From the IMG/VR virus record IMGVR_UViG_3300042691_006459, positions 1 to 30,498 of that record: a stretch of DNA of 30,498 nucleotides; one strand, written 5' to 3'. The notes under the pieces were generated by a model. The model made no database searches and was not told the DNA's origin. It was given only the letters and a program-made list of their open reading frames with translations. This document shows, piece by piece, positions 1-30,498 of the stretch. The position numbers and the translations under genes are program-made. This DNA is from a virus. Position 1 is the first letter of the stretch. Each line of letters opens with the position of its first letter.

Positions 1-2
1 CC

Positions 3-356
3 CTGCGCCGCGTCATCAGCGACTTCGCCCGCACGTCGGGTAGCTCGGACTACTCGGTTCGCCGTGTGGCGTATGAGGGTGGCGAGGCTTCGATCAAGCT
101 GTCCGTCGAACTCTATGAGTCCGACCATGGCATCGTGTCCATCGTCAACATGAACCCGGATTGCGCTCCGGACACCACGAACAAGGACACGGGCTACCTC
201 GTGAATCCGGAGTTCTACGGTGTTGCGGAACTGATCCCGCTCGGCTCGACCCGTCTGCCGAACCTCGGTGGCGGCGAGCGCGGCTATGTTGATTGCGCTC
301 TGACCCTGCTGGTCAAGCATCCGGGCGCGCATGGTAAGATCACCACGCTCAGCTAA
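3..356 (+). CDS. Major capsid protein, C-terminal part (SU10/DUF5309-like), 5'-truncated
   Basis: The gene enters the window from the left. The open frame runs from the first complete codon at position 3 to TAA at 354-356, giving about 117 C-terminal residues, and no start is visible. The fragment reads as beta-rich with the phrases YEGGEASIKLSVELYES and DHGIVSIVNMN, then a region naming a tyrosine/proline-rich strand (NPEFYGVAELIPLGSTRLPNL). This resembles the end of HK97-fold capsid proteins of the SU10/DUF5309 kind, which usually end with such a spine-helix/strand module. The family call is by recall only. The position, directly before a small decoration-like gene and the connector genes, supports a capsid role. 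It could be another virion protein. Confidence 0.6.
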   Translation: MRRVISDFARTSGSSDYSVRRVAYEGGEASIKLSVELYESDHGIVSIVNMNPDCAPDTTNKDTGYLVNPEFYGVAELIPLGSTRLPNLGGGERGYVDCALTLLVKHPGAHGKITTLS

Positions 357-366
357 CCCTTAGCAT

Positions 367-371
367 AGGAG
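367..371 (+). promoter_or_regulatory. Shine-Dalgarno AGGAG before the 381 gene
   Basis: AGGAG lies nine bases before the ATG at 381. It is one of the very few canonical ribosome binding sites on the plus strand of this window, which fits a protein needed in high copy in the virion. Confidence 0.75.
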
Positions 372-380
372 ATCACTAAC

Positions 381-851
381 ATGGCTAAACTCACGATTAA
401 CGAAGCCGCCGCTGGCTTCACCCACAAGGTGGCGTTTGATTACGTTGACCTTCAGCGTTCTGGCTTCCTCACCACCATCGGTGCGGCGAACCAGTTCAAG
501 GCTGGCAAGCTCGGGGCTGGTGGTATCATTGATACTGCGGTTCTCTATCAGGTGGTTGACCCCGCTGGTGCGACCAACCTCACCATTGACTTCGGTGTGA
601 CCGCCGCTGACCCGGACGAGTTCATCGACAATGGCGATGTTGATGCGCTGACGAAGGTCATCTGGAACACGGGCGATGCCTTTGTTGGCACCGACTCGGG
701 TGCGGCCACGACCTCCAATGTTGTTAACGGTTACGCCAATAACACGGCGTCGGCGGTTGACCTCATTGTTGAGTTCAATGGCACGGTTGGTGACCTCACG
801 GCTGGTAGCTGGGTGCTGGCGTGGCGTCAGATGGAAGTGCCGACCTCGTAA
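381..851 (+). CDS. Small virion protein, probable head decoration/stabilisation protein
   Basis: A 156-residue protein starting MAKLTINEAA, with a strong ribosome site and an ATG that begins 24 bases after the capsid stop. It is Ala/Gly/Thr/Val/Asp-rich with few lysines, no membrane segment and no cysteine, and alternates short hydrophobic strands (VLYQVVDP, LTIDFGVTAAD, VDLIVEFNG, SWVLAWRQMEV) typical of a compact beta-structured phage surface protein. It follows the capsid gene and is followed by an intrinsic terminator, so the capsid-decoration pair probably forms its own abundant transcript end. No family was recognised from motifs. Decoration protein is inferred from size, place and expression signals; a minor head or neck protein is the alternative. 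Confidence 0.6.
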   Translation: MAKLTINEAAAGFTHKVAFDYVDLQRSGFLTTIGAANQFKAGKLGAGGIIDTAVLYQVVDPAGATNLTIDFGVTAADPDEFIDNGDVDALTKVIWNTGDAFVGTDSGAATTSNVVNGYANNTASAVDLIVEFNGTVGDLTAGSWVLAWRQMEVPTS

Positions 852-870
852 ACACTTCTTGTGTTAGAAT

Positions 871-902
871 AAGCCACCCTCTTAACTGGGGGTGGCTTTT
901 TT
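871..902 (+). terminator. Rho-independent terminator after the capsid/decoration genes
   Basis: AAGCCACCC (871-879) pairs perfectly with GGGTGGCTT (890-898) around a 10-base loop and runs into a T tract at 897-902. The T tract is immediately followed by the ATG of the next gene at 903, so readthrough is needed for downstream expression and the hairpin arm occupies the position of that gene's ribosome site. Confidence 0.85.
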
Positions 903-1211
903 ATGCACATCAAAGTGGCCCAGACCGAGTTTTCTAGAGAGGAAATTGACGCCGAACTCCGTAAGGAAATTGTTCGTAGTCTTGAGCTTGAGAAGGCGAC
1001 AGAGATTGAACGTGTTAATGTAGCTAAGGCGCAAGCAAGCATGATGCGCGACCACAAGTCCATCCCCGGATTGGGCAAGTGTGTCGGTGTTATGCCTGCC
1101 CGCGAGTATTTCCGCTTGGTGAAGAAATATGGGCATGAGACGGTGCATAGCCGTGAGTTCATGTCCTACTTCAACAAGAAGATGCCCGAGCTTTCGCCTA
1201 ACAAAGCATGA
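903..1211 (+). CDS. Hypothetical small phage protein, head/neck region
   Basis: A 102-residue protein whose ATG directly abuts the terminator T tract. The N-terminal half is charged and helical (SREEIDAELRKEIVRSLELEKATEIERVNVAKAQ region, residues about 10-45). The C-terminal half carries IPGLGKCVGVMPAREYFRL and an aromatic helix ending in FNKKMPEL. It has no membrane segment. The stop overlaps the ATG of the connector gene (ATGA at 1208-1211), so translation is probably coupled to it. The place between capsid and adaptor suggests a virion assembly role. The family was not recognised. Confidence 0.7.
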   Translation: MHIKVAQTEFSREEIDAELRKEIVRSLELEKATEIERVNVAKAQASMMRDHKSIPGLGKCVGVMPAREYFRLVKKYGHETVHSREFMSYFNKKMPELSPNKA

Positions 1212-2056
1212 CCAACCGCACCTACGCAGATTTGTTCGATCTCATCGAGTCGCTTGCTGGCGTCGATGAGTTCGCGCCAACCGAATCCACCAAGATTCTG
1301 GCAATGGCTAATCGTCGTCTGCGTCAGGCGTATGATGCGTGCGACGTATGGCCGCGCTACCAGAGGCTTGATGCCCGCCCTGCGCCGGATGGCTACGTCC
1401 CGTACAGCTACGATGCTAGTGCTGGCATTCGCAACTCGTCTTCAGTTACGCGAGACGGAACCACGGTTACGTTTGTAACCAGCGGTGTTGACTTTAATGT
1501 TGTTGTTGGTCAGAAGGTTATGGTTAGCGGCCTATCTGGCACCGTCGATCCGAATGGCACTTTTGTTGTCACTTCGGTTGATGGGCAAACCGTAACGTAT
1601 GAGCTTACCTCTGGAACTGGAACCGAAACGTACACAGGCACGGGCCTTTTTACCCCGGTCACCATTCCTAACGTTGAGGTGTTTGTCCGACTCCACGACC
1701 ACAACCCGACCAGCGGCATCGGTGGTTACGAATACGACTTCTTTGTCGATACGAACGGTGCAAATCCCATCGGCAATGATCCGGGCATTACGGGCTTCTG
1801 GGTGACGTATAAGGCCATTTGGGATGGCCCGTATAACACGTCATCTGCTAATATTCCTCAAGAGTGGTTCTATTACGCCGCGCACGCTACTTATGCCGAC
1901 TTTCTCCGCATGGACGGTCAGGTGGATAAGGCCATGGCTGAGGAGCAGGTTGCCCAGATGTATCTCGACACCGAGATGGCTAAGGCCAACCAGCAGCGCA
2001 ATATGAACGCCTTGTTCCGCCGTATCTCTACTTATACCTCCCGTCAGTTTCGCTAA
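1208..2056 (+). CDS. Head-tail adaptor/connector-like protein with inserted beta domain
   Basis: A 282-residue protein. Residues 1-60 are helical (TYADLFDLIESLAGVDEF, then ILAMANRRLRQAYDA) and residues about 195-282 are helical again (IPQEWFYYAAHATYADFLRMDGQVDKAMAEEQVAQMYLD, written here as the region of that helix). That layout of helical ends is usual for podovirus-type adaptor proteins that dock below the portal. Between them, residues about 78-148 form a Thr/Val/Gly-rich beta module (TRDGTTVTFVTS ... GTVDPNGTFVVTSV) that recurs in the tail protein at 10280. Start ATG overlaps the preceding stop. The adaptor call rests on layout and position after the capsid; the module match is seen directly. 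Confidence 0.6.
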   Translation: MTNRTYADLFDLIESLAGVDEFAPTESTKILAMANRRLRQAYDACDVWPRYQRLDARPAPDGYVPYSYDASAGIRNSSSVTRDGTTVTFVTSGVDFNVVVGQKVMVSGLSGTVDPNGTFVVTSVDGQTVTYELTSGTGTETYTGTGLFTPVTIPNVEVFVRLHDHNPTSGIGGYEYDFFVDTNGANPIGNDPGITGFWVTYKAIWDGPYNTSSANIPQEWFYYAAHATYADFLRMDGQVDKAMAEEQVAQMYLDTEMAKANQQRNMNALFRRISTYTSRQFR

Positions 2057-2058
2057 TC

Positions 2059-2373
2059 ATGAATAACTCACTTGTCGTTAATCTCTATCCGCAGCCCACG
2101 GGCGAAGCTGATGAGCGTTTGGCCGTTAGCACCGCTGCTGTCAGTCTTACGGCTGGCTGGACCTCCTCGAAAACGAAGTACGTCCTGATCGATGTGCAGA
2201 CGGCTGACGTGATGGTTACTTTTGACGGCTCCACCCCTACGGCATCCAACGGTCATCTGTTTAAGGCCGGGGTGCAGCCGTTCCTTTGGAACAAGGAAAC
2301 TGCCCGCGTAGCCAAGTTTATCCGCGCAGGCGGGACGGACGCTGCGGTACACGCCACCCCTTTCTCTGTCTAA
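2059..2373 (+). CDS. Small virion-associated protein, first of two tandem paralogues
   Basis: A 104-residue beta-rich protein starting two bases after the connector stop, without a ribosome site. It shares a core with its downstream neighbour: VLIDVQTADVMVTFDGSTP here against VLVQVTNADIRVTFDGTTD there, followed in both by a short turn, an aromatic segment and a C-terminal (A/R)-rich strand ending in a TDA motif (GGTDAAVHA against GSTDAVIEA). The two are clearly duplicated. The function is unknown. Position between adaptor and fibre suggests a neck or tail-surface component, perhaps a head-closure or decoration protein. Confidence 0.7.
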   Translation: MNNSLVVNLYPQPTGEADERLAVSTAAVSLTAGWTSSKTKYVLIDVQTADVMVTFDGSTPTASNGHLFKAGVQPFLWNKETARVAKFIRAGGTDAAVHATPFSV

Positions 2374-2376
2374 GCC

Positions 2377-2703
2377 ATGCCTAACGCACGCATCGTCAAT
2401 ACCCCGTCGCAGGCTATCCCCCAGAATGGCACGACCCACAAGCAGCGCACGGTGAGTTCTTCGGCGGTGGCGTTCCTTGATTGGACGCTGGCTGCGGACA
2501 CGGAGCACGTTCTGGTGCAGGTGACTAATGCTGACATCCGCGTTACCTTCGACGGAACCACCGATCCTACGGCCACCAAGGGCTTCCGTTTGCCAACCAA
2601 TAGCTCGGCCTACTGGACGCGCACAATGGCCCTTAAAGCCCGCGCAATCCGCGAAGGATCGACGGATGCGGTGATCGAGGCGCAGGAACTTAACTACCTC
2701 TAA
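2377..2703 (+). CDS. Small virion-associated protein, second tandem paralogue
   Basis: A 108-residue paralogue of the 2059 protein (see the aligned core ADIRVTFDGTTDPTATKG). It starts three bases after the upstream stop, with no SD, and ends just before the fibre gene. Differences are concentrated in the first 30 residues, which may set distinct partners. No enzymatic motif, cysteine or membrane segment is visible. The function is unknown; structural role inferred from the neighbourhood. Confidence 0.7.
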   Translation: MPNARIVNTPSQAIPQNGTTHKQRTVSSSAVAFLDWTLAADTEHVLVQVTNADIRVTFDGTTDPTATKGFRLPTNSSAYWTRTMALKARAIREGSTDAVIEAQELNYL

Positions 2704-2704
2704 A

Positions 2705-4489
2705 ATGGACATCTTCAAGACGCTGTTGCTGGACACCCCGGTGTCTACGGCGATTAGCGGCACAGTTCCCATCAATCAGGGCGGAACTGGGCTGGCTACG
2801 ACGCCGACCAATGGGCAGTTGCTAATTGGCAACGGCAGCGGCTATACGCTGTCCACCCTTACTGCTGGCTCTGGCGTCACGGTAACCAATGGCTCTGGCA
2901 CGATTACGCTGTCTACGACGGGAGACCAGACGGCGGCAAGGATTGTTGCCACGGTAACTAACGACGAAGCCGTTGCTATTACCAAGGGGCAGGTGGTGTA
3001 TGCCTTTAGCGCGACCGGCAATCGGATGTCGGTTAAGCTGGCAAATAACACCTCTGATGCCACTTCTGCGAAGACGATTGGCGTTGTTAGCGATGCTAGT
3101 ATTTCGGCTGGCGGCACCGGAACCATCACGATGGTTGGTGTAATTGATGGCCTTAACCTTGGAGCCTACACGGATGGCGACACGGTGTACCTTGATTCAA
3201 CCAATGGCGGGTTTACAGCCACCAAGCCTTACGCCCCCAACCACCTTGTTTACGTTGGCATTATTGAACGCGCCAACAACGGTAATGGTCAGCTTTATGT
3301 CCGCGTCCAGAACGGCTATGAGCTGGATGAGCTTCACGACGTTCAAATTACGGGAACCCCGGCTGCTGGTTCGCTGATTATCCGCGACAAAACTAATTCG
3401 CTTTGGAAGAACGCTACGCTGACGGCTGGCACTAACATCGCCGTTACCAATGCGGATGCTTCCATCACCGTTGGAATTACGGGAACGATTGCTTCCTCTA
3501 ACGGCGGCACAGGCAACAGCTTCACTAAGTTTTCTGGCCCGGCCACCAGCGAGAAGACATTCACGCTGCCCAACTCTTCGGAGACCCTGCTCTATTCCGG
3601 TGGCCCGCTCGGCACTCCGTCTAGTGCTACGCTAAGCAATGCTTCTGGCCTGCCCGTTAGTACGGGTATTTCTGGTCTGGGAACCAATGTTGCTACGGCC
3701 CTTGCTGTAAATGTTGGCACGTCTGGAGCGTTTGTTGTTAACGGCGGCGCACTCGGCACTCCTAGCAGCGGCACGCTTAGTAGCTGTTCCGGCCTTCCAA
3801 TTAGCACAGGCGTTTCTGGTCTTGGAACTGGTGTTGCTTCGGCTCTTGCGGTTAACACGGGAACTGCTGGTGCGGTTGTTCTGTTTGATGGCGCACTTGG
3901 AACTCCCACTAGCGGCACAGTTACTAACCTTACGGGTACTGCCAGCATTAACATCAACGGCACCGTAGGAGCCACTACCGCTAACACGGGTAAATTTACG
4001 ACGCTAGACGCTACGGGTAATGTTGGCTTTGACGGCGGAACTTTTATTTTCAACGAAACCGGGGCAGACAAGGACTTTCGCATTGAGGGTGATAGCAAGA
4101 CCCACTTGTTTTTCAGCGATGCCTCCGTAGATCGCATTGGCATCAACCAAGACACCCCCCTTGCCCGTCTAGACCTAGACGGCAACTACGCTTCCAACAT
4201 TACGGCTGTAGCTGCGTTGGACATCGACTGCTCGACGGCTAACTACTTCACGAAGACCATCAATGGTGCGTCTACGTTTACGTTTAGCAATCCTCCGGCT
4301 ACCCGAGCCTACGCCTTTGCCCTTGAGCTAACCCATACGTCGGGCGCAGTAACATGGCCCACTACGGTTAAATGGCCTGCTGATACTGCTCCCACCTTGA
4401 CGGCAGGCAAAACGCATATCTTTATCTTTGTGACGGATGATGGCGGCACCCGTTGGCGCGGCGCATCCCTCGTGGACTACGTTAACTAA
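2705..4489 (+). CDS. Long repetitive tail fibre protein
   Basis: A 594-residue, Gly/Thr/Ser/Asn-rich protein. Residues about 20-60 hold phage fibre phrases (INQGGTGLATTPTNGQLLIGN). The middle contains a tandem repeat: GTPSS(A/G)TLS ... SGLP(V/I)STG(I/V)SGLGT ... ALAVN.GT.GA twice, plus a partial third copy (GALGTPTSGTV), as in trimeric beta-prism or beta-helix fibre shafts. The segment TTANTGKFTTLDATG and the last ~95 residues (from AALDIDC to the end) recur in the short fibre gene at 8090, suggesting a shared C-terminal tip. It probably binds the host surface. It starts one base after the previous stop with no ribosome site. Confidence 0.8.
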   Translation: MDIFKTLLLDTPVSTAISGTVPINQGGTGLATTPTNGQLLIGNGSGYTLSTLTAGSGVTVTNGSGTITLSTTGDQTAARIVATVTNDEAVAITKGQVVYAFSATGNRMSVKLANNTSDATSAKTIGVVSDASISAGGTGTITMVGVIDGLNLGAYTDGDTVYLDSTNGGFTATKPYAPNHLVYVGIIERANNGNGQLYVRVQNGYELDELHDVQITGTPAAGSLIIRDKTNSLWKNATLTAGTNIAVTNADASITVGITGTIASSNGGTGNSFTKFSGPATSEKTFTLPNSSETLLYSGGPLGTPSSATLSNASGLPVSTGISGLGTNVATALAVNVGTSGAFVVNGGALGTPSSGTLSSCSGLPISTGVSGLGTGVASALAVNTGTAGAVVLFDGALGTPTSGTVTNLTGTASININGTVGATTANTGKFTTLDATGNVGFDGGTFIFNETGADKDFRIEGDSKTHLFFSDASVDRIGINQDTPLARLDLDGNYASNITAVAALDIDCSTANYFTKTINGASTFTFSNPPATRAYAFALELTHTSGAVTWPTTVKWPADTAPTLTAGKTHIFIFVTDDGGTRWRGASLVDYVN

Positions 4490-4494
4490 CACTT

Positions 4495-6654
4495 ATGGAT
4501 CCTAACATCCTTAGACTTGCAATGGGTGCTGGTGGCGGTGCTGCTACTGGTTTGAATCTATACATGTGGGGCCAAAACACTTGGGGCGGTGTTGGAAACG
4601 GAACCGCAGTAAATCAAATTAGTCCCAAAAGAATTGGTTTGCTTTCAGATTGGTCTAAAGTTGCTGGTACTTCTAGTTCTTCTGCTGCTATTAAAACAAA
4701 TGGAACCTTATGGGCTTGGGGAATTAATAGCAGCGGCCAACTTGGAGATGGCACTACTACAGCAAAATCATCCCCAATTCAGGTAGGAGCATTATCTACT
4801 TGGTCTCAGATTAAAGCAGGCAATGCCTTCTGCCTTGCCCGTAAAACAGATAACACTCTATGGGCTTGGGGTCAGAATAATTCTGGACAATTGGGGCTTG
4901 GCGATACAACCAGCTACAGTTCACCTGTTCAAGTTACATATTTTGGAACAACAACGGACGTAGCTTGCGGTAGTAATTTTTCACTAATAATTTCTGGCGG
5001 CGCCTTATGGGCAGTTGGGGATAATGGTTCCGGCCAATTGGGACTGGGGGATGATATAAATAGATCTACCCCAGCTCAAATCGACTCAGGGTTTTCAAAA
5101 ATAGCCGCTGGCAGCGGCCATAGTCTTTCTATTAAGACAAATGGAACTTTATGGGCGTGGGGAGCCAATGTCAGCGGCCAACTTGGAAACGGAACTACAA
5201 CCTCAACATCTTCTCCCATACAAGTTGGGACTCTTAATACTTGGTCTAAAGTTGCTTGTGGAGCGCTTTTTTCTGCTGCAATCAAAACAGATGGAACTCT
5301 TTGGACTTGGGGAAGTAATGTTGCTGGTCAACTTGGTGATGGTACTACTACTAATAGGTCATCTCCGGTTCAAGTTGGTGCTCTAACAAATTGGTCTGAA
5401 GCTTATTGCCATCCATCTAGCAATACAGTAATAGCTATTAAGACAGATGGTACTCTATGGGCTTGGGGGGAGGGGAGTAGTGGGCAAATTGGCGACGGAA
5501 TTATTCTTAGTAGATCATCTCCCGTTCAAATCGGCTCTCTTTCTAATTGGTCTCAAGCGGCTGCTGGTGGAGATTTCAATCTTGTAATAAATACTAGCTC
5601 TGAAATTTATTCTTGGGGAGGCGGTAGCAGCGGCCAAACTGGCCTTAATCAAGATAATTATTCATCTCCAGTACAGGTTGGCAGCAATGAGTGGACCTTG
5701 GTTTCTGGCAGCACTCAATATTCTGCTGGAATAAAAGCCGACGGCAGTCTTTGGGTTTGGGGGCTTGGGAATTCTGGTCAACTTGGTAATAGTCGTACTA
5801 TTGATGCCGTCTCTTCGCCGATTCAAGTTGGCTCTTCTTATGATTGGTCAAAGGTTGAATGTGGCGGCACTAACGTAGTCGCAATCAAATCAAATGGGAC
5901 TCTTTGGACTTGGGGAACTGGAACTAGCGGAGAGCTTGGCGACGGAACCACAACCTCTAAATCATCTCCCATTCAGGTTGGTGCATTATCCGATTGGTCG
6001 CAGGCTTCATTTGGAAACGGTTATGCTGTTGCTATTAAGACAAATGGTACGCTATGGGCTTGGGGGGCTGGGGCTTTTGGTAGGCTTGGCGACGGAACTA
6101 CTGTTAGTAAATCATCTCCCGTTCAAATTGGAGCATTGTCGGATTGGTCGCAAATAAGTGCAGGTAGCGCATTTTGTTTGGCAATTAAAACTAACGGCAC
6201 CATTTGGGCTTGGGGAAATGGAACTAGCGGAGAGCTTGGCGATGGAACTGCGGTAAGCAAATCTTCGCCTGTTCAAATTGGTGCCCTTTCAGATTGGGCG
6301 CAAATTTCCGCCGGATCCGCTCATAGTTGTGCCGTAAAAACAAACGGAACTCTTTGGACTTGGGGTGCGGGGGGATCAGGACGCCTTGGTCACAATAATG
6401 CTGTTAGTTTAAGTTCGCCAACGCAAGTTGGTGCTTTGTCCAATTGGGCGCAAGTTTTGGGAATGGGATCGCATACCATTGCTGTAAAAACCGATGGAAC
6501 CCTTTGGGCTTGGGGAGCTAACTCTGTTGCGCAACTTGGCGATGGCACTACAACAGCGAGGTCTTCTCCTGTTCAAATTGGAGCCTTGACAAACTGGGAT
6601 TCAACTTTAGTTGATGGCTCACAATCAGGCACATCTGGTGCCTTAAAACTATGA
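4495..6654 (+). CDS. RCC1-repeat beta-propeller protein (14 repeats), probable tail surface protein
   Basis: A 719-residue protein consisting almost wholly of RCC1-type repeats of about 50 residues. The recurring unit reads LWAWG.N.SGQLGDGTT then SSP.Q(V/I)G, a short SW/NW motif and an AIKTNGT strand. I count 14 LW(A/T)WG-type units, from residue about 22 to about 673, which is what two seven-bladed propellers would need. The N-terminus (MDPNILRLAMGAGGG) is short and glycine-rich, perhaps an attachment peptide. Cellular RCC1 is a chromatin-bound Ran exchange factor, but in a phage the propeller is more likely a binding platform. Base use is visibly more A+T-rich than both neighbours, suggesting separate acquisition. 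The stop overlaps the glycosyltransferase start (ATGA). Confidence 0.9.
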   Translation: MDPNILRLAMGAGGGAATGLNLYMWGQNTWGGVGNGTAVNQISPKRIGLLSDWSKVAGTSSSSAAIKTNGTLWAWGINSSGQLGDGTTTAKSSPIQVGALSTWSQIKAGNAFCLARKTDNTLWAWGQNNSGQLGLGDTTSYSSPVQVTYFGTTTDVACGSNFSLIISGGALWAVGDNGSGQLGLGDDINRSTPAQIDSGFSKIAAGSGHSLSIKTNGTLWAWGANVSGQLGNGTTTSTSSPIQVGTLNTWSKVACGALFSAAIKTDGTLWTWGSNVAGQLGDGTTTNRSSPVQVGALTNWSEAYCHPSSNTVIAIKTDGTLWAWGEGSSGQIGDGIILSRSSPVQIGSLSNWSQAAAGGDFNLVINTSSEIYSWGGGSSGQTGLNQDNYSSPVQVGSNEWTLVSGSTQYSAGIKADGSLWVWGLGNSGQLGNSRTIDAVSSPIQVGSSYDWSKVECGGTNVVAIKSNGTLWTWGTGTSGELGDGTTTSKSSPIQVGALSDWSQASFGNGYAVAIKTNGTLWAWGAGAFGRLGDGTTVSKSSPVQIGALSDWSQISAGSAFCLAIKTNGTIWAWGNGTSGELGDGTAVSKSSPVQIGALSDWAQISAGSAHSCAVKTNGTLWTWGAGGSGRLGHNNAVSLSSPTQVGALSNWAQVLGMGSHTIAVKTDGTLWAWGANSVAQLGDGTTTARSSPVQIGALTNWDSTLVDGSQSGTSGALKL

Positions 6655-7637
6655 CCGTTCACCCGTTAGACATGGCCCTTACGGCCTGCATTAACGGTCA
6701 CCCAGAAATCTCCGAAGACATCCTCCGCTCTCAACCAGAGCAGGGCGATGCGCGGATTGTTTTCAACCTTGGGTGGCACGAAATGCGGCATGGCAATCTC
6801 AAGAAGGGATTGCAGATGATGGATGCCGGACGTTTTATCAACGTCTTTGGCCTTCCGCGTATTCCCGGCGAAATCTGGAAAGATCAGGATCTGACCAACA
6901 AAACCCTATTGTTCCGCTGCGAGAACGGGTTTGGCGATCAGATTATGAACTTCCGCTTTGCGAAGGACTTCGTGAAGAAGGGAGCGCGGGTAGTGGTGTC
7001 GTGTGCTCCAGAGCTTATGTCTTTGTTTGCGCGGCATGGCTTTGTCTGCATCGACAACGGAGCAACGCCCTACATCCACTACGACTATTGGGTTCCGTCC
7101 ATGTCGGCGGCACACATCCTCGGCTACGACACAGACAACTTCCCCAGCCAGTTCTACTTGGATGCTGAGCCTAAGCAGCTTTACAGCAAGCCCGACACGT
7201 TCAAGGTAGGCATCCGCTGGGCGGGCAACCCCAAGTTTGAGCATGAGCAGCACCGCAAGTTTGACCCACAGCCGCTCATTGACCTGCACAAGCTAGATGG
7301 GATTACGCTTTATTCGTTGCAGCGCGACGACAACCTGATTGACGGTTTGCCGTTTGCCGACTTGCGGGACCAGATGAAAACCTTCGAGGACACGGCAAGC
7401 ATCATCAAGGGGCTTAACTTGGTGATTACGTCCTGCACGTCTATTGCCCATCTTTCAGCCGCGTTGGGGGTCAAGACGTGGGTTATTGTTCCAATCATGC
7501 CCTATTACGCATGGGCCGAGCCTAAAGACACCTCTGTGTGGTATGATTCCGTAAGGCTTTTCCGTCAGCAGAAATACGGCGATTGGTCGCATCCGCTGGA
7601 AGAAGTTAAGTCCGCACTTATCCAATTCTTAAAATGA
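6651..7637 (+). CDS. Glycosyltransferase, GT9/heptosyltransferase-like with N-terminal TPR
   Basis: A 328-residue GT-B type enzyme. Residues about 8-62 look like a TPR pair (FNLGWHEMRHGNLKKGLQMM). A first Rossmann-like half has CENGFGDQIMNFRFAKDF (90-107) and GARVVVSCAPEL. The second half has VGIRWAGNP (186-194), YSLQRDDN (221-228) and the donor-site segment DTASIIKGLNLVITSCTSIAHL (starting about 247) then ALGVKTWVIVP. That order is typical of TPR-linked GT9 family proteins related to LPS heptosyltransferases. The substrate is unknown. It sits between fibre-type genes with ATGA overlaps on both sides, so it may glycosylate a virion protein or remodel host surface sugar. Confidence 0.8.
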   Translation: MTVHPLDMALTACINGHPEISEDILRSQPEQGDARIVFNLGWHEMRHGNLKKGLQMMDAGRFINVFGLPRIPGEIWKDQDLTNKTLLFRCENGFGDQIMNFRFAKDFVKKGARVVVSCAPELMSLFARHGFVCIDNGATPYIHYDYWVPSMSAAHILGYDTDNFPSQFYLDAEPKQLYSKPDTFKVGIRWAGNPKFEHEQHRKFDPQPLIDLHKLDGITLYSLQRDDNLIDGLPFADLRDQMKTFEDTASIIKGLNLVITSCTSIAHLSAALGVKTWVIVPIMPYYAWAEPKDTSVWYDSVRLFRQQKYGDWSHPLEEVKSALIQFLK

Positions 7638-8077
7638 ACTACTGTTATGTTGAGAACAACACCATCGTAGAAGGCCCGCGTGGCCTTCCGCGTTCTTGGC
7701 GCAACATTTCCGGCTTGGACATGATGGATGCTGATGGCCTTCGCGCTATTGGTTGGTTTCCCGTCCGCCTAGACGAAGGCATCGTAGATGAGAAGTTTGT
7801 TGGGTCCATGTTCATCATCCATACGAATGAGGTGGTGGAGATGAAGCTGTGGTCTAAGTATACGGCTGACGAGAAGGCAGAGATGGATCGTCAGGCTGCT
7901 TCCGCTATCCGCGCCGAACGCAACACCAAGCTAACCGAGTGCGACTGGACCCAGCTTAACGACACCCCGTTGGACAATCCCTCCAAGGTGGCGTGGACCA
8001 CCTACCGTCAGGCTCTCCGCGACATTCCTAGTCAATCTGGCTTCCCGCATAATGTAGTCTGGCCCGTAAAGCCCTGA
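7634..8077 (+). CDS. Tail fibre assembly chaperone-like protein
   Basis: A 147-residue protein. Residues about 75-100 form a charged helix (YTADEKAEMDRQAASAI) and the C-terminal third has RNTKLTECDWTQLNDTPL, then W..YRQALRDIP.Q.GFP and a terminal WP.KP. That series (RD.LL..SDWTQ...PL ... W..YRQ.LRD.P ... FP...WP) is the recognisable core of the phage tail assembly chaperone family (PF16778-like). Such proteins help fibres trimerise. Its place beside two fibre genes supports this. Translation is coupled to the glycosyltransferase by ATGA. Confidence 0.8.
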   Translation: MNYCYVENNTIVEGPRGLPRSWRNISGLDMMDADGLRAIGWFPVRLDEGIVDEKFVGSMFIIHTNEVVEMKLWSKYTADEKAEMDRQAASAIRAERNTKLTECDWTQLNDTPLDNPSKVAWTTYRQALRDIPSQSGFPHNVVWPVKP

Positions 8078-8083
8078 TATACT
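8075..8083 (+). promoter_or_regulatory. Candidate extended -10 promoter before the short fibre gene
   Basis: TGATATACT matches the TGnTATAAT extended -10 pattern with one mismatch in the hexamer. The hexamer ends six bases before the ATG at 8090, so a transcript from here would start at or next to the ATG (leaderless). No good -35 is present at the usual distance. Confidence 0.35.
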
Positions 8084-8089
8084 TAGGCC

Positions 8090-8677
8090 ATGGCCCAGAT
8101 TCAAAAAGGCACAACCTATGGGACGACCTCGCCGTCGAATCTCGTAACCTCAACGAACCTCAACAACCACGTTGATGATGCCGTTTTGCTTCCCGGTGCC
8201 ATTACGGATCAGACGGCCAAGACGGCCCTAGCCTCGGCTGACACCATCCTTGTCCACAGCTCGGCTGATGTAGCCCTGCGTAAGACTACGGCTGCTCAGT
8301 TGTTTGCCAGCCCGCTTGCTATTGGCTCCACTACGGCCAATTCCGGCAAGTTTACGAGCCTTGAGGCCACGGGACAGTATAAGAGTGCGGTGACGGCTGT
8401 TTCGGCCCTAGATGTCGATTGTTCGCTGGGCAACTACTTCACCAAGACGATTAACGCGAACAGCACGTTTACGTTCAGCAACGTCCCCAGCGGTGCTTAT
8501 GCTTTTGCCCTAGAGGTGGAGAATACCTCTGGCACTATCACTTGGCCTACCGAAGTGAAGTGGCCGAATGACACCGCCCCCAGCCTGTCCACGGGCAAGA
8601 CCCACCTATTTGTGTTTGTAACCGACGACAGCGGCAGTCGCTGGCGCGGAATCGCATCCGTCAACTACGTCACCTAG
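8090..8677 (+). CDS. Short tail fibre/tip protein sharing its C-terminal domain with the long fibre
   Basis: A 195-residue protein. The N-terminal ~75 residues (KGTTYGTTSPSNLVTSTNLN, then ASADTILVHSSADVALRKTT) look like a fibre attachment segment. From residue about 80, TTANSGKFTSLEATG joins ALDVDC, NYFTKTIN, STFTFSNVP, WPTEVKWPNDTAP, KTHLFVFVTDD and RWRG. The same order, with roughly two-thirds identity by eye, ends the 594-residue fibre at 2705. The shaft of the longer protein is missing. It may be a second fibre tip or a competing variant of the receptor-binding end. There is no SD at the start. Confidence 0.75.
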   Translation: MAQIQKGTTYGTTSPSNLVTSTNLNNHVDDAVLLPGAITDQTAKTALASADTILVHSSADVALRKTTAAQLFASPLAIGSTTANSGKFTSLEATGQYKSAVTAVSALDVDCSLGNYFTKTINANSTFTFSNVPSGAYAFALEVENTSGTITWPTEVKWPNDTAPSLSTGKTHLFVFVTDDSGSRWRGIASVNYVT

Positions 8678-8679
8678 CC

Positions 8680-9102
8680 ATGAGCCTGTGGTCGGAGCTT
8701 CTGTTTAACGCAGGCACCGGGGGTCTCTTTGGGCTATTCGGTAGTGTTGCTACGTCTGTCATCCGCATCTGGGAGAAAAAGCAGGATAACAAGTTTGCGC
8801 TAGAGATGCTCGACAAGCAAGCCGCTAGTGCTGAGGCACTTGCAGCATGGAACGCATTTGCGGCGTCGCAGTCCGCATCTGCCGCTGACATGACAGAGAA
8901 GGTGGCCCCGTGGGCGGCAAACATCCGCGCCGTCACCCGCCCCTTCCTCACCATCGGCCTAGTGCTTGGCTCCTTCATCAGCTTCTTCCTGATCGAGGAC
9001 CAATACCTGAAGGTCGAAGCCATCCAGAGCTTTATGATGCTGGCTGGTACGTCAGTTGCGTGGTGGTTCGGTAGCCGTATGACTAGCCTCATCCGCAAAT
9101 GA
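8680..9102 (+). CDS. Holin-like membrane protein (GTA-type 3TM holin-like)
   Basis: A 140-residue protein with an N-terminal glycine-rich hydrophobic segment (residues about 8-28, GLFGLFGSVATSVIRI), an amphipathic Ala-rich middle, and two hydrophobic stretches at about 87-105 (FLTIGLVLGSFISFFLI) and 114-132 (FMMLAGTSVAWWFGSRM). An Arg-x-x-x-Arg-Pro motif (RAVTRPFL) precedes the second segment. This pattern suits the three-helix holin family found in gene-transfer agents and many phages. It would permeabilise the inner membrane for lysis. The next gene is another small membrane protein, so the two may form a holin/antiholin pair. The endolysin is on the other strand at 27.4 kb. Confidence 0.65.
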   Translation: MSLWSELLFNAGTGGLFGLFGSVATSVIRIWEKKQDNKFALEMLDKQAASAEALAAWNAFAASQSASAADMTEKVAPWAANIRAVTRPFLTIGLVLGSFISFFLIEDQYLKVEAIQSFMMLAGTSVAWWFGSRMTSLIRK

Positions 9103-9266
9103 TCTTCGACAACGACATCACTAAGGTTATGGCCGTAACCGTGGGAGGCTCCTTGGGAACAATCACCCTTACTCAAGTGAATGAAATTGCGGCCTTCATC
9201 CTCGTTCTGGTGTCGATTGCGTACACTGTCGTAAAGCTGATTAAGCTCCTAAAGCGCGATGAATAA
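9099..9266 (+). CDS. Small single-span membrane protein, possible second holin/antiholin
   Basis: A 55-residue frame, ATG at 9099 overlapping the upstream stop (ATGA) and TAA at 9264-9266. It reads MIFDNDITKVMAVTVGGSLG, then one hydrophobic segment (EIAAFILVLVSIAYTVVKLI, residues about 29-48) and a basic end (KLLKRDE). The size, single membrane span and basic tail, with position directly after a holin-like gene, suggest a class of small holin or a holin regulator. Its 3' end overlaps the start of the next gene by 8 bases. Confidence 0.7.
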   Translation: MIFDNDITKVMAVTVGGSLGTITLTQVNEIAAFILVLVSIAYTVVKLIKLLKRDE

Positions 9267-9501
9267 GAAGGCCATGAAGTGCAATGTCCCGCGCCGCGAG
9301 GTGCAGGGCGGCAAGAAGTTTGTCGTCAAAGCCTGCCAGAATGGACAGGAGCGCATTGTCCGCTTTGGGGATGCGAACATGACGATTAAGAAGAACCAGC
9401 CTGCCCGCAAGAAGAGCTACTGCGCCCGCTCTGGCGGCATCAAGGGCAAGAGCAACAAACTTTCCGCTAACTATTGGAGTCGGCGGGCTTGGGACTGTTA
9501 A
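9259..9501 (+). CDS. Conserved small basic phage protein
   Basis: An 80-residue, very basic protein starting MNKKAMKCNVPRREVQGGKK. The recognisable pattern is CN.PRR then GGKKFVVKAC, G.ERI(V)RFGD.NM.IKK..PARKKSY.ARSG and a C-terminal YWS...W. This series is familiar from small conserved proteins of podovirus-like aquatic phages, whose function is unknown. Three cysteines (8, about 31 and about 54) plus a terminal Cys could hold a metal. It overlaps the membrane protein gene by 8 bases and precedes four more tiny genes, so it belongs to a translationally linked cluster. Nucleic-acid binding is possible from the charge but not shown. Confidence 0.75.
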   Translation: MNKKAMKCNVPRREVQGGKKFVVKACQNGQERIVRFGDANMTIKKNQPARKKSYCARSGGIKGKSNKLSANYWSRRAWDC

Positions 9502-9503
9502 CC

Positions 9504-9680
9504 ATGAAAGAAGAACGCAACAACCGCTCAATGAAGCAAGAGCGTATGCTCTACCGCCGCATGAAGGAGGCTGAGGAAGCCATCGAGGATGCGGAGGAAA
9601 TGATGGAAACCGAGGAGAACTACAAAATGAACTGTGGCAAACGCAAGTGTGAGATGGGCAAGCGCAAGCCCTGCAAGTGA
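9504..9680 (+). CDS. Small highly charged coiled-coil protein with Cys/Lys tail
   Basis: A 58-residue protein from ATG 9504, which lies two bases after the upstream stop; an in-frame upstream start at 9474 would lie inside the preceding gene and is less likely. Residues 1-40 are an E/R/M-rich helix (KQERMLYRRMKEAEEAIEDA), probably coiled coil. The last ~18 residues switch to NCGKRKCEMGKRKPCK, a basic stretch with three cysteines. The stop overlaps a GTG start (GTGA) of the next gene. The function is unknown. Confidence 0.65.
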   Translation: MKEERNNRSMKQERMLYRRMKEAEEAIEDAEEMMETEENYKMNCGKRKCEMGKRKPCK

Positions 9681-9862
9681 AACGTCGCTCGACAGTAAAC
9701 TCTGCTGGGGTGTACACCCAGCCCACCATGCGTAAGCGGCTCTTTGAGTCGATTAAGGCTGGTGGCAAGGGAGGCCGTCCGGGCCAATGGTCCGCGAGGA
9801 AGGCACAAATGCTCGCTAAGAAGTACAAGGCTAAGGGCGGCGGCTACAAGACCTCCAAGTGA
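9677..9862 (+). CDS. Small conserved basic phage protein
   Basis: A 61-residue protein starting at GTG 9677, overlapping the upstream TGA. The sequence STVNSAGVYTQPTMRKRLF then IKAGGKGG(R)PGQWSARKAQMLAKKYKAKGGGYK is a strongly patterned Gly/Lys/Arg-rich motif that I recall as a recurrent small protein of aquatic phages. The GGKGG-x-PGQWSARKAQ core looks like a nucleic-acid or anion binding loop. It has no enzyme motif. It ends in a second GTGA overlap with the next gene. The function is unknown. Confidence 0.75.
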   Translation: MKRRSTVNSAGVYTQPTMRKRLFESIKAGGKGGRPGQWSARKAQMLAKKYKAKGGGYKTSK

Positions 9863-10092
9863 AACCCCAGCAACGCAGCCTAGCCGATTGGACCCGCCAG
9901 AAGTGGCGCACGTCCTCTGGCAAGCCCAGCCTCAAGACGGGAGAACGCTATCTCCCTGATGCCGCTTGGAAGAGCCTGAGTCCCGCCGAGAAGGCCGCGA
10001 CCAACAGGGCTAAGCGCAAGGGCATGAAGGCCGGGAAACAGTTTGTTAGACAGCCCAAGAATATTGCTAAGAAAACCGCTAGATACCGCTAA
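9859..10092 (+). CDS. Small basic phage protein, DUF5872-like
   Basis: A 77-residue protein from GTG 9859 (GTGA overlap). It reads LADWTRQKWRTSSGKPSL, then GERYLPDAAWKSLSPAEKAATNRAKRKG, GKQFVRQP and KNIAKKTARYR. The order (WT.QKWRT.SGKPS, ERYLP, LS..E.AAT.RAKRKG, GKQF..QPK.IAKKTA.YR) matches what I recall of the DUF5872-type phage family; the family name is from memory. Very basic; a DNA- or RNA-bound role is plausible but unproven. Two bases separate it from the next gene. Confidence 0.75.
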   Translation: MKPQQRSLADWTRQKWRTSSGKPSLKTGERYLPDAAWKSLSPAEKAATNRAKRKGMKAGKQFVRQPKNIAKKTARYR

Positions 10093-10094
10093 CC

Positions 10095-10238
10095 ATGCCA
10101 CTCACCAAGAAGGGTAAGAAGATCAAGAAAGCCATGATGGAGGAGTACGGGAAGAAGCGCGGCGAACAAGTGTTCTACGCTTCCCGCAACAAAGGCACCA
10201 TCAAGGGCGTTGACTTCAAGCGTCGCAAGATGTCGTAA
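10095..10238 (+). CDS. Very small basic conserved phage protein
   Basis: A 47-residue frame from ATG 10095 to TAA 10236-10238. It reads MPLTKKGKKIKKAMMEEYG, then KKRGEQVFYASRNKGTIKGV and ends DFKRRKMS. The pattern KKG.KI..AM...YG.K.GE.VFYAS.NKGTIKGV is a well-known tiny conserved phage protein of unknown function. It closes a row of five tiny proteins and is followed by a 41-base gap before the large tail gene. Confidence 0.75.
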   Translation: MPLTKKGKKIKKAMMEEYGKKRGEQVFYASRNKGTIKGVDFKRRKMS

Positions 10239-10272
10239 CTGACATCTGGGTAGCGGATAGATAGGGTAAACT
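10239..10272 (+). promoter_or_regulatory. Weak candidate promoter before the tail protein gene
   Basis: CTGACA (10239-10244) is one mismatch from the -35 consensus and TAGGGT lies 17 bases on, while TAAACT (10267-10272) is a better -10 but without a spaced -35 and ends seven bases before the ATG at 10280. GATAG/CTATC (10260-10264, 10271-10275) could fold into a small hairpin. The signal is weak. Confidence 0.25.
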
Positions 10273-10279
10273 ATCATCC

Positions 10280-12466
10280 ATGCCACGTTATAGCAGCTAC
10301 TCAGGTAGGGACACTCCGGTTGCTGAAGAGGCCGATGTTGGCTTCTCACGCTTCAACAACCGCTTGCGCCCGGATCAACTTCAGCCGGGTGAGCTTGCTA
10401 TGTCCATCAATGGACGGATGAACGTAGACGGGACGTGGCAGGTACGCCCCGGCGTTGATACGTTTGGCCCCAAGATTGGGTCTATTGATGAGTCGCTAAG
10501 CCTGCCGTTCAATGTATGGCCGCAGGTCGTGATTAGCTCGGCCACCCGATCTGGCACGACTGTCACCATCACTACGTCTACCAACCACGGCTTCTCGTCG
10601 TCCTACGTTGTGGCGATTGTGGATGTGGGAACGGGAACAGTGAACCCCAACGGCAACAAGACCATCACCGTTACGGGACTCAATACATTCACCTACACGA
10701 TTGCTGGAGCTACAGGCAGCGAGACCTACTCGGTTACTGGCTCCTCTAAGGCTGGTGGCGCGATTGTTGGTACGGCCAACATCAATGGAGCCTTCGGTTC
10801 CTGCTTGTTCTCCAACCCTGCGTCCAGCAACGCGGAGTACATCATCCTCGCCCTGTATGGCAATGCGGTTGCAATCAATATGCAAACGCAGGCATCCACC
10901 ACGATTAACTACCCCACGGGCATCAACATTGCCTCGGAGGTGAGTATGTTGCAGGCGTTCAACAAGGTGTTCATCTTCCGCGACGGGCAAACCGCGCTGG
11001 AGTGGAACGGTAGTTTCAGCGGTACCCCGGCCTTCACGAAGGTGGCTAATGGAGACTACGCTACAAGCACCTACTTGGATGCATCCAATAACACGAGTAT
11101 TACGGATGGCATCGTTACGGTTACGGCTACGTCCCACGGCCTGCTAGTTGGAGACCGCATCTTTGTTGTCGATAACGGCACAACCACCCTTACGGAGAAC
11201 GGAACTGGCTATGTCGTAGCTACGGTGCCGGGAACGGGCAGTTTTACATTCTTTGCAGAGGTTCCCGACTCAGCCGCCACTACGGTGGTGTACGCCAAGA
11301 AACAGCCCTCCCAGCTTGGCTTCACGCATATGCCCGCGCCCCCGTGGGGCGTCTATCACCAGCGGCGCATCATCGTCCCCTACTACTACACGACTACGGG
11401 TAGCAGCGGCAGCGAAACGGTTACGAGCCGCAACGTCCGCGACGAGATTCTCCTGTCGGATGTCTTTGACTCGGATACCTACGACCGCATCCAGAACCAG
11501 CTCAAGGTAACGGCGGGCATCGCTGACTACCTTCAGTATGTTCACCCATTTACTGAAGATAATGCTGTCATCTTTAATCGCAACTCCATCCACCTGATGA
11601 TGGGGCTTAGCGGGTCGATTGCGGACATTGCTCTCAAGGAAATCACCCGTGAGGCTGGGTTGGTGGCGCGGAAGTCTGTTGTTACGATTGGCGACCGCAT
11701 CTTCTTCCTGTCCGACAACGGCGTCTACTCCACCTCGTTCCAAGATCTGTACAATCTGCGTGGCGCGGGGCTACCCCTATCCGATCCAATCAATCCTCTT
11801 ATCAAGCGGATTAACCCTGAGTATGCCCAGAACGCCGTGGCGGTGTACCACGACAACCGTTATTGGATTGCTGTGCCGATTGACGGCAGCACCCGCAACA
11901 ACGCCATCCTGATCTACAACCTGCTTAATCAGGGCTGGGAGAGCCTCGACCTCATCGACAATACGGGGTGGGACATCAGCAACCTCATCGTGTCTGGGGC
12001 TGGTGGCATTAACAAGCTATACGCCGTCAACCGTTTCGGTGGCATCCATGTTATCGACGAACGCCCTGACGCCTTTGACTACATCTACACGGCACCCGGC
12101 CTAGATGCCCAGCCATTCCCGATTGAGTCGGAAGTGACTACCCGCCAGTACATCTTTGGTGATGTTGGGCGCAAGAGCTTTAATGCCTACGAGTTGCACG
12201 TTGAAAGCTCAGAATATGAACTGAGCGACGGCGACCTGACGATGATTACGGAGAATATCGACAAGGAAGTGGAGATGTACTCCCTAGCCGAAAGCCTTGG
12301 CTTTGACCTTCCCGTGGGCGAGGACAGCTCTATTCGTGGCCGCATTGGCAATGTGCGCGGCTATGGGATTCAGGCTAAGTTCACCCCCACCAAGGGCCGA
12401 CCCAAGCTGCGAATGGTGAAGATTGAGGCTTCCCAAGCGTTCCGCTCTGTGACAGAAGCTAGCTAA
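10280..12466 (+). CDS. Large tail nozzle/stabilisation-like structural protein
   Basis: A 728-residue protein. The start MPRYSSYSGRDTPV leads to an Asn/Gly-rich region with VRPGVDTFG (56-63). Residues about 86-155 hold a beta module (TRSGTTVTITTS ... GTVNPNGNKTITV) like that in the connector at 1208, and about 275-340 hold a second, diverged copy (DGIVTVTATSHGLLVGDRIFV). The rest reads as propeller-like blades, e.g. NAVIFNRNSIHLMMG, GLVARKSVVTIGDRIFFLSDNGVYS, NRYWIAVPIDG and NNAILIYNLLNQGWESLD, a layout typical of T7 gp12-like nozzle or tail-stabilisation proteins. It likely forms the short tail tube tip. The stop overlaps the next ATG (TAATG). Confidence 0.65.
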   Translation: MPRYSSYSGRDTPVAEEADVGFSRFNNRLRPDQLQPGELAMSINGRMNVDGTWQVRPGVDTFGPKIGSIDESLSLPFNVWPQVVISSATRSGTTVTITTSTNHGFSSSYVVAIVDVGTGTVNPNGNKTITVTGLNTFTYTIAGATGSETYSVTGSSKAGGAIVGTANINGAFGSCLFSNPASSNAEYIILALYGNAVAINMQTQASTTINYPTGINIASEVSMLQAFNKVFIFRDGQTALEWNGSFSGTPAFTKVANGDYATSTYLDASNNTSITDGIVTVTATSHGLLVGDRIFVVDNGTTTLTENGTGYVVATVPGTGSFTFFAEVPDSAATTVVYAKKQPSQLGFTHMPAPPWGVYHQRRIIVPYYYTTTGSSGSETVTSRNVRDEILLSDVFDSDTYDRIQNQLKVTAGIADYLQYVHPFTEDNAVIFNRNSIHLMMGLSGSIADIALKEITREAGLVARKSVVTIGDRIFFLSDNGVYSTSFQDLYNLRGAGLPLSDPINPLIKRINPEYAQNAVAVYHDNRYWIAVPIDGSTRNNAILIYNLLNQGWESLDLIDNTGWDISNLIVSGAGGINKLYAVNRFGGIHVIDERPDAFDYIYTAPGLDAQPFPIESEVTTRQYIFGDVGRKSFNAYELHVESSEYELSDGDLTMITENIDKEVEMYSLAESLGFDLPVGEDSSIRGRIGNVRGYGIQAKFTPTKGRPKLRMVKIEASQAFRSVTEAS

Positions 12467-12813
12467 TGAAGCCAGTTTATGAAGCCAAGAAATTGGCTTT
12501 GGAGTTGGGCGTCTCCTTCGAGCAGGAGCTTGTAACCCATCTGTCCCACGGAGTAGTAATTAGCCTTCCGGATAGATTTATCATGGCTAGGCCAATCCAG
12601 CTTAGCTTTGGAGAGGATGTATTAGACCCCCCGCAGCCAGACTGTTGGCTAATGACCTGTGCTGTCGGAAAGAACTGTTTGCTATGGTTTAATGAGCAGT
12701 TGCCCATGAAGTTGCCATACATGGCATGGCGCAGACATAACGATAAAAGCAATCGATTTAGGTGTTACAATGTCCGGAGTCTTGAGAGACTTGCGCGAAT
12801 GAAATGTATTTAA
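12466..12813 (+). CDS. Hypothetical protein in tail region
   Basis: A 115-residue protein starting in a TAATG overlap with the large tail gene. It has an aromatic/Cys-rich middle (QPDCWLMTCAVGKNCLLWF) and a basic C-terminus (RRHNDKSNRFRCYNVRSLER). No membrane segment or known motif was recognised. The sequence reads more like a compact soluble acyltransferase- or chaperone-sized protein than a virion shaft, but no function can be given. The overlap with the tail gene suggests matched expression. Confidence 0.6.
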   Translation: MKPVYEAKKLALELGVSFEQELVTHLSHGVVISLPDRFIMARPIQLSFGEDVLDPPQPDCWLMTCAVGKNCLLWFNEQLPMKLPYMAWRRHNDKSNRFRCYNVRSLERLARMKCI

Positions 12814-12817
12814 TCTT

Positions 12818-14923
12818 ATGAGTTTTAAGGTTTCCTCCCCGCCCCCGCCCCCTGCCCCGGTTGATCCGGGTAAAGCTAGTTTGGATTACATCAATGCGAT
12901 GGCGGACCCCGCCTTGCAGGAGCGACTGCTTGGTGCGGAACAGCAGTTCCGTCCGCAGTATACGCAGCTTAATCTCCAAGAGCAGGAGCAGTACCTTCGC
13001 GGTGTTGGCGGGCAGGCTGGTGCTATTGACATTCTCAAGCAGATTACGCCGGATCTAGTGGCGGCTCAGGAAACTGCGGATCGCCTTCAGCGTGATGCAG
13101 ATATTCGCGCCCTTCAGAGTCAGAGCGGTGGCTATCTCTCTGCTTTGATGAAGGCTAACCCCCAGATGTTCGCCCAGCTTGAGGCTGCGCGGGCTATGGG
13201 TGGCAAAACTGACCTCTATGGTGGCCTTGAGCGTGCTATCACCGGAGCGCAAACCTTTGGTGATGTAACAATTACCCCAACGCAGGCTGCGCTAATTGGG
13301 ACTGCTCCTCAGATGACGGCGCAGGGCTATCAGGCTGCTCAAGGACAAGCTGCTCTTCTCGGTGCTGCTCCTACGGCTCAAGCTGCCCTATTGGGTGCCG
13401 CACCCACGATTGCTGCACAGGGTTATTCTGCTGAAGGCTATGACGCTGCCCGTGCAGCCCGTGTGGCCGACATTGCTTCCCGTGATGTAACACAAGGTGC
13501 GCTTGGTCAGCAGCTCTACGGTCAGGCCATGCAGGCTGCGCCTACTGCGGCTTCCGAGACGTTCCGCCGCCGTGCAGCGGAGATGGCTGTGTCTACGGGT
13601 CAGATTAGCCCCGAAGAACTTCGCAATGCCCAGCAAGCTACCCGTGAGGCATTTGCTGCTCGTGGCCTAGAGATGAGCAATCAGGCCATTGCTGGTGAAG
13701 CTATGGCGCGTGCTGAGGCCGTTCGTCAGCGTCAGGCTCAGGACATCCAGCAGGCTGCTGCGCTCAATCAGGCTTATCTTGCCGACCTTAACGCCAGCCG
13801 TGGATTTGCTACGGGTGTTTACGGTCAGGACTTGGGTATGCAGCAGGCCAATCAGGCGGCTGCGCTTCAAGCTGCCCAAGCCAATCAAGCTGCTGGTCTT
13901 CAGCTTTCTTTGGCTGACCAACAGGCTCTTAATCAGGCTGCTCAGTTTGGTGCTGGCGCACGCAATCAAGCGGCTCAGTTTGGTGCTGCTGCGCAGAACG
14001 CAGCCGCACAGGCTAACGCGGACATGATGGCTCGTTTTGCTATGGCTAACCAAGCTGCGCAGAATCAGTTTGGTCTATCCAACGTGGAGCGTGAAGCGCA
14101 GTTTGCTTTGCAGAATCAAGCTGCTCAGCGTGAGATGGCTGCTGCTAATCTTGCCGCGCAAAACCAAGCCCTTCAGTTTGGTGCGCAGGCTGGCAATGTT
14201 GCTGGTCAGGCCAACCTCGATGCGGCAATGCGTGCTGCTCTAGCCAATCAGGCTACGCAGACTCAGGTTGGTCTTAGCAATCAAGAGATGATGGCTAACC
14301 TTGGCCTTCAGAACCGCGCTGCCCAAATCTCTCAGCAGCAGCAGAACATTGCTAACCTTGGTCTCCTTGGTCAGGCCCGTCAGGGTGAAACGGCCGCCAA
14401 CCGCGCCTTCCAGAGCCAGCTTGTCGGAATGTACGGTGCGGCGTTTGACCCTATGGCTACGGTGCTTGGTCGCACTTCTGGTGCGCTTGGCGTTGGTCAG
14501 CAGCAGCAGGGTATGGCTGCGGGCATGATGCAGAGTATGGGTGGTCAGGTGTTTGATCCCAATGCCGGTGTTAATCTTGCCCTTCAGAATGCTGCTAACC
14601 TTGGCAACTATCAGGCGGCTACCTATGGTGCGCGTGCTGGTGCTCAGGGAGCCATGATGGGTGGATTGATGCAGGGTCTTGGTTCTATTGGCGGTGCCGC
14701 AATTGGAAAGTATTGCTGGGTAGCCCGCGAAGTGTATGGCGAGGAGAATCCCCGCTGGATTCAGTTCCGTGAGTGGCTGATGGTGAAGGCTCCGTCGTGG
14801 TTCCGTAAGCTGTACATCAAGTATGGAGAGGGCTTTGCCGCTTGGATCAAGAACAAGCCGCGCATCAAGAATCTAATCCGCAAGTGGATGGACGCTCGCA
14901 TCAACAACTATCTCTTTTCCTAA
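12818..14923 (+). CDS. Internal virion/ejection-like protein with Ala/Gln repeats and CFI-box-like C-terminus
   Basis: A 701-residue protein. A Pro-rich start (PPPPPAPVDP) is followed by helical segments. Residues about 140-210 repeat AALLGAAPT and AAQGYQA units, and about 330-510 are long Ala/Gln/Asn helices built on NQAAQFGA, ANQAA and LANQATQ units, as in phage internal core or tape-like proteins. Residues 633-692 are different: CWVAREVYG, then RW..FREWL, APSWFRKLYIKYGE, FAAWI and a basic helix ending in KWMD. That order resembles the CFI-box C-terminal domain (CFIATAAYG ... FRD ... YY.YSP). The ejection role is inferred from composition and from two similar big genes downstream. Confidence 0.65.
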   Translation: MSFKVSSPPPPPAPVDPGKASLDYINAMADPALQERLLGAEQQFRPQYTQLNLQEQEQYLRGVGGQAGAIDILKQITPDLVAAQETADRLQRDADIRALQSQSGGYLSALMKANPQMFAQLEAARAMGGKTDLYGGLERAITGAQTFGDVTITPTQAALIGTAPQMTAQGYQAAQGQAALLGAAPTAQAALLGAAPTIAAQGYSAEGYDAARAARVADIASRDVTQGALGQQLYGQAMQAAPTAASETFRRRAAEMAVSTGQISPEELRNAQQATREAFAARGLEMSNQAIAGEAMARAEAVRQRQAQDIQQAAALNQAYLADLNASRGFATGVYGQDLGMQQANQAAALQAAQANQAAGLQLSLADQQALNQAAQFGAGARNQAAQFGAAAQNAAAQANADMMARFAMANQAAQNQFGLSNVEREAQFALQNQAAQREMAAANLAAQNQALQFGAQAGNVAGQANLDAAMRAALANQATQTQVGLSNQEMMANLGLQNRAAQISQQQQNIANLGLLGQARQGETAANRAFQSQLVGMYGAAFDPMATVLGRTSGALGVGQQQQGMAAGMMQSMGGQVFDPNAGVNLALQNAANLGNYQAATYGARAGAQGAMMGGLMQGLGSIGGAAIGKYCWVAREVYGEENPRWIQFREWLMVKAPSWFRKLYIKYGEGFAAWIKNKPRIKNLIRKWMDARINNYLFS

Positions 14924-14924
14924 C

Positions 14925-16379
14925 ATGGCACGCTTCGGAACAGGTATTCAAGCTGGTCTTGGTCGCATTGATTACACGCCCTATACTCAGGGTGCTATTT
15001 CTGGCGCACAAAACATTGGCCGCGGGCTTGCCAGCATTGGAGATGTAGCTGGAACCGCGATCACTTCATACTTCAAGCGCAAGGAAGAAGAAGACAGGAT
15101 CGCCAAGGATACCGATGCCTTCAAAACGATTGCTACTAAGCCGGAAAACAAAGCAATTTTCGAGGCTTTAAACCTTTATAAAAACGATGGTTCGTTTGAT
15201 GATGCCACGGCTAAGGCTTATATTCGCGAGCGTGGAATCACGGGAACCGTTGGACTAGCAAACACTCTTAGTGGCCTGCAAAATCAGGCCAAGGCGGATG
15301 CCTCTCAGCGCAAGGCCATTGAGTATTCTACGATTCTTGAGCTAGGCGCAGGAAAGGTTCCAACTCCGTATTCCAACGAATTCGTTAAGAAGAGCTTTAC
15401 GCCAGAAGAACAGGCACTTGGTAAGGACATTTACATCAAGCGTGCTACTGCTCAGGCAAATCTCGCTAAGGCCCAACAAGAGCTTCAGGGCGGAGGACAG
15501 GCTCCTACGGCAGAAATGCGTAATGCAGATGCCATCATTGCTGGAGAGATTGCGGCTGGTATGTTGCCCCGCGATCCAATCGCCATTGCTGGTCGCCGTG
15601 CAGAGCTGATTGGTGCTGGTGGCCGTGAACCGGGATCTGCCTACGATAACGCTGGCACCTACGTCCTTCGTAAAGACCAGACCAATCCAATTACTGCGGT
15701 TAAGAACCGCAAGACGGGTCAAATTGGAACGATTGGCAACGATGGTAAATTCCAAGTTCTTGATAGCGGCACCTATATGCCGATTATCACATCGGAAGCT
15801 AACCCATTCCTCAATGAAGAGAGCTTTAAGAAGCTGTCCGATCAGTTGCTTGAGCAGGAAAACGGAATCAAGTCGGTTAATCGCTTCCTAAAGAATACTG
15901 AAAATATTTCTCCCGCTGGTATTCAGCGCGGACTCGATAAATTGTCCCTGAATGTGAAAAGCATTATGGGGCTTAAAGAAAGTGATTTGTCTGAGTCAGA
16001 ACGGGCTTTGGGTTTGGCTGGTGCTCAACAGCAACGCCTTCTTGGCGCGTTGCGTACTACGATTCTTGGTCCCGGCGTTCTAACTGAAATTGATGCCCAG
16101 CGCATTCTTGATGCTGTTGGCGGAGACGTTAGCGCATTAACAACCAATGTTGCACTCGCGCAGGAGCTTGTTGGAGAAATCCTGCAAGAGAAGATTAATG
16201 CCTACGAGCAGAACCTAGATATTTACAATACTCAGGTTGCCGGACGCTATGGGCGTGCTGGATTTAAACAGCGTCCAAAGATTCAGGCATTTATCCCAAA
16301 TAACAACCAAGATAGTAAATCGGGTGATGGGAAGCCACGCAAGGGAGTTATTAGCGTTCGCGATGTTACTACTCAATGA
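14925..16379 (+). CDS. Internal virion-type structural protein
   Basis: A 484-residue mostly helical protein with a glycine-rich start (MARFGTGIQAGLGRIDYTPY). Its first 60 residues look like an amphipathic tail-protein N-terminus, then come charged helices (YFKRKEEEDRIAKDTDAFKT, region 50-70) and Ala-rich helices. Around residues 250-280 a beta-type turn appears (AVKNRKTGQIGTIGNDGKFQVL). The tail end is hydrophilic (NNNQDSKSGDGKPRKG). No enzyme motif was seen. With its neighbours it probably forms the set of ejected or core proteins of a short-tailed virion. It ends in an ATGA overlap with the next gene. Confidence 0.6.
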   Translation: MARFGTGIQAGLGRIDYTPYTQGAISGAQNIGRGLASIGDVAGTAITSYFKRKEEEDRIAKDTDAFKTIATKPENKAIFEALNLYKNDGSFDDATAKAYIRERGITGTVGLANTLSGLQNQAKADASQRKAIEYSTILELGAGKVPTPYSNEFVKKSFTPEEQALGKDIYIKRATAQANLAKAQQELQGGGQAPTAEMRNADAIIAGEIAAGMLPRDPIAIAGRRAELIGAGGREPGSAYDNAGTYVLRKDQTNPITAVKNRKTGQIGTIGNDGKFQVLDSGTYMPIITSEANPFLNEESFKKLSDQLLEQENGIKSVNRFLKNTENISPAGIQRGLDKLSLNVKSIMGLKESDLSESERALGLAGAQQQRLLGALRTTILGPGVLTEIDAQRILDAVGGDVSALTTNVALAQELVGEILQEKINAYEQNLDIYNTQVAGRYGRAGFKQRPKIQAFIPNNNQDSKSGDGKPRKGVISVRDVTTQ

Positions 16380-18082
16380 ATCCGTACGAAATCACTATTG
16401 GTGGAAAAGTTTATACCGTTACCGCTGACTCTCAGGAGGAGGCTGAAGGCATGGCTCGCGAAGAGGCTGCACGCATAGCCAATGGAACCAGTAACTTTTT
16501 AAAAAATCCTACTGCTCCAGAGGTTGCTCCAGCCGATAGGCCAAAAAATATTCGTTTTCTTCCTAAAGAGCAAAGCCTGCTCGAAACCATTTCTCAAATG
16601 GGAATTGAGGCTGGTGCTGAAGCTGCTGGTGCTACGCTTGGACAAGCTCTTGGTGCTCCCCTAGCTCCCGCTACATTTGGCGCATCTATTCCCATTGGAG
16701 GAGCTACCGGCGCAACCGCTGGTTATCTTACTGGAAAAGCAATTACTGGTAATCGTCCTACGGTTGGCGAGGCCGCTGCCGCCGCCGCTACGGGTGCAAT
16801 TCCCGGTGCGACACAGGCTAAGATGGTTGCTAGAGCTGGAGCTAATGCAGTTGCACGCGCAGCAGCTAAAGAGGCTTTGATCAATGTTGGTGCTTCAGCT
16901 ACGCAATCAGCCATTGATCGCGGTGAGCTTCCATCAGCAGAACAAGCAGTATTTGCTGCTGGTGGTGGTGCCCTTGGCGCAGTAGCTTCTCCAGCGGTAA
17001 GTCGTTTTCTTACAGATAATGTGCCACTAACTAAGGCACTTAAAAACGATATTGATAAAACAGTTCAGCAGGAGACCACCCGTCTTGCTACTGAGCGCGG
17101 CATCAAGATTTTGCCCAGCAGCGTTAAGGCCAATCAGGTTGTTGGCGCACTTGAGTTCTTGGCCGGACCATCAGACACGGTGCGTGAGTACGCCCATAAG
17201 AATGCTGCTGTTACGCTTGCCCTTGTTCGCAAGGAGCTTGGGATGCCTGTTGATGCCGTAATTGACATTCCGGCCATTAAGGCTGTTAAAGCCGAAGCTG
17301 GTGCTGCGTATGATGAGGCGGCTAAGGTTAGTCCGCGTGCCGCTACTGCGCTTGAAGAGTTCAAGAAGAACCGTGACTTTGCCCAAAGCTATTTCTTAAG
17401 TGCAAACCAGCTTACGGCTAAACAGCGCACGGAAGCCCTTGAGCAGGCTAAGGCTTATCAGGCTAAGGCCGATGCCTATTGGAAAGTTATCGCCAAGGAG
17501 GCTGATGCTTCTGGCAAGAAGGGTCCGGGTGGAGAACGCTTCATTGACTATCTTGAGGCTCAAAAGAAGCGTTATGCCAAGGCTGCTATCGTTGAAGAAG
17601 CCTTTGGTGAGGGTTCTGGCGTTGTTGCAGCCGACATCATTAGCAAGGCTCGGGAGAATGGCGGTAAGCTACTTGATGGTGAGCTTCAGGTGATTCATCG
17701 CCTTGCCCAAGCCTTCCCGCGTGAAATGTCAGATCCTGCTGGCAAGTCTTTGCCAACGATGAGTTTTAATCGTTTGGTGACACTTGCTGCTGCTGGAGGC
17801 GCGGCTTATGGTGGTGCTCAGGGATATCTAGATCCCAAAACCGCAGCTCTTATTGCTGGTCTTTCTGTTTCTGCCCCACGGATGGCGCGTACTGCTCTTT
17901 CTTCTGATGCCATTCAGAAGAACTTCCTAAATAAGAACTTTGTGCAAAGCCTGCCGCCCGACTTTACGGCTAATCTCACCGACAAGTACATCAAGTCGGC
18001 TTCCCGCACTCAGAAGCAGGAAGAAACTGCCCCAGCGGCTGGATTCAAACCGCGCACGCTAGGCAGGACGTTTGCCCCCTAA
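16376..18082 (+). CDS. Large Ala/Gly-rich internal virion or ejection protein, end of the late operon
   Basis: A 568-residue protein. The first ~35 residues (MNPYEITIGGKVYTVTADSQ, then EEAEGMAREEAARIA) resemble a small beta-alpha N-terminal domain. Residues about 75-190 are Ala/Gly-rich with glycine-zipper-like stretches (GAEAAGATLGQALGAPLAP, GATGATAGYLTGKAITG, AAAAAATGAIPGATQ) and may insert in membrane during ejection. The C-terminal half is charged helix ending in a hydrophobic AAAGGAAYGG zone (about 470-480). No catalytic motif was seen. Its TAA at 18080-18082 overlaps the opposing gene's stop. Confidence 0.6.
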   Translation: MNPYEITIGGKVYTVTADSQEEAEGMAREEAARIANGTSNFLKNPTAPEVAPADRPKNIRFLPKEQSLLETISQMGIEAGAEAAGATLGQALGAPLAPATFGASIPIGGATGATAGYLTGKAITGNRPTVGEAAAAAATGAIPGATQAKMVARAGANAVARAAAKEALINVGASATQSAIDRGELPSAEQAVFAAGGGALGAVASPAVSRFLTDNVPLTKALKNDIDKTVQQETTRLATERGIKILPSSVKANQVVGALEFLAGPSDTVREYAHKNAAVTLALVRKELGMPVDAVIDIPAIKAVKAEAGAAYDEAAKVSPRAATALEEFKKNRDFAQSYFLSANQLTAKQRTEALEQAKAYQAKADAYWKVIAKEADASGKKGPGGERFIDYLEAQKKRYAKAAIVEEAFGEGSGVVAADIISKARENGGKLLDGELQVIHRLAQAFPREMSDPAGKSLPTMSFNRLVTLAAAGGAAYGGAQGYLDPKTAALIAGLSVSAPRMARTALSSDAIQKNFLNKNFVQSLPPDFTANLTDKYIKSASRTQKQEETAPAAGFKPRTLGRTFAP

Positions 18083-19062
18083 TTCAGGGCGCGGCCATTA
18101 ACGATCCGGTAGTTGTGGACGTGAAACTCGTCCCCATCTAGGTGGATGATGGCTGCGCCGTGATTGTAGCTGTTATACGGGGAGTAGGCAGGGTGGAGGT
18201 CCGATAGGCACCCCACGCTCCAAGTGGTCGTTATAGAGCCGTCTAGGGCCGTTTCCGTGTGCTCTGACGTGCGATGGTGATGGCCCACCATACAGCTCTG
18301 CTTGGCCTTGAGGTAGGCTCCGCGAGCAGGGTTCACCGGCGGCGCGAAGCCCTTGAAGAACTCATGCCCGTGCATCACCGCCAGCCCGCCCACCATGATG
18401 ATGCGCTTGTCCGTGACGTACTCGATGTCGTGTTCGTCAAAGGCCAAGAGGTTCTCCAGCGCGAACTCATCCAAATGGAAGATTTCCGGAGCCTTGGTCA
18501 TCATGTAGGTCTTGAAGCGGTCCTCATGGTTGCCGTCGCGCCAGACGATGCGAGCATCAGGGAACCGCTCACGGAGGTAGGCCAGTAGCTCGTTGGTCGT
18601 GTCCCGCTCCTGCTTGAAGTTGCGGGCGCGAGGATCACGGACGAACGTGGACAGGGAGTGGCAGTCGATGGTGTCGCCGTTGAGGATGATGCCGTCTACG
18701 TCCTCCTTCAGCGCACGCTTCACCGCGCACTCAATAGCCGCTGGGGTGTGGTAGGGAACGTGGATGTCAGACAGGATAGCCACCTTCTCCACCCCATCCA
18801 TGATGAATGGCGTGAACTCACGGGTGACGGATGCCGGGATTTGGCGCACAGGTGTAGTGGGCTGCTCCAGATTTCGGAACTCTCTAGCCTCTTTACCCTT
18901 GGCCCCACGGCGGTAACGAATGGCAGAGTAGGCAGCGTCATAGCCAGACCAAAGGAGCGAGTGCTCCTTGTACATGATGCGAGCCAGTTGACGACTCGGC
19001 AGGGTTGGATGCGCGGCGAGGTACTCCTCAACTACGGCGGCAACATCAGGGTTGTTGGGCAT
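18079..19062 (-). CDS. Metallophosphoesterase with N-terminal helix-turn-helix-like domain
   Basis: A 327-residue protein of the calcineurin-like phosphoesterase family. Counting from the ATG at 19062, the metal motifs are D99-I-H101, G129-D130 (NGDTID), G177-N178-H179-E180, H231-G-H233 and the H261-H-H263 group, all in the expected order. Such enzymes cleave phosphomonoesters, phosphodiesters or cyclic nucleotides. Residues 1-75 (LPSRQLARIMYKEHSLLWSG then AIRYRRGAKGK) look like a small DNA-binding or protein-binding helix bundle. A GTG two codons upstream (19068) is an alternative start; neither has a clear SD, and the frame overlaps the preceding gene. Last gene of the minus operon. Confidence 0.85.
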   Translation of the reverse strand: MPNNPDVAAVVEEYLAAHPTLPSRQLARIMYKEHSLLWSGYDAAYSAIRYRRGAKGKEAREFRNLEQPTTPVRQIPASVTREFTPFIMDGVEKVAILSDIHVPYHTPAAIECAVKRALKEDVDGIILNGDTIDCHSLSTFVRDPRARNFKQERDTTNELLAYLRERFPDARIVWRDGNHEDRFKTYMMTKAPEIFHLDEFALENLLAFDEHDIEYVTDKRIIMVGGLAVMHGHEFFKGFAPPVNPARGAYLKAKQSCMVGHHHRTSEHTETALDGSITTTWSVGCLSDLHPAYSPYNSYNHGAAIIHLDGDEFHVHNYRIVNGRALN

Positions 19063-19264
19063 GGACACTCAGGATAGCACGGTCGATTGCTGCGCGTAGT
19101 GAAGGTCCATCGGTAATCATTAAGTGTTCCTGAGATTCGTCCATGTAGACAATCTTGAACACGGGGTCTCCGTCATTGTTGATGATGAACTGAATCTCGA
19201 TGACGTATTGCTCAATCCAGTTTATTCTGTTTTCGTCTTCTGGCTGGTCTAGTTTTGGGATCAT
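19046..19264 (-). CDS. Hypothetical 72-residue protein
   Basis: A small acidic protein (MIPKLDQPEDENRINWIEQY) with a central strand (VIEIQFIINNDGDPVFKIVYM) and a helical end. It overlaps the HNH gene upstream by 53 bases and the phosphoesterase downstream by about 17-23 bases, which shows how tightly the operon is packed. No motif recognised. The fold might be a small alpha/beta subunit or inhibitor, but nothing in the sequence decides. Confidence 0.55.
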   Translation of the reverse strand: MIPKLDQPEDENRINWIEQYVIEIQFIINNDGDPVFKIVYMDESQEHLMITDGPSLRAAIDRAILSVHAQQP

Positions 19265-19640
19265 GGGTTATGTTTTTATGGCAGGGCTTACATATCACCT
19301 GCAAATCTTTTACCTCGCAGAACAGGCGTTCCACAAAGCCGGGGAGATCGGAGTAGCCCTTGAGTGAGCCGCACTCCACGACGTGATGCACTTGGGTGTT
19401 CTTTTGGAGGAACCACCCACCGCACACGCCGCATTGATATTCGTTTTTCTGTAGCTTGTTTGGCCCCTTGTAGGGGCGTTTAGCCGCATTGCGGCATTGA
19501 TAGTTGACGGGGTAGCGAGTGAAGGCACGCCGCAGGGCAGAGCGGATGAAGCCCCAGTAGCGGGCCTCTGTCCATGTGCCGCCGCAGCGCGTCTTCTCTG
19601 GCTTAGGCACTAGGCTTGGCCTTTTTCTGAGCGTCTTCAA
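19212..19640 (-). CDS. HNH-type endonuclease-like zinc protein
   Basis: A 142-residue protein. It has a basic N-terminus (residues 1-20) then a helical region, and a zinc/HNH core with C70-x2-C73 (QCGVCGGWF), H85-H86 (VHHVVEC) and C117-x2-C120-H121 (ICKPCHK), then a Lys/Arg-rich tail. That series (CxxC, HH, CxxCH) is typical of HNH nucleases such as those near phage packaging or replication genes. The start at 19640 overlaps the upstream coiled-coil gene by 38 bases; a later start at residue about 11 is possible. It probably nicks DNA in packaging, recombination or host takeover. Confidence 0.75.
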   Translation of the reverse strand: MKTLRKRPSLVPKPEKTRCGGTWTEARYWGFIRSALRRAFTRYPVNYQCRNAAKRPYKGPNKLQKNEYQCGVCGGWFLQKNTQVHHVVECGSLKGYSDLPGFVERLFCEVKDLQVICKPCHKNITHDPKTRPARRRKQNKLD

Positions 19641-19836
19641 TTGAAGAGCAAATGTTCTCTGGTACTAATTTGTACCAATGTTGAACAAGTGAGCGCAGCG
19701 CGGCGTTCTCGCGTTCGAGTTCGCGGGTGAATTCGGGGGAAACAAACTCTTGCGGCTCAGACGAAAGCCCCCAATGTCCGACAAAAGCAACGTCCACGTC
19801 TCGGACCGCTGCGTCAGTTCGTGGAGTGTCGCTCAC
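19603..19836 (-). CDS. SDTPRTDAA-type coiled-coil protein, short paralogue
   Basis: A 77-residue protein from GTG 19836, which overlaps the upstream stop (GTGA) with an AAGGAGG seven bases before it. It starts MSDTPRTDAAV, continues DVDVAFVGHWGLSSEP and has a zipper core ELERENAALRSL (residues about 40-50). The first ~50 residues are nearly the same as in the 23367 gene (DVDVAF.....GL.SEP......P.F.RELERENAALRSL), after which the two part. It is thus one member of a local family. The function is unknown. The C-terminus is helical and charged (SSIEDAQKKAKPSA). Confidence 0.75.
   Translation of the reverse strand: MSDTPRTDAAVRDVDVAFVGHWGLSSEPQEFVSPEFTRELERENAALRSLVQHWYKLVPENICSSIEDAQKKAKPSA
19694..19725 (-). 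repeat. LERENAALR-encoding dispersed repeat, copy 1
   Basis: One copy of the ~31-bp unit whose core CGCAGCGCGGCGTTCTCGCG (plus-strand reading) is also found exactly at 20219 and 23758 and nearly exactly at 20134, 23611, 20029 and 24209. On the minus strand it encodes RENAALR within a leucine zipper. Confidence 0.8.
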
Positions 19837-20318
19837 GGCTGCGCCTCCTTTCGGGCTTTAATTAAAGCCGTATTTGCGATTGACGGACAATCGCAACCGT
19901 AAGGGCAAATGCCGTCTCCATGCGGTGAATTCTGATCATATTTGGCTATCGTCTTTAACGCCTCTAGCAGCGCGGAGTTTTGGTTCACAAGTACGCTTAT
20001 CTCATCCCAACTGACTTTCATCTTTTCACGCAATGCCGCGTTTTCGCGTTCAAGCTGTTCGATCCTCCCTCGCAACGAGTATTCACGCTCGCTGCCCTTA
20101 GCGTTGAGCGTGCATTGCTCTTTCACCTCCTCCCGCAGCGCGGCGTTCTCGCCGTTCAATCGGTAGCGTTCCACAGCATCTTCGCACGCCATGTCGTGTG
20201 CTTTGCGGTTCTCCTCCCGCAGCGCGGCGTTCTCGCGTTGGAGCTGTTGCATTTTTTGCAGCAGCTCCTCCATCTCGGTCAGGTTGGAATTACTCCAAGA
20301 TTGTGTGTCTTTGTTCAT
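19833..20318 (-). CDS. Coiled-coil protein with three REN/GENAALR zipper units and a CPYGCDC motif
   Basis: A 161-residue, almost entirely helical protein. Zipper units are QLQRENAALREEN (residues about 25-37), LNGENAALREEV (about 54-65) and QLERENAALREKM (about 88-100), with NQNSALLEALK continuing the heptads. Near the C-terminus, ICPYGCDCPS (about 137-146) gives a Cys-rich turn that may bind a metal. It ends IKARKEAQP, and those last codons contain the AAGGAGG that serves the next gene. The start ATG overlaps the SWIM gene stop. It probably self-assembles or pairs with the sister coiled-coil proteins; the function is unknown. Confidence 0.75.
   Translation of the reverse strand: MNKDTQSWSNSNLTEMEELLQKMQQLQRENAALREENRKAHDMACEDAVERYRLNGENAALREEVKEQCTLNAKGSEREYSLRGRIEQLERENAALREKMKVSWDEISVLVNQNSALLEALKTIAKYDQNSPHGDGICPYGCDCPSIANTALIKARKEAQP
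19844..19850 (-). promoter_or_regulatory. SD AAGGAGG inside the 3' codons of the upstream gene
   Basis: On the minus strand AAGGAGG sits seven bases before GTG 19836 and at the same time encodes the Lys-Glu-Ala part of the upstream C-terminus KEAQP-stop. Confidence 0.85.
20029..20249 (-). repeat. Three copies of the dispersed zipper-encoding repeat
   Basis: Copies start at 20029, 20134 and 20219 (plus-strand coordinates) in one gene. The third is identical to copies at 19694 and 23758 over the 20-base core, and the second differs only at the end of the core. Confidence 0.8.
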
Positions 20319-20581
20319 GCTCTTCCGTTCATTGAGTCTAATACCAAGCTACCTAGCTCAACCAAACAGGCGTTGATATGTTTGCAGCGGGTGGCCTCTG
20401 GCTTCCCATACTGCACAATCTTGCCCGTCCTGTTAAGGATTGGTAGGCGGCGCGTGCTGAAGTCGGTGCAGCTACACTCCCCGTTGCCTTTGTGTTCGCT
20501 CAGGTCAACGAGGTAGTATTGCTGATGCACCGTCTCAGACAGCACCTCATAGGTGAGTTTGTCTCTAGTCGTTACGAGCAT
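20315..20581 (-). CDS. SWIM-type zinc finger-like protein
   Basis: An 88-residue protein. C36-x-C38 (GECSCTDF), a spacer of 27 residues, then C66-K-H68 (TRCKHINACL) fit the SWIM zinc finger CxCx(n)CxH. SWIM domains bind DNA or proteins and occur in Swi2-type helicases and in recombination factors (Sws1/Zswim7). Here it is free-standing. An N-terminal strand (DKLTYEVLSETV ... YYLVDLSEHK) completes a small fold. It overlaps the upstream gene by 17 bases, and its TGA overlaps the next ATG. A role in phage recombination or mRNA control is possible. Confidence 0.75.
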   Translation of the reverse strand: MLVTTRDKLTYEVLSETVHQQYYLVDLSEHKGNGECSCTDFSTRRLPILNRTGKIVQYGKPEATRCKHINACLVELGSLVLDSMNGRA

Positions 20582-20783
20582 CGTCGTAGGGCAACGTGGT
20601 GGTCATCACCGTGTACGCCTCCACGCCGTTCTTTACGCTCTCGGTGAGAGCCTTGTGCCGCTCAAGGGCGGCGAAGAAATCCTTGGGGTTCCCCGTTTCA
20701 AGGGAGGCAAGCACGTCGTGTTGGCCTGCCTCAAGGATGCGGATATAGTTAGCTTCAATCTGATCGAGGTCCATGTTTGTCAT
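20565..20783 (-). CDS. Hypothetical helical protein, 72 residues
   Basis: I place the start at ATG 20783 because it overlaps the HNH gene stop as ATGA, the junction type used throughout this operon; a start farther upstream would lie in the HNH frame. The protein (MTNMDLDQIEANYIR, then ETGNPKDFFAALERHKALTE) is a charged helical protein without recognised motifs. Its middle repeats short amphipathic helices that could serve as a DNA- or protein-binding adaptor. No function can be given. Confidence 0.65.
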   Translation of the reverse strand: MTNMDLDQIEANYIRILEAGQHDVLASLETGNPKDFFAALERHKALTESVKNGVEAYTVMTTTLPYDDARND

Positions 20784-21088
20784 CTTGGTAGCATATATCC
20801 CCGCTCGTATGCCCATTGCGGGTGGTAGTGAATTTTGTTATGTGACTCGCGGCATACAGCGAGCCAATGAGTTGTGTCGTTCAGTCTGCCGTGCCAACGT
20901 CCCCGGCGGTGGTGGATGTCCTCCGAGGCCGGGGCGTCGAGCGGCTGGCCTTCGTACTTGAGGCCGTTCTCTTGGAGCCATACCTCGCAATACGGATGAG
21001 CCTCAAGGTAGGCTTTACGGAGCTTCGCATATTCTCGTAGCTCCTTGGACCTTTTGCTGCTCACCCGCTTGAGAGGGCTACGCTTCAC
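20780..21088 (-). CDS. HNH endonuclease-like protein
   Basis: A 102-residue protein from GTG 21088 (GTGA overlap with the upstream stop). It has a basic N-terminus (KRSPLKRVSSKRSKELREYA), C34, and a classic HNH core: IHHRRGRWHGRLND (residues 58-71), LAVCRESHNKIH (76-87) and a C-terminal HPQWAYERGYM. That is the phage NinG/Lambda-type HNH signature where the HH pair, Asn-Asp and the H of HNKIH bind metal. It may act on replication intermediates or host DNA. One of two HNH genes in this operon. Confidence 0.8.
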   Translation of the reverse strand: MKRSPLKRVSSKRSKELREYAKLRKAYLEAHPYCEVWLQENGLKYEGQPLDAPASEDIHHRRGRWHGRLNDTTHWLAVCRESHNKIHYHPQWAYERGYMLPR

Positions 21089-21306
21089 CGGATGGCTTCT
21101 TCCAAGTCAGCGATCACTTCGTCGATTGCATCAGCCACTTCGCCGCTTGGGCGAAACTTGGCAATGATCTGGTGCAGCTCGTCGATAGCGTCTTTGATGG
21201 CAGCGATCTTCTCAATGTTGCTGATGTCGGCCTCCTTGAGGTCATCACGCAGAGCGTTGTTGTCGCGGTACAGGTTGAGCAGTTCTTGTTGGTTGTCTGT
21301 GTTCAT
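21085..21306 (-). CDS. Small coiled-coil protein, diverged member of the zipper family
   Basis: A 73-residue acidic helix. It starts MNTDNQQELLNLYRDNNALR, where LYRDNNALRDDL is a diverged form of LERENAALREEL, and continues IEKIAAIKDAIDELHQIIAK and ADAIDEVIADLEEAIR. The ATG overlaps the helicase stop (ATGA). Such acidic partners beside a replicative helicase are often loader or accessory subunits, but no motif shows that here. Confidence 0.65.
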   Translation of the reverse strand: MNTDNQQELLNLYRDNNALRDDLKEADISNIEKIAAIKDAIDELHQIIAKFRPSGEVADAIDEVIADLEEAIR

Positions 21307-22565
21307 GTTGTTCTCTCGATGAATTTGGTGTGCGGGGCGAAGAAGGTCAAGCGTGTTTGGTAGAGTGCGCCGTCTCTGTTCTTAAGTTGATAGAGTTCTT
21401 GGAGGTATTCGCTACGATCATAACCCTGTAGCTGTCCCGAGTCGTCCTTGGATGGACGGTGCAGGGCAAGCACACGATGGGCATCCTCCTCAATGCTTCC
21501 GGTGTCGCGGAAGTCGGTGCGCCCCGGTGGACGGTCCTCACGTTCGTTGCCACGGTTGAGTTGGGCAGCGACAATGAGGGTGCAGCCGAGGGCTTTCTTG
21601 AGCGGGATCATACTTTTGCTCAGCTTGGTCATCCGCTCATAGGCACCGTCTGCGTTCACCTTGATAAGGCCGAGGTAGTCGATGAGCACTAGATCTGGCT
21701 TCCATGTGGCAGCGATGAGGCGGCAGCGGGCTTCTATTTGCTCAAGGCTGAGATCGCGCTCAAAAACCAGCAGAGGCTTCTCCTTGAGCTTCGCCACCTC
21801 GTTCACGAGATCATCCTGCTTGGCCTTAAACTCCTCACGGATGCGGCGGAGGTTAACTCCCGCACGTTGCGCCGCCATCTGCAACACCACCGCCCTTGCT
21901 GATGTCTCTAACGTGAAGTAGGCCACACGCAGTCCGCGATACAGATTATGGTGCGCGAGTTGTGCCATGAAAGAGCTTTTGCCAGTTGAGGTGCGTGCGC
22001 CGAGGATGACGTACTCATGCATCCCAATAGCCCCTGCCCCTTCATCAAAGCGGCGTAGACCTGTAACGACAACCTTCTCATCAGCCGTGTTGCCCGTAAT
22101 CTGTCCCGTGATCCATGCGACGGCTTCTTCCACGGTTTCAGGCAGACTTGCCTCCGTTCGTTCCTCTGGCTTGAGGTGCTCGGCTAGAGCCTCCACCGTT
22201 TCCTTGATGTCCTTGTAGGGCTTGCCGTCGTCAATCAGGGACAAGGCGTCGTTCAATGCAGGCCGTAGCTGGGCGATGATGCCAGCCTCCAGCACACGGC
22301 TCAGGGCTTTCTTGCCGTGGGTCTGAGTAGGTGCCGAGGCTTCGCACGCAAGCAACTCATCGGCGGGGCAGTCGGTTCCCATCTCCAAAAAGATGGCCTG
22401 CATATCCGTCAACTTGCTGTTGGTGCGCGAGTCCAGCAGTTGCAGCCAGATGCGCTTTCGGTCGTCGGATGTAAACGCATCAGCCTTCAGCCCGCTGCCA
22501 ATGGCATGGTCGATGAGTGTCGGCTCCAACATACAGGAGCCTAGAAATACCTGTTCGTAATTCAT
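21303..22565 (-). CDS. Replicative DNA helicase, DnaB family
   Basis: A 420-residue hexameric-type helicase. Residues 1-130 match the DnaB N-terminal domain (YEQVFLGSCMLEPTLI, then DDRKRIWLQLLD), and the RecA-type motor has Walker A GARTSTGKSS (189-198), FTLETSAR with E220, Walker B DLVLIDYLGL (291-300), AQLNRGNE (334-341) and DFRDTGSIEEDA (351-362). It unwinds the phage fork. It is a little shorter than bacterial DnaB (~470). The leader is A-rich without SD (AGAAAAACAGAATG). No DnaC-like loader or primase is recognised nearby. Confidence 0.92.
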   Translation of the reverse strand: MNYEQVFLGSCMLEPTLIDHAIGSGLKADAFTSDDRKRIWLQLLDSRTNSKLTDMQAIFLEMGTDCPADELLACEASAPTQTHGKKALSRVLEAGIIAQLRPALNDALSLIDDGKPYKDIKETVEALAEHLKPEERTEASLPETVEEAVAWITGQITGNTADEKVVVTGLRRFDEGAGAIGMHEYVILGARTSTGKSSFMAQLAHHNLYRGLRVAYFTLETSARAVVLQMAAQRAGVNLRRIREEFKAKQDDLVNEVAKLKEKPLLVFERDLSLEQIEARCRLIAATWKPDLVLIDYLGLIKVNADGAYERMTKLSKSMIPLKKALGCTLIVAAQLNRGNEREDRPPGRTDFRDTGSIEEDAHRVLALHRPSKDDSGQLQGYDRSEYLQELYQLKNRDGALYQTRLTFFAPHTKFIERTT

Positions 22566-22574
22566 TCTGTTTTT

Positions 22575-23054
22575 CTAAAATAAGTTTGGTTCAAAAAAGC
22601 GAAACATATCAATCGGCAGATAGCCGTTGAGCCGCGTAACCTCTCCACCGTTGCACGTCCGCTGAGTTACGGTGTGTTCTTTAACAATCCCCGGTGCAAT
22701 GGTGCCGTCTCGATGGACGGCGTTAGCAATGAGCACCTCGTCGTCAGGAATGCTGTACAGGACAACGAAGCCCGGGACGTAAAGAGCCGTGGCTACGTCA
22801 ACGAGTGCCTCAACTTTAGTCCACGTCAGAATGAGTGAACCAAAGCGGTTGAACTCATCAATCGAGTTGTTGCGGCACTTGATTTCAGCGACGGCAACCA
22901 GCCTGCCGTTGCGGGTGACTATGATGTCGAGTGAGGCGGGAGCGTTGATTGGCGTGTGGTAAATGGCGCAGTCCGTGAAGTACGAACGCATCCTTTCAAT
23001 CACACGCTTCTCGTGCTCAACGTATTGTTGGCCGCGAGGTGTGAGAATGTCCAT
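22575..23054 (-). CDS. PD-(D/E)XK nuclease-like protein
   Basis: A 159-residue protein. The start is ATG 23054, with AGGGAG about ten bases upstream and just after the preceding stop; upstream in-frame residues lie in the other gene. D43 (SLDIIV) and E57-I-K59 (VAEIKC) with a strand-turn between (TRNGRLVAV) are the D-x13-ExK core of PD-(D/E)XK nucleases. The order of helix, strand and active site resembles phage endonucleases of the restriction or resolvase kind. It lies between the zipper cassette array and the helicase, which suits processing of replication intermediates. Function not proven. Confidence 0.7.
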   Translation of the reverse strand: MDILTPRGQQYVEHEKRVIERMRSYFTDCAIYHTPINAPASLDIIVTRNGRLVAVAEIKCRNNSIDEFNRFGSLILTWTKVEALVDVATALYVPGFVVLYSIPDDEVLIANAVHRDGTIAPGIVKEHTVTQRTCNGGEVTRLNGYLPIDMFRFFEPNLF

Positions 23055-23055
23055 G

Positions 23056-23370
23056 TCATGTGCTCTCCCTATTAAGAGCTTTTTCAGTCCCGCTTTCTTC
23101 CCATGATTTAGACCAGAGGCTTGTCGCCTCAGCAATGTCTTCTAGCGCACCCTTGTAACGGTTGCGCTGAATTTTGAGTGCGGTGTTTTCACCCTCCAAC
23201 TCACGATATGCGTCTCTCCACGTTAGCCCGTCATCGCTGTTAACTGCGCTCGGCGCACGGAAATACACGTCCTTTCGGAGAAAGGCTACCTCTCGCTCTA
23301 AGTTAACTATGCGAATCGCCGCTTGTTCAGGGTTCTCCTGAATGTACTTAGCTAAGTCGGGGTGCTTCAT
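23056..23370 (-). CDS. Small helical protein of the cassette array
   Basis: A 104-residue protein (MKHPDLAKYIQENPEQAAIR). The start at 23370 overlaps the upstream stop (ATGA) and is preceded by AAGGAGG with seven bases of spacing; earlier in-frame codons lie inside the upstream gene. It has two zipper-like phrases, NLEREVAFLRKD (residues about 27-38) and ELEGENTALKIQR (about 60-72), which echo LERENAALR. The end is ESGTEKALNREST. It is likely a coiled-coil partner; the function is unknown. Confidence 0.7.
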   Translation of the reverse strand: MKHPDLAKYIQENPEQAAIRIVNLEREVAFLRKDVYFRAPSAVNSDDGLTWRDAYRELEGENTALKIQRNRYKGALEDIAEATSLWSKSWEESGTEKALNREST

Positions 23371-23900
23371 AGCTGAGCCTCCTTGCGAGCGGCGTCGATG
23401 GCGGCGCGAAGATCTCGGCAGATCACCAAGTTTTCTGGGCATGGGTGACCAGTTTTAGCGCGAAGAACATTGATATACGCGTTCATCACCTCTTCGGCTG
23501 CGTCAGCCAGATGAGACTTACTCATCCAATCTGCCTCTGCCTCGTCATAAGCGTCGGCGAGTGCACCTTCAATAGAGTTGCGGACACGATTTACGTCTTC
23601 TAGCTCTTGCCGCAGCGCGGCGTTTTCGCGTTCGAGTTGTTCGAGTTGTTCGCTCGCGTCCTGAAACCGTCGTATCCGCTCTGCTTGCCACACTTCCCAG
23701 CCGTTGCACTCCCTCAGATAGTGAGAGTGCATCGCGTTCGGGTCGTCGATGAGACTGCGCAGCGCGGCGTTCTCGCGTTCCAATTCGCGGGCGAAGTCAG
23801 GTTCGACCACATTCTTAGGCTCCGAAGCTAGGCCGTCGTGGCTGGTGAACGCCACATCAACCGCGAATACCGCCGCGTCAGTTCTCGGTGTGTCGCTCAT
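23367..23900 (-). CDS. SDTPRTDAA-type coiled-coil protein, long paralogue
   Basis: A 177-residue protein starting MSDTPRTDAAVFAVDVAF. The start is ATG 23900 (ATGA overlap, AAGGAGG seven bases before it). The first ~50 residues are paralogous to those of the 19603 protein, including PDFARELERENAALRSL (about 34-50). A second zipper, LEQLERENAALRQELED (about 84-100), follows a linker with CNGWEVWQAERIRR. The C-terminal part is helical with HPCPENLVICRDLRAAID and ends ARKEAQL. It is probably an oligomeric scaffold or adaptor with unknown partners. Confidence 0.75.
   Translation of the reverse strand: MSDTPRTDAAVFAVDVAFTSHDGLASEPKNVVEPDFARELERENAALRSLIDDPNAMHSHYLRECNGWEVWQAERIRRFQDASEQLEQLERENAALRQELEDVNRVRNSIEGALADAYDEAEADWMSKSHLADAAEEVMNAYINVLRAKTGHPCPENLVICRDLRAAIDAARKEAQL
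23378..23384 (-). promoter_or_regulatory. SD AAGGAGG inside upstream KEAQL codons
   Basis: AAGGAGG on the minus strand, seven bases before ATG 23370, encoded within the upstream gene's last codons. Confidence 0.85.
23611..23789 (-). repeat. Two copies of the dispersed zipper-encoding repeat
   Basis: Copies start at 23611 and 23758 within one gene. The second is identical to copies at 19694 and 20219 over the 20-base core. Confidence 0.8.
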
Positions 23901-24082
23901 AGCTGGGCCTCCTTGGCAGCGATGATGATGACAATGCCCAGCCCAATCCAAGCTATAGCCAACAGTCCGTCTACCAGATAAAACCAGATGGGGCGGAGCC
24001 TGATTCTGAACTCCATGAAACAATTATTAGCGAGCCAGCCACCGTAGGCTACGCAAAGACACCCAAGCAATAATCCAATCAT
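23897..24082 (-). CDS. Small two-span membrane protein in the cassette array
   Basis: A 61-residue protein starting MIGLLLGCLCVAYGGWLANN at ATG 24082 (ATGA overlap and AAGGAGG). It has two hydrophobic stretches: residues about 2-18 and about 36-54 (LVDGLLAIAWIGLGIVIII), joined by a basic linker FRIRLRPIWF. It ends AAKEAQL. A membrane anchor inside a set of coiled-coil genes could place the set at the membrane. The function is unknown. Confidence 0.7.
   Translation of the reverse strand: MIGLLLGCLCVAYGGWLANNCFMEFRIRLRPIWFYLVDGLLAIAWIGLGIVIIIAAKEAQL
23908..23914 (-). promoter_or_regulatory. SD AAGGAGG inside upstream KEAQL codons
   Basis: AAGGAGG on the minus strand, seven bases before ATG 23900; it forms part of the upstream membrane protein's terminal AKEAQL codons. 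Confidence 0.85.
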
Positions 24083-24297
24083 GGCTTGGCCTCCTTGGTT
24101 CGCAAGCGATAAATCACTTTTCTCCATGCCTCAAGTTGTCCGTGCGTAAGTTCTATGTCTCCGTGCAACATTTGATTTATGTAGTCATCGCTAATTTCCA
24201 ACGCCTCCCGCAGTGCGACGTTTTCGCGTTCAAGCTCGGTAATGCGTGCAGTCTGTGTCGCATACACATCTTCCCATCGCGTTGCTGGAGCACTCAT
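24079..24297 (-). CDS. Small coiled-coil protein of the cassette array
   Basis: A 72-residue protein (MSAPATRWEDVYATQTARI) from ATG 24297 (ATGA). A zipper TELERENVALREALE (residues about 20-34) is a one-step variant of the family core. The rest is charged helix ending RLRTKEAKP. The function is unknown. Confidence 0.7.
   Translation of the reverse strand: MSAPATRWEDVYATQTARITELERENVALREALEISDDYINQMLHGDIELTHGQLEAWRKVIYRLRTKEAKP
24090..24096 (-). promoter_or_regulatory. SD AAGGAGG inside upstream KEAKP codons
   Basis: AAGGAGG on the minus strand, seven bases before ATG 24082; part of the upstream C-terminus TKEAKP. Confidence 0.85.
24209..24239 (-). repeat. Dispersed zipper-encoding repeat, diverged copy
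   Basis: The core here is CGCAGTGCGACGTTTTCGCG, three differences from the common form; it encodes RENVALR. Confidence 0.7.
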
Positions 24298-24524
24298 AGC
24301 TGACCCTCCTCTTCTTCTTGCTTGAAGGACTTGAAGAACCCGCGAGCAATGCTCCTCATGCGAAACGCAGCGGGGCAATCGTTGTCGTCGAGGTAGGTGT
24401 CTGCCACTTGGCCTATGGCTGCGCGAAGCTGGGCCACCTCCGTCTCTAGTTCGTGGATGACTTTCCGGTAGTGCGACGGAAAATCATGGGTATAACGTGT
24501 CTCATTCGGTATTTCTGTTTTCAT
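24294..24524 (-). CDS. Hypothetical small protein, first gene of the cassette array
   Basis: A 76-residue protein starting MKTEIPNETRYTHDFPSHYR at ATG 24524. It has a zipper-like phrase HELETEVAQLRAAIGQ (residues about 24-39), and ends FKQEEEEGQL. Its leader is A-rich (ATCAAAAACATG) and lacks a SD, unlike the genes that follow it in the array. Two small hairpins lie in the gap ahead of it. The function is unknown. Confidence 0.65.
   Translation of the reverse strand: MKTEIPNETRYTHDFPSHYRKVIHELETEVAQLRAAIGQVADTYLDDNDCPAAFRMRSIARGFFKSFKQEEEEGQL
24305..24311 (-). promoter_or_regulatory. SD GAGGAGG inside upstream EEEGQL codons
   Basis: GAGGAGG on the minus strand, seven bases before ATG 24297; the same junction type with a different flanking codon. 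Confidence 0.75.
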
Positions 24525-24534
24525 GTTTTTGATT

Positions 24535-24568
24535 GCGCGTGATGACGTATACGCGCCCCACGTTGGGG
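24535..24568 (-). other. Structured gap between nuclease and cassette array
   Basis: GCGCGT (24535-24540) pairs with ACGCGC (24551-24556), and CCCCA (24556-24560) pairs with TGGGG (24564-24568) around CGT. No T run follows, so an attenuator, RNA-processing site or weak terminator are all possible. Confidence 0.4.
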
Positions 24569-25393
24569 TTAACTAAGGCGAGGATCGAAGTGCCGCCACC
24601 GCCACAAGGCGAGCAATTTTAGGAATACTGAGAAACTGCGACTAATCGTGTCATTGTCATAGACGACGGCATCAACACGCCCCACTTCGGTGGTGGAGAT
24701 GTAAATGTTCACGCCCATAACTCCACGCCCAAAGAGGATGTCGAGATCGCCATCCCATAAATCTTGAGCGTAGCAATAGGCCGCGATCTGCACGGGATGT
24801 GTTTCAATCGGCTCAACGGCAACGTCTGGCTTGGTCCGTTTGGACTTAAAGTCCACAATGGCCAACCCGTCGCCATATTTGCCCATAAGGTCGCACGTCC
24901 CAGCGTAGCCCTCAAAGCCGTTGACAACTCTCAGCTCATGGTAGAGCGGAGTGATGCCAAGTTTCTCAATCTTATGGACGGCGGGAAGGACAAATTCCCG
25001 GCACGGCACGGCTTTGCCGTCAGGCATGGAGAACGTAGCGGTCCCGTCCCATGAGTCGTGGTCGGTGTAGTACTGCTCAAGACTGGCGTGGATCAGGGTA
25101 CCAAGGTCAGCCGCTCCTGCTGCATCTTCCCCTGCAAGCTCGGTGATGCGGCCTCGATAGGCTTGCAACTCCTCGCTGGCGAACGGTGGGTTGTTGTAGC
25201 AGGCTTGGATAGTTTGGTACACCTTGTACTCCTCTAGGCCGGGAGCCGAAAGCATCTTGGTGTACTCCGTTACGCTCGGGAAAAGCCGCTGCTCACGGAT
25301 ATCCTTGAGGTTGGTGGGCCTAGTTGGGTTCTTGGCCCCCGGCTTGGTCTGCTGATAGTGGACGGCTGTGCCATCCCGTGTGTAGGCGTGCAT
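24569..25393 (-). CDS. RecB/Cas4-like PD-(D/E)XK exonuclease
   Basis: A 274-residue protein. LGTLIHASLEQYY (97-109, with H102) precedes Y152-H-E154, D168 (GTCDLMGK), D181-F-K183 (IVDFKSKR) and the Q202-IAAY motif (PVQIAAYCYA). This H...D...DxK...QxxxY order is the RecB-type nuclease signature. It probably resects or processes phage DNA in recombination with the SSB-like protein next to it. The start overlaps the SSB-like gene's stop (TAATG). Long enough for one nuclease domain and no helicase part. Confidence 0.82.
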   Translation of the reverse strand: MHAYTRDGTAVHYQQTKPGAKNPTRPTNLKDIREQRLFPSVTEYTKMLSAPGLEEYKVYQTIQACYNNPPFASEELQAYRGRITELAGEDAAGAADLGTLIHASLEQYYTDHDSWDGTATFSMPDGKAVPCREFVLPAVHKIEKLGITPLYHELRVVNGFEGYAGTCDLMGKYGDGLAIVDFKSKRTKPDVAVEPIETHPVQIAAYCYAQDLWDGDLDILFGRGVMGVNIYISTTEVGRVDAVVYDNDTISRSFSVFLKLLALWRWRHFDPRLS

Positions 25394-25953
25394 TAGAACG
25401 GCACTTCTTCGGACGGAACCTCATTCGTTGCCATCACAGGAGCCAAATATCCTTCTTGCAACTTCTGTGCAACACGGATAAGCATGGATGCGGTCTGCCA
25501 TACATCATCTGCTCCGATGTGCTCATTTCGCGCCACTAGGATGTCCACGGCCTTGTTCACGGCCATCCCAACGGTTACGCCCTCAATGCGGGAAGGCCCA
25601 GAAACGGCCTTTGCTTCGATTTTACGGGGTTCTTCAGCCGCAGGGGCAGGCTGGGCTTGGGTAGCCTCGCCTACGGGCTTAAAAACGACCTTATCCCCGA
25701 AAATAAGCTGGATTCCGCCGCGATAATCGTCTCCCCGCTTGATGCCGGGGCCAGAAAACTGGACCCTTTGGCCGTTAACGTGCTCAAAAGTCTTAGAAAA
25801 GGACGTTACGTCCACCGTCAAACCACCCTCGGAAAGCGTAGCCTTCCAAAAGGTCTTTCCTGACTTGCTAGTGAGGGCTTTTGCCCCCGAGACATTGGCA
25901 ACGATGTTGCCCTTGACGTATTCGCCCGGTTGGGCCGCTAGGATGTTGTTCAT
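25393..25953 (-). CDS. SSB-like single-stranded DNA-binding protein
   Basis: A 186-residue protein. Residues about 10-95 are beta-rich (EYVKGNIVANVSGAKALTS, GKTFWKATLSEGGLTVDVTS, GQRVQFSGPGIKRGD, GIQLIFGDKVVFKP), compatible with an OB fold. A Pro/Ala/Gln linker (about 97-110) follows, and the protein ends in an acidic hydrophobic tip EVPSEEVPF, like the DDDIPF tip that recruits SSB partners. It would coat single-stranded DNA at the fork or at resected ends. The leader is CAACAACAAATG, without SD. A distant OB-fold protein of other function remains possible. Confidence 0.65.
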   Translation of the reverse strand: MNNILAAQPGEYVKGNIVANVSGAKALTSKSGKTFWKATLSEGGLTVDVTSFSKTFEHVNGQRVQFSGPGIKRGDDYRGGIQLIFGDKVVFKPVGEATQAQPAPAAEEPRKIEAKAVSGPSRIEGVTVGMAVNKAVDILVARNEHIGADDVWQTASMLIRVAQKLQEGYLAPVMATNEVPSEEVPF

Positions 25954-26035
25954 TTGTTGTTGTAGTTGACTGACAAAAGTTATCCGTAAAGGGGATATAG
26001 GGGATTGTTTAAGTATATGTATCTATGTGTACCCG

Positions 26036-26278
26036 TTATTGGGTAGGATTTGGCACGCAAAAACGCGCATTGCCAATCCATCCGACGACACCCTTGTTGC
26101 CAAGGCTTGCAATAACACGGTCCACAGTTCGCTTCTCAAGATTCAAACAAGTGGCGATATAGGCGTTGCCGCCGACAAAGCCACGTTTGAACGAGAGGAT
26201 GAAAGCAGCGACCAGTCTTTCCGCGTGGGAAAGGTCATCCCGCTGCATTAACTCGCTGGGAATCCAAAGTCCTTTCAT
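26036..26278 (-). CDS. Small winged-helix-like protein
   Basis: An 80-residue protein (MKGLWIPSELMQRDDLSHAE). The middle (ERLVAAFILSFKRG then YIATCLNLEKRTVDRVIASL) has the helix-turn-helix pattern seen at the N-terminus of phage replication and primase-type proteins, and GNKGVVGWIGNARF forms a wing. It could be a DNA-binding regulator or a trimmed replication initiator. ATG overlaps the upstream stop (ATGA). An 82-base gap follows it before the SSB-like gene. Confidence 0.65.
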   Translation of the reverse strand: MKGLWIPSELMQRDDLSHAERLVAAFILSFKRGFVGGNAYIATCLNLEKRTVDRVIASLGNKGVVGWIGNARFCVPNPTQ

Positions 26279-26499
26279 GGGTGCGGATCGTCGCGGCGAA
26301 AGTCCGTAACATCTTCGATCTGGCTACGCAGACGACGGATTTCCTCTTCCAGTCGATCAATGCAAAGGAAGAGTTCTCCCCGGCAGTCCTCAAGGCCAGT
26401 TGTCGCCTCATTATTGACCGGCAAACGCGCCCAGCCAATCAACTCATCCACACATCCCCGCGCCGTGTCGGCGTCGTTCTCAAAACTTAATGGCTTCAT
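26275..26499 (-). CDS. Hypothetical protein with short charged coil
   Basis: A 74-residue protein (MKPLSFENDADTARGCVDEL). The C-terminal half RLEEEIRRLRSQIEDV (about 49-64) is a short coiled coil. Leader is GCAACACAAAGAAAGACAATG, A/C-rich with no SD. The function is unknown; it may pair with the winged-helix product with which it is coupled. Confidence 0.65.
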   Translation of the reverse strand: MKPLSFENDADTARGCVDELIGWARLPVNNEATTGLEDCRGELFLCIDRLEEEIRRLRSQIEDVTDFRRDDPHP

Positions 26500-26536
26500 T
26501 GTCTTTCTTTGTGTTGCACGGTGGCTACCTAAACCC

Positions 26537-27025
26537 TCACGCGAGGGCTACTTGAGCGGAAGCACCGTGCGGGCTTTTATCGCTCTCGCCAAAAGCGGCG
26601 GCAGTTCTCGTTTCCTGTTCGTTCTGACGAGTCGCAACTTTCCAAAGGCCATCCGTAGGGTCAAGGAAAATTTCGCCCCGCATCATTTCATTCGCGCAGC
26701 GATTGAGTGTTGCCGTTGAAATCCCGGCCCTGTCCGAGTACCATTTCCGCCCGACGTATTGGCCTTGAGCAGCGGCACGGGCTTGCGCGTATTCGTGAAC
26801 CACTTCACACGCCGCCTGAGTGATTCGCGGCATACCCTCTTTCCACTTGTCGCGGCGAACCATTCCTTTTCCGAAACCGGAGCTGACCCGTGTTTTCGTG
26901 TGAATCGGGGCGCGTGTCTTCTTGTCGGCGGAAGCCATTAGCTTGGCCTCTTCTTCTTCCATCTTTCTCACGCGCTCCTGCATCTTCTCCCAGAAACGAA
27001 CCGCTGACGATATTGTGTTATTCAT
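26537..27025 (-). CDS. Possible DNA-binding protein with winged-helix-like middle
   Basis: A 162-residue protein. Residues about 10-30 form an acidic helix (WEKMQERVRKMEEEEAKLM), then a basic region (about 30-65). Residues about 85-125 (GRKWYSDRAGISTATLNRCANEMM, then GEIFLDPTDGLWKV) look like a helix-turn-helix with a wing. The end is low-complexity. Together with the 26036 gene it lies ahead of SSB and helicase genes, so it could be an initiator or a transcription factor. The family was not recognised. Confidence 0.6.
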   Translation of the reverse strand: MNNTISSAVRFWEKMQERVRKMEEEEAKLMASADKKTRAPIHTKTRVSSGFGKGMVRRDKWKEGMPRITQAACEVVHEYAQARAAAQGQYVGRKWYSDRAGISTATLNRCANEMMRGEIFLDPTDGLWKVATRQNEQETRTAAAFGESDKSPHGASAQVALA

Positions 27026-27028
27026 TTT

Positions 27029-27250
27029 TTATGCGTAGGGTAAAAAGTATTTACTGTCATCGAGTTGCGAAAGACATTCAGCGTGAATCAAATCCCGCGA
27101 ATCGGGGTCAACGTAGGGCCATGGATCACCTCCCTTGACGGGTCGCCAATGCCCCACGGTGTATCCGCCAATTGGCCCTTCTTTTCGGGTCCATTGAACG
27201 GGCTTGCCGCACACAATGCACGGCTCTTTTTTCTGCTCAGGCTTTTCCAT
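27029..27250 (-). CDS. Small zinc-binding-type protein
   Basis: A 73-residue protein (MEKPEQKKEPCIVCGKPVQW). C11-x2-C14 and the later LIHAEC (H56, C59) could form a CCHC zinc site, as in small zinc ribbons. The middle is Gly/Pro/aromatic (YTVGHWRPVKGGDPWPYVD). Its leader, AAGGAAACACAATG, combines an AGGA six bases upstream with the A/C-rich pattern. The 5' end overlaps the 27237 gene by 14 bases. The function is unknown. Confidence 0.65.
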   Translation of the reverse strand: MEKPEQKKEPCIVCGKPVQWTRKEGPIGGYTVGHWRPVKGGDPWPYVDPDSRDLIHAECLSQLDDSKYFLPYA

Positions 27251-27434
27251 TGTGTTTCCTTGCCTTAAAAGAGGAGAGGCGGTCAGCCAAGGGCGAAGGC
27301 TCGCCCTCCCACGTTCTCCGCTTTATTAGGGCCTCGTTGGCCATTAGCACGATATCCGGCGTCCATCGACTAGCCCAAAAGCAAGCCCCGGAACGAACCA
27401 TTCGCCAAGCCTCAACCCATTTTTCGTTTTTCAT
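27237..27434 (-). CDS. Hypothetical 65-residue protein
   Basis: A basic Trp-rich protein (MKNEKWVEAWRMVRSGACFW, then ASRWTPDIVLMANEALIKRR). It starts four bases after the endolysin stop, with leader AAGTAACACAATG. No motif recognised. The Trp-rich amphipathic N-terminal half could associate with membrane or protein. Confidence 0.55.
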   Translation of the reverse strand: MKNEKWVEAWRMVRSGACFWASRWTPDIVLMANEALIKRRTWEGEPSPLADRLSSFKARKHNGKA

Positions 27435-27438
27435 TGTG

Positions 27439-27825
27439 TTACTTCATTGCATTAACTACTTTGCGGGAATAGGATAGGGTGGCACGTTTCTTATGCCCCA
27501 TAGGCCCGCCATTGTGAATCCGCGCCAACGTCGCAACGTCGCCCCGCTCCCATGCGTTGCGGGCATAGCGGCGCAAATAGGCGGTGACGACGCGCCGGGA
27601 GTAAGCTAAATCCGCGCAATCGGAATATTGCCCCGGTACTCCGGAGTCCTGCCAGTAAGCGCGATGGATTTGCAACGGTCCAAGCGCAGCCCCATTGTCG
27701 CCTTTAATGGGTCCAAGCCTGCCCGACGTTTCGACGTGATGCAAAGCCCGCCAAAAGGCTTCCGGCGGTGCAGCGTTAGCCGTTGCGAGGGATGCGAGGG
27801 CGAAGAATAGAAGTTTTGCTTTCAT
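27439..27825 (-). CDS. Endolysin, lytic transglycosylase/lysozyme-like with signal peptide
   Basis: A 128-residue protein. Residues 1-19 are a Sec-type signal peptide (MKAKLLFFALASLATANAA). After it, E32-T-S-G (HHVETSGRLG) is the catalytic Glu motif, followed by GALGPLQIHRAYW (about 45-57) with a central GPLQI, then RRVVTAYLRRY and ARIHNGGP (residues about 102-109, like the YNGGP motif). That order fits GH23-like transglycosylases. It would reach the periplasm through Sec and degrade peptidoglycan. It is on the early strand while the holin-like genes are on the late strand. The start is in a TAATG overlap. Confidence 0.75.
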   Translation of the reverse strand: MKAKLLFFALASLATANAAPPEAFWRALHHVETSGRLGPIKGDNGAALGPLQIHRAYWQDSGVPGQYSDCADLAYSRRVVTAYLRRYARNAWERGDVATLARIHNGGPMGHKKRATLSYSRKVVNAMK

Positions 27826-28073
27826 TAGGCAACCCGCGCCTCCTGCACTTGTGAAACAATGTCAAAAAATGACGGCTCTTCGGCTTCCGGTCCATTTTCC
27901 GATTGGTAACGGTGATATGCGCGGACCCGTTGCCGCATTTCTGCGGTGATTCGCGCCGTTTCAGTCGTGCCGTCAGAATATCTCAGGGTGCAATGGTTTC
28001 CCGTGAACTGAGCGAAGGTAACGCCCGTCATCATGGACACGGCGAAGGGAGGAACTAAGGCAATCGTTTTCAT
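27825..28073 (-). CDS. Small exported protein next to the endolysin
   Basis: An 82-residue protein from ATG 28073 (ATGA with the upstream gene). Residues 1-22 (MKTIALVPPFAVSMMTGVTF) look like a signal peptide or anchor, then CTLRYSDGTTETARITAEMR and an acidic helical end. It is directly before the endolysin. A spanin-like or endolysin-control role is possible, though it lacks a lipobox and no such motif is seen. Confidence 0.6.
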   Translation of the reverse strand: MKTIALVPPFAVSMMTGVTFAQFTGNHCTLRYSDGTTETARITAEMRQRVRAYHRYQSENGPEAEEPSFFDIVSQVQEARVA

Positions 28074-28261
28074 TTGCAAACCCCCGCCTTCGATTGCCAG
28101 TTGCGCCATTCAGCGTTCAGGGCGTTTCGGACCTCGGCTCGCTCTTCCGCCGTCAAACGGCGATTTTCACTTTCCCATTCCGACAAGGCCTCCCTTTCAT
28201 TGCCGCAAAAGTCGCGGCATTGCAAAAGGGTTTTCATTGCGTCAATCAGTTCTGGTTTCAT
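28070..28261 (-). CDS. Hypothetical small helical protein
   Basis: A 63-residue protein from ATG 28261, preferred over longer in-frame starts because the leader AAAGAAACACAATG matches neighbouring genes and the upstream frame is poor-coding. It reads MKPELIDAMKTLLQCRDFCG, then a charged helix (ESENRRLTAEERAEVRN). Three cysteines (15, 19, 62). The function is unknown. Confidence 0.6.
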   Translation of the reverse strand: MKPELIDAMKTLLQCRDFCGNEREALSEWESENRRLTAEERAEVRNALNAEWRNWQSKAGVCK

Positions 28262-28299
28262 TGTGTTTCTTTGTTTTTGGGTTTTTGGCAATCTCATCA

Positions 28300-28334
28300 G
28301 GCCCGGCTTGCCAATCCGGACGACGGGCCAAGCC
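28300..28334 (-). promoter_or_regulatory. Two alternative hairpins in an 85-base gap
   Basis: GGCCCG (28300-28305) pairs with CGGGCC (28324-28329), and GGCTTG (28305-28310) pairs with CAAGCC (28329-28334). The pairs share their boundary bases, so the two stems may compete or stack as a pseudoknot-like fold ahead of the 28070 gene. Purely sequence-based. Confidence 0.4.
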
Positions 28335-28346
28335 CGTTTCGATAGG

Positions 28347-28676
28347 TTAAAACCCCATAACCAAAACCCCGCCGTCAAATTCAACGACTTGCGTTTGTTC
28401 TCGGAGCCAATCCAAAGCCGCCTCTTCGCGTGCGTCTTCGTCCTCGTCTTCGTCGCCGTCAAAACCATATTCAACGGCGGCCTCAAGAGCGGTTTTGAAT
28501 TCTTGCCACTCGCAACACAGGGCGATGACGTCTAATTCGTATTCGACGGGCGACTCTCGCTCCATTTCTTCGATGTGGTCGAAAAGAGCGCGGAGCGCGG
28601 CGGGGGAAAATTGATCGGCCCGCCCCATTCGGCGGAAAGCGTCAATGAAGTCGACGGCGGAAACGGTGGTTTTCAT
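28347..28676 (-). CDS. Acidic hypothetical protein, candidate host-takeover factor
   Basis: A 109-residue very acidic protein. It starts MKTTVSAVDFIDAFRRMG and has EEMERESPVEYELDVIALCC (about 51-70), then a run GDEDEDEDAREEAA (about 87-100). Small acidic early proteins are often DNA mimics or anti-restriction factors, but no motif proves that here. Leader is an unusual (AC)8-9 run followed by AAACAATG, with no SD. Confidence 0.6.
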   Translation of the reverse strand: MKTTVSAVDFIDAFRRMGRADQFSPAALRALFDHIEEMERESPVEYELDVIALCCEWQEFKTALEAAVEYGFDGDEDEDEDAREEAALDWLREQTQVVEFDGGVLVMGF

Positions 28677-28680
28677 TGTT

Positions 28681-28696
28681 TGTGTGTGTGTGTGTG
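28681..28696. repeat. (TG)8 dinucleotide microsatellite in a leader
   Basis: Eight TG units on the plus strand, AC on the minus strand, ending a few bases before ATG 28676. Slippage would change the leader length. Confidence 0.8.
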
Positions 28697-28903
28697 TTAG
28701 CAGTCGGAAAGAATAACTTTGGGCGCAATCATGGACCGGGAAAGTCCCTTGTGTGAAACTTCGATTTCAACGATTGAAACCGTCGCGAGGTGAAAGCCGC
28801 AACCATTCCAGCGGTCAACCCAAGCCTTAGCTTGCTCGATCCCGGCATAGCCCGTCGCGAGGGCGCGGTTGATTTGGTCAACTGTCATTTCGGAGGTGCT
28901 CAT
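28697..28903 (-). CDS. Hypothetical 68-residue protein
   Basis: Starts MSTSEMTVDQINRALATGYA; residues about 15-35 form a helix (AGIEQAKAWVDRWNG), then strands (HLATVSIVEIEVSHKG). The leader AACAAAAACACAATG has no SD. No motif recognised; position among the first transcribed early genes suggests a host-directed role. Confidence 0.6.
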   Translation of the reverse strand: MSTSEMTVDQINRALATGYAGIEQAKAWVDRWNGCGFHLATVSIVEIEVSHKGLSRSMIAPKVILSDC

Positions 28904-28939
28904 TGTGTTTTTGTTTATTGTTTGCGTTAGTAGTTGGAT

Positions 28940-29119
28940 TCACTCCGATTCTTCGCTGTCTTCTTTGTCCTGTTCAGGGTTCCGTGCAAGCCAAGCGGCA
29001 TAAGCGGCCTCCTCTGCTGCACGTTTGGCCTGAATTCGTTTCTCGTCGGCTTCAGACCATAGGCCGTACCGATTGCGGATTTCCTGCAACGCATCATTTA
29101 TTGATACCGGGTTATTCAT
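28940..29119 (-). CDS. Hypothetical 59-residue acidic helical protein
   Basis: A short frame, ATG 29119 to TGA 28940-28942. It reads MNNPVSINDALQEIRNRYG, then ADEKRIQAKRAAEEAAYAAW (about 24-43) and a very acidic end (DKEDSEESE). Supported by the same AACAAAAACACAATG leader as its neighbour at 28903, by the absence of any other coding frame here, and by even spacing (30 and 36 bases to its neighbours). Ala/Glu-rich helix with acidic tail; function unknown. Confidence 0.65.
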   Translation of the reverse strand: MNNPVSINDALQEIRNRYGLWSEADEKRIQAKRAAEEAAYAAWLARNPEQDKEDSEESE

Positions 29120-29149
29120 TGTGTTTTTGTTTATGGTTTGCGTTTGTGC

Positions 29150-29365
29150 TTAGGAGTTAACCTTGCGGGTGATGCGGCCCCACTTGTAGTGTGTATACCC
29201 GTCAAATTGGGCGTTTTGACGCAAGCTTTCGAGTGCGCCCCGGAGAGTCTTAAATCCGCGCCCCCGCGCATCTAGAAAACCAAGGGACGCATTGCAATAA
29301 TAAAAGCCCCCAACGTCCTCGAAGACTCGGGCAACCTTGCGTTCTGTTTCGGTATTTGTGCTCAT
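29150..29365 (-). CDS. Hypothetical 71-residue protein
   Basis: Starts MSTNTETERKVARVFEDVGG; middle YYCNASLGFLDARGRGFKTL, then LESLRQNAQFDGYTHYKWGR. Small alpha/beta protein, moderately basic, no motif recognised. Leader ATAAAGACAAATG without SD. One of the first genes transcribed in the minus operon. Confidence 0.6.
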   Translation of the reverse strand: MSTNTETERKVARVFEDVGGFYYCNASLGFLDARGRGFKTLRGALESLRQNAQFDGYTHYKWGRITRKVNS

Positions 29366-29395
29366 TTGTCTTTATTGTTTATTGTTTGCGTTTGT

Positions 29396-29444
29396 TTGAA
29401 TCGCTAAGGATTCAAGCCAACCCTCGACTTGCGCCAAGGGTTGG
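29396..29444 (-). promoter_or_regulatory. Tandem hairpins between the first two early genes
   Basis: CCAACCCT (29417-29424) pairs with AGGGTTGG (29437-29444) around 12 bases, and TTGAATC (29396-29402) pairs with GATTCAA (29409-29415) around six. They lie just after the first gene's stop. There is no T run in the minus direction, so an attenuator, processing site or stability element is more likely than an intrinsic terminator. Confidence 0.5.
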
Positions 29445-29452
29445 GTGAATGC

Positions 29453-29665
29453 TCAGGCGAAGTCGCCCCGGTAGGCTCGACGTTCGTCGCCCCTCAGCTC
29501 CTGAGCGATGTCGTAAGCATCCGCGAGGCGGATAATCATTCGTTTGTCAGCGGCACTCTTTCCTTTTATGTAGAACGAAGGACGATAAGACCCTTGAGCG
29601 GTCAGCATGGCCTCAAAGGACGGGAAGGCAGTCACTCGCTTGGTGATGGTTTCGATTGCGTTCAT
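29453..29665 (-). CDS. Hypothetical 70-residue protein, first gene of the minus operon
   Basis: Starts MNAIETITKRVTAFPSFEAM at ATG 29665, ends ERRAYRGDFA. It carries IKGKSAADKRMIIRLADAYD (about 33-52), a basic helix. The leader AAACAAACAAACAGAACGCC is A/C-rich without a SD. It is the leftmost coding unit after the regulatory gap and so would be transcribed first. No family recognised. Confidence 0.6.
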   Translation of the reverse strand: MNAIETITKRVTAFPSFEAMLTAQGSYRPSFYIKGKSAADKRMIIRLADAYDIAQELRGDERRAYRGDFA

Positions 29666-30038
29666 GGCGTTCTGTTTGTTTGTTTCGCTTCAGCTTCGTG
29701 CCTCAGCTTCCCCTACAATGCAGACTGTCCAGAGGCAGGCGAGCAAAAAATCACTTTCCTCAAAAATTCCTCTGGTTTGCAATAGTAAGGCCGCGCCCCC
29801 AAAACCACCCCTTCACCGAACAGGGAAGATAGAGAGAGACAAGGAGAGAGAAAGGGGAGCCATCACCAGCAAGGGCAAGCAATGGACAAGTGCAGCCCTC
29901 CGGCGAGTAGCCGTCCGAATCCCTTCCCTCCCCATAAGCAACAAATTGACAAAGACTAGTCTCCTGCACGGCGAGTGATTGTCACCTTCCGGTCGTTTGC
30001 ATTGCCAGTTGGTTGCGTTTGTCTATCAGCAGCGACAG

Positions 30039-30050
30039 GTAAGTACTTAC
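30039..30050. repeat. Perfect 12-bp palindrome GTAAGTACTTAC
   Basis: The two halves are exact complements. Size and symmetry suit a dimeric regulator site; function unknown. Confidence 0.55.
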
Positions 30051-30136
30051 TTTGCTATTGCCAGCCACTTGCCATAGGGGGGGGCGGGGGTCGCACCGTC
30101 GGTGCCCGTCTGTATCTCGATAGGTCAAACGCCAAC

Positions 30137-30154
30137 TTTAAAAAATTTGCAAAT
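30137..30154 (+). repeat. Direct repeat, first copy (TTTAAAAAATTTGCAAAT)
   Basis: An A-tract joined to TTGCAAAT. A near-identical copy follows 54 bases on. This spacing is about five helix turns, so proteins bound at both would be on the same face. Confidence 0.7.
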
Positions 30155-30190
30155 GGGGGGCCAACAGGTGTATGTGGGGCGTTGTTGATT

Positions 30191-30209
30191 TTTAAAAAAA
30201 CTTGCAAAT
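30191..30209 (+). repeat. Direct repeat, second copy (TTTAAAAAAACTTGCAAAT)
   Basis: Differs from the first copy by one extra A and a T to C change. It ends seven bases before the -35 of the promoter at 30216, as an activator site or UP-like element might. Confidence 0.7.
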
Positions 30210-30215
30210 AGGCAC

Positions 30216-30245
30216 TTGACATACCAATATGCGACTCTGTATGGA
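30216..30245 (+). promoter_or_regulatory. Candidate plus-strand promoter for the 30252 gene
   Basis: Perfect -35 TTGACA (30216-30221), then 18 bases to TATGGA (30240-30245), a modest -10. A start about seven bases after the hexamer falls on the ATG at 30252, so the transcript would be leaderless or nearly so. Confidence 0.5.
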
Positions 30246-30254
30246 GTTGGTATG
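30220..30254. promoter_or_regulatory. Inverted repeat overlapping the promoter (candidate operator)
   Basis: CATACCAA (30220-30227) and TTGGTATG (30247-30254) are exact 8-bp inverted repeats 27 bases apart centre to centre. They cover the end of the -35 and the start codon, so a dimeric regulator bound here would block the promoter. Confidence 0.5.
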
Positions 30255-30498
30255 GGGAGGAAGTCCAAAGCAATTGTAGAGAGTGTAGGGGAGGCGCAAG
30301 CCAACCTTAACCACCGTTACATAGAGAAGCGTAAGCCTAAAGAGGCAGCTCTAGCCTTGGATATGCTGGCTAATGGGGAGACGTATGCGAAGGTGATGGA
30401 GGAGACAGGTATAGGGTTTGTGGCACTTTCTGCTTTGAGGGCGCGGCATGAGCGGGCTTTGGAGGTAAGGCGCAAGGAGCTTGCGTTAGACGGCTTTG
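30252..30498 (+). CDS. Helix-turn-helix-like protein, possible small terminase, 3'-truncated
   Basis: The frame runs from ATG 30252 to the window edge (82 complete codons). It starts MGRKSKAIVESVGEAQANLN, and the middle AALALDMLANGETYAKVMEE then TGIGFVALSALRARHERAL reads as helix-turn-helix. Its position at the head of a plus-strand operon after a large control region, upstream of the structural genes if the genome is circular, is that of a small terminase subunit, whose DNA-recognition HTH it resembles. A transcription regulator is the alternative. The C-terminus is not in view. Confidence 0.6.
   Translation, partial: MGRKSKAIVESVGEAQANLNHRYIEKRKPKEAALALDMLANGETYAKVMEETGIGFVALSALRARHERALEVRRKELALDGF

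Follow-up and report, generated by a model that had tools for sequence, protein, structure and literature searches.

Shine-Dalgarno/stop/start connectors repeated between non-homologous small genes mark sites of cassette gain and loss in a group of uncultured phages

What makes a series of small phage genes end in nearly the same codons, each overlapping the start of the next gene? A virus record of 30,498 bases (the window, meaning the whole stretch that was analyzed) poses this question on its minus strand, and a sequence-only reading had proposed that the shared ends are a standard connector through which small genes can be inserted or shuffled while their translation stays coupled. To place the window among its relatives, we gathered these by helicase or exonuclease homology rather than by the connector motif, and called genes in both the relatives and the window with a simple home-made codon/SD script. 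All sequences come from metagenomic contigs. The recurrence of identical arrays in independent assemblies (L125/L140 and G001/L240) makes chimeric assembly at 18-nt repeats unlikely, an argument that does not cover every array.

The window contains exactly four copies of the pattern AAGGAGG-N7-RTGA, all on the minus strand, while dinucleotide shuffles of the window contain 0.05 copies on average and at most one (0 of 100 shuffles reach four). This confirms the four junctions first listed at 19836, 23370, 23900 and 24082. A fifth, listed at 24297 with GAGGAGG in place of AAGGAGG, was also found (24294-24311) and likewise joins consecutive small genes (Table 1). The codons AAG GAG GCN CAG CYA TGA translate as ...KEAQ(L/P)-stop, and the overlapping ATG or GTG opens the next gene; the upstream genes of the five junctions end in KEAQP, KEAQL, KEAQL, KEAKP and EEGQL. 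Part of this tail is unavoidable, since a perfect Shine-Dalgarno sequence (SD) at that distance within an ATGA overlap forces the residues K-E-(A/G). The spacer CNCAGCY is not forced by the SD and the overlap, and it is there that the information beyond the SD resides. The description of the joined proteins as unrelated was partly overstated for the window, where the 161-, 177-, 72- and 77-aa genes share an ENAALR-type coiled-coil motif, the genes at 19836 and 23900 are paralogues (MSDTPRTDAAV...), and the two-span membrane protein (23897-24082) is the sole clearly unrelated one. Across the relatives, however, the description stands, with 22 families flanking connectors.

Table 1. Connectors, intragenic joints, array genes and core flanks in the window. 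Positions are those of the window; "stop" marks the termination codon.
Feature	Position	Strand	Remarks
Connector 1, GAGGAGGGTCAGCTATGA	24294-24311	-	upstream ...EEEEGQL-stop; downstream MSAPATRW
Connector 2, AAGGAGGCCAAGCCATGA	24079-24096	-	upstream ...KEAKP-stop; downstream MIGLLLGC
Connector 3, AAGGAGGCCCAGCTATGA	23897-23914	-	upstream ...KEAQL-stop; downstream MSDTPRTD
Connector 4, AAGGAGGCTCAGCTATGA	23367-23384	-	upstream ...KEAQL-stop; downstream MKHPDLAK
Connector 5, second array, AAGGAGGCGCAGCCGTGA	19833-19850	-	upstream ...KEAQP-stop; downstream VSDTPRTD
Intragenic joint (ENAALR), GAGAACGCCGCGCTGCGC	23757-23774	-	
Intragenic joint (ENAALR)	23610-23627	-	
Intragenic joint (ENAALR)	20217-20234	-	
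Intragenic joint (ENAALR)	20133-20150	-	
Intragenic joint (ENAALR)	20028-20045	-	
Intragenic joint (ENAALR)	19693-19710	-	breakpoint with G001
Segment of 474 nt	19694-20167	-	98.5% identical to G001; ends at ENAALR codons
Array I anchor gene, 76 aa	24294-24524	-	MKTEIPNETRY...EEEEGQL-stop
Array I cassette, 72 aa	24079-24297	-	ENVALR coiled coil
Array I cassette, 61 aa	23897-24082	-	two-span membrane protein
Array I cassette, 177 aa	23367-23900	-	MSDTPRTDA head; two ENAALR joints; KEAQL end
Last array I cassette, 104 aa	23056-23370	-	connector-less end (...LNREST-stop)
Array II cassette, 161 aa	19833-20318	-	three ENAALR joints; KEAQP-stop end
Array II cassette, 77 aa	19603-19836	-	48-aa head ending LERENAALR; other tails in G001/L240
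Core flank, PD-(D/E)XK exonuclease	24569-25393	-	fixed; candidate recombination nuclease
Core flank, DnaB-like helicase	21303-22565	-	fixed

Among the relatives we counted 41 connectors in 17 genomes, flanked by 22 gene families. They make up 41 of the 108 four-base overlaps, and the remaining overlaps have neither the SD nor the spacer (for example, that between the helicase and the next gene, MKRTPLKR...). Connectors match AAGGAGG at 6.56 of 7 positions, whereas the SD is weak at the majority of starts in these phages: the match is 3.67 at the remaining 4-nt overlaps and 3.56 at other starts, with 3.10 as the value at random positions. The high match at connectors is partly definitional, but the spacer plays no part in the definition. 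Between connectors of one clade that differ in both upstream and downstream family, spacer identity is 0.65; the remaining 4-nt overlaps give 0.24, and connectors compared between clades give 0.245. With one representative per family pair, the values are 0.62 and 0.25, and none of 5,000 label permutations reached the observed value, although the pairs are not phylogenetically independent. The identity is still 0.62 when the coiled-coil family (family 1) is absent on both sides. The similarity thus exceeds what any SD or overlap in these genomes would give, a point on which the original proposal could have failed. An exact-pattern scan of viral contigs for the clade A connector matched at least 119 stretches, the majority of which, among the matches listed, hold one match each in unrelated contigs; these were treated as background or selected data and left out of the spacer statistics.

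The connectors come in two clade-specific types. Clade A, the close relatives (helicase at least 95% identical), uses AAGGAGGNNCAGCY-ATGA, which yields KEAQL/P-stop or KEGQL-stop, and the more distant clade B (helicase ~82% identical) uses AAGGAGGTGCGWC-GTGA, which yields EGGAT/S-stop. The two are unlike not only in spacer length and start codon but also in reading phase, and a crossover from an A-phase upstream gene into a B connector makes that gene miss its stop. Such cross-phase joins are present in L128 and L141, where the upstream protein ends KEVRRE-stop and overlaps the next gene by 8 nt. An A-type connector stands immediately upstream of the helicase in the clade B genome L139, and the unrelated contig L199 carries both types within one array. 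The idea of a standard connector therefore survives as a repeated joint but not as a universal one. In clade A, position -6 (the Ala/Gly wobble base) varies, and DNA-level constraint may therefore not extend to every spacer base.

Translation alone could be thought to account for such uniformity, if an optimal SD and an ATGA overlap had been reached independently at each junction without any recombination. AAGGAGG is a perfect SD at a workable spacing, and coupling is the general rule at -4-nt overlaps, most of which have an SD whose contribution varies (PMC6728339). We nevertheless regard this explanation as unlikely. Other 4-nt overlaps of the same genomes have no SD and no common spacer, clade B mostly has the weaker GTG start at a different spacing, and the connectors carry the gains, losses and SNP-marked crossover described below. 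Within a clade, connectors have in common spacer bases that form no pairs with rRNA, and between clades these bases are random; the uniformity of each clade is therefore in better agreement with selection for mutual compatibility than with independent tuning of translation. Less likely still is shared descent, in which the array genes would be tandem duplicates of one coiled-coil gene whose ends have not yet diverged. True paralogy does link several of the cassettes (the two MSDTPRTD... copies of the window, and ENAALR family 1), but the connector-joined families include two-span membrane proteins and a RuvC-like Holliday junction resolvase, the spacers stay alike with family 1 on neither side, and connector type tracks genome clade, not gene family.

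Few of the cassette products can be named. The recognizable cassettes or array neighbors are a Holliday junction resolvase (phrog_1770; RuvC-like), a pentapeptide-repeat protein (PF00805) and a Dam-like methyltransferase, the match to the last falling below the Pfam cut-off (L129:667-1143, L132:12389-12877 and L088:8074-8565). The cassette proteins had no tblastn matches in named phages, two scans of bacterial species genomes gave no match, and PHROGs held no families for the window cassettes tested, save for one marginal match of unknown function.

If the connectors serve as points of exchange, gene content should differ between them. In the relatives, the core order is constant (SSB-like protein, exonuclease, array I, helicase, ..., array II, phosphoesterase), and hypervariable arrays joined by connectors fill the segments that separate the core genes. 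In the window, the exonuclease adjoins an unclassified 186-aa protein (25393-25953). Clade B has a third variable site, before MSLNIEDARS. No two of five clade A genomes have the same gene after the anchor gene (MKTEIP...EEGQL-stop), and the gene after the clade B anchor (...REGGAT-stop) likewise varies, with several alternatives. The two-span membrane cassette, flanked by two cassettes in the window, stands immediately before the helicase in L125. Array II can also be seen empty, as ...AMETTK-stop-ATGAGC in L129, L134, L137 and L138, or filled, as ...ME(V/T)T(E/Q)GGAT-stop plus cassettes in L133, L136 and L139. L139 and L133 differ by one cassette bounded by two connectors. At the L133 junction, the left flank is 97.3% identical to the left side of L139 and the right flank is 95.3% identical, while the wrong flanks match at just 0.40 and 0.23. 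The junction has the T allele of the right-hand connector (GCGTC), and the combination of this allele and the right flank with the left flank places the crossover inside GAAGGAGGTGCG.

Breakpoints in homology between genomes point the same way. A first test on all 212 loci was superseded by tests restricted to the focal clade and to the arrays, because one unrelated phage group dominated its counts. Connector zones hold 37 of the 674 unique homology breakpoints in the focal clade, against 4.1 expected, and 59 of 301 across the 42 array-bearing loci, against 10.5 expected; this excess of ~6-9 times comes from counts that are phylogenetically non-independent. Homology coming from the left usually extends through the final base of ATGA and no further, and homology on the right starts at AAGGAGG. 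In the focal genomes, a breakpoint is present in 80% of connectors, in 51% of the remaining 4-nt overlaps (p=0.002) and in 42% of the remaining starts, so connectors are favored but not exclusive. The insertion and shuffling proposed for these genes is thus supported: connectors are kept while the genes between them change, breakpoints in relatives coincide with them to the base, and the opposite outcome, a fixed gene order with diverged junctions, was not seen, the order being fixed only for the core.

The same comparisons bear on the shared peptide itself. KEAQL or EGGAT could be a degron or a targeting tail, with the SD overlap as a by-product, and the clade A pattern, with its free wobble at -6, is compatible with amino acid conservation. 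We consider this very unlikely and reject it because the tail changes with the downstream neighbor: the MLNL gene ends METTK-stop before the phosphoesterase and MEVTEGGAT-stop before a cassette, and the SWIDPNN cassette ends MENTK-stop in L139 and METTQGGAS-stop in L133. Moreover, the last genes of arrays have no such tail, phase-shifted connectors produce KEVRRE-stop, and the A and B tails differ. A second shared coding end, ...(A/T)ME(T/N/Q)T(K), was observed in the MLNL gene, the SWIDPNN cassette and the pentapeptide cassette of L132, each when preceding the phosphoesterase (compare L139 12817-13802 with L133 11296-12123), as if array II had a terminal joint of its own.

A further joint, missed in the sequence-only reading, lies within genes. 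Across the same 42 loci, ENAALR-coding 18-mers hold 28 of the 301 breakpoints, against 4.1 expected (again phylogenetically non-independent counts). G001, a 66-kb contig of an otherwise unrelated phage with six connectors, has no helicase match, an exonuclease match of only 24% and no close core genes. Its near-identical match to the window spans a connector and breaks off where the following gene encodes ENAALR; part of the same segment is 99.7% identical to L240. The 48-residue head VSDTPRTDAAV...LERENAALR is attached to three tails unrelated to one another: one in the window, one in G001a/L240 and one in G001b, where the ENAALR copy is slightly altered. Together with the connector exchanges, these joins of heads to tails imply two levels of shuffling, one of whole genes and one of gene heads and tails. 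Outside the arrays, an 80-aa basic protein of the structural gene cluster (9259-9501, plus strand) is 70% identical to one in G001.

Arrays of small genes with short common boundaries resemble integron cassettes, which are marked by attC-type inverted repeats and a tyrosine integrase, and the crossovers are located within the connector, but recognition of the connector by a site-specific recombinase is a remote prospect, given that no such recombinase or integrase was found among the subset of proteins scanned in the window (itself possibly a fragment), that the connectors are asymmetric by inspection and, outside the SD, wholly different between clades, and that unrelated ENAALR-coding DNA is also used for crossovers, which fits homology-driven exchange.

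We consider it probable that the connectors are recombination-compatible boundary sequences that keep inserted genes ribosome-coupled, judging from sequence features as regards both the coupling and the recombinase. The arrays appear to belong to a mosaic, podovirus-like phage, in which a connector of ~18 nt would play three roles, closing the upstream gene with its final codons and stop, supplying the SD of the downstream gene, and providing the downstream start within the ATGA/GTGA overlap. Cassettes inside the arrays start and end with the same kind of connector, so a recombination event that involves two connectors, whether of a single genome or of two phages in the same cell, would insert, delete or swap a gene, and the new neighbor would automatically be given a stop in frame, a strong SD and a start that overlaps. 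Termination-reinitiation coupling may then operate in vivo, as the sequence features would fit. The crossover itself could proceed on short homology (annealing of 12-20 nt) by means of a phage exonuclease with an annealing or SSB-like protein, or by host RecA, and some arrays encode a Holliday junction resolvase. Maintenance would follow if matching connectors alone keep frames and SDs intact in the arrays.

The sequence-only reading knew of no repeated connector of this kind, but precedents do exist in the lambda nin genes, the HK620 boundary sequences, the start-associated sequences (SAS) and the PeSLs; what is new is the clade-specific, two-level, more uniform form that is embedded in coding ends. 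The lambda nin genes are the clearest precedent. The nin region has been called "a chain of interlinked genes" (Kroger & Hobom 1982, as cited in PMC8022706), and conserved boundary sequences in lambdoid phages are credited to Clark et al. 2001 for HK620 and to Susskind & Botstein 1978 (as cited in PMC3029335). As these citing papers present them, both share with our arrays packed small nonessential genes, ATGA overlaps with an upstream SD, mosaic content, and short conserved boundaries proposed as crossover sites. The window and its relatives likewise show consecutive small genes with ATGA-type overlaps, a short sequence common to the boundaries of non-homologous genes, and mosaic transitions that fall at the boundary. 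In lambda we measured a spacer identity of 0.50 over five nin/Q overlaps with similar ends (...EAA-stop, ...EGA-stop). The connector here is more uniform (near-perfect AAGGAGG, spacer 0.65-0.72), and it differs in its two phase-incompatible clade types, three array sites, intragenic joint and sharing with unrelated phages. The helicase is just 24-28% identical to its best named phages, none of them lambdoid among the best matches listed, and the nearest matches of one structural protein are head-closure/stabilization proteins of uncultured phages. The arrays, as far as their sequences tell, are therefore the same kind of device as nin but not a lambdoid nin region.

SAS and ESAS of Cluster K mycobacteriophages (PMC3203893) and Cluster EF Microbacterium phages (PMC7302621) are ~13-bp SD-containing repeats that stand immediately before the starts of different families and are conserved beyond rRNA pairing, and the connectors likewise place an SD-containing repeat immediately before starts of several families. 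However, the SAS consensus is GGGATAGGAGCCC or GGGAAAGGACCCC, unlike either connector type, and most SAS occupy intergenic gaps longer than 50 bp, an inverted repeat often accompanying them, with exchange not the reported feature, whereas every connector counted sits within a 4-nt overlap, forms the coding end of the upstream gene and is a site of gain and loss. A second start-associated repeat in the window does occupy an SAS-like position: a 32-nt A-rich leader without an SD abuts the starts of unrelated small early-region genes (28900-28931, 29116-29147 and 29364-29395, with a weaker copy at 27412-27443) and is present again in L125. The PeSLs of T4-type phages (Arbiol et al. 2010; Comeau et al. 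2014; as cited in PMC4503421) are described there as repeated regulatory sequences among small genes that mediate gene shuffling between related phages, but they are transcription units of promoter plus stem-loop, while the connector is a translational joint without a recognizable promoter; promoter-like sites were found at no connector, and their number was not above that in shuffles. For gene 68 of the mycobacteriophage Island3 (PMC3029335), the C-terminal 18 residues (~50 bp) that adjacent genes have in common suggest recombination at a coding end, a single event where the connector is a standing repeat.

Two other features of the window stand apart from the arrays. A Type II hammerhead ribozyme (Rfam RF02276, 38.2 bits against a gathering threshold of 37) lies on the minus strand at 28283-28344, in the intergenic gap immediately 3' of the stop of a 109-aa gene, and another is found in the relative L126 (3875-3936, 39.4 bits). 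On the plus strand, 4495-6654 encodes a 719-aa protein with RCC1-like repeats recognized by eye (WGxNxxGQLGDGTT...), unusual for a phage tail region.

Three other uncultured phage contigs (L284, L278 and L259) have five or six SD-overlap junctions each with spacer flavors of their own, suggesting that the phenomenon is wider than the focal group. It is conceivable, though we lean somewhat against it, that unrelated uncultured phages use a cross-phage pool of cassettes exchanged on two "cohesive ends," the phase-incompatible SD/stop/start connector types and the ENAALR-codon joint. If so, shared heads, tails and whole genes would be recombined much as in modular cloning. Repeated, clade-typed connectors are found here together with an SNP-resolved crossover, empty and filled sites, and near-identical cassettes in an unrelated phage. 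With connectors caught in the act, the old question of homology-directed versus illegitimate mosaicism becomes directly testable, and the connectors may offer a natural design rule for inserting a gene into a phage operon with expression kept.
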